Below the pieces are notes generated by a model. The model worked only from the letters and a program-made list of their open reading frames with translations. It had not been told where the DNA came from and searched no databases. From Myxococcales bacterium (GTDB lineage: Bacteria > Myxococcota > UBA727 > VGSZ01), in the NCBI GenBank assembly GCA_023248635.1, contig JAHFED010000001.1, positions 124,001-188,000 on the forward strand: 64,000 nt of DNA. The letters are read 5' to 3'. The position numbers and the translations under genes were made by a program. The stretch's first letter is position 1. Each line of letters starts with the position of its first letter. Positions 1 to 64,000 of this stretch are shown piece after piece.

Positions 1-3000
1 ACAGCGCCGCCAAAGCCGCGTTCAAGGTCTGGCCGGGTGCCCCGTCCCCCGACAACTGGTAGCGCACCAGGAAGCTCGTCTGGCTCGCCGCCGGGAGCAC
101 GCCAAGATTGCGAAAGACCGCCACGCCGTTGTCTTCGGCGAAACCGGCCACGCTGCCCACCAGCACGTCGCCGACGCCCACATGCCCGTTGCGGTCTGCA
201 TCGGTGAACAGCTCGACCGTGGTCACCGCGCTCGCATCGTCGACGCTGCCCCCGGCGCGAACGTCGACTTCGTCGCCCGCGATGGACTCGATGCCGTTGG
301 TGGTGACCGTGAACTGGAAGAGCTCGAGGTTGGCGGCGTTGGCCGCGATCACGCTCGAGCCCGGGGTGTTGGCGCCGAGCACCACGGTCATCGCCCCGGC
401 CCCTTGAATCTGCTTCACGCTGCCGTTGGCGGCGCCGCTGACGGCGACGATGCCGCCGCTGGCCACCCCGGCGGCGGTGACACCAGCGCCGACGACGGCG
501 CTTTGGAAGGTTTGTCCCGGCTGGCCACCGCCAGCCAGATCCCAGGTCACCAGCAGCGAGCGCGTCTCACCACGCCCGATGCGCACCGCGAACCCGGTCA
601 GCGTCGCGGTGCCGTTGTCGCTGTTGAAGCCGGTGGCCAGCGCGAGCGGGTCGGCATCGGGGTCGAGGTTGCCGTCGGCGTCGGCGTCGTCGAAGAGCGC
701 GACTCCGTCGACGAGGGCGGCGTCGTCGGCGGTGCCAGCAGCCCGGATGACGAGCGCGGAGACGTCGATGTCTTCGACGGTGGATGCCGTGAGGTTGAGC
801 TGCAGCATCGAGATCCCCGTCGCCGATGACGCCTCGGCCGTGGCCCCTGGCGTGTTGGCACCGACGGAAATCGCGAGGGTCCCGAGGCCCTGGACCGTCT
901 TGACGCTCCCCGTCGCGCTGCCCGTCGCGGTGATGTCTGCGGCGCTGAGCAGGCCCCGGCCGCTGACGGCGCCGGCGTTGGCGATGAGCGCCTGGAAGGT
1001 CTGGCCGGGCAAGGCGCTGCCCGCGAGCTCGTAGACGACGACATAGGTCACTCGCGTCCCGGCACTGATCGTCTCGCTGTCGAAAGTGAAGGCGGCGGTG
1101 CCGTTGTCGGCGTCGAAGCGGGCCGTGCCCAGGTCGACGTCGCCGCCGGCGGCGCGGCCGTTGTCGTCGACATCGCGAAACAATCGGACCAAGGCCACAT
1201 CGACCAGATCGTCGGCGGTGCCGTTGGTGCGGACCACGAGCCCCTCGAGGGCGACATCCTCCACAGACCCCGCGGTGAGCGAGAGCTGTAACATCTCGAC
1301 GCGACCAGCAGCGCTCTCATTGCCGCCCCCCGGCGAGCTCGCCCCTGCGGCGACGGCCAGGGAGCCGCTGAACTGCACGGTTTTCAAAGCGCCAGCAACG
1401 ACGCCGCTGGGGGAGAGAGGGACCCCGCTGCCGCCGCCGTGGGCCACGATGGCGTCGGGGCTGGTGATGCTCGCCGAGAACGACTGGCCGGGCAGTCCGG
1501 CGGCGGAAAGGTCGTAGCTGACCAGCACCGAGCGGCGCTGGCCCGCCGGCACCCGCAAGTCGAGGCCGCCAAAGGTCACGGTGCCGTTGTCGACGTCGAA
1601 GGCCTGGTCGCCACCGATGACATCGTCGCCCGCGTCGATGGTGCCGTCTTCGTCGAGGTCGACGAAGAGCTGGGCGCGGGTCACCCCGGCGGCATCGTTG
1701 AGCGATCCCGCCGCCCGGACGGTGACGGCGTCGACGAGAACGTCTTCGTTGTCGCCGGCGCGAAACGAGACCTGCGTCATCAGCACCCGCGCCGCGGCGG
1801 CGGACTCGTTGGCGGCCCCCGGCGACTGCGCGCCCAGACTGGCGCTGAGCGAGCCAAAGCCCACCGACGTGAACGCCCCACCCTCCGCCGACCCGATCGA
1901 CAGCAGCGCACCACCCGATCGCACCCCGTCGCCGTGCACCCCGGCCACCGCGATGGAGGTCGTGAAGGTGCTGCCCGTGCCCAGGGGGCCAAAGTCGTAG
2001 ACCACGATGACGTCGACAGCGCCGCCAGCGTCGATGGGCATCTCAGGGTCTGCGCCCGTACGCAGGGTGAACACCGCTTCGCCACCGAGGAAAATCGCGC
2101 TCTGGGCGAGTTGAACGTCACCTTGAGACAGCGTCCCATCGTGGTCGCCGTCGAGGAACAGCCGCACCCGAACGACGTCGTTGCCCTCGCCGGTTCCCGC
2201 ATGGTTCACCCGAAGCTCGGAGACGACGATGGGCTCGAGCGCGCTGGCGGCCAGTTGAACCTGCAACAGCGTCACACCCAGGGCTCCCGACGGAAACGAC
2301 GTCGGCGGCGGCGAGGCGTCGCCAAGAGCCACGGCCAGCCCTCCCGAGCCGTCGTCGATGGTGATGGTGCCGCCGTTGACTGGCGCGCCGCTGACGGTGG
2401 CCGCGTTGCCGGTCACAGCGTCAACCGCAGTGATCTGGCCAGTGGTGTCGATGGCGGCCTGCACCGACGTCCCGCTCTGTCCGCCGGGCGCCAGCTCCAA
2501 CACGAGCGCAAAATGGGCCGTCGTCGTCGGCTGCACCACGATGTTGAGCCCCGTGAAGGTGAGGGTGTCGTCGCCGAAGCCTGGGGCGCTAACGACCGCA
2601 AGGACGTCGTCGATGCCGACGTCGATGTCGCCGTCTTGGTTTTCGTCCAGAAAGAGCGTGGCGCCGCCGATGGCCTGGTCGAAGGCGGCGTCGCCGGCCA
2701 GCGTGAAGGCCAGCTCGCTGATGCGCACGGCCACGTCGGCGCCCGCGGCAGCGTCGACGGTGAGGGCGAGGGCGTCGTCGCCGACGAGCACCGTGTGCGC
2801 CAAGGGGTTCGTGGCGGCGGCGGTGAGCGCGAGGGCCGCCGCCGAACGCACTTCGAGGGGAGAGCCAGCTGCTGCCCCAATCACCCCCATCTTGACGGCG
2901 CCCTTGGCCGACCCTTCGGCACCAGCGAAAGAGGCGACGAAGGCGGCGGCCTGGGCGGCGTCGTCAGCGATGTCGGCCACCACCTTGAAGCTGTGCGACT

Positions 3001-3367
3001 GACTCGGGTCGAACGCGAGCCCCAAGTCGTCGAAATGCGCCACGCCCTCCTCGTCGAGAAGCGCTGGCCCAAAGGCGAGGTCGTTGTCGTCGACGAGCTT
3101 GAGGCTCGCCACGACGCCGCGGGCCCCCGTGATGCCGACGTCGATGGAGCTCACCGAGGTCTTGGTGCTGTCGTCGAGGGTCGCATCGACGATCAGCAGC
3201 AGGACGTCTTCGCTGCCGGCGAAAACGAAGCCCGCACCCGGGGATGCATCGCCGCGCCGGACCTCCAAGACGGGGGGCACGCTCGCCAGCGTCGAGGCGC
3301 CTTCGCACGAAGCAAGAGCCACGACGACGATGACGACGATGGAAGTGCTGACGAGCCTGCTGATCAC
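1..3367 (-). CDS. Modular repeat surface lipoprotein, C-terminus beyond window edge
   Basis: A continuous minus-strand frame runs from a GTG at 3367 to the left edge (about 1122 codons) without a stop. GGAG sits 5 nt before the GTG. The N-terminus is a hydrophobic run ending in LASC, a typical lipobox, so the mature protein is probably an outer-membrane or surface lipoprotein. The rest is at least six copies of a module of about 160-190 residues. Each has a 'GANTPG'-like start, a 'LQLxLTAGSVED' strand, 'VRAAGTADD', a dockerin-like Asp loop such as DLDEDGTIDAGD, then 'DNGTATF' and 'LPGQTFQA'. The Asp loops suggest calcium-stabilised beta-sandwich modules, which is inference. No enzymatic motif was seen and I cannot name the family. 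The longest plus-strand frame across this region is a shadow of it. Confidence 0.8.
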   Translation of the reverse strand, partial: MISRLVSTSIVVIVVVALASCEGASTLASVPPVLEVRRGDASPGAGFVFAGSEDVLLLIVDATLDDSTKTSVSSIDVGITGARGVVASLKLVDDNDLAFGPALLDEEGVAHFDDLGLAFDPSQSHSFKVVADIADDAAQAAAFVASFAGAEGSAKGAVKMGVIGAAAGSPLEVRSAAALALTAAATNPLAHTVLVGDDALALTVDAAAGADVAVRISELAFTLAGDAAFDQAIGGATLFLDENQDGDIDVGIDDVLAVVSAPGFGDDTLTFTGLNIVVQPTTTAHFALVLELAPGGQSGTSVQAAIDTTGQITAVDAVTGNAATVSGAPVNGGTITIDDGSGGLAVALGDASPPPTSFPSGALGVTLLQVQLAASALEPIVVSELRVNHAGTGEGNDVVRVRLFLDGDHDGTLSQGDVQLAQSAIFLGGEAVFTLRTGADPEMPIDAGGAVDVIVVYDFGPLGTGSTFTTSIAVAGVHGDGVRSGGALLSIGSAEGGAFTSVGFGSLSASLGAQSPGAANESAAAARVLMTQVSFRAGDNEDVLVDAVTVRAAGSLNDAAGVTRAQLFVDLDEDGTIDAGDDVIGGDQAFDVDNGTVTFGGLDLRVPAGQRRSVLVSYDLSAAGLPGQSFSASITSPDAIVAHGGGSGVPLSPSGVVAGALKTVQFSGSLAVAAGASSPGGGNESAAGRVEMLQLSLTAGSVEDVALEGLVVRTNGTADDLVDVALVRLFRDVDDNGRAAGGDVDLGTARFDADNGTAAFTFDSETISAGTRVTYVVVYELAGSALPGQTFQALIANAGAVSGRGLLSAADITATGSATGSVKTVQGLGTLAISVGANTPGATAEASSATGISMLQLNLTASTVEDIDVSALVIRAAGTADDAALVDGVALFDDADADGNLDPDADPLALATGFNSDNGTATLTGFAVRIGRGETRSLLVTWDLAGGGQPGQTFQSAVVGAGVTAAGVASGGIVAVSGAANGSVKQIQGAGAMTVVLGANTPGSSVIAANAANLELFQFTVTTNGIESIAGDEVDVRAGGSVDDASAVTTVELFTDADRNGHVGVGDVLVGSVAGFAEDNGVAVFRNLGVLPAASQTSFLVRYQLSGDGAPGQTLNAALAAL

Positions 3368-3432
3368 GAATGCTCCGGGATCGGGGTGCCGCAGCGTCTC
3401 ATGGTGGGTGATGCAGATCACCAGTTGGCCCG

Positions 3433-3475
3433 TTCAAGACGCGCCCGCGTCTTGAACCAGCAGAACTTCAAGGCG
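3433..3475. repeat. 24-bp palindrome with a following half unit
   Basis: Arms TTCAAGACGC and GCGTCTTGAA enclose GCCC at 3433-3456. A 10-bp spacer CCAGCAGAAC and a degraded half palindrome (TTCAAGGCGCG) follow, running into the 3' end of the next gene. The same palindrome and spacer recur near 13.15, 52.1 and 52.4 kb. This copy lies in the 100-bp gap between two tandem minus-strand lipoprotein genes. Confidence 0.8.
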
Positions 3476-6290
3476 CGGCGACCGGTCGTTCGTCCGCGCC
3501 CAGATCCGGAGCTGCCCCCTGCGGAATGGGCTCGCCGTCGATGTCGCTGAGCACGCCGAGGCCGACGAGGCCGACGTCGACGAAGGGGTGCAGGGGATCC
3601 TCGCTCAGATGCCCGTCGCTGGTCAGCGCGCCAGGGGATGCGAAGAAACAATTCAGCGGCGAGCAGCCGACGATGGACTCGCCCTCGAGGCCCTCGACGA
3701 CGAAGCCGACCCGCCCGAAGGACGAGGGGAGCACGCCGACCTCTGCGGCCTGCACGACGCTGTTGTCGAGGGCAACCTCGGGTCCCAGGGCGAAAGCCGG
3801 CGCCCCAAAAAGGATGGTCAAGTGGCGAAGAGCCCCGGCGTCGACGTCGACGGCGAGGCCTCGGCTCTTGATGATGCTGGCCTCGATCTGAGCGGTGCCC
3901 GCGCGCACGCCGATCCCAGTCGAGGTGACGATGGTTCGCACCAGGCTCAGGTCGAGGGTGCCGTCGACGGCCACAGCCTCCTCGTCACCCTCGCCACCGA
4001 GCAGCGCGCCAGCGACGTCGATGCGAGCGTCGACCAACTCCAGGGACCCGGTGCCGACGACGCCGCTGCGGCTGGACGAGATCTGGCCAGAGCCCCGCAG
4101 CACGCCTCCCTCGAGCAAAACCGCGACGTCGACACCGGCGATGACGGCGCCTTCGAGGGTCGCCGTGGCGTCGGTGACTGTGAGCACGGGCTCGGTGGGA
4201 TCGCTGTCGGTTTGCAAGGTCGCCGCCAGCACGGCGTTCACGCCGCCAGCGACGATGGTGGGCCCGAGCAAGCTGTCGGCGTCGACGACGAAGAGGCCGC
4301 CTCCTGCGGCCTGCGCTCGAGCAATCACGCAGCGCTCCAATTCCGTGGTCGATCCCTGGCTGCTGAGCGCACCGATCACCGAGTCGGCAAGCACGGAGGC
4401 GCCGGCGTCGACGTCGAGCTGGGCAATGGACGAGCCCGAGACCGAGACGCGGCCGCCGTCGACCTGAACGCCGCCGATGTCGGCGTCCAGGATGCGCACG
4501 TCTTGAGCGACGACGACATTGCCCGCCACCGTGAGATCCTCCAGGTCACCTCCGGCCACGAACAGATCCCCCGACAGCGGCAGCGAAGCCTGTTCAAAGC
4601 CATCCGACCGTTGGTAGTCGACGCCGTCGAACACGAAGCCCCCCTGCAGTCCAAGGCCGTCGGGCAAGCGGCCGGCAAAGGGGAGGTGCTCTCCGACAGC
4701 GAGTTGAAGAGACTGGAAGCGATGGCGCGCCGCCGTTTCGAGAGCGGCAGCGATGGACGCAAAGGGCGTCGCGGCAGAGCCGGTGCCCGAGATGTCGGAG
4801 CCACGGACAGCGTCGACGAAGGGACCGGCATCTTCGACGACGACCTCGAGCTCCACGGTCACACCGAGACTGCCTTCGTCGTAGGCCGAGACTCGAAAGT
4901 GGTAGCGCTCGCCAGCGGACCCGGCGGCGATCGAAACGATGGGGACGTCGACGGGCCCGGCCAAGACCTGCACGGTGTCGTTTTCGTCCTGCACGATCTC
5001 CCAGGCTGCGATCAGACCCGAGTCGTCGCGGGCACCCGAGGCGTCGATGGTGAAGATGCGCCCTGGCGTGGCAAACAGGGTCGCCGGCAGCACCAGCTCG
5101 GGTGCGAGGTTTTCCGCCGCCGGATCGACGACGACGCGAACAGGATCGGGCGACGAAGCAGCCAGCCCGTCGAAGGCGATCACGTGAAACAAGAGGGTGC
5201 CCGCCGTTGAGGGCGCGGTCAGCACGTCGGCAAATCCCGTCACCCGCTCCGCCGGCGGGCCCAGGACCTGGCGTACCTCCACCGAGACAGCGTCGTCGTC
5301 GGCGTCGCTGGCGGTGGCCGCCACGCGAAAGCGCGCCCCCGGCCGCACCTGCAGATCGCCGCCGCCCTCGATCACCGGCGCCGCGTTGGCTGGGGAGACG
5401 ACATCGACAGCGACGACGACGACGCCGCCGGAGACATTGTCTTGGCGCCTCTCAGTGGTGAGGAGCAAGCGCCCTGGCTGACGAGGTGCCGTGAATTCCT
5501 CATCGCCCCGGTCGAGGGGCGTGCCATCCGCCGCCGCGACGATGAGGCTGGGATCGACGGCGACGACGCCCAGGGGGGCCACCACGGCGGGGACCACGAG
5601 CGCGCTCGGCGGCACCGTCGTTGTTTCCGGGGGCCACACGATGGCGGCGGCGCGCGCGATGCGTCGCCCCGCGTCAAGCGTGGTGCCGTCGTCGACGACA
5701 ATGGAGCAAGGCAGGCGCAGGGGCTCGACGCTGACGCGCAGCTCCTCACCCACCACATCCACCACGACCTCGCCCCGCACCGGGCAACGGGGGGTCACCA
5801 CCGGAGCAAGTGCGGCAGCAGGCCAATGGAACTCGAACGAGATCGGGCCTTCGCCGACGGCGTCCGGCGGGCTCCCCGACACGGCGGGAACGAAGGCGCG
5901 CGGAGGCAGCTCGGCAGCCACCTCGACGGCAACCTCGTCGACGTCGGCCTTGTCGTCGATCTGGGCTTGCAGCTCAAAGACCAGCCGGGCTGGGCCCAGG
6001 GGAGCGTTGAACACTGGCGTCGACGACGACGGGTTCGAGAGCACCACGGCTGGCCCCTCGCGCTGGCTCCAAGACAGCGTGGCCTCGCCCGTCAGCGCCC
6101 GCGAGGACGCGCCGTTGAGCTGCACCCGAGCCCCTTCGACGACGACGAGGTCGGCGCCGGCGAGGGCCACAACCTCGGTGGGGGCTGTGGGTTGTCCCGG
6201 GTTTGCCGGGGTCGAGGGCGCACGCGCGACGAATTCGCAGCTGGACAGGCAGGCCACGGCAAACAGGACAAAGGCCATCAACGAGCGCAC
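3468..6290 (-). CDS. Lipoprotein with PKD-like domains and a beta-helix
   Basis: About 940 residues from the GTG at 6290. An in-frame ATG at 6371 would add 27 very basic residues, and an ATG at 6278 would give MAFVLF. I prefer 6290 or 6278 because they give a normal lipoprotein signal ending in CLSSC. The N-terminal half contains PKD/REJ-like Ig-fold domains (for example 'VQLNGASSRAL', 'WSQREGP', 'ASDADDDAVSVEV', 'DASGARDDSGLIAAWEI'). From about residue 500 it switches to a right-handed beta-helix of the DUF1565 type, beginning 'VDAVRGSDISGTGSAATPFA' and ending with 'APDLGADE', a usual C-terminal signature of that fold. The likely role is a surface-exposed binding protein. No catalytic residues are apparent. 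It lies 100 bp upstream of the modular lipoprotein on the same strand and diverges from the phosphosugar mutase. Confidence 0.8.
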   Translation of the reverse strand: MRSLMAFVLFAVACLSSCEFVARAPSTPANPGQPTAPTEVVALAGADLVVVEGARVQLNGASSRALTGEATLSWSQREGPAVVLSNPSSSTPVFNAPLGPARLVFELQAQIDDKADVDEVAVEVAAELPPRAFVPAVSGSPPDAVGEGPISFEFHWPAAALAPVVTPRCPVRGEVVVDVVGEELRVSVEPLRLPCSIVVDDGTTLDAGRRIARAAAIVWPPETTTVPPSALVVPAVVAPLGVVAVDPSLIVAAADGTPLDRGDEEFTAPRQPGRLLLTTERRQDNVSGGVVVVAVDVVSPANAAPVIEGGGDLQVRPGARFRVAATASDADDDAVSVEVRQVLGPPAERVTGFADVLTAPSTAGTLLFHVIAFDGLAASSPDPVRVVVDPAAENLAPELVLPATLFATPGRIFTIDASGARDDSGLIAAWEIVQDENDTVQVLAGPVDVPIVSIAAGSAGERYHFRVSAYDEGSLGVTVELEVVVEDAGPFVDAVRGSDISGTGSAATPFASIAAALETAARHRFQSLQLAVGEHLPFAGRLPDGLGLQGGFVFDGVDYQRSDGFEQASLPLSGDLFVAGGDLEDLTVAGNVVVAQDVRILDADIGGVQVDGGRVSVSGSSIAQLDVDAGASVLADSVIGALSSQGSTTELERCVIARAQAAGGGLFVVDADSLLGPTIVAGGVNAVLAATLQTDSDPTEPVLTVTDATATLEGAVIAGVDVAVLLEGGVLRGSGQISSSRSGVVGTGSLELVDARIDVAGALLGGEGDEEAVAVDGTLDLSLVRTIVTSTGIGVRAGTAQIEASIIKSRGLAVDVDAGALRHLTILFGAPAFALGPEVALDNSVVQAAEVGVLPSSFGRVGFVVEGLEGESIVGCSPLNCFFASPGALTSDGHLSEDPLHPFVDVGLVGLGVLSDIDGEPIPQGAAPDLGADERPVAAP

Positions 6291-6390
6291 AGCCCCACCG
6301 TACCCTGAGCGCGGCCCACAGGCTCGCCGCTCCCGTTCGTCGCTTCGGGTGCTCTTTCTGCCCTTCCGCAACTGGTGCTAGGACGGCCGC

Positions 6391-8127
6391 ATGACGACCC
6401 CTCTCGACGCCGCCCGCGCCTTTCTCGCCGAAGACTTCGACAGCCAGACCCGCGCCGAGCTCACGGCCTTGCTGCAACGCGCCGAAGCCAACGACGCCGT
6501 GGCCCTCAAGGATCTCGCCGATCGTTTCACCACCAACCTCGTGTTCGGCACCGCTGGCTTGCGGGGACGCGTCGAAGCCGGCACCGCGCGCATGAACCGC
6601 GTTGTCGTCGCCAAAGCCACCTGGGGCCTCGGCGCTTTCCTGCTCGAGCAGGGCCCCCACCACGGCGTCGACGCCAAAAAGCAGGGCGTCGTCGTCGCCT
6701 TCGACGGCCGCCTGTCGTCGCGCACCTTCGCGGAAGATGCCTGCGCCATTTTGTGCGCGCTGGGGATCCCGGTGCACCTGTTCTTTGACCCCGAGCCGAC
6801 GCCGGTGTGTGCCTTCGCCGTCGCCGACCTCAAGGCCGCCGCCGGCATCATGGTGACGGCGTCGCACAATCCGCCCGCCGACAACGGCTACAAGGTCTAT
6901 TGGCAAAATGCCGCCCAGATCGTGCCCCCCATCGATGACGGCGTCATGCAGATGATCACCCGGGCCCCCAAGGCCAACGCCATCGCCCGCATGCACCCGC
7001 CCGAAGCCGCCGCCGCGGGCTTGCGTCGGATCATCGGCGACGACCTCGAGCTGCGCTACCTCGACGCCGTCGGCCGCATGTCGAGCCACGCTGCCCCAGC
7101 GCCTGGTGCAGAGCCCTTGCGCCTTGTCTACACGGCCATGCACGGCGTCGGACACCGCTTGACCATCCGCGCCCTGCTGCGGGCCGGCTTCGACGGCGTC
7201 GTCGCTGTGCCCACCCAGACCGACCCCGACGGCACCTTCCGCACGGTGGCCTTCCCAAACCCCGAAGAAAAAGGAGCCCTCGATCTGGCCTTGGAAAAAG
7301 CGCGCGAAACCGACGCCGACCTCATCTTGGCCAACGACCCTGACGCCGACCGCCTCGCCGTGGCCCTCAAGACCGGCAAAGGTGAATATCGCGCGCTGAG
7401 CGGCAACGAAATCGGTGTCTTGTTGTGCCATGATGCCTTGACCACCAAGAGCACCGGAACGCTGAAGAAGCTCGTCATCACGACCATTGTGTCGTCGACG
7501 ATGCTCTCGCGCATCGCTCGGGATCTCGGGGCTTCCTATGAGGAAGTACTCACGGGATTCAAATGGATTGCCAATAAGGCCATGGAGCGAGAAAAAGAAG
7601 GACACTGGTTCTGCGGCGGCTACGAAGAAGCCATCGGCTTCTCCGTGGGCCCCATCGTGCGCGACAAAGACGGCGTCGGCGCCGCCGTGCGCCTGGCCGA
7701 GCTGGCCCGCGCCCTCAAGGCCGAGAACAAGACGCTGTTGAACCGCCTCGACGACCTCGCGGTGGCCCATGGGCTCAGCCATGGCACCCAATGGTCGGTG
7801 ACCCTGCCCGGCCTCGACGGCTTGGCGCGCATCGCCAGCGTCATGCAGTCCGTGCGCGTCAAACCCCTGGCCGCCCTCGACGGTCACAAGGTGGTGCGCG
7901 TCGTCGATCTGCAGACCGCCACCATCCCCGCCGACGTCGTCGTCCTGCACACCGTCGACGGCGCGCGGCTCACGGTGCGCCCCTCGGGCACCGAGCCGAA
8001 GATCAAGCTCTATCTCGAGCTCGTGGCGTCGGTGACCTCGACGGACGAGCTGGCGGCGGCCCGCAACACCCTGGCGGCGAAGGCAGCCCGGGTGCAGGCC
8101 GAGGTCAAGGCGGCCCTGGGCGTCTGA
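6391..8127 (+). CDS. Phosphoglucomutase/phosphomannomutase family (PGM2-like)
   Basis: A 578-residue alpha-D-phosphohexomutase that moves phosphate between C1 and C6 of a hexose (or C1 and C5 of a pentose) in the cytoplasm. All four signatures are present: the phosphoserine loop TASHNPPADNGYKVYW near residue 155, the metal-binding NDPDADRLAV near 313, the sugar-binding GGYEEAIGF near 410, and the C-terminal phosphate-binding RPSGTEPKIKLY near 530. The long form with 'NPxxNGYKVYW' matches the PGM2/PgcA branch rather than the short GlmM/ManB forms, so phosphoglucomutase is likeliest. Phosphopentomutase or phosphomannomutase activity cannot be excluded. It precedes the hemerythrin, glucokinase and GH63 genes on the same strand, consistent with a glucose-6-P to glucose-1-P step. 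Confidence 0.93.
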   Translation: MTTPLDAARAFLAEDFDSQTRAELTALLQRAEANDAVALKDLADRFTTNLVFGTAGLRGRVEAGTARMNRVVVAKATWGLGAFLLEQGPHHGVDAKKQGVVVAFDGRLSSRTFAEDACAILCALGIPVHLFFDPEPTPVCAFAVADLKAAAGIMVTASHNPPADNGYKVYWQNAAQIVPPIDDGVMQMITRAPKANAIARMHPPEAAAAGLRRIIGDDLELRYLDAVGRMSSHAAPAPGAEPLRLVYTAMHGVGHRLTIRALLRAGFDGVVAVPTQTDPDGTFRTVAFPNPEEKGALDLALEKARETDADLILANDPDADRLAVALKTGKGEYRALSGNEIGVLLCHDALTTKSTGTLKKLVITTIVSSTMLSRIARDLGASYEEVLTGFKWIANKAMEREKEGHWFCGGYEEAIGFSVGPIVRDKDGVGAAVRLAELARALKAENKTLLNRLDDLAVAHGLSHGTQWSVTLPGLDGLARIASVMQSVRVKPLAALDGHKVVRVVDLQTATIPADVVVLHTVDGARLTVRPSGTEPKIKLYLELVASVTSTDELAAARNTLAAKAARVQAEVKAALGV

Positions 8128-8286
8128 GCCCCTTCAGGTACAGGCCGCACGATCGCCCCGGCATTGGTGGCCGCGTCGTTGCGGCCGGCGGGCTCCAGCA
8201 GCACGTCGCCTCGACCGAGGACCCCGTCGGGCCGAGTGGTCCGGCCGTTGCTTCGGCCAACGGCGTGGGCGTCGCCTCTGCGCCCC

Positions 8287-8292
8287 AGGAGG
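8287..8292 (+). promoter_or_regulatory. Shine-Dalgarno deciding the hemerythrin start
   Basis: A perfect AGGAGG lies 5 nt before the GTG at 8298. It favours that GTG over upstream in-frame starts that would overlap the mutase gene. Confidence 0.75.
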
Positions 8293-8297
8293 ATGCC

Positions 8298-9089
8298 GTG
8301 GCCAACATCAACTCCCCTGCGACGGCGCCCGACCGCGACGACAAGCCCCGCGGCACGCCGATCTTCGAGCTGCTGCGCCAGGATCACCTCGACATCAGCC
8401 GACTCTTTGACGCCGTCGAAGGCAGCGTCGACGCCGACGAACGCCGCCTGCTCTGCCAGGAGCTCGTGCAAGAGCTGCAGCGCCACACCGCAGCCGAAGC
8501 CGAGATCTTCTACGAGCGACTCGAAAACGAGCCCGCCTCGCGCTCTCGTCTCGCCGAGAGCCGGCAGGACCACGCCGACATCGATCAACAGCTCATCGAG
8601 CTTCGTGCCCTCACCCGCGCCTACCAGGCCTCAGCGGCCCCAGACGATGACGAAGGCGACGTCGACGTCGACGAAGCCGTGCTGGCTCGGGTCATCGATC
8701 TGCGCATCGCCTTCGATCGTCATGTGCGCAGCGAGGAAGACGAGGTCTTCGCCGCCGCCCAGGCCCTGCTCGACAAAGATGAGGCCCGCACCCTCGGCAA
8801 GGCCTTCGCAGCCCGCAAGCGCGCACTGGCCCTCGGAGACGGCGACGACGTCGACCTCGACGACGGCCCCGACGCCGACCTGCCCGTGCTGGGCGAGCGT
8901 GCCGGCGGTCGGGGACCCGCGCTGGCTCTCAGCGATCTGGCTCTCGACCCCGGGCTCGAAGATCGCGGCGTCGGCAGCGACGGCTCCTGGCCCCAGGCTC
9001 CGCTTCGACGCCTGGCCCCCTTGGGGGGCGGCGAGCTCGACCAGGGCCTCGAGGATCGCGGGGTCGGTGCCGGCAAAAAGGGGGATTGA
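8298..9089 (+). CDS. Hemerythrin HHE-domain protein with repeat tail
   Basis: 263 residues from the GTG at 8298. The HHE cation-binding four-helix pattern is complete: His30 (QDHLDI), His63 with Glu67 (RHTAAEAEIF), His92 (QDHADI) and His142 with Glu146/147 (RHVRSEEDEVF). These are the expected ligands of a non-haem di-iron site that binds O2 or senses oxygen or nitrosative stress. An acidic insert (DDDEGDVDVDE) sits before the last helix. Beyond residue about 190 a non-HHE tail contains two near-copies of 'LDxGLEDRGVG', which I cannot assign. The gene starts 170 bp after the mutase stop and ends 60 bp before glucokinase, all on one strand. A role in iron or O2 handling is inferred from the domain only. 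Confidence 0.85.
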   Translation: MANINSPATAPDRDDKPRGTPIFELLRQDHLDISRLFDAVEGSVDADERRLLCQELVQELQRHTAAEAEIFYERLENEPASRSRLAESRQDHADIDQQLIELRALTRAYQASAAPDDDEGDVDVDEAVLARVIDLRIAFDRHVRSEEDEVFAAAQALLDKDEARTLGKAFAARKRALALGDGDDVDLDDGPDADLPVLGERAGGRGPALALSDLALDPGLEDRGVGSDGSWPQAPLRRLAPLGGGELDQGLEDRGVGAGKKGD

Positions 9090-9149
9090 GGCCAGACCTT
9101 GAGTATTTCCCCGGTCTTCGTCGATGCTGCGCCTCTTTGGAGGTGAGCC

Positions 9150-10151
9150 GTGATTCTGGCAGGCGACGTCGGCGGCACAAAGACGGTGCTGGCGGTCTAC
9201 GAGATCGGCGTCGGCACGATCGAGAAGGTCGTCGAGGAAACGGTTCCCTCACGGGGCAAGGCATCGCTCGACGAGCTGGCCAAGGCCTTCGTGGCCCGAC
9301 ACGAGATCCAGGGGCTCACCCGCGTCTGCTTCGGCGTGCCCGGCGCTGTCGTCGACGGCCTCTGCCGGACCACGAACCTCCCCTGGGTGATCTCCGAAGG
9401 TCGTTTGAGCAGCGCCCTGCGGGTGCCCAAGGTCAAGCTCCTCAACGATTTGCAGGCCGCCGCCTACGGGATGCTCTTCCTCGACGACAGCGAGCTCGTC
9501 GTCTTGAACGCCGGCCGCAGCCTCGATCGCCGCAAGAACCTCGGTGTCATCGCCTCTGGCACCGGACTCGGTGAGGCCCTCTTGGTGTGGGACGGCGAGA
9601 AGCACCTGCCCGTCGCCAGCGAAGGCGGCCACAGCACCTTTGGGCCCAGAAACGAGCTCGAGATCGAGCTGTGGCGCTTCTTGAGCGCCCGCCACGGCGT
9701 CCATGTGTCGTGGGAGCGCGCCGTCTCTGGACCCGGGCTGGCATCGATCTACGAGTTCATGCGCACCCGCGCTGCCGCCGGCAAAGCGCCCGCCGAGAGC
9801 TCGCAAGTGCGGGATCGCATGCAGCGCGGCGAAGACCCCGGCGCCGTCGTCGGCATCGAAGCCGTCAAAGGCGTCGACGCCCTGTGCGTGGCCTCGGCCA
9901 AGCTCTTTTGCACCCTCTACGGCGCCGAGGCCGGCAACCTCGCGCTCAAGGGCCTGTGCACCGGCGGCCTCTTCGTCGGCGGCGGCATCGCTCCGAAGAT
10001 CTTGCCCCTGCTGCGGGAGGGCGAGTTCATGGCCGCCTTCGTCGACAAAGGCCGCTTCCGCGAGCTGCTCAGCGGCGTCCCCGTCGTCGTCGCGCAAAAT
10101 GACAAAGCCCCCCTGATCGGAGCCGCCCACTACGCCTCCCGTTTGCTATGA
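9150..10151 (+). CDS. glk: Glucokinase (Glk family)
   Basis: 333 residues. It phosphorylates glucose at C6 with ATP in the cytoplasm. The start is the GTG at 9150, with GGAGG about 6 nt upstream. Visible motifs are the N-terminal phosphate-1 loop [10 protein letters not shown], the central [13 protein letters not shown], the sugar-binding '[11 protein letters not shown]', and '[14 protein letters not shown]' near the C-terminus. Length and the SEGGH motif match the Glk/PF02685 group, not the ROK glucokinases, which have a Cys-rich zinc motif that is absent here. Placed between a phosphoglucomutase and a GH63 glucosidase, it would feed released glucose into glycolysis or glycogen and trehalose metabolism. 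Confidence 0.92.
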
Positions 10152-10305
10152 GCGTGCATTGCCCGGCTGCTGCCAGGCACCTGTCTGCCGGCCCGCTCCA
10201 CGGCCGCCGCCCTGCGCCCCCCGCGAGCACGGCGCTTGGCCCCCCTGGGCCCGGCCGCCATCGCCGCCTCTTCCCGATGAAAAGACCAACAAAGGTGACC
10301 CGCTG

Positions 10306-13020
<2,715 letters not shown>

Positions 13021-13153
13021 CGGCGCCTGGGGCCTTGACCGCCCCGGAACAGCGGCGGCTGGCGAAGTCGACCTCGAGGCCGTTCCGGGTCAGACCGTAA
13101 GACGCCGGCGTGAGGGCTTCGAACTCGCGAACGAGCCGTTGAAGTTCTGATGG
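13021..13153. other. Non-coding gap, possible gene remnant on minus strand
   Basis: No intact gene is seen. The minus strand reads a protein-like stretch (LVREFEALTPASYGLTRNGL) continuing into 'EVDFASRR', with no start of its own and palindrome units at its upstream end. This may be a decayed gene end or chance. A degraded half palindrome with the spacer-like GTTCTGATGG sits at about 13132-13153. Confidence 0.25.
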
Positions 13154-13210
13154 TTCAAGACGCTGGCGCGTCTTGAAGTTTCGACGTTCAAGACGCTGGC
13201 GCGTCTTGAA
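13154..13210. repeat. Two tandem 24-bp palindromes
   Basis: Perfect units lie at 13154-13177 and 13187-13210, each with arms TTCAAGACGC and GCGTCTTGAA around TGGC. A 9-bp spacer (GTTTCGACG) gives a 33-bp period. They lie 3' of the GH63 gene, just before the multi-hairpin element. Confidence 0.9.
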
Positions 13211-13216
13211 GAACTC

Positions 13217-13418
13217 ATCCCGCGTCCGCTTGATGTTCGACCGGAAAGACGCGGGATGATGCGCGTGAAGCGCGCCCGCGGAACGCGGAGTTGGTGGGGG
13301 GCCCCGCGTCCGGCTCCGCCGGCGCCTGGGGAGGTCTGCACCAGACCTCCCAGAGGAGCATCCCCGAAGGAGATGAACGAGACCGCTCCGCGGTCGAAGT
13401 TCAGCGAGATCGGGGATC
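13217..13418 (+). repeat. Multi-hairpin intergenic element, copy 1
   Basis: One of three copies in the window (others at 22479-22617 and 44255-44467). Hairpin A is ATCCCGCGTC with GACGCGGGAT. Hairpin B is GGGAGGTCTG-CAC-CAGACCTCCC in two halves of ten. Hairpin C is an outer CATCCCCGA with TCGGGGAT, enclosing TGAAC/GTTCA and GACCGC-TCC-GCGGTC. Between A and B is a conserved single-stranded-looking core, AACGCGGAGTTGGTGG. It lies between the convergent GH63 and FG-GAP genes. No T-tract follows the hairpins. The repeated convergent placement suggests a bidirectional termination or 3'-end element, which is inference. Confidence 0.85.
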
Positions 13419-13524
13419 AAAGCCCAGAGCAGGCTTGGTGTCGACGCAAGTGGCGGCGAGGCAGGTCTCCGACGGACCGTCGCGGAGCCTTCGCTGCTCT
13501 GCGACCCACCGGCGTCGCGCAGTC

Positions 13525-15384
13525 CTACTGCCCCAGAGCTTGGCCGAAGTGCTCACCCGCAACGCTGCCCGTGATGCTCGCGGCTTCCAGAATCGACCCG
13601 CAGTCGAGGCCCAATTCCAACACCGCAACCCGGCCGACGCCGGCATTGGTTCCCGGCGCGCCCGCCGCGACGCGGGCCCTTGCTGCGTTGTTGGGTGCCG
13701 GACCGAGTCCGCGCAGCGAGGCCCCCAGTTGCTCGCCCGCGGGGGCAAAGGACGTGCACGACGTGGCGATGTCGCCGACGGGGGTGGCAGCAACGACGGA
13801 TGCCTGCAGCCACACCACAGCGCCGGCGCAGTCGCCGACATAGCCGGCGGGGGCACCAGCGGCGAAGCCGCAGATCGCATTGGTGCCGCCGGCGCTGCGA
13901 AAGGGTGCACCGATGGCGATGCCGGACCCGGCGCTCGACGAGAAGCGGGCCAGCGCTGCGCCAAAGGCCGCGTTCTCGAAGCCGGTTCCCGCCGGCACCG
14001 TCACCCGATGCAAGCTCTGGTAGTTCGAGGAGAGGGCCAGAAACACTGCTTGGTCGGCGCCGATGGCGACGTCGTCGAGGCAGTCGCCGTCGAGGTCGCC
14101 GGCATTGATGATGGAGCGCCCGAACCCCGTCACGCCCACAGGAGGCGGCCAGGTGAGCACCGGCACGGCGCTGTTTTGCAGGATCTGGTCGGGGGAGAAG
14201 GCGAAGACGCCCACACCCACGCCATCGTCGGTGAGCCCGAAAGCGGAGTAGGCCACTTCGACGATCCCATCGGCGTCGAGGTCTACGATGCGCGCGGCAC
14301 CGACCTCGCCAAAGCCTGGACTGCCTCCGTTGATGCCGAGCGCGGACGGCACGATGGAGCCACTGGCGCTGAAGAGCGAAGGCTGGCTGCCGTAGTCGAC
14401 GGCGATGCCAAAGAGGATGCCGTCGACGGCGGCGTCGCGGGTGGGGGAGCCAAAGGTGATCAGCGAAATCGGTGGGTCGTCGCCGGTGCGAGCGGCCGCC
14501 AACGTGGTCCCGGTGCGTCCGAAGCCGATGAAGGAAGCGATGCAACGGTCGAGGGTGTCCAGACACTCCCCTTCCGCACGGGGGGACAACCACCACAACA
14601 GTCCCTGACCGATGTTCTGGATGGTGCCCGCGTTGCGCCGCTGGGTGGGAGCCGGCTCGCCGATGAAGATCGATCGCGGCCCCGTCGCCTCGAAGGTGCC
14701 GACGGCGTTTGGATAGGGAGCCGGGTCGATGGCGATGGCGAAACCAAATTGGCCGCGCACTTCGTCGATGCTGGCCCCGTTGCCGCTGAAGATGACCTGT
14801 GCCGACTGGGCGAAGATCCCAGTGCCTGCGCCGGGGGCGATGACCACACGGGGCAGCGGAACCGTGTGAGGATCGACGGTCGCTGCCTCCGCCGACGAAG
14901 GCGCACCGATGACGACGTCGGGCACACAGTCACCATTGACGTCGGCACCCAGGGGATCCCTGCCCTGGCAGCCGTTGTCGTCGACGACGGGGCATGGCAC
15001 TTCCCCTTCCCCTTCCCCTTCTCCCTCTCCTTCGCCCTCCCCTTCTCCCTCTCCTTCTCCTTCGCCCTCTCCTTCCCCTTCTCCCTCGCCCTCCCCCTCT
15101 CCTTCCCCTTCGCCTTCCCCCGCCGCGGGCAGGTCCTCGGGGCGAAGGCAGCCAAGCAGATCTCCGTCGGCGGCGCAGATGCGACCCGGACAGTCCGCAG
15201 CGTCGACACAGGGGACCACGCAACGGCCCAACACACAGATGTTTCCCTCGACGACGCAGGCGTGCTCGGCGTTGCACTTGCCGTCGGTGAGGTCGATGGC
15301 GGGGACATCGCAGCCGTTGCAGCCACCAACGACGACGACGACGACGACGACCGCCGTGAGCCAGAATCGCGCGCCGCTTGTCAT
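13525..15384 (-). CDS. FG-GAP (integrin-like propeller) lipoprotein with Gly-Glu linker
   Basis: 619 residues. A Val-rich signal ends at VVGGC (lipobox). A Cys-rich segment of about 75 residues follows, then a pure Gly-Glu linker of about 40 residues, then a seven-repeat-like FG-GAP region. FG-GAP motifs include 'GADVNGDCVPDVVIGAP', 'RGQFGFAIAID', 'NAGDLDGDCLDDVAIGAD' and 'GEHFGQALGQ', with Asp loops typical of calcium-binding integrin alpha propeller blades. The linker probably holds the propeller away from the outer membrane. The start codon overlaps the stop of the upstream TPR/TSP3 gene by 4 bp (ATGA), so the two are translationally coupled. A ligand-binding or adhesion role is inferred. 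Confidence 0.87.
   Translation of the reverse strand: MTSGARFWLTAVVVVVVVVGGCNGCDVPAIDLTDGKCNAEHACVVEGNICVLGRCVVPCVDAADCPGRICAADGDLLGCLRPEDLPAAGEGEGEGEGEGEGEGEGEGEGEGEGEGEGEGEGEGEGEGEVPCPVVDDNGCQGRDPLGADVNGDCVPDVVIGAPSSAEAATVDPHTVPLPRVVIAPGAGTGIFAQSAQVIFSGNGASIDEVRGQFGFAIAIDPAPYPNAVGTFEATGPRSIFIGEPAPTQRRNAGTIQNIGQGLLWWLSPRAEGECLDTLDRCIASFIGFGRTGTTLAAARTGDDPPISLITFGSPTRDAAVDGILFGIAVDYGSQPSLFSASGSIVPSALGINGGSPGFGEVGAARIVDLDADGIVEVAYSAFGLTDDGVGVGVFAFSPDQILQNSAVPVLTWPPPVGVTGFGRSIINAGDLDGDCLDDVAIGADQAVFLALSSNYQSLHRVTVPAGTGFENAAFGAALARFSSSAGSGIAIGAPFRSAGGTNAICGFAAGAPAGYVGDCAGAVVWLQASVVAATPVGDIATSCTSFAPAGEQLGASLRGLGPAPNNAARARVAAGAPGTNAGVGRVAVLELGLDCGSILEAASITGSVAGEHFGQALGQ
14998..15119. repeat. Hexanucleotide-type repeat coding a Gly-Glu linker
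   Basis: Degenerate 6-bp units (CTTCCC, CTCTCC, CTTCGC on the plus strand) encode an uninterrupted (Gly-Glu)n run in the FG-GAP lipoprotein. Unit number can change without breaking the reading frame. Confidence 0.9.
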
Positions 15385-16343
15385 GGTGCCTCACCGATCA
15401 GGGCTCCGACCAGGAGCGCGATGCCGGTGGCGCTGAGGACGCCGCCAGCGACGTAGGAGAGGTTGGCGCCCCGGATATAGCCGGCGGCTTCGTTCGCCTT
15501 CTGCTGTCGCTCATCTTGGAATTCAGCGGCTTCGGCGGCGGCACTGGTGTCTTGAGCCATCACGCCCAGAGTCACCCCCAGCACCACACCCAGCCCACCG
15601 GCTCCGACGGCGATGGCACCGCCGATGAGCAGGGCGGGTCCAGCGCTGGGTGCTGCTGCGGGCGCGGGCACGGGCGCGACATCGGGACAACCGTCGTCGT
15701 CCTCGAAGCCGTTGGCAGTCTCGGCCTCCGCTGGGCAGGCATCCGTTTGGTCTTTCACTCCGTCGCCATCGCTGTCGGTGGCCGGGCGGGCATCGGGACA
15801 ACCGTCGTCGTCGTTGAAGCCATTCCTCGTCTCGGGGGCCGCCGGGCAACGGTCGACGTCGTCGGCGAGACCATCGCCATCGCTGTCCAAGGCGGGCCGC
15901 ACGTCGGGGCAGCCGTCGTCGTCCTCGAAGCCGTTCCTGGTTTCAGGCCGGTCGATGCAGCGATCGACGGCGTCGGCGATGCCATCTTTGTCGGTGTCTG
16001 CCTTGAGCTCCCCTCGCGCACGCTGGCGGGCCTTGTCGAAGGTCTGGGCGACTTTCGGTGACGACGGCGGCAGCGCGACCAGAGGATCGAGCTTGATGGC
16101 CGTGACGAAGGCTTCGACGGCCTGCTCTTCGTCTCCGAGGTTGGCATAGGTGAGGCCGAGCCAGGCATTGACGATGGCGCGTTCCTCGGGCGGTCGCTGC
16201 GACTTGGCGACCTTCTGGAAGCGGAACACGGCGCGTTCATAGTCGAGATCGTCGTCGACGAGGCGGCGCCCCTCTTTGAAGTCGATGTCCTCTTCGAGAG
16301 GAACGCCCCCGGCGAGCAGGGCAATGAGCAGCAGGGCATCCAT
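15381..16343 (-). CDS. TPR and thrombospondin type-3 repeat membrane protein
   Basis: 320 residues from the ATG at 16343 (MDALLLIALLAGG, a signal-like start). An ATG at 16430 would add 29 residues without signal character. The order is signal, then two or three TPR-like helices ('DLDYERAVFRFQKVAK', 'AWLGLTYANLGDEEQAVEAF'), then three TSP3 calcium repeats (DTDKDGIADAVDRC, DSDGDGLADDVDRC, DSDGDGVKDQTDAC, each followed by 'ETxNGFxDDDGCPD'), an Ala/Pro linker, and two hydrophobic helices near the C-terminus. TSP3 repeats often precede OmpA domains in this phylum, but no OmpA domain is present here. It overlaps the FG-GAP gene by 4 bp. Function unknown; an envelope location is likely. Confidence 0.83.
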   Translation of the reverse strand: MDALLLIALLAGGVPLEEDIDFKEGRRLVDDDLDYERAVFRFQKVAKSQRPPEERAIVNAWLGLTYANLGDEEQAVEAFVTAIKLDPLVALPPSSPKVAQTFDKARQRARGELKADTDKDGIADAVDRCIDRPETRNGFEDDDGCPDVRPALDSDGDGLADDVDRCPAAPETRNGFNDDDGCPDARPATDSDGDGVKDQTDACPAEAETANGFEDDDGCPDVAPVPAPAAAPSAGPALLIGGAIAVGAGGLGVVLGVTLGVMAQDTSAAAEAAEFQDERQQKANEAAGYIRGANLSYVAGGVLSATGIALLVGALIGEAP

Positions 16344-16436
16344 GGGAGGGACGGTAGCGGAAGGACGGGGACCGCTGCACCTTGCTGGCGCATCGGCACC
16401 GGATCGCAGCTGACGCCCCAGCGTCCCCACAAGCGC

Positions 16437-19400
16437 TCAATCGCGAGCCACCTGCTCCGTGCGTCGACGGCCGCGCAGCAGCAGCAGCAGGCCGAGGCCC
16501 AGCACCGACGACGACGTCGACGTTTGCGCGCAGGTCTCGGGAGTGGTGGTGTCGGGCGGATCATCGACGGCGATGTCTTCGAGGGTCGCGCACTGGCTCG
16601 GGGCGCCGCCGCACAGGAATCCAAGGTCGATCAGGCACCCCGAGCAGCCGTCGCCGTCGTCGCCGTTGCCGTCGTCGCATTGCTCCCCGTTGATGACGGT
16701 GCCGTCGCCGCACACAGCCGCGCAACCTTCGGCGCCGCAAGCGAAGCCCGTGGGCAGCGCATCTTCGAGCGTCGAGTCGATGACGCCCCCGACCTTGTCG
16801 AGGTCATCGAGATCGACTTCGGCTTCCTCTGGCAAGTCCGTCACGGTCAGGTCGCCGCCCACCGAGGTCAGCGCACCCAGATCGACGTCGTCGAGCGCGG
16901 CGTTTTCTTCGATGTTCAGGTCGCCGCCGACGTTCTCCAGCGATGCGAGGTCGACGGACTCGAGGCTGCCGTTGCCGACGATAACAAGGTTCCCGCCGAC
17001 GGCTGCGACGACGGAGAGCAGCAGCTCGACCAAGGCGTCGTTGTCGCGAATGATGAGGTTCTCGCCGACGCGAATGACCTGCTCGAACAGCACCGATTCG
17101 AGCGCGTCGTTGTCGGAGATTTCCAAATCCCGGCCGACCTCAACCAGGTTGGGGGCGGTGAGCACGATCAGCACGTTGTTGTTGGTGATGCGCAAGCTGC
17201 CACCAACGGTGATCAGCTGTGCGAGGTCGACACTCGTCAGCGCCGGGTTGTCGGTCAGCACCAGATCGCCGTCCACGGCCGTGAGCGCTGGGAAGGACAC
17301 CGCCGTGAGCGTGGCGTTGTCCTGCACGATGATTTGACCGGCATGCACCAGCCCGGGAAGTTGCAGCGACGTGACGTCGGTGTCGACGAGGATGATGCGA
17401 CCCGTCACCACCCTGAGGTCGGGCAGGGTCACGGGCCCGACGGGGCCCAGGATGCGCAGGTCGCCGACGACGCAAACCGCACCCGCAAGGGCCGCGATGT
17501 TTTCAGCGGTAAGGATGGTGGAGCCGCCGCGTTGCACATTCTTGCCGCGGCAATCGTCGGGGAGCAGTTGAAGATCCAGCGCGTCGACGACGCCGTCGTG
17601 ATCGATGTCTTCGACGTTGGACTCGTTGGCGTTGTTGATGCCGTCGCGATCGGAGTCGAGTCGCGCCTCACCACCATCCGCCAGTCCGTCGCCGTCGCTG
17701 TCGGCGTTTTCGGGGTCGGTGCCAAAGCGCAGCTCATCGTTGTTGATGAGCCCGTCCTCATCGCGGTCGCAGCGACCCGCCTGCGGGTCGGGCAAGCAGG
17801 CATCGCCGTCGTCGACGTCGGCTGCTGCCACCAGACCGTCTCGGTCGCGATCGGCCGTGCTCGACTCCAAAGCGTCGAGGGTGCCGTTGCCGTTGGCATC
17901 GGTGGCCTCGTCGCCGTCGCTGACGCCATCTGCGTCGCTGTCGGCTAAGAGCTCGTTGGTGAGCAGCACGCGCTCTTGGGCATTGGTGAGTCCGTCACGG
18001 TCGCGATCGCAGCTGGGCGCGGTGAGGTCGGCGCACTCGTTGGCGAGGGCGACGGCGCACGCAGCCGCGGTGTTGTCCGGGGCGCAGGGATCGAGCGCAT
18101 CGAGCACGCCGTCGTCGTTGCCGTCGAGCAGCCCTTCGGCGCCGTCGCTGCGGCGATCACCGTCGGTGTCGGCTTGCAGGGGGTTGGTCAGCCGCGTGAG
18201 CTCATCGCCGTTGACGACGCCGTCGCCATCGGCGTCACAGAAGGCACCGGACGTGCTCGGCAGGCAGGGATCGGTGAGGAAAACCGGCGACATTTCCGAG
18301 CTGCGGTCACCGTCGGTCGCCATCACCATCAGGCGCGACTCCTCGATGGCCACCACGCCGGTCGGCCCGAAGACGAAGCGGAAGCTGAAGCGAGCGACGT
18401 CGGCGTCGGCGCCCCAGGCGGGATCATCGTAGGTGCCGGTGCCCTCGTCTTCGTCGAAGAAGGGGAAGCCCTCGATGGCCGAGCCGACCAGGTGCAGGGG
18501 CTGCCCGTCGCCGCTGTCGCGATCGGCGAGGAAAAAATTAACGATGGCACCAGCGGCCACCATGCCGTGGACGACGATGAAACTGCCCTCCCGCTCCACC
18601 GACTCGATGTAGGGGTAGTTCAGCACGCCGTCGGCGTCGTTGGGGTCGTTGAAGGTACGTCCGTCGCCGTGAATGTCGACGGCCGGGCCAGAGTTGCCGA
18701 GCATCTGCACATCGCCGAGGCGGATGCGACCGCTATCGAGCACGACGATGGCGCCGCCTTGTTGGAAGGCGAAGAAGCTGGGCAGCTGCCCCCCGCTGTC
18801 GCGGCCGTTGTTGGCGTCGACGAAGGCCTGTTCACCGACCGAAGCCGAGCCCCGGTCTTCGACCAGCAGGCCGATGCCGGGGTTGTCGAAGGCGCCGTCC
18901 AAACCGATGGGCGAATCCGAGAGCGCCAGGAGCTGACAGTCGCCGGCGACGTCGATGCCGATGGGGCCGCCCGCCGGTCGAGTCTCAGAGGCGTCGATCA
19001 CGGCGAATTGGCCGCAGCGGAAGCCGGCCTCGAAGTTGCCCAGGATTTCGCCGTCCTCCTCGCCGAGGTCGAGGTTGCTCACGATGGTCGCGTTGGTCAG
19101 TCCAGAAACGAAGGGCGGGGTGATCTCGATGTTGACGCCGTTGCGAGCGTTGCCGCGCGCCGAGACGCTGTTCAGCTGGGCGTTGCCCGCGCCATGAACG
19201 ACGACGCCGTCGCCGCCGTGGTTGTTGCTCGCTTGGAATTGGGAAATGGCGATGGTTGCATCGTTGATGGCCTCGACATTGAGGCCATCGGTCCCGTTGT
19301 CGTTCGCCACCCCCTGGATCGACACGCTGCCGCTGAGGGAGAGGGCGATGCCGGCCCCCCCGTTCCCGCTCGCCGAAAAACCCAAGGGGGTCTGGGGTCC

Positions 19401-20894
19401 CAGGAACCCGAGGTCGGTCCTGGGGTCTCCCGGCGTCTGCGGGAACCCCACGATTTGCCCAAAGCCGTCCGCGACGCTGCCGGTGAGGAAGATGCCGTCG
19501 GCGCCGTTGTCGTTGGCGGTCAGGTTCGACAAGCTGAACCCGACCTGGACATCGACGTCGAAGCCGACGACGCCGCCGTTGTCGTTGTCGTTGGCCGTCA
19601 GCCCGCCGATCACCGCCAGCCGCGTCCCGTCAAAACGCACGCCTTCAGCGTTGTCGTCGAAGGTGGTGCTGAGGATCGACGCGGTCCCCGCGGTGGCCGA
19701 GAGCCCTTTGCCGACGTTGTCGTCGACGCTGCTGTTTTCGAAATCGACGTCGCTGCCCGCGGCATTCACGCCATCGCCGAAGTTCCCGTCCACATGAGAG
19801 TTGTCGAGTTGAAGCTCCAGCCCGCCCGACACCCGCACCCCGGCAGCGCCGTCGACACCGTTGCTGCCGACGCGGGTGCGCAGGAGGCTCACGATGGCGT
19901 TGGTGCTGGGCTGCGCACCCGGCAGAGCGGGCGCGGCCAAGACGAGCAGACCCTCATGCTTGTTGCCATCAACGAAGCTGCCGTCGATGGCGACGCCGAA
20001 GCCGCTGTCGGTGATCTCGAGGCCCGAATCGCTGGCGAGGCCGACGTCGTTGTGGAGGAAAGTGGAGCCTGTGATGGTGGCGACCCTTCCGGTGAGCACC
20101 AGACCCCGTGCGGCGTTCCCCGAAAAGTTGGAGTCGGTGATGACGACGTCAGCGGGCGCCCCGCTGCCCACCAACAGCTCGGCACCATCGGAGCCGTTGT
20201 TGGAGAAGATGCATCGCGTCAGGGTCAGAGGTGCGTCGGTGGCGACGTGAAATCCCGCGCCCCCGCTTCCGGAGACGATGGTGTCCTCGACGACAACGAC
20301 GCTGAACGCGGCGCCGAGGACGTCGATGCCGGCCAGCCCAGCGCCCGAGACTCTCACGCGCTGCAAGGTCACGCCGACGACGCTCAGCGCCATACCCGTG
20401 CGGACGAAAGGGAAGGCCGTTCTGGGCTGCCCGTCGAGCCCGACGCCGAGGCGGGTGTCGACGACGGTGGCGGACTTGGTGCTGCTCACTTGCAAGGGCG
20501 CGCCGGTGAGCACCAGACCGCGCAGGGTCACCGTGCCCTGCGTCGAGAGGCTGAGCGCGAAGCCGCTGTTCGAATCGGCGGCGCGCAACTCGACCACCGG
20601 CACCGGAGACGACACGTCGAAGCCGGCGGCCCCCGTCGCGTCGATCTCGAGATTGCGGTTGCCCGTCGAGTTGAGCACGAAGGTGGGCGCCACAATGACG
20701 AGGGGCCCAAGCTCGCCGGGCTGAATGCGCACCAGGACATCGTCAAAGGTCAGCGTCGACCCCGCGAGGTCGAGCGCCTCGACGAGGGTGCAGATGCCAG
20801 ACGCGCAGGAGCCATCGTCGGCCGCCGTGCTCGTGGTGTTGACGGTGAAAACGGTGGTGCCAGCGACGAAGGTCAGGAGGAGGAGGGCGCTCAT
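16437..20894 (-). CDS. Giant beta-helix / TSP3 / L-domain surface protein with MYXO-CTERM-like tail
   Basis: 1485 residues. The N-terminal signal is followed by 'CASGICTLVEALDLA', the entry motif of CSLREAI-type parallel beta-helix proteins. Beta-helix coils run to about residue 750, with many 'GADGIFLTG' and 'DNVGKGLSA' turns. Next come TSP3/EF-like Asp repeats (about 880-1110, for example DADGDGVVNGDE, DSDGDGLADGGE), then a receptor-L-domain or LRR-like ladder ('VGGDLNIEENAALDDVDL', about 1120-1370). A Cys-rich repeat with CGDGTVINGEQCDDGNGDDG follows, then 'CAQTS', a Leu-rich helix and RGRRR. The tail resembles MYXO-CTERM (Cys, helix, basic cluster), a surface-sorting signal in myxobacteria. 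It looks like a large adhesin or scaffold, upstream of and on the same strand as the TPR/TSP3 and FG-GAP genes. Confidence 0.88.
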   Translation of the reverse strand: MSALLLLTFVAGTTVFTVNTTSTAADDGSCASGICTLVEALDLAGSTLTFDDVLVRIQPGELGPLVIVAPTFVLNSTGNRNLEIDATGAAGFDVSSPVPVVELRAADSNSGFALSLSTQGTVTLRGLVLTGAPLQVSSTKSATVVDTRLGVGLDGQPRTAFPFVRTGMALSVVGVTLQRVRVSGAGLAGIDVLGAAFSVVVVEDTIVSGSGGAGFHVATDAPLTLTRCIFSNNGSDGAELLVGSGAPADVVITDSNFSGNAARGLVLTGRVATITGSTFLHNDVGLASDSGLEITDSGFGVAIDGSFVDGNKHEGLLVLAAPALPGAQPSTNAIVSLLRTRVGSNGVDGAAGVRVSGGLELQLDNSHVDGNFGDGVNAAGSDVDFENSSVDDNVGKGLSATAGTASILSTTFDDNAEGVRFDGTRLAVIGGLTANDNDNGGVVGFDVDVQVGFSLSNLTANDNGADGIFLTGSVADGFGQIVGFPQTPGDPRTDLGFLGPQTPLGFSASGNGGAGIALSLSGSVSIQGVANDNGTDGLNVEAINDATIAISQFQASNNHGGDGVVVHGAGNAQLNSVSARGNARNGVNIEITPPFVSGLTNATIVSNLDLGEEDGEILGNFEAGFRCGQFAVIDASETRPAGGPIGIDVAGDCQLLALSDSPIGLDGAFDNPGIGLLVEDRGSASVGEQAFVDANNGRDSGGQLPSFFAFQQGGAIVVLDSGRIRLGDVQMLGNSGPAVDIHGDGRTFNDPNDADGVLNYPYIESVEREGSFIVVHGMVAAGAIVNFFLADRDSGDGQPLHLVGSAIEGFPFFDEDEGTGTYDDPAWGADADVARFSFRFVFGPTGVVAIEESRLMVMATDGDRSSEMSPVFLTDPCLPSTSGAFCDADGDGVVNGDELTRLTNPLQADTDGDRRSDGAEGLLDGNDDGVLDALDPCAPDNTAAACAVALANECADLTAPSCDRDRDGLTNAQERVLLTNELLADSDADGVSDGDEATDANGNGTLDALESSTADRDRDGLVAAADVDDGDACLPDPQAGRCDRDEDGLINNDELRFGTDPENADSDGDGLADGGEARLDSDRDGINNANESNVEDIDHDGVVDALDLQLLPDDCRGKNVQRGGSTILTAENIAALAGAVCVVGDLRILGPVGPVTLPDLRVVTGRIILVDTDVTSLQLPGLVHAGQIIVQDNATLTAVSFPALTAVDGDLVLTDNPALTSVDLAQLITVGGSLRITNNNVLIVLTAPNLVEVGRDLEISDNDALESVLFEQVIRVGENLIIRDNDALVELLLSVVAAVGGNLVIVGNGSLESVDLASLENVGGDLNIEENAALDDVDLGALTSVGGDLTVTDLPEEAEVDLDDLDKVGGVIDSTLEDALPTGFACGAEGCAAVCGDGTVINGEQCDDGNGDDGDGCSGCLIDLGFLCGGAPSQCATLEDIAVDDPPDTTTPETCAQTSTSSSVLGLGLLLLLRGRRRTEQVARD

Positions 20895-21125
20895 CCAGCA
20901 ACTATGGCGCGCCGACCGCGGTGCTCACGCGATGGGAGGCTTTCGTCTCGATCCGATCTCGGTCAACGCAGGCGCTTGCCAACGGAGCCCGGAGCCGTTT
21001 GACGCTTGAGCCTGCGTTCGATGCGTCCGATCACGACGATCCATCGAACCTTTCGCCAGGCACGCCAATTCGGCGGTCACTGTCGTAGATTGCCGGGCCG
21101 CGGGCTTTCCGCGCAGAGGAGTCAC

Positions 21126-22433
21126 ATGGGCAACACGATCCAAAACGGCATCACCCGCCCCTACGTCGGACAGAACAGCCAGAGCATCACCGATGTCAAA
21201 CAGACCGGCGACAAGAAGAGCGGCGACGTCACCTCCCCTCAAAAGCCACAGGTGCTGCGGGCGTGGGCCTTCGAGCTGGCCGCCGACGGCACCACGGTCG
21301 CGCCCCCACCGGCGAATGCCCCCCGCCGCGATCCCGTGGTCATCGAGCTCGGTCAGATCGAAGTTGGGACCCGCATCGAGGTGATTTCCCTCTCCGACAA
21401 CCCTCAGGCCGAATTCAGCGAGCTGTGCAAAGGCGAGGTCTTCGAGCTCCCACTGACCGGCTACGACGTCGGCAACCGCCGCGGCTCGGTGGCCCTCAAC
21501 GCCGAGCAGATGAAGGAGAAGGGCATCGTCGCCGGCGAGCGCCTGATGCTTCGTCAGGTCGACAAAGACGGCAACGCCTCCGAGGCGGTGCACGTCTTCC
21601 TCGACCCCAATGGCTGGGCGAACCAGACCCTCAACGAACCCGTGCAGGGGGGCGGCACCCAGCAAGTGCGCGGTCGGCAGATCGACGTCGCCGTCGGCGT
21701 CATCAACCTCCAGGGCAACCCCAACCCCGGCAAGACCGACCGCGTGTTGGGCAAGGCCACCGTCGACCAATCGGCCCCGAAACTCGTCGAAGGCAACGTC
21801 TCCGTCGTTTCAGACCAGCTCTCCAAAGCGGAGCACGATCTGCTGAAGGGCTACGTCGGCGCGATGCCCGTCCTCGTGGGGGCGGGAAATTACACCCTCG
21901 ACCAGATCAAGCAGACACTCGACGCCAATGCGGGCCCCTGGTCCGCCCACCCGACCTACAAGGCGCCCTACGACGTGCTCCGGGCCGTGCTCGCCGACTC
22001 TGCGCGCCTGGTCCAGTTCACCTCTGCCCTCGGCGCAGGCAGCGGGGCTGCTCCGACGGCCGCCAATGTCATTGACTGGGCGCAGGCGAGCGCCCTGGCC
22101 GCACTCGCCACCGAGCCGACCGCCACTTTCATCAAGCTCGACAAGGCCCTGGAGCCCGGCGTGACGGTGTCGGTGCAAAACAGCCGCACCGGCGAGGCGG
22201 TGAGCATCGGCCAAGGCGCAGAGGCCCGTTCGTCGGCTCTGGTGCTGCGCGACGTCAGAAACGGCGATCCCTTGATCCTGACCTACCGGGACCAGGCGGG
22301 AAACCCCGGCGCGCCCTATGGCTTTCGCTACGACCCGGCGTCCAAAGACGGCAAAGCAAAGTCCAACCCCCTCGACATCCGCCTGGGGGCTTTCAACCTG
22401 AAGCCCCAGCCGACCCCCACCCAGGGGACCTGA
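21126..22433 (+). CDS. Unrecognised 435-residue protein
   Basis: Start ATG at 21126 with AGAGGAG 5 nt upstream. An ATG at 21006 would add a leader with no matching ribosome site. There is no signal peptide or membrane helix. The N-terminus is polar (MGNTIQNGITRPYVGQNSQ). The centre has two Ig- or beta-barrel-like stretches ('VIELGQIEVGTRIEVISLSD', 'EKGIVAGERLMLRQVDKDG') and the C-terminal third is similar ('LVLRDVRNGDPLILTYRDQAG'). The paired 'GERLMLRQVDKDGN' and 'GDPLILTYRDQAGN' motifs suggest an internal duplication. I do not recognise the family. It diverges from the giant beta-helix gene, and 231 bp separate them. It converges on the traB-like gene across a multi-hairpin element. Confidence 0.75.
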   Translation: MGNTIQNGITRPYVGQNSQSITDVKQTGDKKSGDVTSPQKPQVLRAWAFELAADGTTVAPPPANAPRRDPVVIELGQIEVGTRIEVISLSDNPQAEFSELCKGEVFELPLTGYDVGNRRGSVALNAEQMKEKGIVAGERLMLRQVDKDGNASEAVHVFLDPNGWANQTLNEPVQGGGTQQVRGRQIDVAVGVINLQGNPNPGKTDRVLGKATVDQSAPKLVEGNVSVVSDQLSKAEHDLLKGYVGAMPVLVGAGNYTLDQIKQTLDANAGPWSAHPTYKAPYDVLRAVLADSARLVQFTSALGAGSGAAPTAANVIDWAQASALAALATEPTATFIKLDKALEPGVTVSVQNSRTGEAVSIGQGAEARSSALVLRDVRNGDPLILTYRDQAGNPGAPYGFRYDPASKDGKAKSNPLDIRLGAFNLKPQPTPTQGT

Positions 22434-22478
22434 GCGCAGCGCCCCCACTGCCCGCCTGAGGGCGAAGGACCAAATGGG

Positions 22479-22617
22479 CGCGCCTGCGAAACGCGGAGTT
22501 GGTGGTGGCTCCGGCGGCGCGGGGGAGGTCTGCCTCAGATCAGACCTCCCAGAAGAGCATCCCCGACGGAGCTGAACGAGGCCGGTCCGCGGTCGAAGTT
22601 CAGCGAGATCGGGGATC
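22479..22617 (+). repeat. Multi-hairpin intergenic element, copy 2 (short)
   Basis: This copy lacks hairpin A but keeps the core AACGCGGAGTTGGTGG and hairpins B and C. Hairpin B has the same ten-base arms with an 8-nt loop in place of 3 nt. Hairpin C keeps the CATCCCCGA/TCGGGGAT stem, and its inner stem is GGCCG/CGGTC with a G-U pair. The 3' boundary touches the stop codon of the minus-strand traB-like gene. The + gene on the other side ends at 22433, so this copy is also between convergent genes. Confidence 0.85.
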
Positions 22618-23371
22618 AGCCGATCTGAGCCAGCACCTGCTGGCGGATCTGGATGAACCAGTCGACGTCGGCGGCGCGGTCGGGGTCGGTGTCGAGCTGC
22701 CCCGCACGCGCGCGGGCAATGGCGTTCTCCAGCGCTTCTTTGAGCCCCGGTGGCCAGGTGCGCGAGACCTCGCGATCGGTCACCGCGCGCTTGGCCTCAT
22801 CGGACCAGTCGACGACGACGAAGCCCTCTTCTTCCAGCTGGCGTTGAAACTGTTGCACGTGCATGAAGCCCGCCGTGATCACCGCTCTCTTCGACGCTGG
22901 CAGATCGCGCTTCACCTGCTCGAACATGCGGCCCTGCCGGCCCTGCCAACCCCCGTCCCAGCCGGAGTCGACGCCGAAGACGCGCAGCCCGGCCTCCTTG
23001 GCGCAGTAGGCAACGAAGGGCATCTCGACCGGGCCTTCGCCCCAGCGGCCCGCGTCGACGGCGTCGCGCATCATCTCGATGAACACGGTGTCGGCGCCGA
23101 GCCCGGTCACGGCGGCTTTCACATGCCAGATCGAATAGGCCGGATCTTCATAGTGGTATTGATGGGTTGTCCCCACCAGGAACACAACCTGTTGGGTCGT
23201 CGGATGTCTCAGCTGCACCAGTTGCTGGGTGCGCACCTTGTCGGGGCGCAGCCGGAACTGAATGAACGTGAGCAGTCCCCGCACCGGCAGGCGACCAGAC
23301 GCAGCGCCAGCGACGACGGCGCCGACGAAGAGCAGGGCAGCACCCAGAGCGATGCGGCGTCCGAGCTTCAC
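22616..23371 (-). CDS. TraB/GumN-like membrane-anchored protein
   Basis: 251 residues from the GTG at 23371, 4 bp after the gltE-like stop. An N-terminal helix (ALGAALLFVGAVVAGAA) anchors or exports it. The rest has TraB/Tiki-superfamily features: a strand then the GTxH motif (VFLVGTTHQYHYED), 'ADTVFIEM' with a conserved-type Glu, and a C-terminal 'ITAGFMHVQQFQRQLEEEGF' resembling the family's G-x-H-x-x-G-L end. Relatives such as Tiki and TIKI-like enzymes are metallopeptidases, but the metal site here is only partly recognisable. It is last in a gltD-gltE-traB-like operon and may act on an envelope substrate of that complex. Family confidence is moderate. Confidence 0.6.
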   Translation of the reverse strand: MKLGRRIALGAALLFVGAVVAGAASGRLPVRGLLTFIQFRLRPDKVRTQQLVQLRHPTTQQVVFLVGTTHQYHYEDPAYSIWHVKAAVTGLGADTVFIEMMRDAVDAGRWGEGPVEMPFVAYCAKEAGLRVFGVDSGWDGGWQGRQGRMFEQVKRDLPASKRAVITAGFMHVQQFQRQLEEEGFVVVDWSDEAKRAVTDREVSRTWPPGLKEALENAIARARAGQLDTDPDRAADVDWFIQIRQQVLAQIG

Positions 23372-23375
23372 GAGC

Positions 23376-24764
23376 TCAGTGCGCCGCCGGTGCTGGGGCC
23401 GTCGGCGGGGTCTCCGGCGGGGCGGGGGCGGTCGGGGGGGCGGCGGCGGCAGCCGGAGCGGGAGCGGGAGCGGGAGCGGGCGGATTCTTCGCTTTTTCGG
23501 CGGCGTCTTTGTCGGCCTGTTCCTTTTCGGCGGCCTTCATCTGCTCCATCGCGCGGCCGGCGGCTTCCTTGGACTTGATCTCGACGTCGATGGCGGAGCA
23601 CTCGGCCTTCATGACATCTTTGTCATCCAGCTTGGAGCCCTTTGCATCCTTGTATTTATCGCACCAGGCCTTGGCTTCCGTGGTGTTGTTGAGTTGGAGC
23701 TTGTTGACCATGGCGATCTCGCCAATGGCCTCCGTCGCCGTCGGATCGATCTCCAGGGCCCGCTGCAGCTGGGTGATGACCTCGGGCGCCTTCTTGGCCT
23801 GGTCGTCGGGATTCATCGCGCCGGAGACGCCGGAAAGAGCCAGGCCGTAGCCGAGGTTTGCTTCGGGGTGCTTGGGCTCGAGCTTCATGGCGTCGGCGAA
23901 GTGCTTGGCGGCGTTTTTATAATCCCGGTAGCGCAGCGCGATGGAGGCGATGTTGAGGTGGGCCGCGAGGTTGTTCGGGTCGACGTCGACGGCCTTGTAG
24001 AAGAAGGACATGGCTTCGGGGTAGCGCTTCTTTTTCACCCGAATCATGCCCTGGTTGTTGAACAGGGCGGCGTCTTTGGGGTTCAGCTTCAGGGAGTTGA
24101 CGGCGATGGTCTCGGCGATGTCGTACCGGCCCTGGTCGAAGTAGACGAGGCTGAGGTTCTTGAGGGCGTCGGCGTTCTTTGGATCGCGCGAGAGCAGCGT
24201 CGTGCAGGCCTTGATGGCGTCGTCGTAGTTCTTCGAGAGGCGATACATCGTGATGAGGTTGTTGAGCAGCTCGGGATCGGGAGCCTTGTTGGCGTCCTTC
24301 TGCTTGGCGATCTCCTTTTCATACAGAGCAATGCCGGCGTCGTAGTTGCCCTGCTCCTTGTGCAGCAGCCCCAACAACAACACCACCTCGCGGGAGTCCG
24401 GCTGGGACTTCTGCAGCTCCGTGAGGATGGCCTTGGCGCCGTCGAATTCACCGAGCTTGAGCTGGGCCTGGGCCATGCCGACCTTGGCGTCGATGCTGCC
24501 GGGCTCCTTGGACAAAGCCGCCGCAAACTTGCCTTTGGCATCGGTGGCCCGGCCCTCTTTCAGGAGCTTGGTACCGTCGGCCACGAGGGCGCCGGCGGTG
24601 TCGGTCTTTGCCACCGGCTTGACGACCTCTTTGGGCTTCTCGACGACGGCGGTCTTGGGGGCCTCTTGCACCTTGGCAGGGGCCGTGGCGCAGCCGCCGA
24701 CGAGGCCGACGAGCAGCGAGACAAACCACGACAGCAAGCGAATCTTTGTCATTTTAATACTCAC
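23376..24764 (-). CDS. gltE: TPR lipoprotein resembling GltE/AglT of gliding motility
   Basis: 462 residues. The signal ends in LVGGC (lipobox). An Ala/Lys/Pro linker follows, then about nine TPR units spanning residues 70-400 (for example 'AHLNIASIALRYRDYKNAAKHFADAMKLEP'), then an Ala/Pro-rich tail (PAPAPAPAAAAAPP). In Myxococcus xanthus the outer-membrane TPR lipoprotein GltE (AglT) of similar size lies directly after the large TPR protein GltD (AgmU). The same pair occurs here with a 21-bp gap. That synteny plus size and architecture is the basis of the name; a TPR protein alone would not justify it. The expected place is the periplasmic face of the outer membrane in the Glt trans-envelope complex. 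Confidence 0.65.
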   Translation of the reverse strand: MSIKMTKIRLLSWFVSLLVGLVGGCATAPAKVQEAPKTAVVEKPKEVVKPVAKTDTAGALVADGTKLLKEGRATDAKGKFAAALSKEPGSIDAKVGMAQAQLKLGEFDGAKAILTELQKSQPDSREVVLLLGLLHKEQGNYDAGIALYEKEIAKQKDANKAPDPELLNNLITMYRLSKNYDDAIKACTTLLSRDPKNADALKNLSLVYFDQGRYDIAETIAVNSLKLNPKDAALFNNQGMIRVKKKRYPEAMSFFYKAVDVDPNNLAAHLNIASIALRYRDYKNAAKHFADAMKLEPKHPEANLGYGLALSGVSGAMNPDDQAKKAPEVITQLQRALEIDPTATEAIGEIAMVNKLQLNNTTEAKAWCDKYKDAKGSKLDDKDVMKAECSAIDVEIKSKEAAGRAMEQMKAAEKEQADKDAAEKAKNPPAPAPAPAPAAAAAPPTAPAPPETPPTAPAPAAH

Positions 24765-24785
24765 AGTTGGTGCGATTGCTGTCGA

Positions 24786-27700
24786 TCAGCGCGACGCGGT
24801 CTTGCCGGCATTGCCGTCGGAGGAAGATCCATAGAACGAGAGCTCATAAACGCGACCAAATTTGGCCGGCTTGAACTTCTTCAGCTTGTCCTCGATCTCG
24901 ATGGTGTAGGGGCTGTAGATGCCAAGGTCGAAGGCCTTGCCCAGCGCCGACTCCAACGCGAGGATGCCCTGTTCTTCGACGGGGAAGGCGATGTTCTCGA
25001 GCTCGGTGCGGAAGAGGTCGAGGGCCTCGGGGTTGTCGCGCAGCGCCGGCGGATCGGGCGCGTTGCGCAGCGTCGTCACGTAGTCGAGCAGGGCGTCGGC
25101 GGCGCGGCTGAGACCAGCGATGCCCCACTCGCCGTTGCCGTAGGCGAGGACGTCGAAGTACTTCTTGGCGATGATGTCGCGCTGCTTGAGCTTGTCGTCG
25201 AGGGCGGCCTTGACGAGCTGCATGGCCTTCTTGCCCGACGCACCGGCCTTGGCCTCAATCTGGATGGACTTGTAGGCGTTGAATTCGCGCTCGAGGGTCT
25301 GGAAAGCGCAGTAGCCGCCGGCCAGCTGTCCCGTCTCGGAGGCGCGCAGCTTGTCGTCGAGCTTTTTGTAGTTCGCCAGGATGCCCTCGCAGGCCTCGAG
25401 CATGTCCTTGTCACGCCCCGCCCGCTGCAGCGCGAGGGCCGTCTTGTAGCGAGCTCCCAACACCTGCACGGGCGTCGCGTTTTTGCCGTGGAGCTTCTCG
25501 AACTCGCCGTACATGGCAGAGGCGCGCTTCCAATCTTCCTGGTCTTCGTAGACCGCTGCCATGCGCAGATAGACGTCAGGAATATCCTTCTGCTTCGGGA
25601 AATCCTTGATATAACGCGCAAACATGCCAGTGGCGTTTTTTGTGTCACCGAGGCCAAGATAGAAGATGCCCGCGTTGTAGATGGAATCCGGCGCTTTCGG
25701 GTGGTCTTTGTACTTATCGGCGAAGCGCACGTTGCTCTCGGCGGCCTTAGGATAGTTCGCGACCTTCTCGTAGTAGGCGGCCAGGTTGAAGATCGAGGTC
25801 TCCTCGAGCTTGTTCTTGAGGTTGTCGCCGGCGGCGATCTCCTTGCTGTACTGCTTGAGGAGCTGATCGGCGGTGGCGATGGCGAGGTCGACCTGGTCCT
25901 CGGCCGCGTAGATCTGCTGGGCGTTGTACAGCGCAATCGGGGCGAACTCCGACGACGCAAACTCCTTGATGAAGCCCTCGAAGCGGGTGGCAGCCTCGAG
26001 CCCGAGGCGGGTCTTCTCCGCCTTGTCCGTGGTGGCGACGGCGGCCACGCGGACGGCGTCGACGTTCTTGAAGGTGGCGCCTTCCATGAACCGGGCGACG
26101 GCCTTGGCGAAGTCCTTGTCGCCCATCAGCTCCTTCTTCTTGGTGAAGTCGCGCGACCACTTCTCGAGAGCCGGGAAATTCTCGCGCGCCGCATAGGAGT
26201 CGAGAATCTGGTCGGCGCCTTTGCGCGCGGCCTCGCTGTCGGGCCAGCGCTCGATCAGCTCACCAAAGCGCTTCGCGGCTTCGTCGAAATGAAAATAGCC
26301 CTGGTAAATATAGGCCGACTTGAACTTGACGTTGATGAGCTCTTCCTTGAGCTTGGCGTCATTGTTGATTGCAGCTTGGGGCACGACGGCGACGTAGGCG
26401 TCGCAGGCGTTGGAGAGCGAGATTTCGTCGTCGGGGATCTTCTTGGGCTCGTACGACTCCATCTTGCACTGCCCCTTCTTGGCCTCGTCGGGGGAGCAGT
26501 AGTTGACCAGGGTCTGCTTCTTCTTTTCGATCTCGCCCTGCTTTTTGGGCGTGCACTTCTTGCCCTTCTTGACGTCGTCGTCGGTGCAGCTGTCGCTCTG
26601 CATCAGGCCCTTGTCGAACTTGGTCTCGGGCACTTTGTTGACGATCTTCTCCCAGGCGAGGACGGCGTTGTAGGCACAGGTGCGGGTGTAGTCGCCCTTG
26701 GCGTCGCGCTTCACGACGGCGTCGTATTGAGCGGCGGCGTCGCGCCACTTGCCCAAGTCCCACAACAGCTCGGCGTAGAAGAAGTTCAAACGATAGGCAT
26801 TCTCCGAATCCGGAAAGGCCTGAAGATACTGAGAATAGATGTCGGCGGCGGTTTCGTAGTCGTCGACCTTTTTGAACTTCTGGGCGAAGCGGTGGTAGTC
26901 GGTGACCAGCTCGCGCATGCGGTTTTCAGCGACGGTGCGGGCCCGGTCGACGAGGGCCGGGTTCGCTTCGTTTTTGCGCCACCACGAAGCACCTGGTCGG
27001 TAGAGCTCGACGAGACGCGTGACCTCTTTGCGCACCGCCGCCCGGTCGCCGAGGTTCGAGTAGGCCAACACGATCGACGACTGGAAGTCGGGGGCCTGGG
27101 TGTTGTCGGGATCGAGGTTGATCAACATCCGCAGCGTGTCGACCTCGAGAGCGTGCTTGCCCTGGTCTTTGTAGACCGCGGCCAGCTTGCCCGAGAGGCG
27201 GTAGGCTTCGACGGCGTTGGACTCCTTCTTTAGGTAATCGTAGGCCTCTTTGGTCGCGTCGAGGTGCGAATAGGTCAGCACCATGTCGTTGAGGGCTTCG
27301 CGCTTGAGATTGACGCCTTTGACGCCTTCTCCCTTGGGATTCGCCTTGTTTTCTTCGGCCACGACAGCCTTGAATTTTGTCAGAGCTTTGTCGAATTCCT
27401 GAGCGTTGTAGTCACACCAAGCCAACTTATAGCGGGCGTAGTTGTAGACGGACATGCGCTTGTCTTCGATGCCTTTGTCGTAAGCCTTTTGGTAGGCCTT
27501 CGTGGCCTTGGTCAGGTCGTTGGCCTTGAAGTAGTGCTCGCCGAGCGCGAGGTAGGCGTCGGAGACGTACTCGCTCTTGGGGTACTGCCGGATCAGCTGC
27601 GAGTAGTTGTCGATGGCCTCTTTGCTCTTGCCTGCTTCGTATTGGTTGAAGGCCATGATGAAGAGCACTTCGTCAAGGCGTGGATAGTTGGGGAATTTTT

Positions 27701-28241
27701 CCAAGATGATGGCATAATTTTGCAATGCCTGTTTTTTATAGGCATCTGATTCAGCAATAAAGCCGGTCAGCTGCGGCTCTTTCCCGCCGCGGCCGTTGTC
27801 GACCCACTTCTGGTAACTCTCGTCGAATTCTTTGAACTCTTTTTGATAGATGTACTTGGACTTGGCCCAGTAGATCTCAGCGAGCCGGAAGACGAGCTCC
27901 CCGCGGCGTTCGTCGTCGGGTTTGAGCTTGCCCAGCAGGGCCTTGATCTCATTGATGGTCTCGTCGCGCTTCTTCTCGGCCTTGGCGGAGTTCTCGAAGG
28001 CCTTCTCGCTGAAGGCCTCACGCTTGATGTTGGCGGGGCCCGTGGTGCGCAGCTCCTCCTTGGCAGGGGCGTCGCCGGCCTTTTTGTCCTCGGCCTTCTT
28101 TTCGTCGGCCTTGGGCGCTGCCTTCTTCTTCTTGGCCGCCCGTGCCGCCGCGATCGTCAACCCCTGGGGGCCGACGTCGACGGACGCGAGAGAGAAAGTC
28201 AGACCGGCGACGACGGCGAAGCGGAGAGCGGTCTTCGTCAT
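24786..28241 (-). CDS. gltD: Large periplasmic TPR protein resembling GltD/AgmU
   Basis: 1151 residues. The N-terminal export signal ends around AAARA. A Lys/Ala-rich charged linker follows, then TPR-like helical repeats along most of the length ('AIDNYSQLIRQYPKSEYVSDAYLALGEHYF', 'AADIYSQYLQAFPDSENAYRL', 'AAESNVRFADKYKDHPKAPDSIYNAG'). A Cys-containing insert lies near residues 540-620 ('SDSCTDDDVKKGKKC', 'LVNYCSPDEAKKGQC'), possibly disulphide-bonded. Size, periplasmic signal and position just upstream of a TPR lipoprotein match GltD (AgmU), a periplasmic part of the Myxococcus gliding and sporulation-coat transport machinery. It is first in a three-gene minus-strand operon and diverges from the lipoprotein-kinase unit, with 267 bp between. 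No other glt genes are visible in this window. Confidence 0.65.
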   Translation of the reverse strand: MTKTALRFAVVAGLTFSLASVDVGPQGLTIAAARAAKKKKAAPKADEKKAEDKKAGDAPAKEELRTTGPANIKREAFSEKAFENSAKAEKKRDETINEIKALLGKLKPDDERRGELVFRLAEIYWAKSKYIYQKEFKEFDESYQKWVDNGRGGKEPQLTGFIAESDAYKKQALQNYAIILEKFPNYPRLDEVLFIMAFNQYEAGKSKEAIDNYSQLIRQYPKSEYVSDAYLALGEHYFKANDLTKATKAYQKAYDKGIEDKRMSVYNYARYKLAWCDYNAQEFDKALTKFKAVVAEENKANPKGEGVKGVNLKREALNDMVLTYSHLDATKEAYDYLKKESNAVEAYRLSGKLAAVYKDQGKHALEVDTLRMLINLDPDNTQAPDFQSSIVLAYSNLGDRAAVRKEVTRLVELYRPGASWWRKNEANPALVDRARTVAENRMRELVTDYHRFAQKFKKVDDYETAADIYSQYLQAFPDSENAYRLNFFYAELLWDLGKWRDAAAQYDAVVKRDAKGDYTRTCAYNAVLAWEKIVNKVPETKFDKGLMQSDSCTDDDVKKGKKCTPKKQGEIEKKKQTLVNYCSPDEAKKGQCKMESYEPKKIPDDEISLSNACDAYVAVVPQAAINNDAKLKEELINVKFKSAYIYQGYFHFDEAAKRFGELIERWPDSEAARKGADQILDSYAARENFPALEKWSRDFTKKKELMGDKDFAKAVARFMEGATFKNVDAVRVAAVATTDKAEKTRLGLEAATRFEGFIKEFASSEFAPIALYNAQQIYAAEDQVDLAIATADQLLKQYSKEIAAGDNLKNKLEETSIFNLAAYYEKVANYPKAAESNVRFADKYKDHPKAPDSIYNAGIFYLGLGDTKNATGMFARYIKDFPKQKDIPDVYLRMAAVYEDQEDWKRASAMYGEFEKLHGKNATPVQVLGARYKTALALQRAGRDKDMLEACEGILANYKKLDDKLRASETGQLAGGYCAFQTLEREFNAYKSIQIEAKAGASGKKAMQLVKAALDDKLKQRDIIAKKYFDVLAYGNGEWGIAGLSRAADALLDYVTTLRNAPDPPALRDNPEALDLFRTELENIAFPVEEQGILALESALGKAFDLGIYSPYTIEIEDKLKKFKPAKFGRVYELSFYGSSSDGNAGKTASR

Positions 28242-28508
28242 GGGAGAGCAGGCTCCATCGGGGCGGGGTCTTTCACGGAGGAAAAGACCGGCAAGAGAGA
28301 GGGGGATCGGCCCCGGAACAGATGAGCCACTTCGAGGCGCCAGGGTCTCGCAGTGTTGGAGTCGGGACGTCCTTCGCGTCGCCGCGACGAACCCGCGCCA
28401 CCGTGGACGCGTGCCTTCGCCCTACGGAGATTTTCGAAGCCGAGCAACCCGGATCAACGGCGCGACGACGTCATCACGGCCCCTCCGCCCTCGGGAGGAT
28501 GTAGGTCA

Positions 28509-30011
28509 ATGACCCACTCCCGAGCGAGATGGATTCGGCGCGCCGGCCAGGGGGCAGCTTGGGAGCGGAGGCGAGAGCGCCTGGTCGCAGCCTGCCCGCA
28601 AGCGCGGGTTCTCGTTTTGGTGGTTGCCCGCACTGTACGGTGGGCTGTGCGCTGGCTGCTCCTCCTGTTGTCACTCCTGGGTGCCTGCGTGGCACCCCCC
28701 GCAGAGCGCGGCATCCCGCTCATCCCCGACGCCGTCGTCGACGTTGCTTTTGCCGAGCTCGGGCCCTTCGCCGAGCTGGTGTCGCGCTTGGCCGGCGCTG
28801 GGGTGTTGCCAGCAGAGACCGCCCTGCTCCAGCACGGGGGGCTGAAGGCCGGCGGCGTGGCGGCTCCCATCGTGGTGACCCTGCGGGAAAGCGGCGAAGT
28901 CGTCGTCGCCTCCCGCCTCGTCGACGCTGCCCGCTTTCAGGCTGCGCTGGCCTCCTGCCTGCCCGCCGGCGTGCGGCTCGAGCGTCGTTTTGGTCACGTC
29001 GATGCCGCCGTCGACGCCACTGGCTCGGTGCTGGCGCTGATCCGCGCCGACGACGGCCTCGTCTTCATCGTCGCGTCGCCGGTTGATGGCTGGGGGGCAG
29101 CGACGCTCATCGAGGCCTTGGGCACCGGCGCGCTGGCCACCCCGCGCCGCGCGCCCACGGGCACCCAGATCACCGGTGGCCCTGCCCTGGGGCACGAGAT
29201 CGGCGGGGTCGAGGGGCTCTCAGGCACCGTCGACGTCGACGGCGGCGACCTGCACATCTCACTGGCCGCACACCTGAGCGGGGCCCTCGCCGACCTCGCC
29301 AGCGGCCTATCGTCGTCGTCGCCGGCTTTTTCTTGCGTGGTCGAAGATGGAGCGGCCATCGCGCTGCGACTGCCGCCGCTGGGCGCTCAGGCGCTGGCCG
29401 GGCTGGTGGACGCCGACGCCGGACACCTGGACGGGTTCGAAGGCCGCGTGGTGCTGGCGCTGCACGAGCCGCCGCCAGGAACCCCCGTCATCGCCACCGA
29501 CCGGGCGACGTGGGCTTCCATTGTCGTCGCTGGGCGGCCGCGCGACGGGGGAGCGGCCGGCCTGCGCGAAACCCTGGCGAGCGCTGGCCCCGCTGCGGTG
29601 GCGCGCACCGTGGGAGCGCGGGCGGTGCAGGACATTCACGTCGCCGACAAGCCCTGGCGGCAGGTGAGCGCCGTCGTCGACGACGACGTCTTCGCCTTGG
29701 CCGTGGGCGCCCCGGTGATCGTGGATCGCGTCGCTGTGGGCAGCACCTGCGCGCAGGCGCCGCGCCGGCTCTTGTTCGTCGACGGGCCTCGGCTCTTGCG
29801 CATCGTGGGCCGGGCCGCTCCTGAGCTTCCCCTGCTGCGCTCTTTGGGAGTCGATGCTGCGGTGCTGCCGGCGACCGTCCGGGCGCTGACGGCCATCGAA
29901 CGGCTCGAGGTCGCTGCCGGGCCGCCCGATGCGCCCGTCGGCGCCCAAACAGACGTCGTCAACGTCGACATCGTGCTGAAGCTCAGGCCTGAGCCTGGCC
30001 AGGCCCGCTGA
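28509..30011 (+). CDS. Lipoprotein of unknown function in kinase operon
   Basis: 500 residues from the ATG at 28509, with GGGAGG 10 nt upstream. A GTG at 28620 is a strong alternative because it gives a normal-length signal (VVARTVRW, Leu run, LLGAC lipobox). The mature protein is rich in Ala, Val, Asp and Gly. It has repeated strand patterns ('HIVIV'-like, 'VVASRLVDAARFQAALASCLPAG', 'LVFIVASPVDGWGAATLIEAL') suggesting two related alpha/beta halves, perhaps distantly like DUF3352-type proteins. I do not recognise it firmly. Its TGA overlaps the ATG of the kinase gene, so it is probably co-expressed with it and could be an envelope partner or sensor, which is inference from context only. Confidence 0.7.
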   Translation: MTHSRARWIRRAGQGAAWERRRERLVAACPQARVLVLVVARTVRWAVRWLLLLLSLLGACVAPPAERGIPLIPDAVVDVAFAELGPFAELVSRLAGAGVLPAETALLQHGGLKAGGVAAPIVVTLRESGEVVVASRLVDAARFQAALASCLPAGVRLERRFGHVDAAVDATGSVLALIRADDGLVFIVASPVDGWGAATLIEALGTGALATPRRAPTGTQITGGPALGHEIGGVEGLSGTVDVDGGDLHISLAAHLSGALADLASGLSSSSPAFSCVVEDGAAIALRLPPLGAQALAGLVDADAGHLDGFEGRVVLALHEPPPGTPVIATDRATWASIVVAGRPRDGGAAGLRETLASAGPAAVARTVGARAVQDIHVADKPWRQVSAVVDDDVFALAVGAPVIVDRVAVGSTCAQAPRRLLFVDGPRLLRIVGRAAPELPLLRSLGVDAAVLPATVRALTAIERLEVAAGPPDAPVGAQTDVVNVDIVLKLRPEPGQAR

Positions 30012-31075
30012 TGTGGGCTTGGTTGCAACGCCGACGCGCTCGACAGGCCCGCGCCCTTGCTGCTGCGGCTCATCCAATCGACGCCGCCCCGTTACAGAGT
30101 TCAGATTGGCAGGACTACAGTGGGGAAATGGCGCGCCTGGGTCCCTACGAGCTCATCGACCGTTTCGCCGTGGGCGGAGTGGCCGAGATCTATCGGGCGA
30201 AGGACACGCGCACCGGCGAAGTCGTCGTCATCAAGCGCATGCGGCCCGATCGTCCCTTCGAGCCTGAGATGCACGCGGGCTTCTTGCGCGAGATGCAGGT
30301 CGCGCTGCAGGCCAAGCACAAGAACCTGATTCGAGGCTACGAGCTCGGCACCCACAACGGCGTCGACTACGGCGTCATGGAGTACGTCGACGGACAGGAT
30401 CTCGAGAGCGTGCTCGAGCGCGCCCGACGACAGCGGATCCAGGTGCCCTACGGCTTCGGCACTTTCATCATCGGCGAGATCCTCGACGGGATGGAGTTCG
30501 CCCACAACATCGTCGACCACCGCAAGGAGATCCTCGCGCTGGTTCACCGCGACCTCGCACCCAAGAACATCTTCGTTCGCTACGACGGCAGCATTCGCGT
30601 CGGCGACTTTGGCCTCTCGCTGGCGGCGCGCCAAGAGATCGTCGAGGAGGTCGTCGGCACGCCAGGCTACCTCTCGCCGGAACAAGCGCGGGGTGAACAA
30701 CTCGATGCCCGCTCCGACGTCTTCGCCGTCGGAGCCATGCTCTACGAGATCGTGGTCGGGCAGCGGGCCTTCGACGTCGCCGGCAAGCGCGACAGCGACA
30801 TGCTGCGGACCCACGGCCAGGGCAAGCACCGGCCCATCACGCGCGACGTTCCCGAGCAGCTGGGCCTCGTCATCGAGACGGCCTTGGCCCTCAGCCGCGA
30901 CGATCGCTACTCAAGCGCCCTCGACATGAGGCGCGCCCTCAAACGCACCGAGCACCCACCCGACGACATGCACAAGTTGGGCATCGCGACCCTGGTGCGC
31001 CGCCTCTTCGACGTCGAATTCAAGCGCAGCCGCTTGCCGGGCAACCCCCTGCCCTTCATGTCCGGCTCGTCGTGA
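30011..31075 (+). CDS. Eukaryote-like Ser/Thr protein kinase (soluble)
   Basis: 354 residues if the overlapping ATG at 30011 is used (TGATG with the upstream stop). An ATG at 30128 with GGGGA upstream gives the more usual beginning MARLGPYELID. The kinase domain is complete: Gly-loop 'FAVGGVAEIYRA', ATP-binding Lys75 in VVIKRM, catalytic loop HRDLAPKN, VGDFGLS metal site, and activation segment GTPGYLSPEQ. The C-terminal 60 residues have no recognisable sensor domain and no membrane helix, so it is cytoplasmic. HRDLAPKN in place of HRDLKPEN is common in myxobacterial kinases. It is second in a tightly overlapping operon with a lipoprotein, a small membrane protein and a Trm112-like protein. 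Confidence 0.9.
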   Translation: MWAWLQRRRARQARALAAAAHPIDAAPLQSSDWQDYSGEMARLGPYELIDRFAVGGVAEIYRAKDTRTGEVVVIKRMRPDRPFEPEMHAGFLREMQVALQAKHKNLIRGYELGTHNGVDYGVMEYVDGQDLESVLERARRQRIQVPYGFGTFIIGEILDGMEFAHNIVDHRKEILALVHRDLAPKNIFVRYDGSIRVGDFGLSLAARQEIVEEVVGTPGYLSPEQARGEQLDARSDVFAVGAMLYEIVVGQRAFDVAGKRDSDMLRTHGQGKHRPITRDVPEQLGLVIETALALSRDDRYSSALDMRRALKRTEHPPDDMHKLGIATLVRRLFDVEFKRSRLPGNPLPFMSGSS

Positions 31076-31317
31076 ACCTCGAGGCCCTCCCCGCAGCACT
31101 CATCCCCGTCGTCGCCGCGCTGGTGGCCGCGGTGGTGGGCGGGCTGTTGTGGCGCTTGTTCAAGTTGGCCCTGAAGGTGGTCGTCTTGGTCGTCGTCGCC
31201 GTCGTCGTCGTCGTCGCCGGCGTCGTCGTCTCGCAGCGGCCCGAGCTCGTGGGCCTCGGCCACGCCAGCCTCGAGCCCCCCCTTTCCCCTGCCCCCGGAG
31301 CTCCGCGTGGCCCTTGA
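31072..31317 (+). CDS. Small two-helix membrane protein
   Basis: 81 residues from the GTG at 31072, overlapping the kinase stop by 4 bp (GTGA). It has two hydrophobic helices, 'LIPVVAALVAAVVGGLLW' and a long Val-rich stretch, separated by RLFKLALK, then a Pro-rich tail. The extreme Val content (GTC-rich) might in part reflect composition bias, but the overlap on both sides supports a real gene. Its end overlaps the start of the Trm112-like gene by 11 bp. Function unknown. Confidence 0.6.
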   Translation: MNLEALPAALIPVVAALVAAVVGGLLWRLFKLALKVVVLVVVAVVVVVAGVVVSQRPELVGLGHASLEPPLSPAPGAPRGP

Positions 31318-31570
31318 ACCCTTTTTCCTCGACGTCGTCGCCTGTCCTGAGACCCGGGCCCCCTTGCGCTTGGCCGACGCAGCACTCCTCGCTCGCCTCA
31401 ACGCCGCCATCGACAAGAAAAAGCTCAAGGACAAGTCCCAGCAGCTCGTCGAGCCCCGGCTCCAGACCGCCCTCGTGCGCGACGACGGCGTGGTCGCCTA
31501 TCCGGTGTGGGACGACGTGCCTCGGCTGCTCTTGGAGTCCGCCATCCCCCTCGACCAGCTTCCGCGCTGA
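31307..31570 (+). CDS. Trm112-like (UPF0434) protein
   Basis: 87 residues from the GTG at 31307, with GGAG 7 nt upstream. It matches the UPF0434/Trm112p-like pattern: 'FFLDVVACPETRAPLRLADAAL' at the N-terminus, then 'LVRDDGVVAYPVWDDVPRLLLESAI'. Trm112 proteins are small zinc-binding partners of methyltransferases. Here only one Cys of the zinc site remains (CPET), as in many bacterial UPF0434 members, so zinc binding is doubtful. It ends the lipoprotein-kinase unit and converges on the MCE gene 23 bp away. Confidence 0.8.
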   Translation: MALEPFFLDVVACPETRAPLRLADAALLARLNAAIDKKKLKDKSQQLVEPRLQTALVRDDGVVAYPVWDDVPRLLLESAIPLDQLPR

Positions 31571-31593
31571 GAGCGGGTCAAGTTCAGGCAGGC

Positions 31594-33066
31594 CTATTTC
31601 TTCGGCACTTCGACTTGCTTGTCATCTTTTTCGATGGCAAAGCGCACCAAAGTCTTGACTGCTTCGTTGCGGCGAACGTTGCCCAACAAGAGCTTGAGAT
31701 CTTCGTACACTGTAGGATCATTCAACAGCATGCCAACGGTGCCCTTGCCCGTCTTCACCTCGGCCACCATCTGCTTCACGTCGCCGGTGATGATCTTGAC
31801 ATCCGCCGCAGCCGCGGACACTGAGGCGACGATCTCGCCGTTGTCTGGCTTGTAGATCAGGTTGTGCACCAGACCCTCCTTGGTGCGGACGTCGGTGACC
31901 ACCTGGGTGGCCTCGCCGATCAGCTTGCGGGCGTCGGCGACGGTGGCCTCGCCGTTTTCGCCATAAATCAGCTCGTGAACCAGGGATTTATTCTCGCGAA
32001 CATCAGCAAGAATTCCGTCGACCTTGCTAAGTCCTTCATTGATTGTCTTCGTGGATTCATTGATGTTACCAACGATGTCCTGGTATGCCTGACCCGACCC
32101 CTTGTCGAAGATGAGCTGGTGAATGAGGCCTTTGCCGTGCTGGATCTCGTCGGCGATGTCCTGGATCGACTGCATGGCGGCGACGACGGTGGCCTCGCCG
32201 CCCGCCTTGCGAAAGCCTTCGAGCAGCGCGCGGATGCTTTCCGTCGACGCGTTGACGTTGTCGATGATCTCGCCCGTCGACGAGAGCGCCGCGGCGATGT
32301 CGACGCCTTCGTCAGACGAGAGCATGTCGCCGTCTTTCATCTGGGGCTTGGACAAAGAGCCGATGCCGATGTCGATGAACTTGTCGCCCAGCAGGCCTTC
32401 GGTCTGCACGGCGGCCACCGAATCGGTGCGGATGCGCTCGATCACGTCGGCGGAGATGCGCATGTCGACGGTCATCTTGCGTGCGGTGCCGTCGCCGACC
32501 TGCAGGGTGCTCCCCGGTCCGTGGTCCTTGAGGACCTTGATCGTGATGCCGTCGATCTTGCTGAAGTAGATCTTCCCCGTCGCCACACCGTCCCGGCCGC
32601 GCACGCGAACCAGGATGCGCTCACGGGCCGCCTGCCCATGGAGATCGGTGCCGACGACCTCGATGGTCGCCTCGAGCTTCTCGTCGGGATCGCTGGCGAG
32701 CAGCGAGAGGTTCTTCGGCTCGGCGAACTTGCTCTGCAGCACCGTCAAGGGCTCGGTCACCGTGGCCACGCCGGACGGAATGACGATGGCGTCGAGGTTG
32801 ACGGGCTTGACGATGGCGGCGTCGGCGTTGGGATCCAGCAGGGGCAGCTCGATCTTGCTGACGATGCCCACCGAGATGCCCGCGAGCCGCACCTGCCCTC
32901 CCACCTTGAGGCCGGCGACGTTGGAGAAGCGCGCCTTCAGGTGCACCGACTTCTCCCACAGCTTGCGCTCCTGCCCGATGATGAAGAGGGACAGAAAGGT
33001 CGCCAGAATACCGAGGGCTACGAAGATGCCGACCTTGACGTCGGTGCCTCGTTGGGTTTTGGCCAT
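31594..33066 (-). CDS. MCE/MlaD-family protein
   Basis: 490 residues. A short N-terminal cytoplasmic start, one anchor helix (VGIFVALGILATFLSLFIIG), then the MCE domain with the expected 'ARFSNVAGLKVGGQVRLAGISVGIVSKIEL' signature in parts. It continues into a long helical region ('IDNVNASTESIRALLEGFRKAGGEATVV', 'KTINEGLSKVDGILADVRENKSLVHELIYGENG') with repeated 'KxLVHxLIYxxxxGE' units, at least four copies between residues 300 and 430. MCE proteins form hexameric rings in the periplasm that pass lipids between membranes with an MlaE/MlaF ABC pump. No mlaE or mlaF lies next to it here. It follows the alpha-2-macroglobulin gene on the same strand with a 60-bp gap. Confidence 0.9.
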   Translation of the reverse strand: MAKTQRGTDVKVGIFVALGILATFLSLFIIGQERKLWEKSVHLKARFSNVAGLKVGGQVRLAGISVGIVSKIELPLLDPNADAAIVKPVNLDAIVIPSGVATVTEPLTVLQSKFAEPKNLSLLASDPDEKLEATIEVVGTDLHGQAARERILVRVRGRDGVATGKIYFSKIDGITIKVLKDHGPGSTLQVGDGTARKMTVDMRISADVIERIRTDSVAAVQTEGLLGDKFIDIGIGSLSKPQMKDGDMLSSDEGVDIAAALSSTGEIIDNVNASTESIRALLEGFRKAGGEATVVAAMQSIQDIADEIQHGKGLIHQLIFDKGSGQAYQDIVGNINESTKTINEGLSKVDGILADVRENKSLVHELIYGENGEATVADARKLIGEATQVVTDVRTKEGLVHNLIYKPDNGEIVASVSAAAADVKIITGDVKQMVAEVKTGKGTVGMLLNDPTVYEDLKLLLGNVRRNEAVKTLVRFAIEKDDKQVEVPKK

Positions 33067-33126
33067 GGGCCACGCTAACCCATCGTTTTCCGGCGCGCAC
33101 GCCCCCCCTTGACCGGCGGCGGCACC

Positions 33127-36100
33127 TCAACGCGTGATGTCGATCTTCAGGCCGTCGGCCCAGCTCTTGTGTTCATCGGTGTAATATAAATACGCCGACG
33201 ACGCCGGACCTTCATAGGTGCCTGGAATCTGGGCGACAAGGTCGATGGGGATCTGCTTCTCGTCGGACGGGCCCAAGTCACGGAAGTAGAGAATCACCTC
33301 CCGTGCGCGCGTTTCATAGAAGGCAATTTTCTTGTCCTCGCGCAGCTTCTTCAACTGCCAGTCTTGATACACCAGCCCACCGGGGATACCGACGCGGGCC
33401 AAGGTCATGGGTTGACCCGTCGACGTCTTGTTCTTGATCACGGCGGTGGCGCGCACCGCTTCGCCCATCTTGGCGACCCTTTTTTCGAGGCTGACTTTCA
33501 GGTCGACGACGGCGTCGGGCGAGGTCGCCGGCCGGTTGCTGTGGAAGCGCACGCCGAGGGTGTAGGGCAGAGCGTCCTTGCCGTCGACGAGGAGACGCAC
33601 TTCGTTTTTGCCCTTGGTCATGAGCGTGCCCAGGCCGTCGATGACGATGGGGTCTTTGTGACCTGCCTCGTAGGAGACGGACTTGAGGACCTTGCCGTTC
33701 ACCTGCACAATGACGCTGCCGGGTCCTTGGGTCTTTTTCGTTGCATCCATATAGGCAAGGAAGGCCTTCAGTGAGAGCACCGTCGCCTGGGTGGCACCCC
33801 ACTGTCCGTAGGACCCGCGGTGTTTCATCATCCACTCGACCGCGCGGCGCGTGTTCTCTGGGTATCCACCATTTGCTTTCAGAAGGGCGAGAATCGACAA
33901 CGCCGTCGTCTCGATCTGCAGGTTCTCCCCGCCCGAGCGGGTGATGGACTGGCTGGCTTTGAGCCAGGCCCCCGAGGCGTCTTGCAACCCGGCCAGCTTC
34001 TTCGCCGCCGCTTCGCCCTCGCTGGTCTTGCCCACGTTGAACAGCGTGTTGGTGGCAAGAGCAAGCTCGTAGGCATCCGACGTCGACGACGCTCGCTGGC
34101 TTGCGGCTTCGATCTCTTTGTCGATGCCCGGCGTCTGGGCCTCGCTGAGCGCATAGGTGATGTAGGCATCGGTGACCGCCGGCGACGCCCCGCCGAAGGA
34201 GTCGAGGGCGCGATCATTGCGGAGGTAGCCGCCCTTGCCGTCGCGACGCTTCTTCAACCACTCGCTGGTGCGCGTGACCATGGTGGCGTCGACGTCGCCG
34301 TAGACGGCCTTCATGTCTTGGAACTCGAGCAAGCCGTAGGCTGAGAGGGCCTCGTGGCCCGGGGCGCCGCCGAACCACTCGTAACCCTTCTCGGGCGTCT
34401 CGAAGCCGGTCAGTCTTTTGTATCCTGAATCAAGCAATCGGTGAGCGCGTTCGCTGATCTCGGGCGCGGCGACGTTGTTCTTCTCCAGGTAAGTGAGAAT
34501 CATGATGTTCGGATAGTTCGTCGACGACGTCTGCTCGAAGCAGCCGCTGGGCTCTTGCAGCATGCCGTCGAGCCCCGAGATCAACGTCGCCGTCGGCGAA
34601 GGATAGAAGCGCACGACGCCTTCGATGGTGCCGTCGATGGCCTCGCCAGTGTCGACGCTATGGGAGACCTTGTCTTTGAGGGTGCCGGCAAATTCCTGCT
34701 CGATGGGGAAACCGCGGGGCACGACGACCAGCTCGCGCTCGAACTCGTCTTTCAGGCCCGAGCCCTGGGCGGAGAACGACACCTTGGAAACGCCGGATAC
34801 GCCGGTGACCTCAAGAGCGTAAAAGGTCGAGTCTCTGGCATTTTTCTGTAGCGTTTTTGTGCCGCCGACGTCGCCTTTCACCGTCACCAGGGAACCAAAG
34901 CTCGCTTTGACGTCGACGTCGACGCTGGCATCGACCTCATTGGTCAGGGTGAGGGGGACCAGGATCTTGTCGCCGGCGGAAACCTCGAGTGGGAGCTTCA
35001 CGCTCATCGAGAAGGGAAGCTTGGACTCGATCACGCTCTCCTCACGGCCCGCGCGACCGCCACCGCTGCCCTCGGAGAACACGCGGAACGAGGTCACGGC
35101 GTCGGACAAGTAAAAGACCACCGTGGCGGTGCCGTCGGTCCCGGTGCGCACCTGGGGCACCCAGTGGATGGTCTCGCGAAAGTCGCTGCGCACCGCCGGC
35201 ACGCTGGTGCCGCCGTAGACCGGTGCCGGAAAGACGCGCACGGGAGCCAGCACCAATGCAGGACGCGCGAACGCATCGTCAATGGCCTTGCCGCCCCTCA
35301 TGGCCCCCCTCTCTCTCTTGCCCACGAAGTCCTTCTGCATGTCCTCGTCGGCAGCGAAGCCGTGGCCGATGGCCAGGTCTCCCCTCGCCGCCAGAGCAGC
35401 CGGACCCTGTGCTTCCTCGGGCGGGAGCGGCGGCGGCGGCGCGAGCACCTCCTCAGCTGCAGGTGGCTCCTTGGGCGGGGCCATGGGCACAGCCATCGGC
35501 GGGACCGCAGCCCGCGGCAGCGCGAAGAGCTGGGCGGCGTCTTCGTCTTCGCCTTCTTTGGCCATCGCATGCACTCGCCGCCCTCCGCCGCCTCCGGCGG
35601 CTATCGACGTCATCATCGGAGCCGGGGCAAACACCGGGCGCCACTCGAAGGTGCGCCAGCCCCGCGTGCCCATCAACAGCTCCATGGCCAAGGCGCTCTT
35701 TTCCTCGGTGAGGTCGAAGAAGAGGTTGGGCTCTTCGACGGGGCCGGGCAGCTCCGGCTCGAGATAGAGACGCGAAAGCAGATGCCCGGTCTTGTCGTCA
35801 GCGAAGGAGATCACCGTGTCGTCGACGACGGAGAGGGCCAGGTCGGCGGGAATGGGCTTGCCCTTGCCGTCGGTGGTGGTGATCGAGAGGGTGACCTGAT
35901 CGCGCGGGCTGTAGTGCTCCTTGTGCGCTTTCACTTTGACGTCGAGACGCGCGCGCCGGTTCCGAAAGACGATGCGCTCGGCGAGGGGCTCTTTGCGCTC
36001 GTCGAACACGGTGACCCGAGCCACGCCCATGGCATCCCTCAGCTCCGACGACGCCGGAGCCTCGAGCCCCACGACCGATGCCTTCCCGGCTTTGACGTCG

Positions 36101-37389
36101 AGGGCGGCCTTGTCGATGACGTTGTCGCGCAAGGTGGCTGCGACGAACACCTTCTGGTTGGTGGTGCAGCTGACTGCAGCCACCAAGGCACTGCGTTCGC
36201 CGTCGACGTCGTCGTAGGTGCGCAGCACGCAGCCGTCGTCGACGGCGACGGGCAGCTGCACTTGCTCGATGATGCCGGCGGGCTTGGTGATTTCGGCCTG
36301 GTAGCGACGGCCGGTGGCGGGGATGAAAGAGAAGCGCCCCAAGCCCTCTTTGTAGCTCTTGAATTGGGCCACCAGCTGCCCTTGGTCGTCGATGACATTG
36401 CCTTCGACGTCGGCGGGCTTGCCCAGCGCGGTCTTTGCTTCGAAGTAGACGCGGCTCTCGAGCCCGGTGACGAGCTTGCCGCCCTCGGGAAAAAACGAGA
36501 GCTGCATGCGCTTCAAGATGATGGGCACGGCCTTGCTGATCGACTCGGTGATGCCGCCATCGTCGACGAGGACCGTCAGCAGGCCGTCACCGAGCGCGAT
36601 GGTCGGCGGCAAGGGCACCTTGATCATGGCACCGCCCTCGTTGTTGGTCCTGGCGCTCACGCGCGGCAGCTCTTGGCCATCGAGGCGGAGCACCGCGCTC
36701 ACGACCTGGTCCTTCAGGGGCTCGCCCGTGGGCCTCTTGAGCTCGAAGGTCGCGCTGACGACGTCGCCGGCGCCGTAGGCCTTGCGGACGAACTCGAGTT
36801 TCTTCTTCATGCGCGGGGGCTCGTAGCGACTGACGATGATGGGACGCTCGGCCGTCGCCTGTCCGTCGGGGGAGCGCACGCGGATCTTGTATTCGCCGCC
36901 CAGCACCTCGGGCGGCAGCTCGAGATCGTTGGTGGCGTAGCCGTTTTGGGTCAGCACGCCCTTCTTGATCACCGACGAGCCCTTGGGCGAAATGAGCTCC
37001 AGAGTCGACGTCCCCGACGCTTTCGCCGACAGGTCCTTGGCCTGCAGATCCCAGATGCGCAGCCAGATGGTTTCGCCGGGTTTATAGAGGGGCTTGTCCA
37101 CCTGCACATAGATGCGCTGGTTCTGCTGACCGGCGAACCAACTCGCGATGCGCGTGTCCATCTCGTCGAGGACGGGCGAGCTCGAGCGCGGCGACGACGA
37201 CGGCGCTGGCTCTGCTGGTTGGGCCTTCTGCACCACTTTCTTTCCCGGCGCGGCTGCATCGACGTCAACGGCGGCGACCGGATCGTGGGTCGGTGGTGGC
37301 TGGGGCGTGGCCTGCTCCGGGCAGCCAGCGTTGCCCCCCAAGAGTCCGGCGGTGACGACGATGGTAGCGAGCAGGTGCAAACGGCGCAT
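33127..37389 (-). CDS. Bacterial alpha-2-macroglobulin-like lipoprotein
   Basis: 1420 residues from the ATG at 37389 (GGGGG 5 nt upstream). The ATG at 37593 would overlap the permease gene by 115 bp and add a basic leader with no signal, so it is rejected. The signal ends at GNAGC, an imperfect lipobox. Macroglobulin beta domains include 'VDKPLYKPGETIWLRI' (MG1 hallmark), and the Gly-rich 'MTSIAAGGGGGRR' segment may act as bait. The A2M domain follows with 'VPQVRTGTDGTATVVFYLSD'. The thioester motif reads PSGCFEQTSS, with Cys950 and Gln953 as the likely thioester pair, and a terpenoid-toroid domain surrounds it. Bacterial A2Ms trap attacking proteases in the periplasm. The usual partner pbpC is not adjacent. 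Confidence 0.92.
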   Translation of the reverse strand: MRRLHLLATIVVTAGLLGGNAGCPEQATPQPPPTHDPVAAVDVDAAAPGKKVVQKAQPAEPAPSSSPRSSSPVLDEMDTRIASWFAGQQNQRIYVQVDKPLYKPGETIWLRIWDLQAKDLSAKASGTSTLELISPKGSSVIKKGVLTQNGYATNDLELPPEVLGGEYKIRVRSPDGQATAERPIIVSRYEPPRMKKKLEFVRKAYGAGDVVSATFELKRPTGEPLKDQVVSAVLRLDGQELPRVSARTNNEGGAMIKVPLPPTIALGDGLLTVLVDDGGITESISKAVPIILKRMQLSFFPEGGKLVTGLESRVYFEAKTALGKPADVEGNVIDDQGQLVAQFKSYKEGLGRFSFIPATGRRYQAEITKPAGIIEQVQLPVAVDDGCVLRTYDDVDGERSALVAAVSCTTNQKVFVAATLRDNVIDKAALDVKAGKASVVGLEAPASSELRDAMGVARVTVFDERKEPLAERIVFRNRRARLDVKVKAHKEHYSPRDQVTLSITTTDGKGKPIPADLALSVVDDTVISFADDKTGHLLSRLYLEPELPGPVEEPNLFFDLTEEKSALAMELLMGTRGWRTFEWRPVFAPAPMMTSIAAGGGGGRRVHAMAKEGEDEDAAQLFALPRAAVPPMAVPMAPPKEPPAAEEVLAPPPPLPPEEAQGPAALAARGDLAIGHGFAADEDMQKDFVGKRERGAMRGGKAIDDAFARPALVLAPVRVFPAPVYGGTSVPAVRSDFRETIHWVPQVRTGTDGTATVVFYLSDAVTSFRVFSEGSGGGRAGREESVIESKLPFSMSVKLPLEVSAGDKILVPLTLTNEVDASVDVDVKASFGSLVTVKGDVGGTKTLQKNARDSTFYALEVTGVSGVSKVSFSAQGSGLKDEFERELVVVPRGFPIEQEFAGTLKDKVSHSVDTGEAIDGTIEGVVRFYPSPTATLISGLDGMLQEPSGCFEQTSSTNYPNIMILTYLEKNNVAAPEISERAHRLLDSGYKRLTGFETPEKGYEWFGGAPGHEALSAYGLLEFQDMKAVYGDVDATMVTRTSEWLKKRRDGKGGYLRNDRALDSFGGASPAVTDAYITYALSEAQTPGIDKEIEAASQRASSTSDAYELALATNTLFNVGKTSEGEAAAKKLAGLQDASGAWLKASQSITRSGGENLQIETTALSILALLKANGGYPENTRRAVEWMMKHRGSYGQWGATQATVLSLKAFLAYMDATKKTQGPGSVIVQVNGKVLKSVSYEAGHKDPIVIDGLGTLMTKGKNEVRLLVDGKDALPYTLGVRFHSNRPATSPDAVVDLKVSLEKRVAKMGEAVRATAVIKNKTSTGQPMTLARVGIPGGLVYQDWQLKKLREDKKIAFYETRAREVILYFRDLGPSDEKQIPIDLVAQIPGTYEGPASSAYLYYTDEHKSWADGLKIDITR

Positions 37390-37478
37390 CGGACCCCCAA
37401 AGGATCGTGGTCGCCCTGCCAACGGACGGGGACCCACGGCGGTCTGCACCCTACCCCTGCGTCGCCAGCAATCGGCGA

Positions 37479-38684
37479 TCACTCGTAGCGAAGGGCCTCG
37501 ATGGGATCGAGGCGCGCCGCGCGGGCCGCCGGATAGAGGCCGAAGACGACGCCGACGGTCACTGAGAACCCAAAGGCCAAGGCCACCGACCACAGGGGCA
37601 CAAAAGGCGCGGGAAAGTCGGGCACCAGGGCGCTGACCAGGTGGGCGACGCCGACGCCGGCGGCGATGCCGATGACGCCGCCGATACCACCCAGGGTGCC
37701 TGCTTCGACGAGGAACTGTCGTTGGATGTCGGTTTTTCGAGCCCCCATGGCCAGTCGCACGCCGATCTCGCGGGTGCGCTCGGTGACGCTCACCAACATG
37801 ATGTTCATGATGCCGATGCCGCCGACGAGCAAGCTGACGCCGACGATGCAGATGACCACCCAGGTGGCGACGCCGGAAACCTCTTCGAAGGTCTTGAGGA
37901 TCTCGGCCTGGGTCGTGATCGTGAAGTCGTCGGGCTCGCCCGAACCCAAGCGGTGGTGACGGCGCAAGCTGCGGCGCACCTGCTCGGAGGCGAGGTCGAC
38001 GTCGTCGATCTCCTTGAGCTTGATCAACAGGATGCCGCCGCGGTTGGGATTGGTCAGCGACAGCGCCGTCGTATGCGGCACAATGGCAGCTTCATCGTAG
38101 TTTTGACCGATGGGATTGATGCCATCTTTCTCCTCCATGACACCGATGATCGTAAATGGTGCACCATAGAGTCGAACCGTTTCGCCGACGGCACGGGTGA
38201 GCCCGAGCTTGCGAGCCAGATCCGGACCGACGACGACGACGCGGGCGCGCTCTCTCACCTCCCGAGCGGTGAAGAAGCGGCCTTCTTCGATGTGGTGATT
38301 TTGGATGAGCGGATAGGTCTCCAACGTCGGCATGATGGTCGCTTCAGCGCTTTGACCCCTCAGTGTAATGGTGCGGCGATCGAAGAAATAAGGTGTAGCG
38401 GCCAGCACCTCGTCGACGTTGCGTTCCACCTCGTCCGCGTCGGCGGCAGTGAGGCGGCTGTTGCGGCGGATGCTCCCCTCTTGGGCCTGGTTGTTGCCGG
38501 GAAAGACCAAGAGAAAGCCAGCACCCAACCCCTCAAGCTGCGTCGAGTAGAGGCGAAAAAAGCCCTGCACGATGGCGGTGACGGCGATGACGGCCATGAC
38601 CCCAAAGACGACGCCCAGCGTCGTGAGCATCGCGCGCAAGCGGTGCTCGATGATGGACGCAAAGGCGGTGCGGAGGGTCTCCAC
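37479..38684 (-). CDS. MacB/FtsX-type ABC transporter permease
   Basis: 401 residues. An N-terminal helix (TTLGVVFGVMAVIAVTAIVQG), a large periplasmic MacB-like core ('TLRGQSAEATIMPTLETYPLIQNHHIEEGRFF'), then three C-terminal helices including 'VGGIGIMNIMLVSVTERTREIGVRLAMGA' and the end 'GLYPAARAARLDPIEALRYE', which are family signatures. It belongs to the mechanotransmission permeases that pair with a LolD/MacB ATPase. No ATPase gene is adjacent, so it is an orphan in this window. It lies 24 bp after lysC-lysA and 89 bp before the alpha-2-macroglobulin gene, all on one strand. Confidence 0.9.
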   Translation of the reverse strand: METLRTAFASIIEHRLRAMLTTLGVVFGVMAVIAVTAIVQGFFRLYSTQLEGLGAGFLLVFPGNNQAQEGSIRRNSRLTAADADEVERNVDEVLAATPYFFDRRTITLRGQSAEATIMPTLETYPLIQNHHIEEGRFFTAREVRERARVVVVGPDLARKLGLTRAVGETVRLYGAPFTIIGVMEEKDGINPIGQNYDEAAIVPHTTALSLTNPNRGGILLIKLKEIDDVDLASEQVRRSLRRHHRLGSGEPDDFTITTQAEILKTFEEVSGVATWVVICIVGVSLLVGGIGIMNIMLVSVTERTREIGVRLAMGARKTDIQRQFLVEAGTLGGIGGVIGIAAGVGVAHLVSALVPDFPAPFVPLWSVALAFGFSVTVGVVFGLYPAARAARLDPIEALRYE

Positions 38685-38708
38685 GACGTCGTGGGTAGCA
38701 GGACGCGC

Positions 38709-41417
38709 TCAGCGCGTCACGGCACGAGGCAAGAGCCCTCCTGGCGCGCCAGCGCCGGAAACAAGCAACACTTCATCGGGGATCGCCCGCAGGTTGTAGC
38801 TCGACGCCATCGATCGCCCGTAGGCGCCCGTGGTGCCCACGAGCAGGACGTCGCCCTCCAACGGACGCGCCATGCGCCGCGCGTGCCCCAGCACGTCGCT
38901 GGACTCGCAGATGGGACCCACGATGGTGGCCGTCGTCGTCGCCTTGTCGTCGAGACGCGAGAGGTTCACGATCTCGTGATACGCGCCGTAGAGCGCGGGG
39001 CGAATGAGCACGTTCATGCCGCCGTCGACGCCGACGAAGGTGGTGGGGCCCTTGGTCTTGAGCTGGGTGACGCTCAGCAAGAGCACGCCGGCGCGGGCGA
39101 CGACGAAACGACCGGGCTCGATCCACAGCTCGATGCCGCCCTCGATGGAGGCCGTCGCGCTCTTCAACTGCAGCAGGCCCGCGTCGACGGAGCGCAGGTC
39201 GAGGGGGCCCTGTCCCGGCTTTTCGGGCACACCCAGACCACCGCCCACGTCGATGATCCTGACGTCGGGAAAGAGCTCACGGGCCTGCAGAAGTGAGGTG
39301 CCGACGCCGGTCCAGTTGTCGGGATCGAGGATTCCCGAGCCGACATGAGCGTGCAGACCCACCACTTTGATCTTGTGCTTGTCGACGAGGACGCGGGCCT
39401 TCTCCAAATCGCCGCGCGGAATGCCGAACTTCGACGACGCCCCACCGGTGTGTACGTATTTGTGGTGGCCAGCGCCGTGCCCGGGATCGACCCGCAACAA
39501 GATGTTCTTGCCGGCGAAGACGTCGCCGTGCTTTTCGAGCGGATGCAGGTTGTCGACGGTGACGTGCACGCCCCGGGCGAGGGCGGCGGCGTACTCGCCC
39601 GCGTTGACGAAGTTCGGCGTGAACAAGACGCGCTGTGGATCGAGGGCGGCGTCGACGGCGAAGGCCTGCGCGAGCTCTCCGGGAGAAACGCACTCGAGGC
39701 CGAAGCCTTTGCTGATCACCGCGCGCAGCACGGCCGGGTTTGGGTTGGCTTTGAGGGCGTAAAAGACGCGGTCGACGGCGCGCAAGGCCTTCAGAGCATC
39801 GAGAGACTCGTGCAGCGTTTCTTCATCGAGGACGTAGCGAGGGGTGCCCTTCTTGGCTTCCTCGAGCAGAGGCAGCCGCCGCACCTTCCACCACGAGGGC
39901 ACATGGGCCGTCGTCGACGTCGGCTGCTGCTCTTCGAAGAGGGCGCGCCAGGTCGGACCGAAGGTCTGCTCGGAGCGGCGCGTGGCGAAGAGCAGCACGT
40001 GCAGCTCGCGCACCAGACGTTCGGCGTGCTCCTCGTCGACGACGAAGGTGAGGTTGAGGTCAGAGGCCGCCTGGCTCACGAGGTGGACTTTGTGCTCCTC
40101 GAACACCTGCAGCGCGGGCGCGAGAGCATGCAGGATCGCGCGGATGCGACGACCGACCAGGGACACAGTTGCGCAACCGGGAACGAAGCGAACCTTGCAA
40201 TAACGCGCGAGATCGGCGGCCAGGAGCTGCAGGGTGGGTTCATCGAGGGTGTTGGCGGCGGCATCGAGGGTGACGGTGACGTTCATCTCGCTGGTCGACA
40301 CCAGATCGATCGAAAGACCGCGCTGTTTGAAGCAGGCGAAGACGTCGGCCAGGAATCCGACTTGCTGCCACATGCCGCTGGTTTCCATCGACACCAGGGT
40401 GACGCCGCGTTTGTGGGTGATGGCCTTCACCTGCCCTTCGCCCGTCTTCTCGCCGCCGAGAATCACCGTGCGCTCGCTGTCGGGGCGGTCGGTCCAACGC
40501 ACCTCCATGGGGATGCGGTGACGACGACAGGGAGCGATGGCCCGCGGGTGCAAGACCTTGGCGCCCATCGACGCAATCTCCTGGGCTTCGCCGTAGCTGA
40601 CCTGCTTCACCAGCATGGCCAGGGGCAAGAGGCGGGGGTCGGCGGTGAAGATCCCGGGTACGTCGGTCCAGATTTCGGTGCGCACCGCTTGCAGCTTGGC
40701 GGCGAACAACGAGGCCGAGGTGTCGCTGCCGCCGCGGCCCAGGAGCACCGTACCCCCCGAGCGATCGGCGGCGATGAAGCCCTGGGTCACCACGCAAGAG
40801 GCGCTGCCAAAGACCTGATCGAAGCGCGAGGCCAAGGCCGGATCTTTGTCATCGTCAACGTCGGCGGAGAGCACCTGTTGGATCTCGGGGCGGCGGTCAT
40901 CGCTGCGCGAAGTCAGGCAGGTGCGGGCATCAACCCAGCTGGTGGCGAAGCCCTGCTGGTTGAAAAAGGCCGCTCCCAAGCGGGTCGACATCACCTCGCC
41001 CATCGCCATCACGCGCGCCAACAAGCGCGGCGATCGTTCGCGCAACAAGCTCGCGCCGGTGGCCAGCCGCTCGATCTCCGAGAGGTCCGCTCCCAAAACG
41101 GCGTCGACGTCGACACCAAGCTCGAGGGCCAACTGCTGGTGACGCGCGCGCAGGCTCTGCAGCACTCCTTGCCAGACGTCGGTCCCGCCGACGGCCTCCC
41201 CCACCAATTTCTCGAGGGTGTCGGTCATCTTGGTGATGGCCGAGCAGACGATGACCGGTCGGAGTCCTTCGTCGACGCGTGCGCGCGCCTGCGTGAGAAT
41301 GTTCCTCCACCGCGCCGCCGTGGCCACCGAGGTGCCGCCGAATTTCAGAATCACCGGCCGGGCCGCAGACGTCGTCGTCGGTGTCGTCGTCGTCAGGGGC
41401 GCAGCGCAGGTGGTCAT
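38709..41417 (-). CDS. lysAC: Bifunctional aspartate kinase / diaminopimelate decarboxylase fusion
   Basis: 902 residues from the ATG at 41417. An upstream ATG at 41558 would add a non-conserved leader and overlap the divergent gene. The N-terminal half is aspartokinase: ILKFGGTSVA, 'VVTQGFIAADRSGGTVLLGRGGSDTSA', then two ACT domains ('DLVSTSEMNVTVTLD'). The C-terminal half is a PLP alanine-racemase-fold DAP decarboxylase: FYALKANPNP with PLP-Lys556, 'ECVSPGEL', 'HVGSGI', 'GGGLGVPE', 'EPGRFVVARAG' and the substrate-binding CESSD. It would catalyse both the first and the last steps of the DAP-lysine route. Similar lysC-lysA fusions are known in Xanthomonas-type bacteria. ACT domains suggest feedback inhibition by lysine or threonine. 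Confidence 0.95.
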   Translation of the reverse strand: MTTCAAPLTTTTPTTTSAARPVILKFGGTSVATAARWRNILTQARARVDEGLRPVIVCSAITKMTDTLEKLVGEAVGGTDVWQGVLQSLRARHQQLALELGVDVDAVLGADLSEIERLATGASLLRERSPRLLARVMAMGEVMSTRLGAAFFNQQGFATSWVDARTCLTSRSDDRRPEIQQVLSADVDDDKDPALASRFDQVFGSASCVVTQGFIAADRSGGTVLLGRGGSDTSASLFAAKLQAVRTEIWTDVPGIFTADPRLLPLAMLVKQVSYGEAQEIASMGAKVLHPRAIAPCRRHRIPMEVRWTDRPDSERTVILGGEKTGEGQVKAITHKRGVTLVSMETSGMWQQVGFLADVFACFKQRGLSIDLVSTSEMNVTVTLDAAANTLDEPTLQLLAADLARYCKVRFVPGCATVSLVGRRIRAILHALAPALQVFEEHKVHLVSQAASDLNLTFVVDEEHAERLVRELHVLLFATRRSEQTFGPTWRALFEEQQPTSTTAHVPSWWKVRRLPLLEEAKKGTPRYVLDEETLHESLDALKALRAVDRVFYALKANPNPAVLRAVISKGFGLECVSPGELAQAFAVDAALDPQRVLFTPNFVNAGEYAAALARGVHVTVDNLHPLEKHGDVFAGKNILLRVDPGHGAGHHKYVHTGGASSKFGIPRGDLEKARVLVDKHKIKVVGLHAHVGSGILDPDNWTGVGTSLLQARELFPDVRIIDVGGGLGVPEKPGQGPLDLRSVDAGLLQLKSATASIEGGIELWIEPGRFVVARAGVLLLSVTQLKTKGPTTFVGVDGGMNVLIRPALYGAYHEIVNLSRLDDKATTTATIVGPICESSDVLGHARRMARPLEGDVLLVGTTGAYGRSMASSYNLRAIPDEVLLVSGAGAPGGLLPRAVTR

Positions 41418-41544
41418 GGCCGCTCGTACTCTGAGCGGGCGAACAGGGCAAAAGGCAACGCCGCGCATCAGGGCCGGAGGCAACGATCGCGAGACAGGAG
41501 GGCCGTGGCTTGCGCCGGTCGACGTCGACTGGGACCCTCGGCCC

Positions 41545-43464
41545 GTGGCGGATTCCATCGACTATTGCGCCCTCGCCGCAGGGCTCCGTCGTTCGCGGCA
41601 GGTGCAACACAGCCGCCTCGAAAGCGAACGCGCGGCGCGGGAGAGCGATCCCCGGCAGGTCGCTCTCGACGACGCCCTGGATGTGTTGCAGTCCGGCGCC
41701 GCCGACGACGTTTTGGCCGAGGTCGAAAAACACCTGCGCGCCGGCGTCGCCGTCGCGGCCCAAAGACCGGAAGACCCCTACTCCATCGGCGTGCATCCAA
41801 ACCCCATCGGTGATTGCTTCCTCGACGGTGTGCTCGGCTACTACCGCGACGTCGATAACGTCGGCCTCGATCCCAGCAAGCTCCCCCAGGCCGTGGTGAC
41901 CTCGCTGGCGGCCCACACCGCCGCCCACGGCTTCGTCGACGCCAAAGCCGCCAAAGCCCTGGGGCCCCTGGCCATCCGCCTCTTGGCGCGCGTGAGCGAG
42001 GCGCGCGCCGAGGTCCGCGCGCACCAACGCGACGGCTCCGCCAAGAACACCGGCAAATACAGCGGCTTGTCGATGGACGCGACGCGCAAGGTAGCAGTCT
42101 CCAAAGGAAGGGATGGCTATCTCGCGCGCATGCCGGTGGTGCGCGACCTGCTCGCGATGGGCAAAGACCGCAGCCTCGGCGGGTTTTCGCTGGCGTCGGT
42201 GCAGCACCTCTTTCCCTCGGCGGTGGGCCTTTACGACGCCCTCTTTTCCAGCGGGCTCTCGCCCGAGCGCACCCACGTGGGCGGCAAATTCTATTCGGCG
42301 AACCCCAACACCATCGTGGCCATGGAGAGTCGGGGCCTGCGCGTGCACATGAGCGCCAGCGACGACGACGCCTTCGAAGTCGACGCCGAAGACGCGGTGC
42401 GGGCCATGGCCAAGGACGAGTTGCGGGCCATGTTCCACGGCGTCGATCCGAAGACGGCCAAGGGACGAAGCTTCTTGCTGCTCGACGACGGCGGCAAGCT
42501 CATTCACGCCTTGCACGAGTATTTCCCCCAATACGCGCACCTCTGTGTCGCGGTCGAACAGACGACCCGCGGGCTGCAGGTCATCGACGACATGAAGAAG
42601 GCCGGTCGCCCCCTGTTGTGCCCCGTCGTCAACATGGCGGGCTGCCAGCTCAAGCGCGAGGTCGAGTCGCCCCTCATCGCCGCGAGCGTGGTCTGGCACC
42701 TGACCGGCTATCTCGAGAAGCTGGGGTTGGGGCACCTGAAGCCCACGCCCGCACAGCCCCGCACCGCCGTTGTCGCGGGCTTTGGGGCCACGGGTACCGC
42801 CACGGCCAAGGCCTTGAGCCGCGCGGGCTACCACGTCGTCGTCACCGACACCGACGATGCCCAGATGAGGGCCGCCACTGCCGCCGGCTTCGAAGCCCTG
42901 CCGAGCAAGGAAGCGATGGCGCGGGCCGACGTCTTCGTCGGCTCCTCGGGGCGGGGCACGCTGACCCAAGAACAATGGGGACTGCTGAAGCCCGGCGCGG
43001 TCTTGGTGAACGCGGCCTCGGGCAACCACGAGCTTGGCGTTGCGCACCTGGGTCCCCGCGCGTTGGAGGCCCTCGATCCGCAGCGCTCCGACGACAAGGG
43101 AGCAGTGACGACGTCGTTTGCGGGCCGACGTATCGCCGTGGGCCGCACCACCGACGACTCTCGTCTCGAGCATCGCGTGGTGCACGTGGCTGGGGCCGAC
43201 GGCACCGATCGCGAGCTGTTGTTCTTGCGCGGAGGCTCGGTGGTGAACATGGAGCACGACCTGCCACCGGAGTACCGGCAGATCATCATCGGCATGTTGT
43301 TGGCCGGTTGCTTTCAGGCCGCCAACGCCGAGGTTCCAGAGCTGGTCGAGTTCGATCACGCAGTGCAGGACTTCCTGCGCCTGCGCTTCGCCAAGGCCCT
43401 GGAGGCCGCCGGGCTCTCGCTCGACGAACCCGACCTCGACGCCGTCGCTGGGCCCTGGGGCTGA
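41545..43464 (+). CDS. S-adenosylhomocysteine-hydrolase-like NAD-binding protein
   Basis: 639 residues from the GTG at 41545. An ATG at 41416 exists but would overlap the start of the divergent lysAC gene and leave no promoter space. From about residue 300 it follows the AdoHcyase order: LLLDDGGKLIHAL (LDDGGD in true enzymes), VEQTTRG (EETTTG), 'VVNMAGCQLKREVES' (VNDSVTKSKFDN), Rossmann loop VAGFGATGTATA near 409, and 'DVFVGSSGRGTLTQEQWGLLKPGAVLVNAASGNHE'. Key positions differ: DDGGD becomes DDGGK, the KxxFDN motif becomes KREVES, and the C-terminal K-x-x-x-Y NAD-contact is not found. An extra helical region of about 250 residues precedes it. It may act on another nucleoside substrate or be a sensor. 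The Crp gene follows after 2 bp. Confidence 0.65.
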   Translation: MADSIDYCALAAGLRRSRQVQHSRLESERAARESDPRQVALDDALDVLQSGAADDVLAEVEKHLRAGVAVAAQRPEDPYSIGVHPNPIGDCFLDGVLGYYRDVDNVGLDPSKLPQAVVTSLAAHTAAHGFVDAKAAKALGPLAIRLLARVSEARAEVRAHQRDGSAKNTGKYSGLSMDATRKVAVSKGRDGYLARMPVVRDLLAMGKDRSLGGFSLASVQHLFPSAVGLYDALFSSGLSPERTHVGGKFYSANPNTIVAMESRGLRVHMSASDDDAFEVDAEDAVRAMAKDELRAMFHGVDPKTAKGRSFLLLDDGGKLIHALHEYFPQYAHLCVAVEQTTRGLQVIDDMKKAGRPLLCPVVNMAGCQLKREVESPLIAASVVWHLTGYLEKLGLGHLKPTPAQPRTAVVAGFGATGTATAKALSRAGYHVVVTDTDDAQMRAATAAGFEALPSKEAMARADVFVGSSGRGTLTQEQWGLLKPGAVLVNAASGNHELGVAHLGPRALEALDPQRSDDKGAVTTSFAGRRIAVGRTTDDSRLEHRVVHVAGADGTDRELLFLRGGSVVNMEHDLPPEYRQIIIGMLLAGCFQAANAEVPELVEFDHAVQDFLRLRFAKALEAAGLSLDEPDLDAVAGPWG

Positions 43465-43466
43465 GC

Positions 43467-44255
43467 GTGGCCACCCGCAACAAAGCACCGGTCAAAGGCA
43501 CCTCCCGCGCCGTCGTCGTCGAACAGGTGCGGGCGGCTCTGCCCCGGCATCCCTTGCTGGCGGGCTGCACCGCGGCGGTGATCGAGAGCGTGCTCGCCCA
43601 CGGCCGCATCGAGGTCTTCGAGCCCGGATCGCTGCTCAGCCGCGAAGGCGACGTAGCCGACTATTGGTTGCTCTGCAGGGGCTCGACGCGCGTGTTCTAT
43701 CGATCCGCGAGCGGCGTCGAGGTCACCGTGAAGCTCTTCTCCGCACCGGCGGCCTGGGCCGAGATGGAAGTGCTTACCGGCAACCACCACATGGAAGACT
43801 GCAGCGCCGTCGACCGCGTCGTCGTCGTCCGCATCCCCGCCGCGCGCTTCGTGCACCTGCTCGAGGCCGAGCCACGCTTCATGCGCAACGTGCTGGAAGA
43901 CACTGCAGCGCGCTTCTACGTCGCGGCCCAAAGTGAAAAGCGCCTGGCCTTCGCCGCCGTCGAAGAACGCGTCGCTCATCTCTTGCTCTCGTATCTGCGC
44001 CTCTTCGGCGTCATCGTCGTCGATGGCACGGCCATTTCGGTCAAGCTCTCGCAGGCCGACATCGCCAACGGCATCGGCGCGGTGCAGAAGTCAGTCACGC
44101 GCACCCTCTCGACCTGGCAACGGCGCGGCCTCGTCTCGAAGCGCGGGGCCAGCTACGTCGTCCACGACGTCGATGCCCTGGCAGCCCTGTCCCCCATCGA
44201 CGTCGCCGGCATCGACTTCGTCGCCGGCAGAACGACAGCGCCCAAGCCCACCTGA
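43467..44255 (+). CDS. Crp/Fnr-family transcriptional regulator
   Basis: 262 residues from the GTG at 43467, only 2 bp after the upstream stop, so probably translationally linked. The N-terminal cyclic-nucleotide-binding fold is seen ('FEPGSLLSREGDVADYWLLCRGSTRVFY', 'KLFSAPAAWAEMEVLTGNHHMEDCSAV'). The long dimer helix is 'RVAHLLLSYLRLFG'. The HTH_Crp recognition element is 'LSQADIANGIGAVQKSVTRTLSTWQRRGLV'. The effector pocket lacks the FGExAL-RT core of true CRP (here EMEVLTG-EDCSA), so cAMP is not expected. No Cys cluster for iron-sulphur is seen. It may regulate its own operon and the hydrolase-like partner. Confidence 0.88.
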   Translation: MATRNKAPVKGTSRAVVVEQVRAALPRHPLLAGCTAAVIESVLAHGRIEVFEPGSLLSREGDVADYWLLCRGSTRVFYRSASGVEVTVKLFSAPAAWAEMEVLTGNHHMEDCSAVDRVVVVRIPAARFVHLLEAEPRFMRNVLEDTAARFYVAAQSEKRLAFAAVEERVAHLLLSYLRLFGVIVVDGTAISVKLSQADIANGIGAVQKSVTRTLSTWQRRGLVSKRGASYVVHDVDALAALSPIDVAGIDFVAGRTTAPKPT

Positions 44256-44467
44256 TCCCGCGTCCGCCTGATGTTCGACCGCGTTCCGAGATGGAAAGAC
44301 GCGGGATGATGCGCGTGAAGCGCGCCCGCGGAACGCGGAGTTGGTGGGGGGCCCCGCGTCCGGCTCCGCCGGCGCGGGGGGAGGTCTGCACCAGACCTCC
44401 CAGAAGAGCATCCCCGACGGCGATGAACGAGACCGCTGCGCGGTCGAAGTTCAGCGAGATCGGGGAT
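44255..44467 (+). repeat. Multi-hairpin intergenic element, copy 3
   Basis: 213 bp, starting within the Crp stop codon. Hairpins A, B and C are all present. Compared with copy 1, the A loop has a 12-nt insertion (near GCGTTCCGAGAT) while both arms are unchanged, and the innermost loop is TGC in place of TCC between GACCGC and GCGGTC. The element ends 24 bp before the stop of the minus-strand Cys-rich lipoprotein, so this copy too lies between convergent genes and in the same orientation as the other two. Confidence 0.87.
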
Positions 44468-44491
44468 GAGGCTTGGGCAGCGCGCCGGGGC

Positions 44492-45067
44492 TCAGGCGTC
44501 GACGCAGGTGAAGGGAATGTCCGTGAAGGGATCGACCACCTCGGTGCTGCGCAAGCAATGCGGCGCGTCGCTGCCGCAGTTATCGTCGCTGAAACACTCC
44601 ACGCCCGAGCAACCGCGCAGCTCGTCACAGCTTTCGGCGGCGTCGCAGGCCAACAAGGCATCTTGCTCGTCGGCGGAGAGCCCGTTGCAAGACGCGCGGA
44701 TGGCGGCGGCATCGCTGGCCGGCAACCCGCAATCTTGGGCGTGGTCAGCGAAGGAGTCGCAGGTGCCGTCTTCGCTGGGGCCTTCGCCTTCTCCTTCCCC
44801 TTCGCTGGGCACGTCGGCGTCAACGCAGACCCCAGCACGGTCGAAGTCGTCTTCGTCTTGGCAATCCTGTCCCTCGGCGCAGTTGACGTCGGAGAGACAG
44901 CCGTTTTCGCAGATGCCGCCGCCGAAGCAGTACTGCCCCGGCTGACAGGTCTGGCCGTTGCAGTCGGTGAAGCCCTGCCCGAGCGGATCCTCCTCCGCCG
45001 GCGGGCACGCAGCCAGTGCGCCAATGAGGAAACAGGCACAGAAATAAGGCGTCGGCGTCATCGTCAT
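44492..45067 (-). CDS. Small Cys-rich lipoprotein with short Gly-Glu linker
   Basis: 191 residues from the ATG at 45067 (GGGAG 4 nt upstream). The signal ends at GALAAC (lipobox). Cys-rich units follow ('CNGQTCQPGQYCFGGGICENGCLSDVNCAEGQDCQDEDDF'-type spacing), then a short SEGEGEGEGPSE linker, then a second Cys-rich unit of about 75 residues ('CDSFADHAQDC', 'CNGLSADEQDALLACDAAESCDELRGC') with six to eight cysteines. The first unit resembles the myxobacterial Dickkopf-like or EGF-like modules in the large lipoprotein near 49 kb. Function unknown. It diverges from the second Ser/Thr kinase. Confidence 0.8.
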   Translation of the reverse strand: MTMTPTPYFCACFLIGALAACPPAEEDPLGQGFTDCNGQTCQPGQYCFGGGICENGCLSDVNCAEGQDCQDEDDFDRAGVCVDADVPSEGEGEGEGPSEDGTCDSFADHAQDCGLPASDAAAIRASCNGLSADEQDALLACDAAESCDELRGCSGVECFSDDNCGSDAPHCLRSTEVVDPFTDIPFTCVDA

Positions 45068-45268
45068 GGGGCTCCCGATCGAGCACAGCGCTCGTGTTGG
45101 TCGCCAATGTGAAGAGCCGTCCCTCATCGCGCGTGGACAAATGTCCCTGCGGCTGCGGAACGGGGGTCACAGTCCGTCAAAGCGCTCGCTCTGAACGGGA
45201 GGAAGATGGGCCAGGCCAGCCAGAAACCCCCCTACTGACTTGGAGCCAGTGCCACTAGGGTCGGGTTC

Positions 45269-46999
45269 GTGGGCCAAACGCGCGAGCTTCAAGATCCCCT
45301 GGTCGGCTCCTTGGTGGCCGAGCGCTACCGCATCTTGAAGCGCCTGGCGGCCGGCGGCATGGGCGTCGTCTACGAAGCGACCCAGGAGCCGCTCGGGCGG
45401 CGCGTGGCCCTCAAGGTGATTCGCGGCGACTCCGTCGACGACCCCGTGGCCCAGCTGCGCTTCGAACGAGAGGCAAAGACCGTCTCTTCCATCCAGGATC
45501 CCCACGTCGTCGTCGTCTACGACTTCGGCTCCCTGCAGACGACGGCGGGCTTGGCCGGGTTGTTTCTCGCCATGGAGTTCGTCGAAGGAGAGACGTTGCG
45601 CGCCCACCTGGCCCACGGGCGCGTCACCTGGCGAAAGTCGCTGGTCATCATCGAGCACATCGCGCGGGCGTTGTCGGCAGCCCACACCAAGGGACTGGTG
45701 CACCGCGATCTCAAGCCCGAAAACGTCATGCTCACGACGACGGCGGGCTCGGCCAGCGGCGACATCGAGTTCTTTTGCAAAGTGCTCGACTTCGGACTCG
45801 CCAAAGGCATCCACGAAGGGCTCTTGCACAAAAACGACGACGGCCAACGGCTCACGCGATCGGGCGGCTTCGTCGGTACGCCGGGATACATCAGCCCGGA
45901 GCACATCGACGGCGCCAACGAGGACCCGCGCCAGGACGTCTACGCCTTGGGCATCGTGTGGTGGGAGATGTTGACCTCACGCCATCCCTTTCCGGCCGAG
46001 ACGCCGATGAAGACCCTTTTGCGCCAGATGCACGAAGAGCCCCCGCCCCTCGACGACGTGTTGCGCCTCAGCGACGACATCCCGCCCGCTGGCGCCGATC
46101 TGGTGCGCGCGATGATGGCCAAGAACCCCAAAGATCGGCCGCGCGATGGTGCGGCGGTGCTCGATCGATTGCTCGTGCTCTCTCAGGGTATGAGCACCCG
46201 CTTCGAACGCGTCGACGTCAACGCCGCCACCATGGCCGGTCGCCGCTTCGACGTCGACACCGCCGGCCACATCGACGACATCCCGCGCATCGTTCGCCAC
46301 TCCGATGCCGACCAGGCCCCGGTCCCGTCCGCGGCCCGCGAGGTCGCCACCGTCGACCACCGCGCCAAGGTGCACCAGCAGTCCCCGGCGCCGCTGTCCA
46401 GACCTCAAAGCGCCGCGAGCGCATCGGCTCCGACGTCGCCGACGCCTCCCGCCCAATCTTCCGCACCCAGTGCCGCGCCGACGATGACGAGTGAGGCGAC
46501 GTCGACTGCTCCGCTGGTTGTGGCTGCTCCGCGCTCGCACTTGGCCCTGGGCGCCACCGCGGGGCTCATCCTCGTCGGCGGTGCCCTCGTGGCATCGCGC
46601 TACCTGTTCCCGGCCGAGCCACCACCGCCACCACCGCCCAGGGTCGTCGTTCCTGTCGTCGTCGACGCCGGTGCGCCGATGACGGAGGTCATCATCGAGG
46701 GGATGGCCTCCTTCGCGGCGATGAAGACGCTGCGGGGCATGCTGCCGCCCCACGAGCTGCGGGTGTACCGGCCGGGGCGGACCGAGCTCTCCTTCGACGG
46801 CGACGTCGCAGCGGGGGTCGCCGATCGCCTGGATGGCAAGAGCGTCGAGGCCGGCGGTGCGGTCACGACTCTCGAGGTCAAAGAGCTCGATCGCGGTCGC
46901 GTCGTCGTGCGGGTCGTGACCGGCGCGCCCGCTGCTGATGCTGGCGTTGTCGAGCAAGACAAGGTGCCTGCTCCCACGCCGGGGCCGCCCAGCGAGTAG
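45269..46999 (+). CDS. Membrane-anchored Ser/Thr protein kinase (PknB-type)
   Basis: 576 residues from the GTG at 45269. A complete kinase domain occupies residues 20-290: 'LAAGGMGVVYEA', ALKVI, HRDLKPENV, LDFGLAKG and GTPGYISPEH. A Pro/Ala-rich juxtamembrane linker follows, then one helix ('LALGATAGLILVGGALVASRYLF', about 428-450). An extracytoplasmic domain of about 120 residues has a Pro run followed by 'GMASFAAMKTLRGMLPPHELRVYRPGRTELSFDGD', which is unlike PASTA repeats and which I do not recognise. It faces the Cys-rich lipoprotein gene (divergent, 201 bp) and its end is 6 bp from the convergent lipoprotein gene, so it is transcribed alone. Confidence 0.92.
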   Translation: MGQTRELQDPLVGSLVAERYRILKRLAAGGMGVVYEATQEPLGRRVALKVIRGDSVDDPVAQLRFEREAKTVSSIQDPHVVVVYDFGSLQTTAGLAGLFLAMEFVEGETLRAHLAHGRVTWRKSLVIIEHIARALSAAHTKGLVHRDLKPENVMLTTTAGSASGDIEFFCKVLDFGLAKGIHEGLLHKNDDGQRLTRSGGFVGTPGYISPEHIDGANEDPRQDVYALGIVWWEMLTSRHPFPAETPMKTLLRQMHEEPPPLDDVLRLSDDIPPAGADLVRAMMAKNPKDRPRDGAAVLDRLLVLSQGMSTRFERVDVNAATMAGRRFDVDTAGHIDDIPRIVRHSDADQAPVPSAAREVATVDHRAKVHQQSPAPLSRPQSAASASAPTSPTPPAQSSAPSAAPTMTSEATSTAPLVVAAPRSHLALGATAGLILVGGALVASRYLFPAEPPPPPPPRVVVPVVVDAGAPMTEVIIEGMASFAAMKTLRGMLPPHELRVYRPGRTELSFDGDVAAGVADRLDGKSVEAGGAVTTLEVKELDRGRVVVRVVTGAPAADAGVVEQDKVPAPTPGPPSE

Positions 47000-47005
47000 C
47001 CAGCG

Positions 47006-50000
47006 TCACGGGGGGTCGCCTTCGCCTTCGCCTTCACCTTCACCTTCACCTTCACCTTCACCTTCACCTTCACCTTCACCTTCACCTTCACCTTCACCTT
47101 CACCTGCGGGGTCGGCGGTGTAGTCGATGGTCAGCTCGTAGTTGCCGCTCTCAGCCCCAGCCGCGCGGTCCACCGTGAAGAAGAGCTGCTGCACGCGGGA
47201 GGAGACGAAGGTGAACGTCGCTGCGCCGCCCTCGTCGACGGTGGCGTCGGCGCCGGCGATCGTCGTCGCGGTGAGGGCGAGGTTTGCGGGTCGGGTGCCC
47301 GCGCGCAGGTGCAGGCCCAGGGGTCCCTCGACGCGCAGCGTGATCTCCTCGTTCGACAAGCCCAGAATCTCGTAGACGTCGACGTCGCCGTTGCAGAGGG
47401 AGGCGTCGACGACGTCGTCGGCCTGGCCAGCTTGGGGATCGTCGCGCAGTTGCGTCGAGGTTCCAGGCGTCGAGTTCCCCACTGCCTCGTTGGCGTCGGC
47501 CACACAGGCCCCGCTGACATCGATGCTGAGGGCGTAGAGCTGCGCTTCGTGGCCGGCGGTGCCCTCGGGCTTCACGGTCAGCATGTGCTCTTTGGCGGTG
47601 CCGACCGTCTCAAACAAGAGCTCGACGACGCCGTCACGGGGTGCTGCGGCATCGGTGTCTCGGCGCGTCACCACCACGCTCGGCGTCGAGCCTGTCACCT
47701 TGGCGAGCTGCAGCGAAAGGTCGCCGAGCGCAGGATCGAAGCGCAGCGTGGCCGTGATGTTGCGGCCGGATTCCAAGGTGCCGATGCGCACGACGTCGAA
47801 GTCGCCGTTGCCGCAGACCCGACCGCAGCCGTCGGCGGATTCGTCGACGTCGCAGCCAGCGAGACTCGAACCCAAGGGGACGGCGAGGCGGGCGCCATTG
47901 CACGCAAACGCGCCCTCGCTGAACCCGTCGAGGCAGCGGGCCGTCAGGAAGGTGCCATCGGTGGAGGGCTCACTGTCCAGACAGACGCCCGCATCGAAGC
48001 TCGACAGCGACAAGGTGTAGGTCTGGCCCGTGATGTTGGACGTCACCGCCGAGGCGAGGCGCACGCGCGCGACGTAGGTGCGGTCGACGATGTCTTGCGG
48101 GAGGTCGACGGCTTCGGCGCCCGCCGCCGCCGATGACACATTCGACGTCGCCAGCTGGGCGCCCGTGGTGGCGTCGAGCAGGTCCAGCGCGAGATCGCCT
48201 TCGGAGTGGGTGAAGGCCAGCCGCAGCGCTCCGCCCAGACGCGCGGGCACGGTGAAGGTCGCGTGGTCGATGTCTTGCGGGTTGCAGCGGATGAGCCCGG
48301 TCGAAGCGCTGATCAAGCCATCCGTCGTCGTCGTCACCAGCGGCTTGGCCAGCTCCACTATGCCGTCGTCTTCGCCGAGATCCGCGTCGCATTCCGCTGG
48401 TCGGGGTCGGGCCGTTGTCGACACCCGGTAAATCTGGTTCGACAAGGCGCCGCCGGCACTGGCCAAAGACACCTTGATGAAGAACTCCGTGGGGCCTTCG
48501 GGAGAGTCGACGACCTCGACGTTGGCGGTGGTCTGGCCACGCTCGAGGGAGACGCCGGGCGCCGGCCCGCGAAAGAGCTCCGCCGTGAGGTTGCCCTCGG
48601 CGTTCTGGAAGCCGTCGACGGTGACTTCGACGCCGTTGAGGGGGGGCACGGTGACGCGGAAGAAGTCGGTGTCGGTGGTCCCGCAGCGCGTGAAGGAGGC
48701 GGTGGCCCCCAAGGCGAGCTCGGTGGCGGCGGCGGCGCTCTCGTTGGGTTCCTGGCCCACCTGCGATGCCTCCGAGCAGTCGGCCTCGGCGGAGGCTTCG
48801 TCTTCGCGCAGCGTGACCGTGTAGCTCCAGGAGTCACGGGCGACGTTGGAGCTCGATGACACCTGCACGGTGAAGCGCCCCGTCTCGGTTTCCCCCGTGA
48901 CCCCCACCAACACCACCGACGACGGCGACGTCCCGAATTGCTGGTTGGATTCCTGGGTGCTGGTGGTGTCGAACATGGTCGCCGTGAGCCCCGTGAAGGG
49001 CGAGTTGGCGACGGTGACGGTGGCCGTGTAGCGCTTCTGTGGCTGCACCGGGAAGGAGATGAAATCGAAGTCACCGCGGCACAGCACGCCGCCGTAGGCC
49101 GAAGCGACGTTGTCGAGGGACACCGCTTGGTTTGCCGTGTTGTTGGGCTCATCAGTCTCTGTGCACACCGCGGGCGGCAAGACGCAGTCGAAGTTCTCGC
49201 AGCGCTCGCGGGCGTCGCCGCAGTCGCCGTTGACCTCACATTCGGGCTGGGCGCAAGCGTTGTCGATGCAACGCAGCAAGGGGTTGAGGGCCCGGCAGGG
49301 ATCGTCGGACTCGCAGCGGTTGTTGCTCACGCACAAGCCGGAGAAGGCGTCGCAGTGGGTGCCGGGTCCGCAGTTGTCGTCGTCGATGCACTGGACGCAG
49401 CGCCCGAGCTCGTCGCACAGCTCACCGGCGCGGCAGTCGTCGAGCACCGTCTCAGCGGTGCACTCGTCCTCCTCACCGAGGTCGACGCAGATGTTCGCGT
49501 CTTGGTCGCAGGCTTGGCCGTTGGCGCAGCAGAGCTCGGGGAAATCGGGGCCGCAAAAACGGCAACCGCCGGCGTCGGGCACACAGAAAAACTCGGTGCG
49601 ATCGCAGCGCTCGCCTTCGCCGCACTGGAAGTCTTGCGAACAAGAGGTGCGTCCTGCGGTCTCGAAGCAACGCCCCCCCGAGCAGAAGGAAGCAAAGGTC
49701 AGCGCGGAATAGCAGTCGGGGCTCTCGGTGCAGGCAATGCAGTCCGGCTCGGTCTCGGGGCAGCCGACGCCCTCAGCGTTGGGATCGCGGGCGCACTTGA
49801 AGGTGATGGGGTTGCAGTTCTCAAAGACGCGGCAGCAGGTGGGATCACGGTCTTCGACGGCGTCGACGCCACATTGGGCCTCGATGGCGGGATCGCATTG
49901 GGCAATCAAGCACGTCCCGCTGATGCAGAGGTTGCCGGCCCCGCACTCGTCGTTGCTCTCGCAGGTGGAGTCCGGCGGCGGAATGTCGATGGTGCCGTCT

Positions 50001-50068
50001 TCGGCGGGGCAGCCGCTGGCGACGACGACGAAGCCGCACAGCACGGCACGCGCAAGGTTCTTGTTCAT
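47006..50068 (-). CDS. Cys-rich and PPC-repeat lipoprotein ending in a Gly-Glu tail
   Basis: 1020 residues from the ATG at 50068 (GGTGAG 6 nt upstream; the ATG 33 bp earlier gives no signal). The signal ends at VASGC. Residues 30-270 hold repeated Dickkopf/EGF-like units ('CESNDECGAGNLCISGTC', 'CDAFSGLCVSNNRC'). After that come about six PPC (bacterial pre-peptidase C-terminal) beta domains, each opening like 'DEPNNTANQAVSLDN' and containing 'GDFDFISFPV'. The protein finishes with about sixteen Gly-Glu pairs and DPP. In other lipoproteins here the Gly-Glu run links two folded parts, so a terminal run is odd. It is second in an operon, 40 bp after the YfaP-like lipoprotein gene, and ends 6 bp from the convergent kinase gene. 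Confidence 0.85.
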   Translation of the reverse strand: MNKNLARAVLCGFVVVASGCPAEDGTIDIPPPDSTCESNDECGAGNLCISGTCLIAQCDPAIEAQCGVDAVEDRDPTCCRVFENCNPITFKCARDPNAEGVGCPETEPDCIACTESPDCYSALTFASFCSGGRCFETAGRTSCSQDFQCGEGERCDRTEFFCVPDAGGCRFCGPDFPELCCANGQACDQDANICVDLGEEDECTAETVLDDCRAGELCDELGRCVQCIDDDNCGPGTHCDAFSGLCVSNNRCESDDPCRALNPLLRCIDNACAQPECEVNGDCGDARERCENFDCVLPPAVCTETDEPNNTANQAVSLDNVASAYGGVLCRGDFDFISFPVQPQKRYTATVTVANSPFTGLTATMFDTTSTQESNQQFGTSPSSVVLVGVTGETETGRFTVQVSSSSNVARDSWSYTVTLREDEASAEADCSEASQVGQEPNESAAAATELALGATASFTRCGTTDTDFFRVTVPPLNGVEVTVDGFQNAEGNLTAELFRGPAPGVSLERGQTTANVEVVDSPEGPTEFFIKVSLASAGGALSNQIYRVSTTARPRPAECDADLGEDDGIVELAKPLVTTTTDGLISASTGLIRCNPQDIDHATFTVPARLGGALRLAFTHSEGDLALDLLDATTGAQLATSNVSSAAAGAEAVDLPQDIVDRTYVARVRLASAVTSNITGQTYTLSLSSFDAGVCLDSEPSTDGTFLTARCLDGFSEGAFACNGARLAVPLGSSLAGCDVDESADGCGRVCGNGDFDVVRIGTLESGRNITATLRFDPALGDLSLQLAKVTGSTPSVVVTRRDTDAAAPRDGVVELLFETVGTAKEHMLTVKPEGTAGHEAQLYALSIDVSGACVADANEAVGNSTPGTSTQLRDDPQAGQADDVVDASLCNGDVDVYEILGLSNEEITLRVEGPLGLHLRAGTRPANLALTATTIAGADATVDEGGAATFTFVSSRVQQLFFTVDRAAGAESGNYELTIDYTADPAGEGEGEGEGEGEGEGEGEGEGEGEGEGEGDPP
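47016..47105. repeat. Hexanucleotide tandem repeat (CTTCAC type)
   Basis: About fifteen nearly perfect 6-bp units (ACCTTC/GCCTTC on the plus strand) code the C-terminal Gly-Glu tail. It is the most uniform microsatellite in the window, as expected of a recently expanded or slippage-prone tract. Confidence 0.95.
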
Positions 50069-50108
50069 TTCAGGCTCACCAAAAAAAAGAGGCGCCCGCA
50101 AACGCGGA

Positions 50109-51935
50109 TCAGAAGCCGGGGCATTGGTCGTCGGGGTCGCCGTCGGTCAAGTCTTCGACGCAGGGCCGCAAGGGATCGTCGGCGGTGAAATGCACGATGC
50201 CGACCTCGAAGAAGTCGGAGTCGACGGTCTGCACCCACTCGCCCGCCAAGCGGCCGAACAAGAACAAGCGGACGAACATGGCAACCGGCACCGAGCCGCT
50301 GAAGTAGGAGGCCCCGAAGGCGTAGGACCCGGGTCCGGCGATGTCGACGTTGATGTTCTCGGGACCAAAGCCGTCGGTGTCGTCGATGTCGAGGCTCGGG
50401 TCGCCGTCGGAGCGGCCGGCCACGCCGTCCCATTCGACGCCCGTGTCGGTGGGATTGCAGTTGTAAAAGCCACAGTCGAGACCGCCGCAGCTCTCGAAGG
50501 GCGCGTCGACGTCGCCGCCGCCGCCGCCGAGGCTGGTGACGCAGTATTTGTTGTCGACGTCCCTCTTGGTGACATGAAGGTCCATGTCGTCGAACTCGTC
50601 GCCGACCCAGGTGAGCTGGACCAAGAAGGAATCCGAGGGAATGGCTTCGAAGTCGACGCAGCAGGGGGACACGCCCTCGGTCCCAAGGTCGTCGACGACG
50701 GTGACGCAGGCCTGGTAGGGCCCGGCGACGTCGACGCCGCGGCGGTTGGCGAAGGCGAAGGCGGTCTCTTGGCTGTTGGGGCTGGTGAGCACCACGCCCG
50801 AGCCGGGGCCGCGCTCTTTGATCTCCCACGAGTAGCTGGCGATGCTGCCATCGGGAGTGGCCGGGGCCGCGTCAGCGGTGAGCACCACGTCGTCGAGGGG
50901 CTCGATGGTCGGAGCACCGACCACGTCGACGCCACCGACGCTCTTCACCCGCGCAGTGCACGTGGGGCCGTCGACGCCGAGCCCCAAGATGGGAATGTCG
51001 ATCACCGGCTCGTCGGGATCCGAGGTGACGATGCGCAGCTTGCGCTCGAAACGGCCGAGCACGTCGGGAGCGAAGGTCAAACGCAGCGGCAGACCCGGCA
51101 CCGAAGCTGACGTCGGCGCCAGCGACTGGTCCGGGTTGGGCGGCGTTCCCGACAAGATGGCGGGGATGGCATCGCTGCCGGCCGGCTCGATGATGTCGGC
51201 ACCGCCGTCGACGAGAGGAACGAAGGCGACGCTGTCGAAGAAGAGCTCCCGCGTGCCGACGTTGTTCACGACGACGTTGCACACCTGCAGGCCCGCAGTC
51301 GCCACCCGACCGAAGTCGACGCTCAAGGGATTGATCGATCCGCAGTTGCTGTCGGGGACGATCTCGATGTCGGGCACGCCGTTGTCGACCCCTGTGAGCG
51401 TAATGGGGACGTGGATCTCAGCGAGGTCGTCGTCGTTGGGTGGGACGTTGTTGGCATCGCTCAGGATGACGATGTCGCGCGAAATGGCGGACTCCAGGGC
51501 CGGCCGGATGTTGACGCCGATCTGAGCGCTGAGCCCCGGCGCGATGCTCGTCGGCGGCGGGTTGATGAAAGCGAAGCCCTCGTCGCCGTCGCTGGCGAAG
51601 GTGACGCCGGGGTTGCCGTCTTTGTCTTTGAGTTGCAGCTCGAGGCTCGACGGGTTCGTGATGGTGAAGAAGCGCTCGACGCGAACGGCGAGATCGGCGT
51701 TGCCGAAGGGCAAGGCGCACTCCTCAGTGCCACCGATGATCTTGCCGTTCACCTCGCGCTCGGGCTTGGCGCACACATCGACGGCAATCTGCGGCGCGAC
51801 CGGGTTGAAGTCGGTGACGTCGCAGTCGCACCCCACCGAGGGCACGAGCACCAGCCCTATGGACGTCGCCGTCCGCAAGAACCAGGACCAGGTGCGCACC
51901 GGACGGGAGACAGAAAGGGAAAACGTCGCCGACAT
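50109..51935 (-). CDS. Lipoprotein with choice-of-anchor D / PKD-like / YfaP (DUF2135) domains
   Basis: 608 residues from the ATG at 51935 (GAGG 5 nt upstream; a start at 51992 adds a non-signal leader). The signal ends at VPSVGC. Two ASH/choice-of-anchor-D-like beta domains follow ('FTITNPSSLELQLKDKDG', 'VDFGRVATAGLQVCNVVVNNVGTRELFF'). A PKD-like domain is next ('TPDGSIASYSWEIKERGPGSG'). Last is a DUF2135/YfaP-like domain with 'VQLTWVGDEFDDMDLHV' and 'DGFGPENINVDIAGPGSYAFGASYF', plus Cys pairs. The architecture is typical of myxobacterial secreted lipoproteins of unknown role. It starts a two-gene operon with the PPC lipoprotein, and the 575-bp region upstream carries the palindrome arrays. 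Confidence 0.87.
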   Translation of the reverse strand: MSATFSLSVSRPVRTWSWFLRTATSIGLVLVPSVGCDCDVTDFNPVAPQIAVDVCAKPEREVNGKIIGGTEECALPFGNADLAVRVERFFTITNPSSLELQLKDKDGNPGVTFASDGDEGFAFINPPPTSIAPGLSAQIGVNIRPALESAISRDIVILSDANNVPPNDDDLAEIHVPITLTGVDNGVPDIEIVPDSNCGSINPLSVDFGRVATAGLQVCNVVVNNVGTRELFFDSVAFVPLVDGGADIIEPAGSDAIPAILSGTPPNPDQSLAPTSASVPGLPLRLTFAPDVLGRFERKLRIVTSDPDEPVIDIPILGLGVDGPTCTARVKSVGGVDVVGAPTIEPLDDVVLTADAAPATPDGSIASYSWEIKERGPGSGVVLTSPNSQETAFAFANRRGVDVAGPYQACVTVVDDLGTEGVSPCCVDFEAIPSDSFLVQLTWVGDEFDDMDLHVTKRDVDNKYCVTSLGGGGGDVDAPFESCGGLDCGFYNCNPTDTGVEWDGVAGRSDGDPSLDIDDTDGFGPENINVDIAGPGSYAFGASYFSGSVPVAMFVRLFLFGRLAGEWVQTVDSDFFEVGIVHFTADDPLRPCVEDLTDGDPDDQCPGF

Positions 51936-52024
51936 CGAGACCTCACTGGTGCTTCGCCCCTCGCGAAGACCGCAAACACTGGTCTGCGGCAACGGAGGAA
52001 CCCGCCGGCGCCGCGCAGTCCAAA

Positions 52025-52150
52025 CTCAAGACGCGCCAGCATCTTGAAGTTCCGTCGGTTCAAGACGCTGGCGCGTCTTGAAGCTCTGTCGGTTCAAGAC
52101 GCTGGCGCGTCTTGAAGCTCTGTCGGTTCAAGACGCTGGCGCGTCTTGAA
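52025..52150. repeat. Array of four 24-bp palindromes, 34-bp period
   Basis: Units start at 52025 (imperfect, GCCA loop), 52059, 52093 and 52127 (perfect, TGGC loop). Starts are 34 bp apart, with spacers of about 10 bp (GTTCCGTCGG or GCTCTGTCGG). The first unit is in the opposite orientation, shown by its GCCA loop. The array is in the divergent region upstream of the YfaP-like lipoprotein. Confidence 0.92.
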
Positions 52151-52342
52151 CATCCAAGCTCTGCCCCGTTGGCACGGCAGCGGACCCAAGACTTGCCACA
52201 CCCGCCGTGCGGCAACAACGAATCGGCCCCAGGTCTCTTTCTGAAGTCCGTCTGCTGTCCAGAAGACGCGGCACCGCACGGTCGACTCTGGGCGGTGCTA
52301 CAGTGCCGCACCTTTGCCGACCTACGGCGGAGTGTTCGCCGC
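52151..52342. other. Non-coding stretch between palindrome arrays
   Basis: No gene is seen. It contains a small inverted repeat (TTGCC at about 52192 with GGCAA some 18 bp later) and a TACAGT that could be a -10 box at about 52299, without a convincing -35. It should hold promoters for one or both flanking divergent genes. Confidence 0.3.
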
Positions 52343-52466
52343 TTCAGGCGCTGGCGCGCCTGAAGTGCGGATGTTCAAGACGCGCCAGCGTCTTGAAGTT
52401 CTGCTGGTTCAAGACGCTGGCGCGTCTTGAAGCATGAGAACGTCAAGACGCGCCAGCGTCTCGAAG
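52343..52466. repeat. Array of four 24-bp palindromes with a compensated variant
   Basis: Units lie at about 52343 (TTCAGGCGC / GCGCCTGAA, both arms changed together), 52374 (GCCA loop), 52408 (TGGC loop) and 52442 (GCCA loop, one arm mismatch). Spacers include GTTCTGCTGG, the reverse complement of the CCAGCAGAAC spacer at 3457. The last unit ends 45 bp before the GTG of the AglZ-like gene, so it would lie in or near its leader. Confidence 0.9.
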
Positions 52467-52498
52467 TTTGCTTTCTGCGATGCCGCCCCAAGGGGCGC

Positions 52499-52505
52499 GA
52501 GGAGG
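52499..52505 (+). promoter_or_regulatory. Shine-Dalgarno deciding the AglZ-like start
   Basis: GAGGAGG lies 5 nt before the GTG at 52511. It excludes the in-frame ATG at 52427, whose leader would translate palindrome sequence. Confidence 0.8.
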
Positions 52506-52510
52506 ACGCG

Positions 52511-55500
52511 GTGGCCCGATCGGTCGCGATCATCGAGCCCGACACCAACGTCGCGAGCGTCGTCGAGCAGGCGTTTCACACCATGGGCTTCGAGGCTCAC
52601 GTGTTGGCCGACGGCGACGTCGTCGAGTTCATCCGCCAGCGCGCGCCGGCGGTGATCCTGTTGAATGTCGAGCTGCCCAAAGGCTCTGGCTATTCGTTCT
52701 GCAACCGGCTGAAAAAACAGCAGGACCTCAAGCGCATCCCGATCATCCTGACATCGGGGCAAGAGACACCGGAGGCCTTCGCCCAACACAGCAAGACGCC
52801 GACGCCCGCCGACGCCTACATGCACAAGCCCTTCTCGATGGATCAGCTCCTCGATGCCGTGGGACGACTCGTCCCCGACGCTTTTCCCAACGGCGCTCCC
52901 TTGGCCGCGCAGATCGAAGCCAAGGCCCCGCCCCCAGCTGAGGCGCCCTCCAACGGCGCCGACGTCGCCGCGCCCGGCTCCGAGCGACCGGCACCGGTTC
53001 CGGGAGCGCCTGGCCAACGCGGTCGAGCGCGGCCGGAGGGACGCGGCGCCTCGGGACCCACCTTCGACGAGCTGCTCAACCAGGGACGGGTGGACGAGCC
53101 CATGCCAGCGCCGACGGCGAGTGCTGGTCCAGAGGCCAAGCTTGGCTTTCTGCGGGAGAGCCTGCGCCGCCGAGAGGGCGACGTCGCCAAGGCCCGTGAG
53201 CTTTGGGCCCAGCGTGAACGCGAGATGGGACAGCTTGCCGAGATGCTCGACCTGCGCGAGCGCGAGCTCGAACGGGCCCGCAAGGCGCGCGAAGACCTGC
53301 TGGCCCAGCTCACCGCCGCCGAAGATCGCATCGGGGCTCTGCGTCTCGACGTCGAATTGGGGACCGAGCGCGGCGAGCGCCTCGAACGAGAGAAGAAAGC
53401 CCTCGCCGAAGAGCTGGAGAACGCGACCAGCGACGCCGAGCGCGAGGTCGAAGCCCTCAACGTCCGCATCACCGCCCTGCAAGATGGCCTCAGCGCCGAG
53501 CAAAACGGACGTGCGGAGGAGAACGATCGCAGCGCGACCGAGATCCGCGATCTCGTCAACGACCTGGAGACCGCCCGCACCGACTTCGCCCGCAAAGACG
53601 CCGCGTCCAAAGAGCGCGAAGCGCTGCTGAACCGCGGCATCGCCGACCACCAGGCCCGCATCGCCGAGCTCGACGTTCAGCTCGAAAACACCAGGGGCAA
53701 GCTGGTCGACAGCACCAAAGACGGCGAAGCCCTGCGCCGAGAGCTGAGTCACCTCAAGGAGAAGAAGAACGCCGACGACGCCTCCTTCCGCGCCAACATC
53801 GACGACCTCGAAAGCCGTCTGCGCGATCTTACCCTCGACAAAGAGGGGCTCGAGGCCGACCTCGACAAGACCTCCTCCGAGCTCATCGACACCAAAGCGC
53901 GGCTCGAAGATCGCAGCAGCCGCGTCGTCGACCTCGAAGCCGATCTCGCCGACAACGACGCCCAGCTCACCGATGTCCGGGGCCAACTCGAGACCTCGCA
54001 GACCCACGCCGCCGAAGTCTCCGCCGAGCTGCAAGACACCCAACAACACGCGCTCGAGCTCTCGCAAGAGAAGCACCGCCTCGAACAGAAGGTGCTCGAG
54101 ATCGGCGGCAACCTCGCGGCGACGTCGAAACGTCTGGAAGAGACCACAGCTGAGCTCGATGACACGCGCAAGAAGGCCACGGCCCATGCCCGCGAGCTCG
54201 AAGGGCGGATCGGCGAACTCAAGGCCGCCGTCGCCGAGCGCGATGCCCGACTGAACGAATCAGCGGCGTCGTTGGCAGCGACGGCCGCGACCCTCAAGGA
54301 CACCGATGCCCGGCTCGGCGACAAGACCCGTGAATGGGATCAGGAACGTCTCGGCCGCCAGAAAGACGTTCTCAAGCGCGACCAGCGCATTGCCGACGTC
54401 GAGGCCAAGAACAAGGAGCTCGACTCAGCGCTGCACGACACCGAGCGCCAAGCCAAGACCCGCGAGGCCGGGCTCACGCACGAGCTCGACGCCGCCCGCG
54501 CCCGTGGCGATGAGCTGGATCGCGATCTCAACCGAGCCCGCGCCAAGACCGTCGAGCTCGACGCCCTGGTCCAAGATGGCAAGGAACGGGTCAACGAGCT
54601 CACGCGCGAGCTGCGCAAAGCCGAAGCCCAGATGCACACCGCCCGCGACGAGATCAAGGTCCTCAACGACCGCGTCGACGAGGTCACGCAGCAGTTTCAC
54701 GAGCAGAAGGAGCAGAACGCCTTCATGTCGGCGGAGCTCTCCGAAGAGCGCGCCAACCACTCTCAAGATGTGCAGGCCCACGGTGCCAACCTCGATCGCA
54801 TCGAGCGCGGTCTCAAGGAGCGCGTCGAAAAGCTCCAGGAGATCATCGCCCGCATGAAGGCGGACCTCGGCGGCGCCCAAGCCGAGCTCGAAGACACCCG
54901 CGCTCGCCTGCAGCGCGCCGACGAAAACAAGACCCGCCTCGAGGCTTTGATCGACCGCGAGTCCCGCGACCGCCAAGCACTGGCCGACCGCATTGGCGTG
55001 CTCGACGAAGAGATCGAAGAGGCCCAGGCCAACAACGAGAAGCTCACCGATGAGCTGACCCGGCTGCGAACCCAGGCCAAGAGGGCCATCGACGACGCCG
55101 CTGCCATCAAGCGGGAGAAGGCTGGGCTCGAAAGCCAGTTCGCCGAAAAAGAAGACAGCCTCTTCAAAAAGATGGAGGAGCAAAAGAGCACGGTCGCCGA
55201 AGAAAAGCAGAAGGGCCGGGCCGAGCTCGACGTCGCGCGCAAGGAGCGCGACGAGGTCAAGATTCGCTACACCGAGCTGCGCCAGAAGGCCGACGCACTG
55301 CTCAAGCGCGCCAAGGACAACGAGGCCTCCGCCAAAGAGAGGGCCGAGAGCGCCGAGCTGAAGCTCAACGACATGGTCAACGAGATCCGCGTCGAGAAGG
55401 AGGCCCGGGCCCGCGAGCGCGCGCAGGCCGAAGGGGCCCAGGAGAAGCTGCACAAACAGCTCGCCGACGCCACCCTCAAGACGTCGACCGAGACCGACCT

Positions 55501-55951
55501 CAAGCTGGAGGAGCTGCGGGCCGAGGTGAAGGCCAAAGACGAACGCATCGCGAAGTCGACGTTGGAGTCGTCCCAGTACCGCGAGAAGGCGCGCGAGGCG
55601 ATCTCCCGGGCCAAGGAGCTCCACGCCCAGCTCCAGGCCAACGTCGGCAGCGTCGACGAGAACACGCGCAAGGTGCTCGAGGAGGTCAAGGGAAAGTACA
55701 ACGAGGCCGTCGGCAAGCTCAAAGCCCAGGCCGAAATGAACAAGCAGACCAGCGAGCGTTACCGGGAGCTCGCTGAGAAACACCGCAAGGCGCTGACCAT
55801 CATCGACGAGCTCAAACGGCGCGTCTCGGGCTCCGCGGTGCCGACCCAGGCCAAGATACCGGCGGTCGTCCCTGAAGAGGGGGAAGAGGAAGAAGAAGAA
55901 TCGATGGGCGAGTCCACGCTCGTGTTGGAAAACCCGCTCGCCAAGAAGTAG
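52511..55951 (+). CDS. Pseudo-receiver plus long coiled-coil protein (AglZ/FrzS-like)
   Basis: 1146 residues. Residues 1-120 form a response-regulator receiver fold (VAIIEPDTN, VILLNVELPKGSGY, PIILTSGQ, HKPFS). The phospho-acceptor position is Asn52, and the acidic pair after strand 1 is reduced to Glu9-Pro10. Ser82 and Lys106 remain. It is therefore probably a non-phosphorylated pseudo-receiver. A Pro/Ala linker with a conserved-looking TFDELLNQGRVDEP motif follows, then about 900 residues of almost continuous heptad coiled coil. The end is acidic (EEGEEEEEESMGESTLVLENP). This is the architecture of AglZ and FrzS, which bind polarity and motility regulators in Myxococcus; the length is closer to AglZ. 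The downstream helicase gene begins after 63 bp. Confidence 0.8.
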   Translation: MARSVAIIEPDTNVASVVEQAFHTMGFEAHVLADGDVVEFIRQRAPAVILLNVELPKGSGYSFCNRLKKQQDLKRIPIILTSGQETPEAFAQHSKTPTPADAYMHKPFSMDQLLDAVGRLVPDAFPNGAPLAAQIEAKAPPPAEAPSNGADVAAPGSERPAPVPGAPGQRGRARPEGRGASGPTFDELLNQGRVDEPMPAPTASAGPEAKLGFLRESLRRREGDVAKARELWAQREREMGQLAEMLDLRERELERARKAREDLLAQLTAAEDRIGALRLDVELGTERGERLEREKKALAEELENATSDAEREVEALNVRITALQDGLSAEQNGRAEENDRSATEIRDLVNDLETARTDFARKDAASKEREALLNRGIADHQARIAELDVQLENTRGKLVDSTKDGEALRRELSHLKEKKNADDASFRANIDDLESRLRDLTLDKEGLEADLDKTSSELIDTKARLEDRSSRVVDLEADLADNDAQLTDVRGQLETSQTHAAEVSAELQDTQQHALELSQEKHRLEQKVLEIGGNLAATSKRLEETTAELDDTRKKATAHARELEGRIGELKAAVAERDARLNESAASLAATAATLKDTDARLGDKTREWDQERLGRQKDVLKRDQRIADVEAKNKELDSALHDTERQAKTREAGLTHELDAARARGDELDRDLNRARAKTVELDALVQDGKERVNELTRELRKAEAQMHTARDEIKVLNDRVDEVTQQFHEQKEQNAFMSAELSEERANHSQDVQAHGANLDRIERGLKERVEKLQEIIARMKADLGGAQAELEDTRARLQRADENKTRLEALIDRESRDRQALADRIGVLDEEIEEAQANNEKLTDELTRLRTQAKRAIDDAAAIKREKAGLESQFAEKEDSLFKKMEEQKSTVAEEKQKGRAELDVARKERDEVKIRYTELRQKADALLKRAKDNEASAKERAESAELKLNDMVNEIRVEKEARARERAQAEGAQEKLHKQLADATLKTSTETDLKLEELRAEVKAKDERIAKSTLESSQYREKAREAISRAKELHAQLQANVGSVDENTRKVLEEVKGKYNEAVGKLKAQAEMNKQTSERYRELAEKHRKALTIIDELKRRVSGSAVPTQAKIPAVVPEEGEEEEEESMGESTLVLENPLAKK

Positions 55952-56014
55952 GCGAGCGATGGCCTTTGAGCTGTGCCAACAGCTCGATGCACGGCGGAGC
56001 CGGAGGGGAAAGAG

Positions 56015-57988
56015 ATGGCGGCCAAGCTCCACCACCAGGCTGACGAGCGCCTGCAAAAGCTCCAGCACGCGCTCGGGCTCGAGGAAGACGAGTCCCGCGC
56101 CCGTGCCGAAGCATTGACGTCGGAGGCGACGCCCAAGCAGCTCGAGGAGCGCGGCCTGCTGCTCAAGAAAGCCAAGGTGACCGAGCAGCGCCCCACCCTG
56201 CTCGGGCGGGTGCGGGTCACCCTCGTCGACGACGAAAATCGTCCGGGTCATGTGGATCGCTTCGATGCCCGTCCCGGAGCCGCGGTGTCTCTGCTCGAAC
56301 GCGACGACGAAGGCCGACACATCTCGGCTGGTCATGGCGTGGTCGCCCGCCGACGCCGTGGCACCATCGAAGTCGTCTTCGACGGCACCGACGCAGCCAA
56401 AGACGTCGACGTTGACGACGCCATCGATCTCTTGCGAGGCGAAGACGAGGTCACGCTGCGCCGCTTGAAAGAAGGTTTGGCGCGCGCGCGCAGCGCCACG
56501 GGTCGAAGCGCGCGCCTGGTCGAAGTCTTGTTGGGTGTCGTGCCCCCGCGTCCGACGCGCATGCCCGAGGATTTCGTCGCCCTCGGCCTCTCGCCCGAGC
56601 TCAACCTCGATCAGCAACGCGCCGCCGCCCACGGGTTGCTGGCCGAAGACGTCGCGCTGGTGCACGGACCGCCCGGCACAGGCAAGACCCGCGTCCTCGT
56701 CGACGTCGTCACGCGAGCCGTGCTGCGGGGCGAGCGGGTGCTGGCGCTGACGGCGTCGAATGCGGCGGTGGACCACCTCGCGAGCTCCTTGCTGCTGGCC
56801 TCACCCCAACTCTCCTTGGCGCGCCTCGGCGATCCTGCGCGCGTCTCGGAAGCGCTCGAGGACCACACCTTGGCGGCGCTCACCGAGGCTCACCCCCACC
56901 GAGCGATGGCGAAGGAGCTCGTCGAGCAGGCGCTGGCCCTCTTGCGTGGCGCCCGACGTCGCAGTGATCGGGGACGCGAGGCCTACCAGCGCGAGCGCGA
57001 AGCCCGCGTCGAGGGCGGCAAGCTCTTCGCAGAAGCCCGGCGCCTCGAGCGTCTGGCAGCGCGGGCGGTGCTCGATCGCACCCGCGTCCTGTGCGGCACC
57101 CTGACCGGCCGACTCGACGACATCCTCGATTCAGCAGAAGACGGCAGCGCCTTCGACGTCGTTGTCGTCGACGAAGCATCCCAGGCCCTGACGCCCGCGA
57201 TCCTGTTGGGCGCCTTGCACGCCAACCGCGTCGTCCTTGCTGGCGACCACCTGCAGCTTCCGCCCGTCGTGGTGTCGATGGCGGCGGCCAAGGCGGGGCT
57301 GTCGACGACGGTGTTTGCCCAGCTGTGCGCGGCCGACGAGGACGGCGCGGTCTCGCACATGCTGACCGTGCAGCACCGCATGCACGATCAGATCATGCAG
57401 TTCCCCTCGCGCACCTGGTATGCGGGCGCGCTGGTGGCCCACCCCAGCGTGGCGTCGTCGTCGTTGGCACCCGGTCCCGGGATCTCCCGCCCCGAAGTGG
57501 TGTTCGAAGTCACCGACACCGCCGGTGCCGGCTTCGACGAGCAAAGCCCGGCCGAGAGCGAATCCAAATCCAACCCCGGCGAGGCCCACGTCGTCGACCT
57601 GCTCGTGCGCGATCTGATCGCCGGGGGCCTGGCTCCTGTCGATGTCGGCGTCATCACGCCCTACGCCGCCCAGGCCGCGCTCTTGGGATCGAGGCTCGCC
57701 GACCTCGTCGACCGCGGCCTCGAAGTCGACAGCGTCGATGGCTTCCAGGGGCGCGAGAAGGTAGCCATCGTCTTTTCTGCCGTGCGCAGCAACGCCGACG
57801 CCGCCGTGGGCTTCCTCGCCGACGTGAGGCGCCTGAACGTGGCCCTGACCCGCGCCCGCCAAAAGCTCATCGTCGTCGGCGATTCGGCCACGCTCGCCGC
57901 CGACGCGACCTGGCGATCCTTCTTCGACGACGCCATCGCGCGGGGCCGGCATCGATCGGTGTTCGAGATCGAGGGCGCCGTCGGGTGA
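56015..57988 (+). CDS. SF1B helicase, UPF1/IGHMBP2-like
   Basis: 657 residues from the ATG at 56015 (GGAGGGG 6-8 nt upstream). The N-terminal 170 residues form a helical plus beta-barrel region like the stalk/1B of IGHMBP2. The helicase motifs follow: Q-motif region LNLDQQRAAAHGLL, Walker A GPPGTGKTRVL, Ia 'ALTASNAAVDHLAS', Walker B 'VVVDEASQALTP', III 'VLAGDHLQLPPVV', IV 'LTVQHRMHDQIMQFPS', V 'VDSVDGFQGREKVAIVFSAVRSN' and VI NVALTRARQKLIVVGD. These are complete, so ATP-dependent 5'-3' unwinding of DNA or RNA is expected. There are no nuclease or zinc domains. It lies on the same strand as the AglZ-like gene and may share its transcript. Confidence 0.92.
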   Translation: MAAKLHHQADERLQKLQHALGLEEDESRARAEALTSEATPKQLEERGLLLKKAKVTEQRPTLLGRVRVTLVDDENRPGHVDRFDARPGAAVSLLERDDEGRHISAGHGVVARRRRGTIEVVFDGTDAAKDVDVDDAIDLLRGEDEVTLRRLKEGLARARSATGRSARLVEVLLGVVPPRPTRMPEDFVALGLSPELNLDQQRAAAHGLLAEDVALVHGPPGTGKTRVLVDVVTRAVLRGERVLALTASNAAVDHLASSLLLASPQLSLARLGDPARVSEALEDHTLAALTEAHPHRAMAKELVEQALALLRGARRRSDRGREAYQREREARVEGGKLFAEARRLERLAARAVLDRTRVLCGTLTGRLDDILDSAEDGSAFDVVVVDEASQALTPAILLGALHANRVVLAGDHLQLPPVVVSMAAAKAGLSTTVFAQLCAADEDGAVSHMLTVQHRMHDQIMQFPSRTWYAGALVAHPSVASSSLAPGPGISRPEVVFEVTDTAGAGFDEQSPAESESKSNPGEAHVVDLLVRDLIAGGLAPVDVGVITPYAAQAALLGSRLADLVDRGLEVDSVDGFQGREKVAIVFSAVRSNADAAVGFLADVRRLNVALTRARQKLIVVGDSATLAADATWRSFFDDAIARGRHRSVFEIEGAVG

Positions 57989-58133
57989 TCCCGTGTCGGG
58001 CCGCGCCCCCGCTCCAACAAGAGCCCCAGGTCCCAGCCACGCCGCGACGTCCTGGCTGTCGCATTCCGAACAAAGCGGGCTCAGAAGTGTGAGGGCTGTG
58101 GAGGCGATGCGACCCTCCCAGAGCGAGGTGCCA

Positions 58134-61100
58134 ATGTGCTTCCCCCATCGCTGCGTTCTGACGCCGCTTGCCATCTTGTGCCTCATCAACGGCGGGTGCC
58201 GGCTCGCCTCCTCCGCGCCGGTCGCTGCGGTAGGTGGGGCGCGCGAAGGGGAAGGCGAGGGGGAAGCTGACAACGACGGCGGAGGCGAAGGCGGAGGCGA
58301 AGGCGAAGGCGAAGGCGAAGGCGAAGGCGAAGGCGAAGGCGAAGGCGACGCTTCCTGCGCGGTCGCCGGCGACCTCTCGAGCTTCGTCGATGCTGGCTCC
58401 GTCTTCGGCACCACGAACGAAGCCCTGAACAACCACCGAGGCACCTGCGGCGGCACCGTCGCAGGCGACGTCGTCTACACGCTCACCCCGATCGCGAGCG
58501 CATCGCTGATCATCAGCTCGGCCAACCCAGGGACGAGCGTTGACTACGCCACCGTCCTGTACGTCAGGAGCAGCTGCTCAGACGCCGAAGATGTGGCCTG
58601 CAACAACTACGACGTCGATGCCCTCCGTTCTGCAGTCCGCTTCGACGCCGTCGCGAATGAGACCTACTTCGTCTTCGTCGATGGCCGCGGAGTGGACAGC
58701 GGCCCCTTCGAGCTCACCGTGACGAGCGAGCGCGAAGGCGAAGGCGAGGGCGAGAGCGGCGAGGGCGAGAGCGGCGAAGGCGAAGGCGAGGGCGGAGAAG
58801 GCGAAGGCGAAAGCGGAGAAGGCGAGGGTGAGGGCGATGTTGGCGGCGAAGGCGAAGGCGAAGGCGAAGTGGGCGAGGGCGAGGGCGAGGACCCGGCGAT
58901 CATCGATGGCCCCCTGTTCTACGAGCCCGTGTGCCCACGGGATGCTGGATCGAGGGCCCTGCGCCGCGAAACCTGGCCAAGCGTCAGCGTGGAGATGCAG
59001 AGCGTGCACGAACGCCTGCCCATCGCCGGGACGCCCTACTCCCTCTCGTACTCGAGCGCCCGCGTCCCCGCCTACCAGGACGGGCGAACGCTCATGATCC
59101 CCCTGATGGGTGAGAGCATTCCGGCTCTGCGCTCGGTGCGCTCGACCTATGTGTTCCGCGATTCCCTGGAAGCCAACGAAGGAGCGCGAAACCCGCTCGA
59201 GCCGGTCGCAAACGGTACGGCGTCGATTGTCAGCGGCGGCGCTGCCGGTGGGGCCTACGTGACACACACCATCAGTCCGAGTGCGTGCCCCTCGTCGCCG
59301 ACGGTGCGTGGATGGGCGTTCCCGGTCTCGGGCGGGCTGCGTCTGGCCAATGTTGGACCGGCAGTGGTCACCGGCTCCTACTCGATCTCGATGCTGCTGC
59401 GCTTCAACCCGATGAACGCAAGCTTTGCGCGGCTCGTCGACTTCTCGAACTCCACGCGGGACGCGGGCATCTACCAGCACTTCGGCGGCGTGACTTTCTT
59501 TCCCGGTGGCGCCTTCGCCGGGGGCTCATTCGTCGCGGATCGCGACGTGTTCGTGACCATCACGCGCGACGCGACCTCACGGCTCGTCTCGCTCTTCATC
59601 AACGGCGTGGCGGCCGGCACCTTCGTCGACACCGGCGACGTGTACCAACCGGCGGCGTCGGCGATGTACTTCCTGATGGACAACACCACTGGCTCCAGTC
59701 CAATCGCCGAGACCGATGCGGGTGTAATTTCCTATCTCCAGGTACAGGACAGGCCGATGACGGCGGCGGAGGCTGCTGCCAGCCTCAGTGACATCTGCAG
59801 CGCGGTCTCCTGCGGAGACGGGCACCTCGACGCCGGCGAGGATTGCGACGACGGGGGAGTGGGTGCTGGCGACGGCTGCTCCCCCACGTGCAAGTTCGAA
59901 GATGGGTGGGTGTGCACTGGCGACCCGAGCACCTGCTCGCTGCTGTGCGGGGAGGACACCCTCGACCTGGACGGTGCCTGCAGCCGGGAGGGGGACCGCG
60001 TCCACCTCGTGATCGAGGTCGCCGGTCGAACGGAGTACCGCGCCTTCGAGCCCGCGCCCAACCTCTTCGATGATTTTCAGTGGGACGGGACCAACGCCCT
60101 CGGCGTCGCCGTCGCACCTCCCGTCGTCGCTCGGGTTCTCGTCGGCTGGGACTACGCCGGAACCGACGACACGGACTGGCGACAAACACAGGTGCTGCTC
60201 GGCTACGACGACGCACGCTCCGCGGGCTTCGGCGGTTGGCGCCTCGACGCCCACCATGCCCTCGACGTCGACACCCAGGTGCTCGAGCTCGGCACTGGGG
60301 AGCGTGGCGAGGGGCAAATGACGGCGTGCGGCGATGTCATCGAGGTCACCTCGGCGGGCGAGCCTCTTCTCTACGTCTTCGACGCCAGCGGGCGTCACCT
60401 GAAGACCGTGGACAGCACCGACAATCGGGTCGTCTTCCGCTTCTTCTACGACGACGCCGGCCTCCTCAGCGGCATCGCGGACGCCTTCGGCTATCTCACG
60501 AGCATCGAGCGCAACGCGAGCGGGACGCCCCTGGCCGTGGTGGGCCCCTACGGACACCGAACGGAGCTCGTTGTCGACGCCGACGGGTCGCTGGCGCGCG
60601 TTGCCTTTGAGGCGGGTGCCGGTGCTGGCGCCGACTTCGCCGTCGACCTCGCGTACCTCGACGGCGGCCTCCTCGCCTCGCTGGTCGACCCCCGTGGCGG
60701 CCTGCACACCTACGTCTACGACGACGACGGCCATCTCGTGCGAGCGGAGGACCCCGAGGGTCTCTCCACCGACCTCGACCTGCTCCGCGTTGGCGGCGAC
60801 GTCGTCGTCACGAGAACAACGACGGGGGGCCTGAGCGACACCTACTCGGTGCAGTACGGGGCCGACGACACGCTGGAGCTGCTCAGCAGCAGGGCCAGCG
60901 GTGCCATCACGCAGCGCATCATTCGGCCGAATGGCGCACAGTCGGAGCGCCTCTATGCCGGCAGCGAGCTGGAGATCGTCCCCGATATCGGCACCCGGGA
61001 GGTGGGCGCGACGCGAACGCTGACCTTCCCGAGCGGTCGCAGCCAGATCGTCGAGGGGCGGATCGTCGAGGAGGACAACCGCGTGACGGTCAGCTCGGGG

Positions 61101-63821
61101 GTCAATGGCAAGACCTCTGTGTGGCGCGACGATCGGGCGCTGCGCCAGATCGAGACGACCACGCCCTTGGGCAAGCACCTCGTCAACAGCTACGACGAGC
61201 AGGGCGAGTTCGTCGAGATGCGGGAGGTTGCTGGAGCGATCACGTCGGTGGCCTACTCCGCTGACCTCCAGCGCCGGACGTTGACCACCGCCGACGGCGC
61301 CGATGTGCGGGAGACGGAGATCGTCGTGGACGGGCTGGGGCTGGGGTCCATCCGCTGGCCCGGACACGCCTACCGCTTCACCAACACCCCCTTCGGACAG
61401 GAGGCGAGCGTCAGCGACGAGGCTGGGCGTGCGGTGCGACGCGAATACGATGCCAACGGCAACCTCACACGCACGGTGCTGCCCTCGGGAGCTGCTTACG
61501 ACCTGTCCTATGACCTCGCGAACCGCCTGGTCACCTCCACCTGGCCGGCCCTCGATGGCGTCGCGCCCACAACTTCTTACCAGTACGGAGCCAACGGCCT
61601 GATGTCCTCGGCGCTCTACCCCGACGGCAGCTTGAGCACCTGGGCCTACGACAGCGCCGGCCGCCTGCTTCGCGTCGACGACGGCGACGACAGCTACGAC
61701 ATCGCCTACGCCGAGGCCTCCCCTCTGCCCCTGCGCATCGACTCGAGCAGCGGGCTCAGCCGCGAGCTCGGCTACGACGGCTCTCTCCTCGTCTCTGAGA
61801 CTCTCCTGGGGGCACATCCCTCGACACTGCAACTGGTCTACAACGACGACCTCGACGTTGCGGAGGTGCGGGTCAACGGCACGCTCTCTACCGCCCTGAC
61901 CTACGACGACGAGGGCGCCATCGTCGCGGTGAGCGGCCTCGGCCTCGAGCGCGACGCGGCCAGCGGTCTGGTGACAAGCCGCACCCTCGGCAACCTCGAG
62001 CTTCGGAGCGAGCACAACGCCTTCGGCGAGGAGACGCGGCAGACCCTGCGCTTCGCCGACGCCGTGCTCTTCGATCTCACCCTGGCCCGCGGTGCGGACG
62101 CACGCATCGCCGAGCAGAGCGAGAGCGGTTTTGGTCTCGCGCGCACCCTCAGCTACCGCTACAGCGCCGCCGGCGAGCTGGTCACGGTGCTGGAGGACGG
62201 CGTCGCCACGGAGCGCTACGAATACGACCTCGACAGCAACCGCACCCGGGCCACCTACTCGGGCGAAGGCATCGACCGACGTGCCGACCACGACACCAGG
62301 GACCGCCTGCTCCGCGACGGCGACGACAGCTACGCCTACAACCTGCAGGGTGAGCGGGTCCGACGCGTCGACGCCTCCGGCGGCGTGACCGAGTACAGCT
62401 ATCGCTCCGGGGGCTTCCTCCAGCAGGTCCGCCGCGCCGATGGGCGCGTGATTTCCTACCTCCTCGACGACACCGGCCGTCGCGTCCAGCGCCTCGTCGA
62501 CGGGGTGATCACCCACCGCTGGGTCTGGGGCAGCGACAAACGACTGGCCGCCGAGGTCGACGCCAACGGCACCGTCGTCGCCCGCTATCACTACGGCGAT
62601 CGGTCGTTCGTACCCGAGTTCATGGAGCGAGACGGCGGGCGCTATCTCTATGTGGTCGACGCCGTCGGCAGCGTGCGCTTCGTCGTGGACGCAGATACTG
62701 GTGCCGTCGAGCAGGAGCTGCGCTACGACGCCTACGGCCGCGTCCTCGTCGACACGGCCCCGGGCTTTCAGCCCTTCACCTACGCTGGCGGCCTCTCCGA
62801 TCCAGACACCGGCCTCATTCGCTTCGGAGCCCGTGAGTACGACCCGGCTGCGGGGCGCTTCTTGACCCCAGACCCGCTCCATCCGCTGCTGTCCTTTGCG
62901 ACCTCGCCCTACACCTACGTCGGCGGCGACGTCGTCAACCTCGTGGATCCGGGTGGTCTGGAGGCGACCTCGGGTGTCCGGGAGAATCCCTTGCTGGGTC
63001 TCCAAGACCTCTCGGCTCAGCTCAGAAGGGATTATGTCTCCTATACGGGTGTCAAAGGGGGGGCGGTGTGGAGAGGATTGTGGAATAAGTTCGGCCAGCT
63101 GGCAGATACGGCAACGAATAGTTGGTTCGGCGGGAGCAGGAAAAATCCTGTGTACCCGGAGTTCGAACGAATGCGTGACGAGACGGGCGCTTACCAAGAC
63201 CAAGCTGCCGACCCCGACAACCCGAACGATAACTCGATCAAAATTAAAACTGGAAAGGACGCCATCGATAGCGTTCATGGTATAGCTGACGCCGTAAGAG
63301 GGCTCAGCTTCAAAATGGCGAACTGCGGCGAGATGGCTGCGCTGGTTGCGTCCTCAGTGCTCAGGGATCCCCGCTATGCTGGCTGGAGAGTACAGACTGT
63401 GGTGAACCTCAGCGGGTCGCACGCCTTCAACAGGCTGGTTTCCCCAAGAGGAAGAGTATTCCTGGTTGATGCCCTCGAGGGCATCGCACGCGACGACGAC
63501 CCCCTGTTGAATGGCACCGGTGGCAGGCTCACCCGCGACACCCTCCACCCGGAGCCCCTTCCTCCACCGGTACCACCGCCACCACCTCCTCCTCCCCCGC
63601 CGGACCTCGGGCTTTTTTGTCGAACGTGTATGTCGGCATACCGGAGTGCACACGATGGCTGTACTTGTGTATTTGCCAGCAGCGGTGGGAATAGAAACTT
63701 CGACTTCTTCGTCTGCAACGACGACAGTCCCATCGGCGCCTTCGACGACGCCTACGCTGCCGCTCACAAGGTGGCTGATCAGTGTGCCAACTGTACCTGC
63801 CTCTTGGGTAGTGGATTTTAA
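58134..63821 (+). CDS. Giant RHS/YD-repeat lipoprotein with transglutaminase-like C-terminal domain
   Basis: 1895 residues from the ATG at 58134 (GAGG 5 nt upstream; an ATG at 57993 gives no signal). The signal ends at LINGGC. The order is: Gly-Glu linker; PPC-like domain; second Gly-Glu linker; RHS N-terminal motif LPIAGTPYSLSYSSARVP; a LamG-like plus CGDGHLDAGEDCDDGG insert (about residues 340-620); continuation VHLVIEVAGRTEYRAFEPAPN; YD repeats ('YDDAGLLSGI', 'YDANGNLTRTV', 'YRYSAAGELVTVLEDG'); RHS core end 'FGAREYDPAAGRFLTPDPL'. The last ~285 residues are unrelated and AT-richer: Cys1731 (NCGEMA), His1763 (SHAF) and Asp1779 (FLVDAL), then a poly-Pro run and an eight-Cys tail. The triad spacing fits a transglutaminase or papain-like fold, so this may be a polymorphic toxin tip. 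No immunity gene follows on the same strand. Confidence 0.87.
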   Translation: MCFPHRCVLTPLAILCLINGGCRLASSAPVAAVGGAREGEGEGEADNDGGGEGGGEGEGEGEGEGEGEGEGDASCAVAGDLSSFVDAGSVFGTTNEALNNHRGTCGGTVAGDVVYTLTPIASASLIISSANPGTSVDYATVLYVRSSCSDAEDVACNNYDVDALRSAVRFDAVANETYFVFVDGRGVDSGPFELTVTSEREGEGEGESGEGESGEGEGEGGEGEGESGEGEGEGDVGGEGEGEGEVGEGEGEDPAIIDGPLFYEPVCPRDAGSRALRRETWPSVSVEMQSVHERLPIAGTPYSLSYSSARVPAYQDGRTLMIPLMGESIPALRSVRSTYVFRDSLEANEGARNPLEPVANGTASIVSGGAAGGAYVTHTISPSACPSSPTVRGWAFPVSGGLRLANVGPAVVTGSYSISMLLRFNPMNASFARLVDFSNSTRDAGIYQHFGGVTFFPGGAFAGGSFVADRDVFVTITRDATSRLVSLFINGVAAGTFVDTGDVYQPAASAMYFLMDNTTGSSPIAETDAGVISYLQVQDRPMTAAEAAASLSDICSAVSCGDGHLDAGEDCDDGGVGAGDGCSPTCKFEDGWVCTGDPSTCSLLCGEDTLDLDGACSREGDRVHLVIEVAGRTEYRAFEPAPNLFDDFQWDGTNALGVAVAPPVVARVLVGWDYAGTDDTDWRQTQVLLGYDDARSAGFGGWRLDAHHALDVDTQVLELGTGERGEGQMTACGDVIEVTSAGEPLLYVFDASGRHLKTVDSTDNRVVFRFFYDDAGLLSGIADAFGYLTSIERNASGTPLAVVGPYGHRTELVVDADGSLARVAFEAGAGAGADFAVDLAYLDGGLLASLVDPRGGLHTYVYDDDGHLVRAEDPEGLSTDLDLLRVGGDVVVTRTTTGGLSDTYSVQYGADDTLELLSSRASGAITQRIIRPNGAQSERLYAGSELEIVPDIGTREVGATRTLTFPSGRSQIVEGRIVEEDNRVTVSSGVNGKTSVWRDDRALRQIETTTPLGKHLVNSYDEQGEFVEMREVAGAITSVAYSADLQRRTLTTADGADVRETEIVVDGLGLGSIRWPGHAYRFTNTPFGQEASVSDEAGRAVRREYDANGNLTRTVLPSGAAYDLSYDLANRLVTSTWPALDGVAPTTSYQYGANGLMSSALYPDGSLSTWAYDSAGRLLRVDDGDDSYDIAYAEASPLPLRIDSSSGLSRELGYDGSLLVSETLLGAHPSTLQLVYNDDLDVAEVRVNGTLSTALTYDDEGAIVAVSGLGLERDAASGLVTSRTLGNLELRSEHNAFGEETRQTLRFADAVLFDLTLARGADARIAEQSESGFGLARTLSYRYSAAGELVTVLEDGVATERYEYDLDSNRTRATYSGEGIDRRADHDTRDRLLRDGDDSYAYNLQGERVRRVDASGGVTEYSYRSGGFLQQVRRADGRVISYLLDDTGRRVQRLVDGVITHRWVWGSDKRLAAEVDANGTVVARYHYGDRSFVPEFMERDGGRYLYVVDAVGSVRFVVDADTGAVEQELRYDAYGRVLVDTAPGFQPFTYAGGLSDPDTGLIRFGAREYDPAAGRFLTPDPLHPLLSFATSPYTYVGGDVVNLVDPGGLEATSGVRENPLLGLQDLSAQLRRDYVSYTGVKGGAVWRGLWNKFGQLADTATNSWFGGSRKNPVYPEFERMRDETGAYQDQAADPDNPNDNSIKIKTGKDAIDSVHGIADAVRGLSFKMANCGEMAALVASSVLRDPRYAGWRVQTVVNLSGSHAFNRLVSPRGRVFLVDALEGIARDDDPLLNGTGGRLTRDTLHPEPLPPPVPPPPPPPPPPDLGLFCRTCMSAYRSAHDGCTCVFASSGGNRNFDFFVCNDDSPIGAFDDAYAAAHKVADQCANCTCLLGSGF
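58241..58348. repeat. Gly-Glu linker microsatellite 1 of the RHS protein
   Basis: GAAGGC/GAGGGG-type 6-bp units encode the Gly-Glu stalk after the lipobox. The 58297-58348 part is nearly uniform GGCGAA. Confidence 0.9.
58733..58893. repeat. Gly-Glu linker microsatellite 2 of the RHS protein
   Basis: Imperfect GGCGAA/GGCGAG units are interspersed with AGC (Ser) codons and encode a second flexible linker between the PPC-like domain and the RHS part. Confidence 0.88.
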
Positions 63822-63907
63822 TACCACGTCTGCACCCAGGCACGTGATCCATCCACGATTGGAACCGCCGGCGGCGTTCTCTTTCTTGGATGGATGGCGA
63901 TCAGCCT

Positions 63908-64000
63908 TCAGCCGCCGATGGCCGTGCCCAGGCGTTGGCGCAGCTCGAAGTGCTCCTCGCTGGCGGCAAAGAGCAGCAGCTCCCGGGTCTTTTGCTGGAA
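63908..64000 (-). CDS. 3' end of a gene entering from the right edge
   Basis: The last 30 codons of a minus-strand frame are visible, with TGA at 63908-63910. The sequence includes ELLLFAASEEHFELRQRLG and ends TAIGG. The 86 bp between it and the RHS stop show no gene. The family cannot be named from this fragment. The codon usage (GC-rich third positions) fits a real gene. Confidence 0.5.
   Translation of the reverse strand, partial: FQQKTRELLLFAASEEHFELRQRLGTAIGG

Follow-up and report, generated by a model that had tools for sequence, protein, structure and literature searches.

The multi-hairpin element that occurs three times in the window, by which we mean the whole 64,000-nt stretch of Myxococcales bacterium contig JAHFED010000001.1 that was analysed and in whose positions coordinates are given, is a non-autonomous, MITE-like transposon, and its copy number in this bacterium exceeds one hundred. 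It is short and non-coding, occurs as many dispersed copies, ends in terminal inverted repeats and is flanked by a target-site duplication, all of them features of MITEs. Very probably, the element inserts at CTNAG by means of a DDE transposase acting in trans, selection has left its copies mainly between convergent genes, and an older two-hairpin module, P1+B, lies inside it.

Anatomy of the element and its target-site duplications

All three copies were found where the original prediction had placed them (Table 1). Copies 1 and 3 are 97% identical across their common 175 nt, and the folding of the three window copies is far beyond chance (z -5.2, -3.1 and -6.3 against shuffled sequence). The loop of hairpin B has 3 nt in copies 1 and 3 and 8 nt in copy 2, as described before. 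The 12-nt difference in hairpin A is real, but it is better explained by a deletion in copy 1 than by the proposed gain in copy 3, since across the genome a length of 210-212 nt is seen most often. No Rfam family matched at gathering score in the window, and only chance-level matches were returned around copy 1. What the original prediction missed are the inverted repeats and TNA duplications of a non-autonomous transposon.

Table 1. Element copies and their parts in the 64,000-nt window.
Feature	Position	Strand	Sequence
Left target-site duplication, copy 1	13215..13217	+	TCA
Copy 1, complete element, 199 nt	13218..13416	+	TCCCGCG...CGGGGA
Copy 1, left terminal inverted repeat (5' part of hairpin A, 13218-13256)	13218..13245	+	
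Copy 1, core hairpin P1	13302..13333	+	
Copy 1, hairpin B	13330..13351	+	
Copy 1, hairpin C (3' arm is the right terminal inverted repeat, 13389-13416)	13360..13417	+	
Right target-site duplication, copy 1	13417..13419	+	TCA
Copy 2, lacking hairpin A and the left end; core, B (8-nt loop) and C present	about 22479..22615	+	
Copy 2, right TNA site (the TGA stop codon of minus-strand gene 22616-23371)	22616..22618	-	TCA
Copy 3, left target-site duplication (stop codon of plus-strand gene 43467-44255)	44253..44255	+	TGA
Copy 3, complete element, 211 nt	44256..44466	+	
Right target-site duplication, copy 3	44467..44469	+	TGA

The host genome (G000) is a draft assembly of 6.53 Mb in 135 contigs, several of which end inside copies of the element. 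The right-end motif occurs at 214 sites, 100 forward and 114 reverse, so the element is a dispersed repeat, and the common orientation noted for the three copies holds within the window but not genome-wide. Terminal repeats number 307 genome-wide. Full copies and their contexts were studied in 1.9 Mb of sequence (29% of the genome, partly chosen for contigs with copies), which contained 56 full copies. The unit is about 211 nt long with sharp borders, and the full copies range from 187 to 220 nt with no coding capacity. The terminal inverted repeats are 28 bp long; the left and right ends are identical at 19 of the 28 positions and have the inner block TTCGACCGCG in common.

Exact 3-bp TNA target-site duplications flank 54 of the 56 full copies, the duplicated triplet being TCA in 40, TGA in eight, TTA in four and TAA in two. 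With shuffled flank pairings the mean number of matches was 31.5 and none of 20000 trials exceeded 41; one base further out, the two sides agreed in only 8 copies. The consensus of the insertion target is C-TNA-G. Two copies are nested at a TCA within another copy's B loop; when their flanks are joined they give GGTCTGCATCAGACC, a loop that is present uninterrupted 19 times, so that this empty-site evidence is paralogous, from within the same genome. Further copies stand head-to-tail at a terminal TNA, and a second subfamily of about 162 bp has a different left end, the same right end and TNA duplications too. Because of the terminal inverted repeats, the TNA duplications and the nesting in other copies, we conclude that the element is mobile by transposition.

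Two short derivatives lie close together on one contig, a 45-bp internal deletion derivative (G000:C102:105384-105428) and a solo 56-bp hairpin C (G000:C102:106454-106509), each with TCA on both sides, and they bracket an acyltransferase-like gene. This segment (C102 105383-106510) was considered as an autonomous IS and rejected, as the enclosed frame is acyltransferase-like by eye and the flanking pieces are deletion derivatives. The solo hairpin C was also considered as a minimal transposing unit; only two cases were examined, and the flanks matched in one.

The copies have a mean identity of 96.7% to their consensus. The terminal repeat pattern, found 307 times here, was found 0 times in 194 other genomes of the phylum, two congeners included, which points to a recent, species-specific, MITE-like burst. 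No homologue of the element was detected in plasmid and phage records.

Placement at stop codons and between convergent genes

All three gaps in the window are convergent according to our own codon-usage gene caller. Genome-wide, with genes called by a simple script of our own, 38 of the 56 full copies lie in convergent, 14 in same-direction and four in divergent gaps, compared with 21%, 62% and 18%, respectively, of the non-coding CTNAG sites. The enrichment in convergent gaps (68% against 21%) is strong (p 6e-14), and the copies do not mostly lie in non-convergent gaps, the outcome that had been named as decisive against the original prediction. Its wording that the element is always between convergent genes is thus true of the window, and for the other copies it becomes a strong preference that is not universal. 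In 31 of the 56 copies the duplication is exactly the stop codon of a neighbouring gene, compared with 37% of the available CTNAG sites (p 0.003).

In convergent gaps 22% of the stop sites are occupied, against 14% in same-direction gaps of at least 200 bp and 3% in shorter same-direction ones; the difference between 22% and 14% is not significant, with small numbers (p 0.44). The convergent enrichment needs no convergent-specific or terminator function, given that occupancy is similar where the next gene runs in the same direction but begins far downstream of the stop; a terminator is nonetheless possible. The low occupancy in short same-direction gaps fits the loss of insertions that would cut a gene off from its promoter or operon. 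The same convergent enrichment has been published, with the same reading, for pneumococcal repeats and IS elements (PMC3049150). BOX, RUP and SPRITE of pneumococcus, all of them small mobile repeats, show significant enrichment between convergent genes, and the authors credit weaker selection in convergent gaps (PMC3049150).

We infer purifying selection here, and together with a stop-like target it accounts for the placement of the copies between convergent genes. In the proposed mechanism, a DDE-type transposase provided in trans would cut at the ends TCCC...GGGA, and insertion at CTNAG would duplicate the central TNA through a 3-bp stagger. Outside coding sequence, CTGAG or CTCAG would often be a TGA stop codon in this GC-rich genome, so that insertion would duplicate the stop and leave the gene intact. 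Selection would remove copies that land within coding sequence or a short distance in front of another gene, and those that remain would be concentrated in convergent gaps. A target that is often a stop codon may in this way allow a small transposon to exceed one hundred copies in a gene-dense, GC-rich genome.

The P1+B core in related genomes and its relation to gene ends

The core (hairpin P1, then hairpin B with a TTGGGNGGGGGCC lead) also occurs outside the MITE. In the congeners G001 and G002, P1+B occurs in elements with quite different termini (e.g. CAGGCTGAGGTGAAAA...TTTTCACCTCAGCCTG) that also form flanking hairpins, and P1+B without these termini was found in G003 (same family), G005 (same order) and G032 (same phylum). 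With a covariance model trained on 14 sequences, P1+B was clearly detected in six genomes out of 189 in the phylum, and a seventh was borderline. In an alignment of 45 matches, 94.9% of the pair cells were paired and 17 of the 20 pairs showed changes on both sides. The covariation score of this alignment, which was fitted to the model, was 0.447, compared with at most 0.078 with slid partners. In a free MAFFT alignment of the 14 sequences, 8 of the 20 pairs were doubly changed, a number reached by 0 of 500 shuffles.

The position of P1+B relative to genes is also similar in these relatives, on counts that rest on few copies. Nine copies in G003 (the six strongest and three long forms) have B at most 8 nt from the stop codon of a gene pointing at B, three of the four matches in G005 have B at most 2 nt from a stop codon, and in three of the five matches in G032 a stop is formed at the end of B. 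Duplications of 4 bp were sought around the elements of G001, G002 and G005; a few pairs match by eye (G002 L266, L267 and L272; G005 L298 and L300) and most do not. In the G005 elements L298-L300, the stems of the upstream hairpins vary from copy to copy, and CTAG stands at both edges in two of the three.

On these comparisons, P1+B appears to be a structured module older than the MITE, with a close relation to stop codons and different mobile termini within the genus. The MITE model alone does not explain this conservation across different termini, which counts against it. We tentatively consider a further reading, possible though more doubtful than otherwise, in which P1+B is a new structured module that moves between mobile ends and is set exactly at stop codons in several families of the phylum. 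If so, it could serve as the recognition structure by which a mobility system targets stop codons, or act as an RNA module at the 3' end that lets the host tolerate insertions. Because this covariation-supported module stays at gene ends as the mobile termini around it change from species to species, the idea that mobile elements bring host-friendly 3'-end structures with them can be tested directly.

The original prediction had taken the element for a bidirectional terminator or 3'-processing RNA. That the host maintains it as such, the element having spread and been kept because convergent genes need it, seems unlikely to us. The strong hairpins and the convergent enrichment speak for such a role, as does a P1+B that covaries and abuts stop codons in relatives without the terminal repeats described here. 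In three copies, moreover, a group II intron lies immediately behind the P1 hairpin, and terminator hairpins are homing sites of some group II introns. However, a U-tract was not found: a scan of the gaps of copies 1 and 3 for Rho-independent terminators (a hairpin with a T-rich tract) returned 0 sites. The occupancy of long same-direction gaps, not significantly below that of convergent gaps, and the absence of the terminal repeats from congeners also argue against a host-maintained terminator. The young copies are too similar, and their variation too small, for covariation to show selection on structure, and the TNA duplications show arrival by transposition, whatever the later role. A canonical terminator is accordingly unsupported, while a 3'-end role for P1+B is possible because the covarying core abuts stop codons in relatives. 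Before a repeated hairpin between convergent genes is labelled a terminator, its flanks should be examined for target-site duplications.

The three intron-bearing copies carry the 5' end of the intron (C14:559, C106:87 and C5:83; loci L217, L218 and L139), inserted at the same base and on the minus strand. It matches Rfam RF02001 with 90.5 bits in one copy, and the contigs end inside the intron. An intron-type reverse transcriptase was not found.

Candidate drivers, other mobility models and known systems

For the transposon as we understand it, we infer a DDE mechanism and a transposase acting in trans. A transposase bounded by these ends was not found in the host genome. Searches for an autonomous copy, whose ends would diverge just inside the repeat, returned only MITE variants and group II intron junctions; such searches could miss an autonomous copy that shares the subterminal hairpins or lies in an assembly gap. 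The driver has therefore been lost, is missing from the assembly, or has the subterminal hairpins in common with the MITE.

The only two DDE_Tnp_1 matches in the genome are both copies of an IS4/Tn5-type transposase, one full (L139:3319-4707) and one truncated (at the end of L140), on contigs C5 and C59 of G000. Both directly adjoin the same position of the element, the start of GGCGCGGGG. This transposase was rejected as the driver: Tn5-like ends (GATCC.ACACA) are found in its relatives, transposases of the IS4/Tn5 type duplicate about 9 bp of target, and it gives the impression of an independent insertion next to a copy. A reverse transcriptase was also rejected, as the only RVT_1 match is retron-like. 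The retron-like locus (L216, G000:C11 about 74500-77150, with RVT_1 at 75544-76155 on the minus strand) has three similar structured repeats of about 250 nt, a pair on one flank and a single one on the opposite flank, that resemble multiple msr-msd units.

The duplications favour TCA over TGA in element orientation (40 to 8), and the bias persists outside stop codons (18 to 2). It is not predicted by a symmetric TNA transposase and counts against the model. An IS110- or IS607-like recombinase element, with strand exchange in a short common TNA core, would explain this oriented insertion and the two flanking triplets that nearly always match. We nevertheless regard such an element as highly improbable, as DDE ends typically show just such terminal inverted repeats with a conserved subterminal block, and left and right flanks agree even where the triplet is one of the rare ones (TTA, TAA or TGA).

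Spread of a REP/BIME-type repeat by a Y1 (RAYT) transposase is barely credible: the element is palindromic, intergenic, near stop codons and of high copy number, but the unit of about 211 nt has terminal inverted repeats, PF01797 had 0 matches at E <= 0.01 in the host genome, and exact TNA duplications, not expected from single-strand Y1 transposition, largely refute it. Known REP/BIME palindromes are likewise extragenic and near gene ends, but are units of 20-40 bp with GTAG or CGTC tags, linked to RAYT (PMC3733652, PMC2817692), whereas the element here has TNA duplications and no RAYT.

Among the known systems that it resembles most are prokaryotic MITEs such as Chunjie of Geobacter, QMITE2 of Coxiella and Correia (PMC10969869). 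These likewise are about 200 bp long without a gene, have terminal inverted repeats, direct target repeats, stable hairpins and many truncated copies, and are a target for other mobile elements. In contrast to them, the element described here is GC-rich, its TNA duplications are often at stop codons, and its two-hairpin module covaries in other genera under other termini or without such termini. A 3-bp TNA duplication is the mark of the IS1031 group of the IS5 family and is common to both, but the TCCC...GGGA ends are unlike the quoted ISLrh ends (GAACCTG...) (PMC12016507). An IS5-type transposase was not found in the host genome. SPRITE lies close to the 3' ends of genes; BOX, RUP and SPRITE are unrelated in sequence and differ in termini and target, and the U-rich tail is a feature of SPRITE (PMC3049150).

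A second repeat family was also observed in the window, at 3433-3476, 13152-13212, 52026-52152 and 52375-52467. It consists of TTCAAGACGC-N4-GCGTCTTGAA hairpins with variable loops, often in short tandem runs with a spacing of 34 nt, and has 59 perfect copies in the 1.9 Mb.
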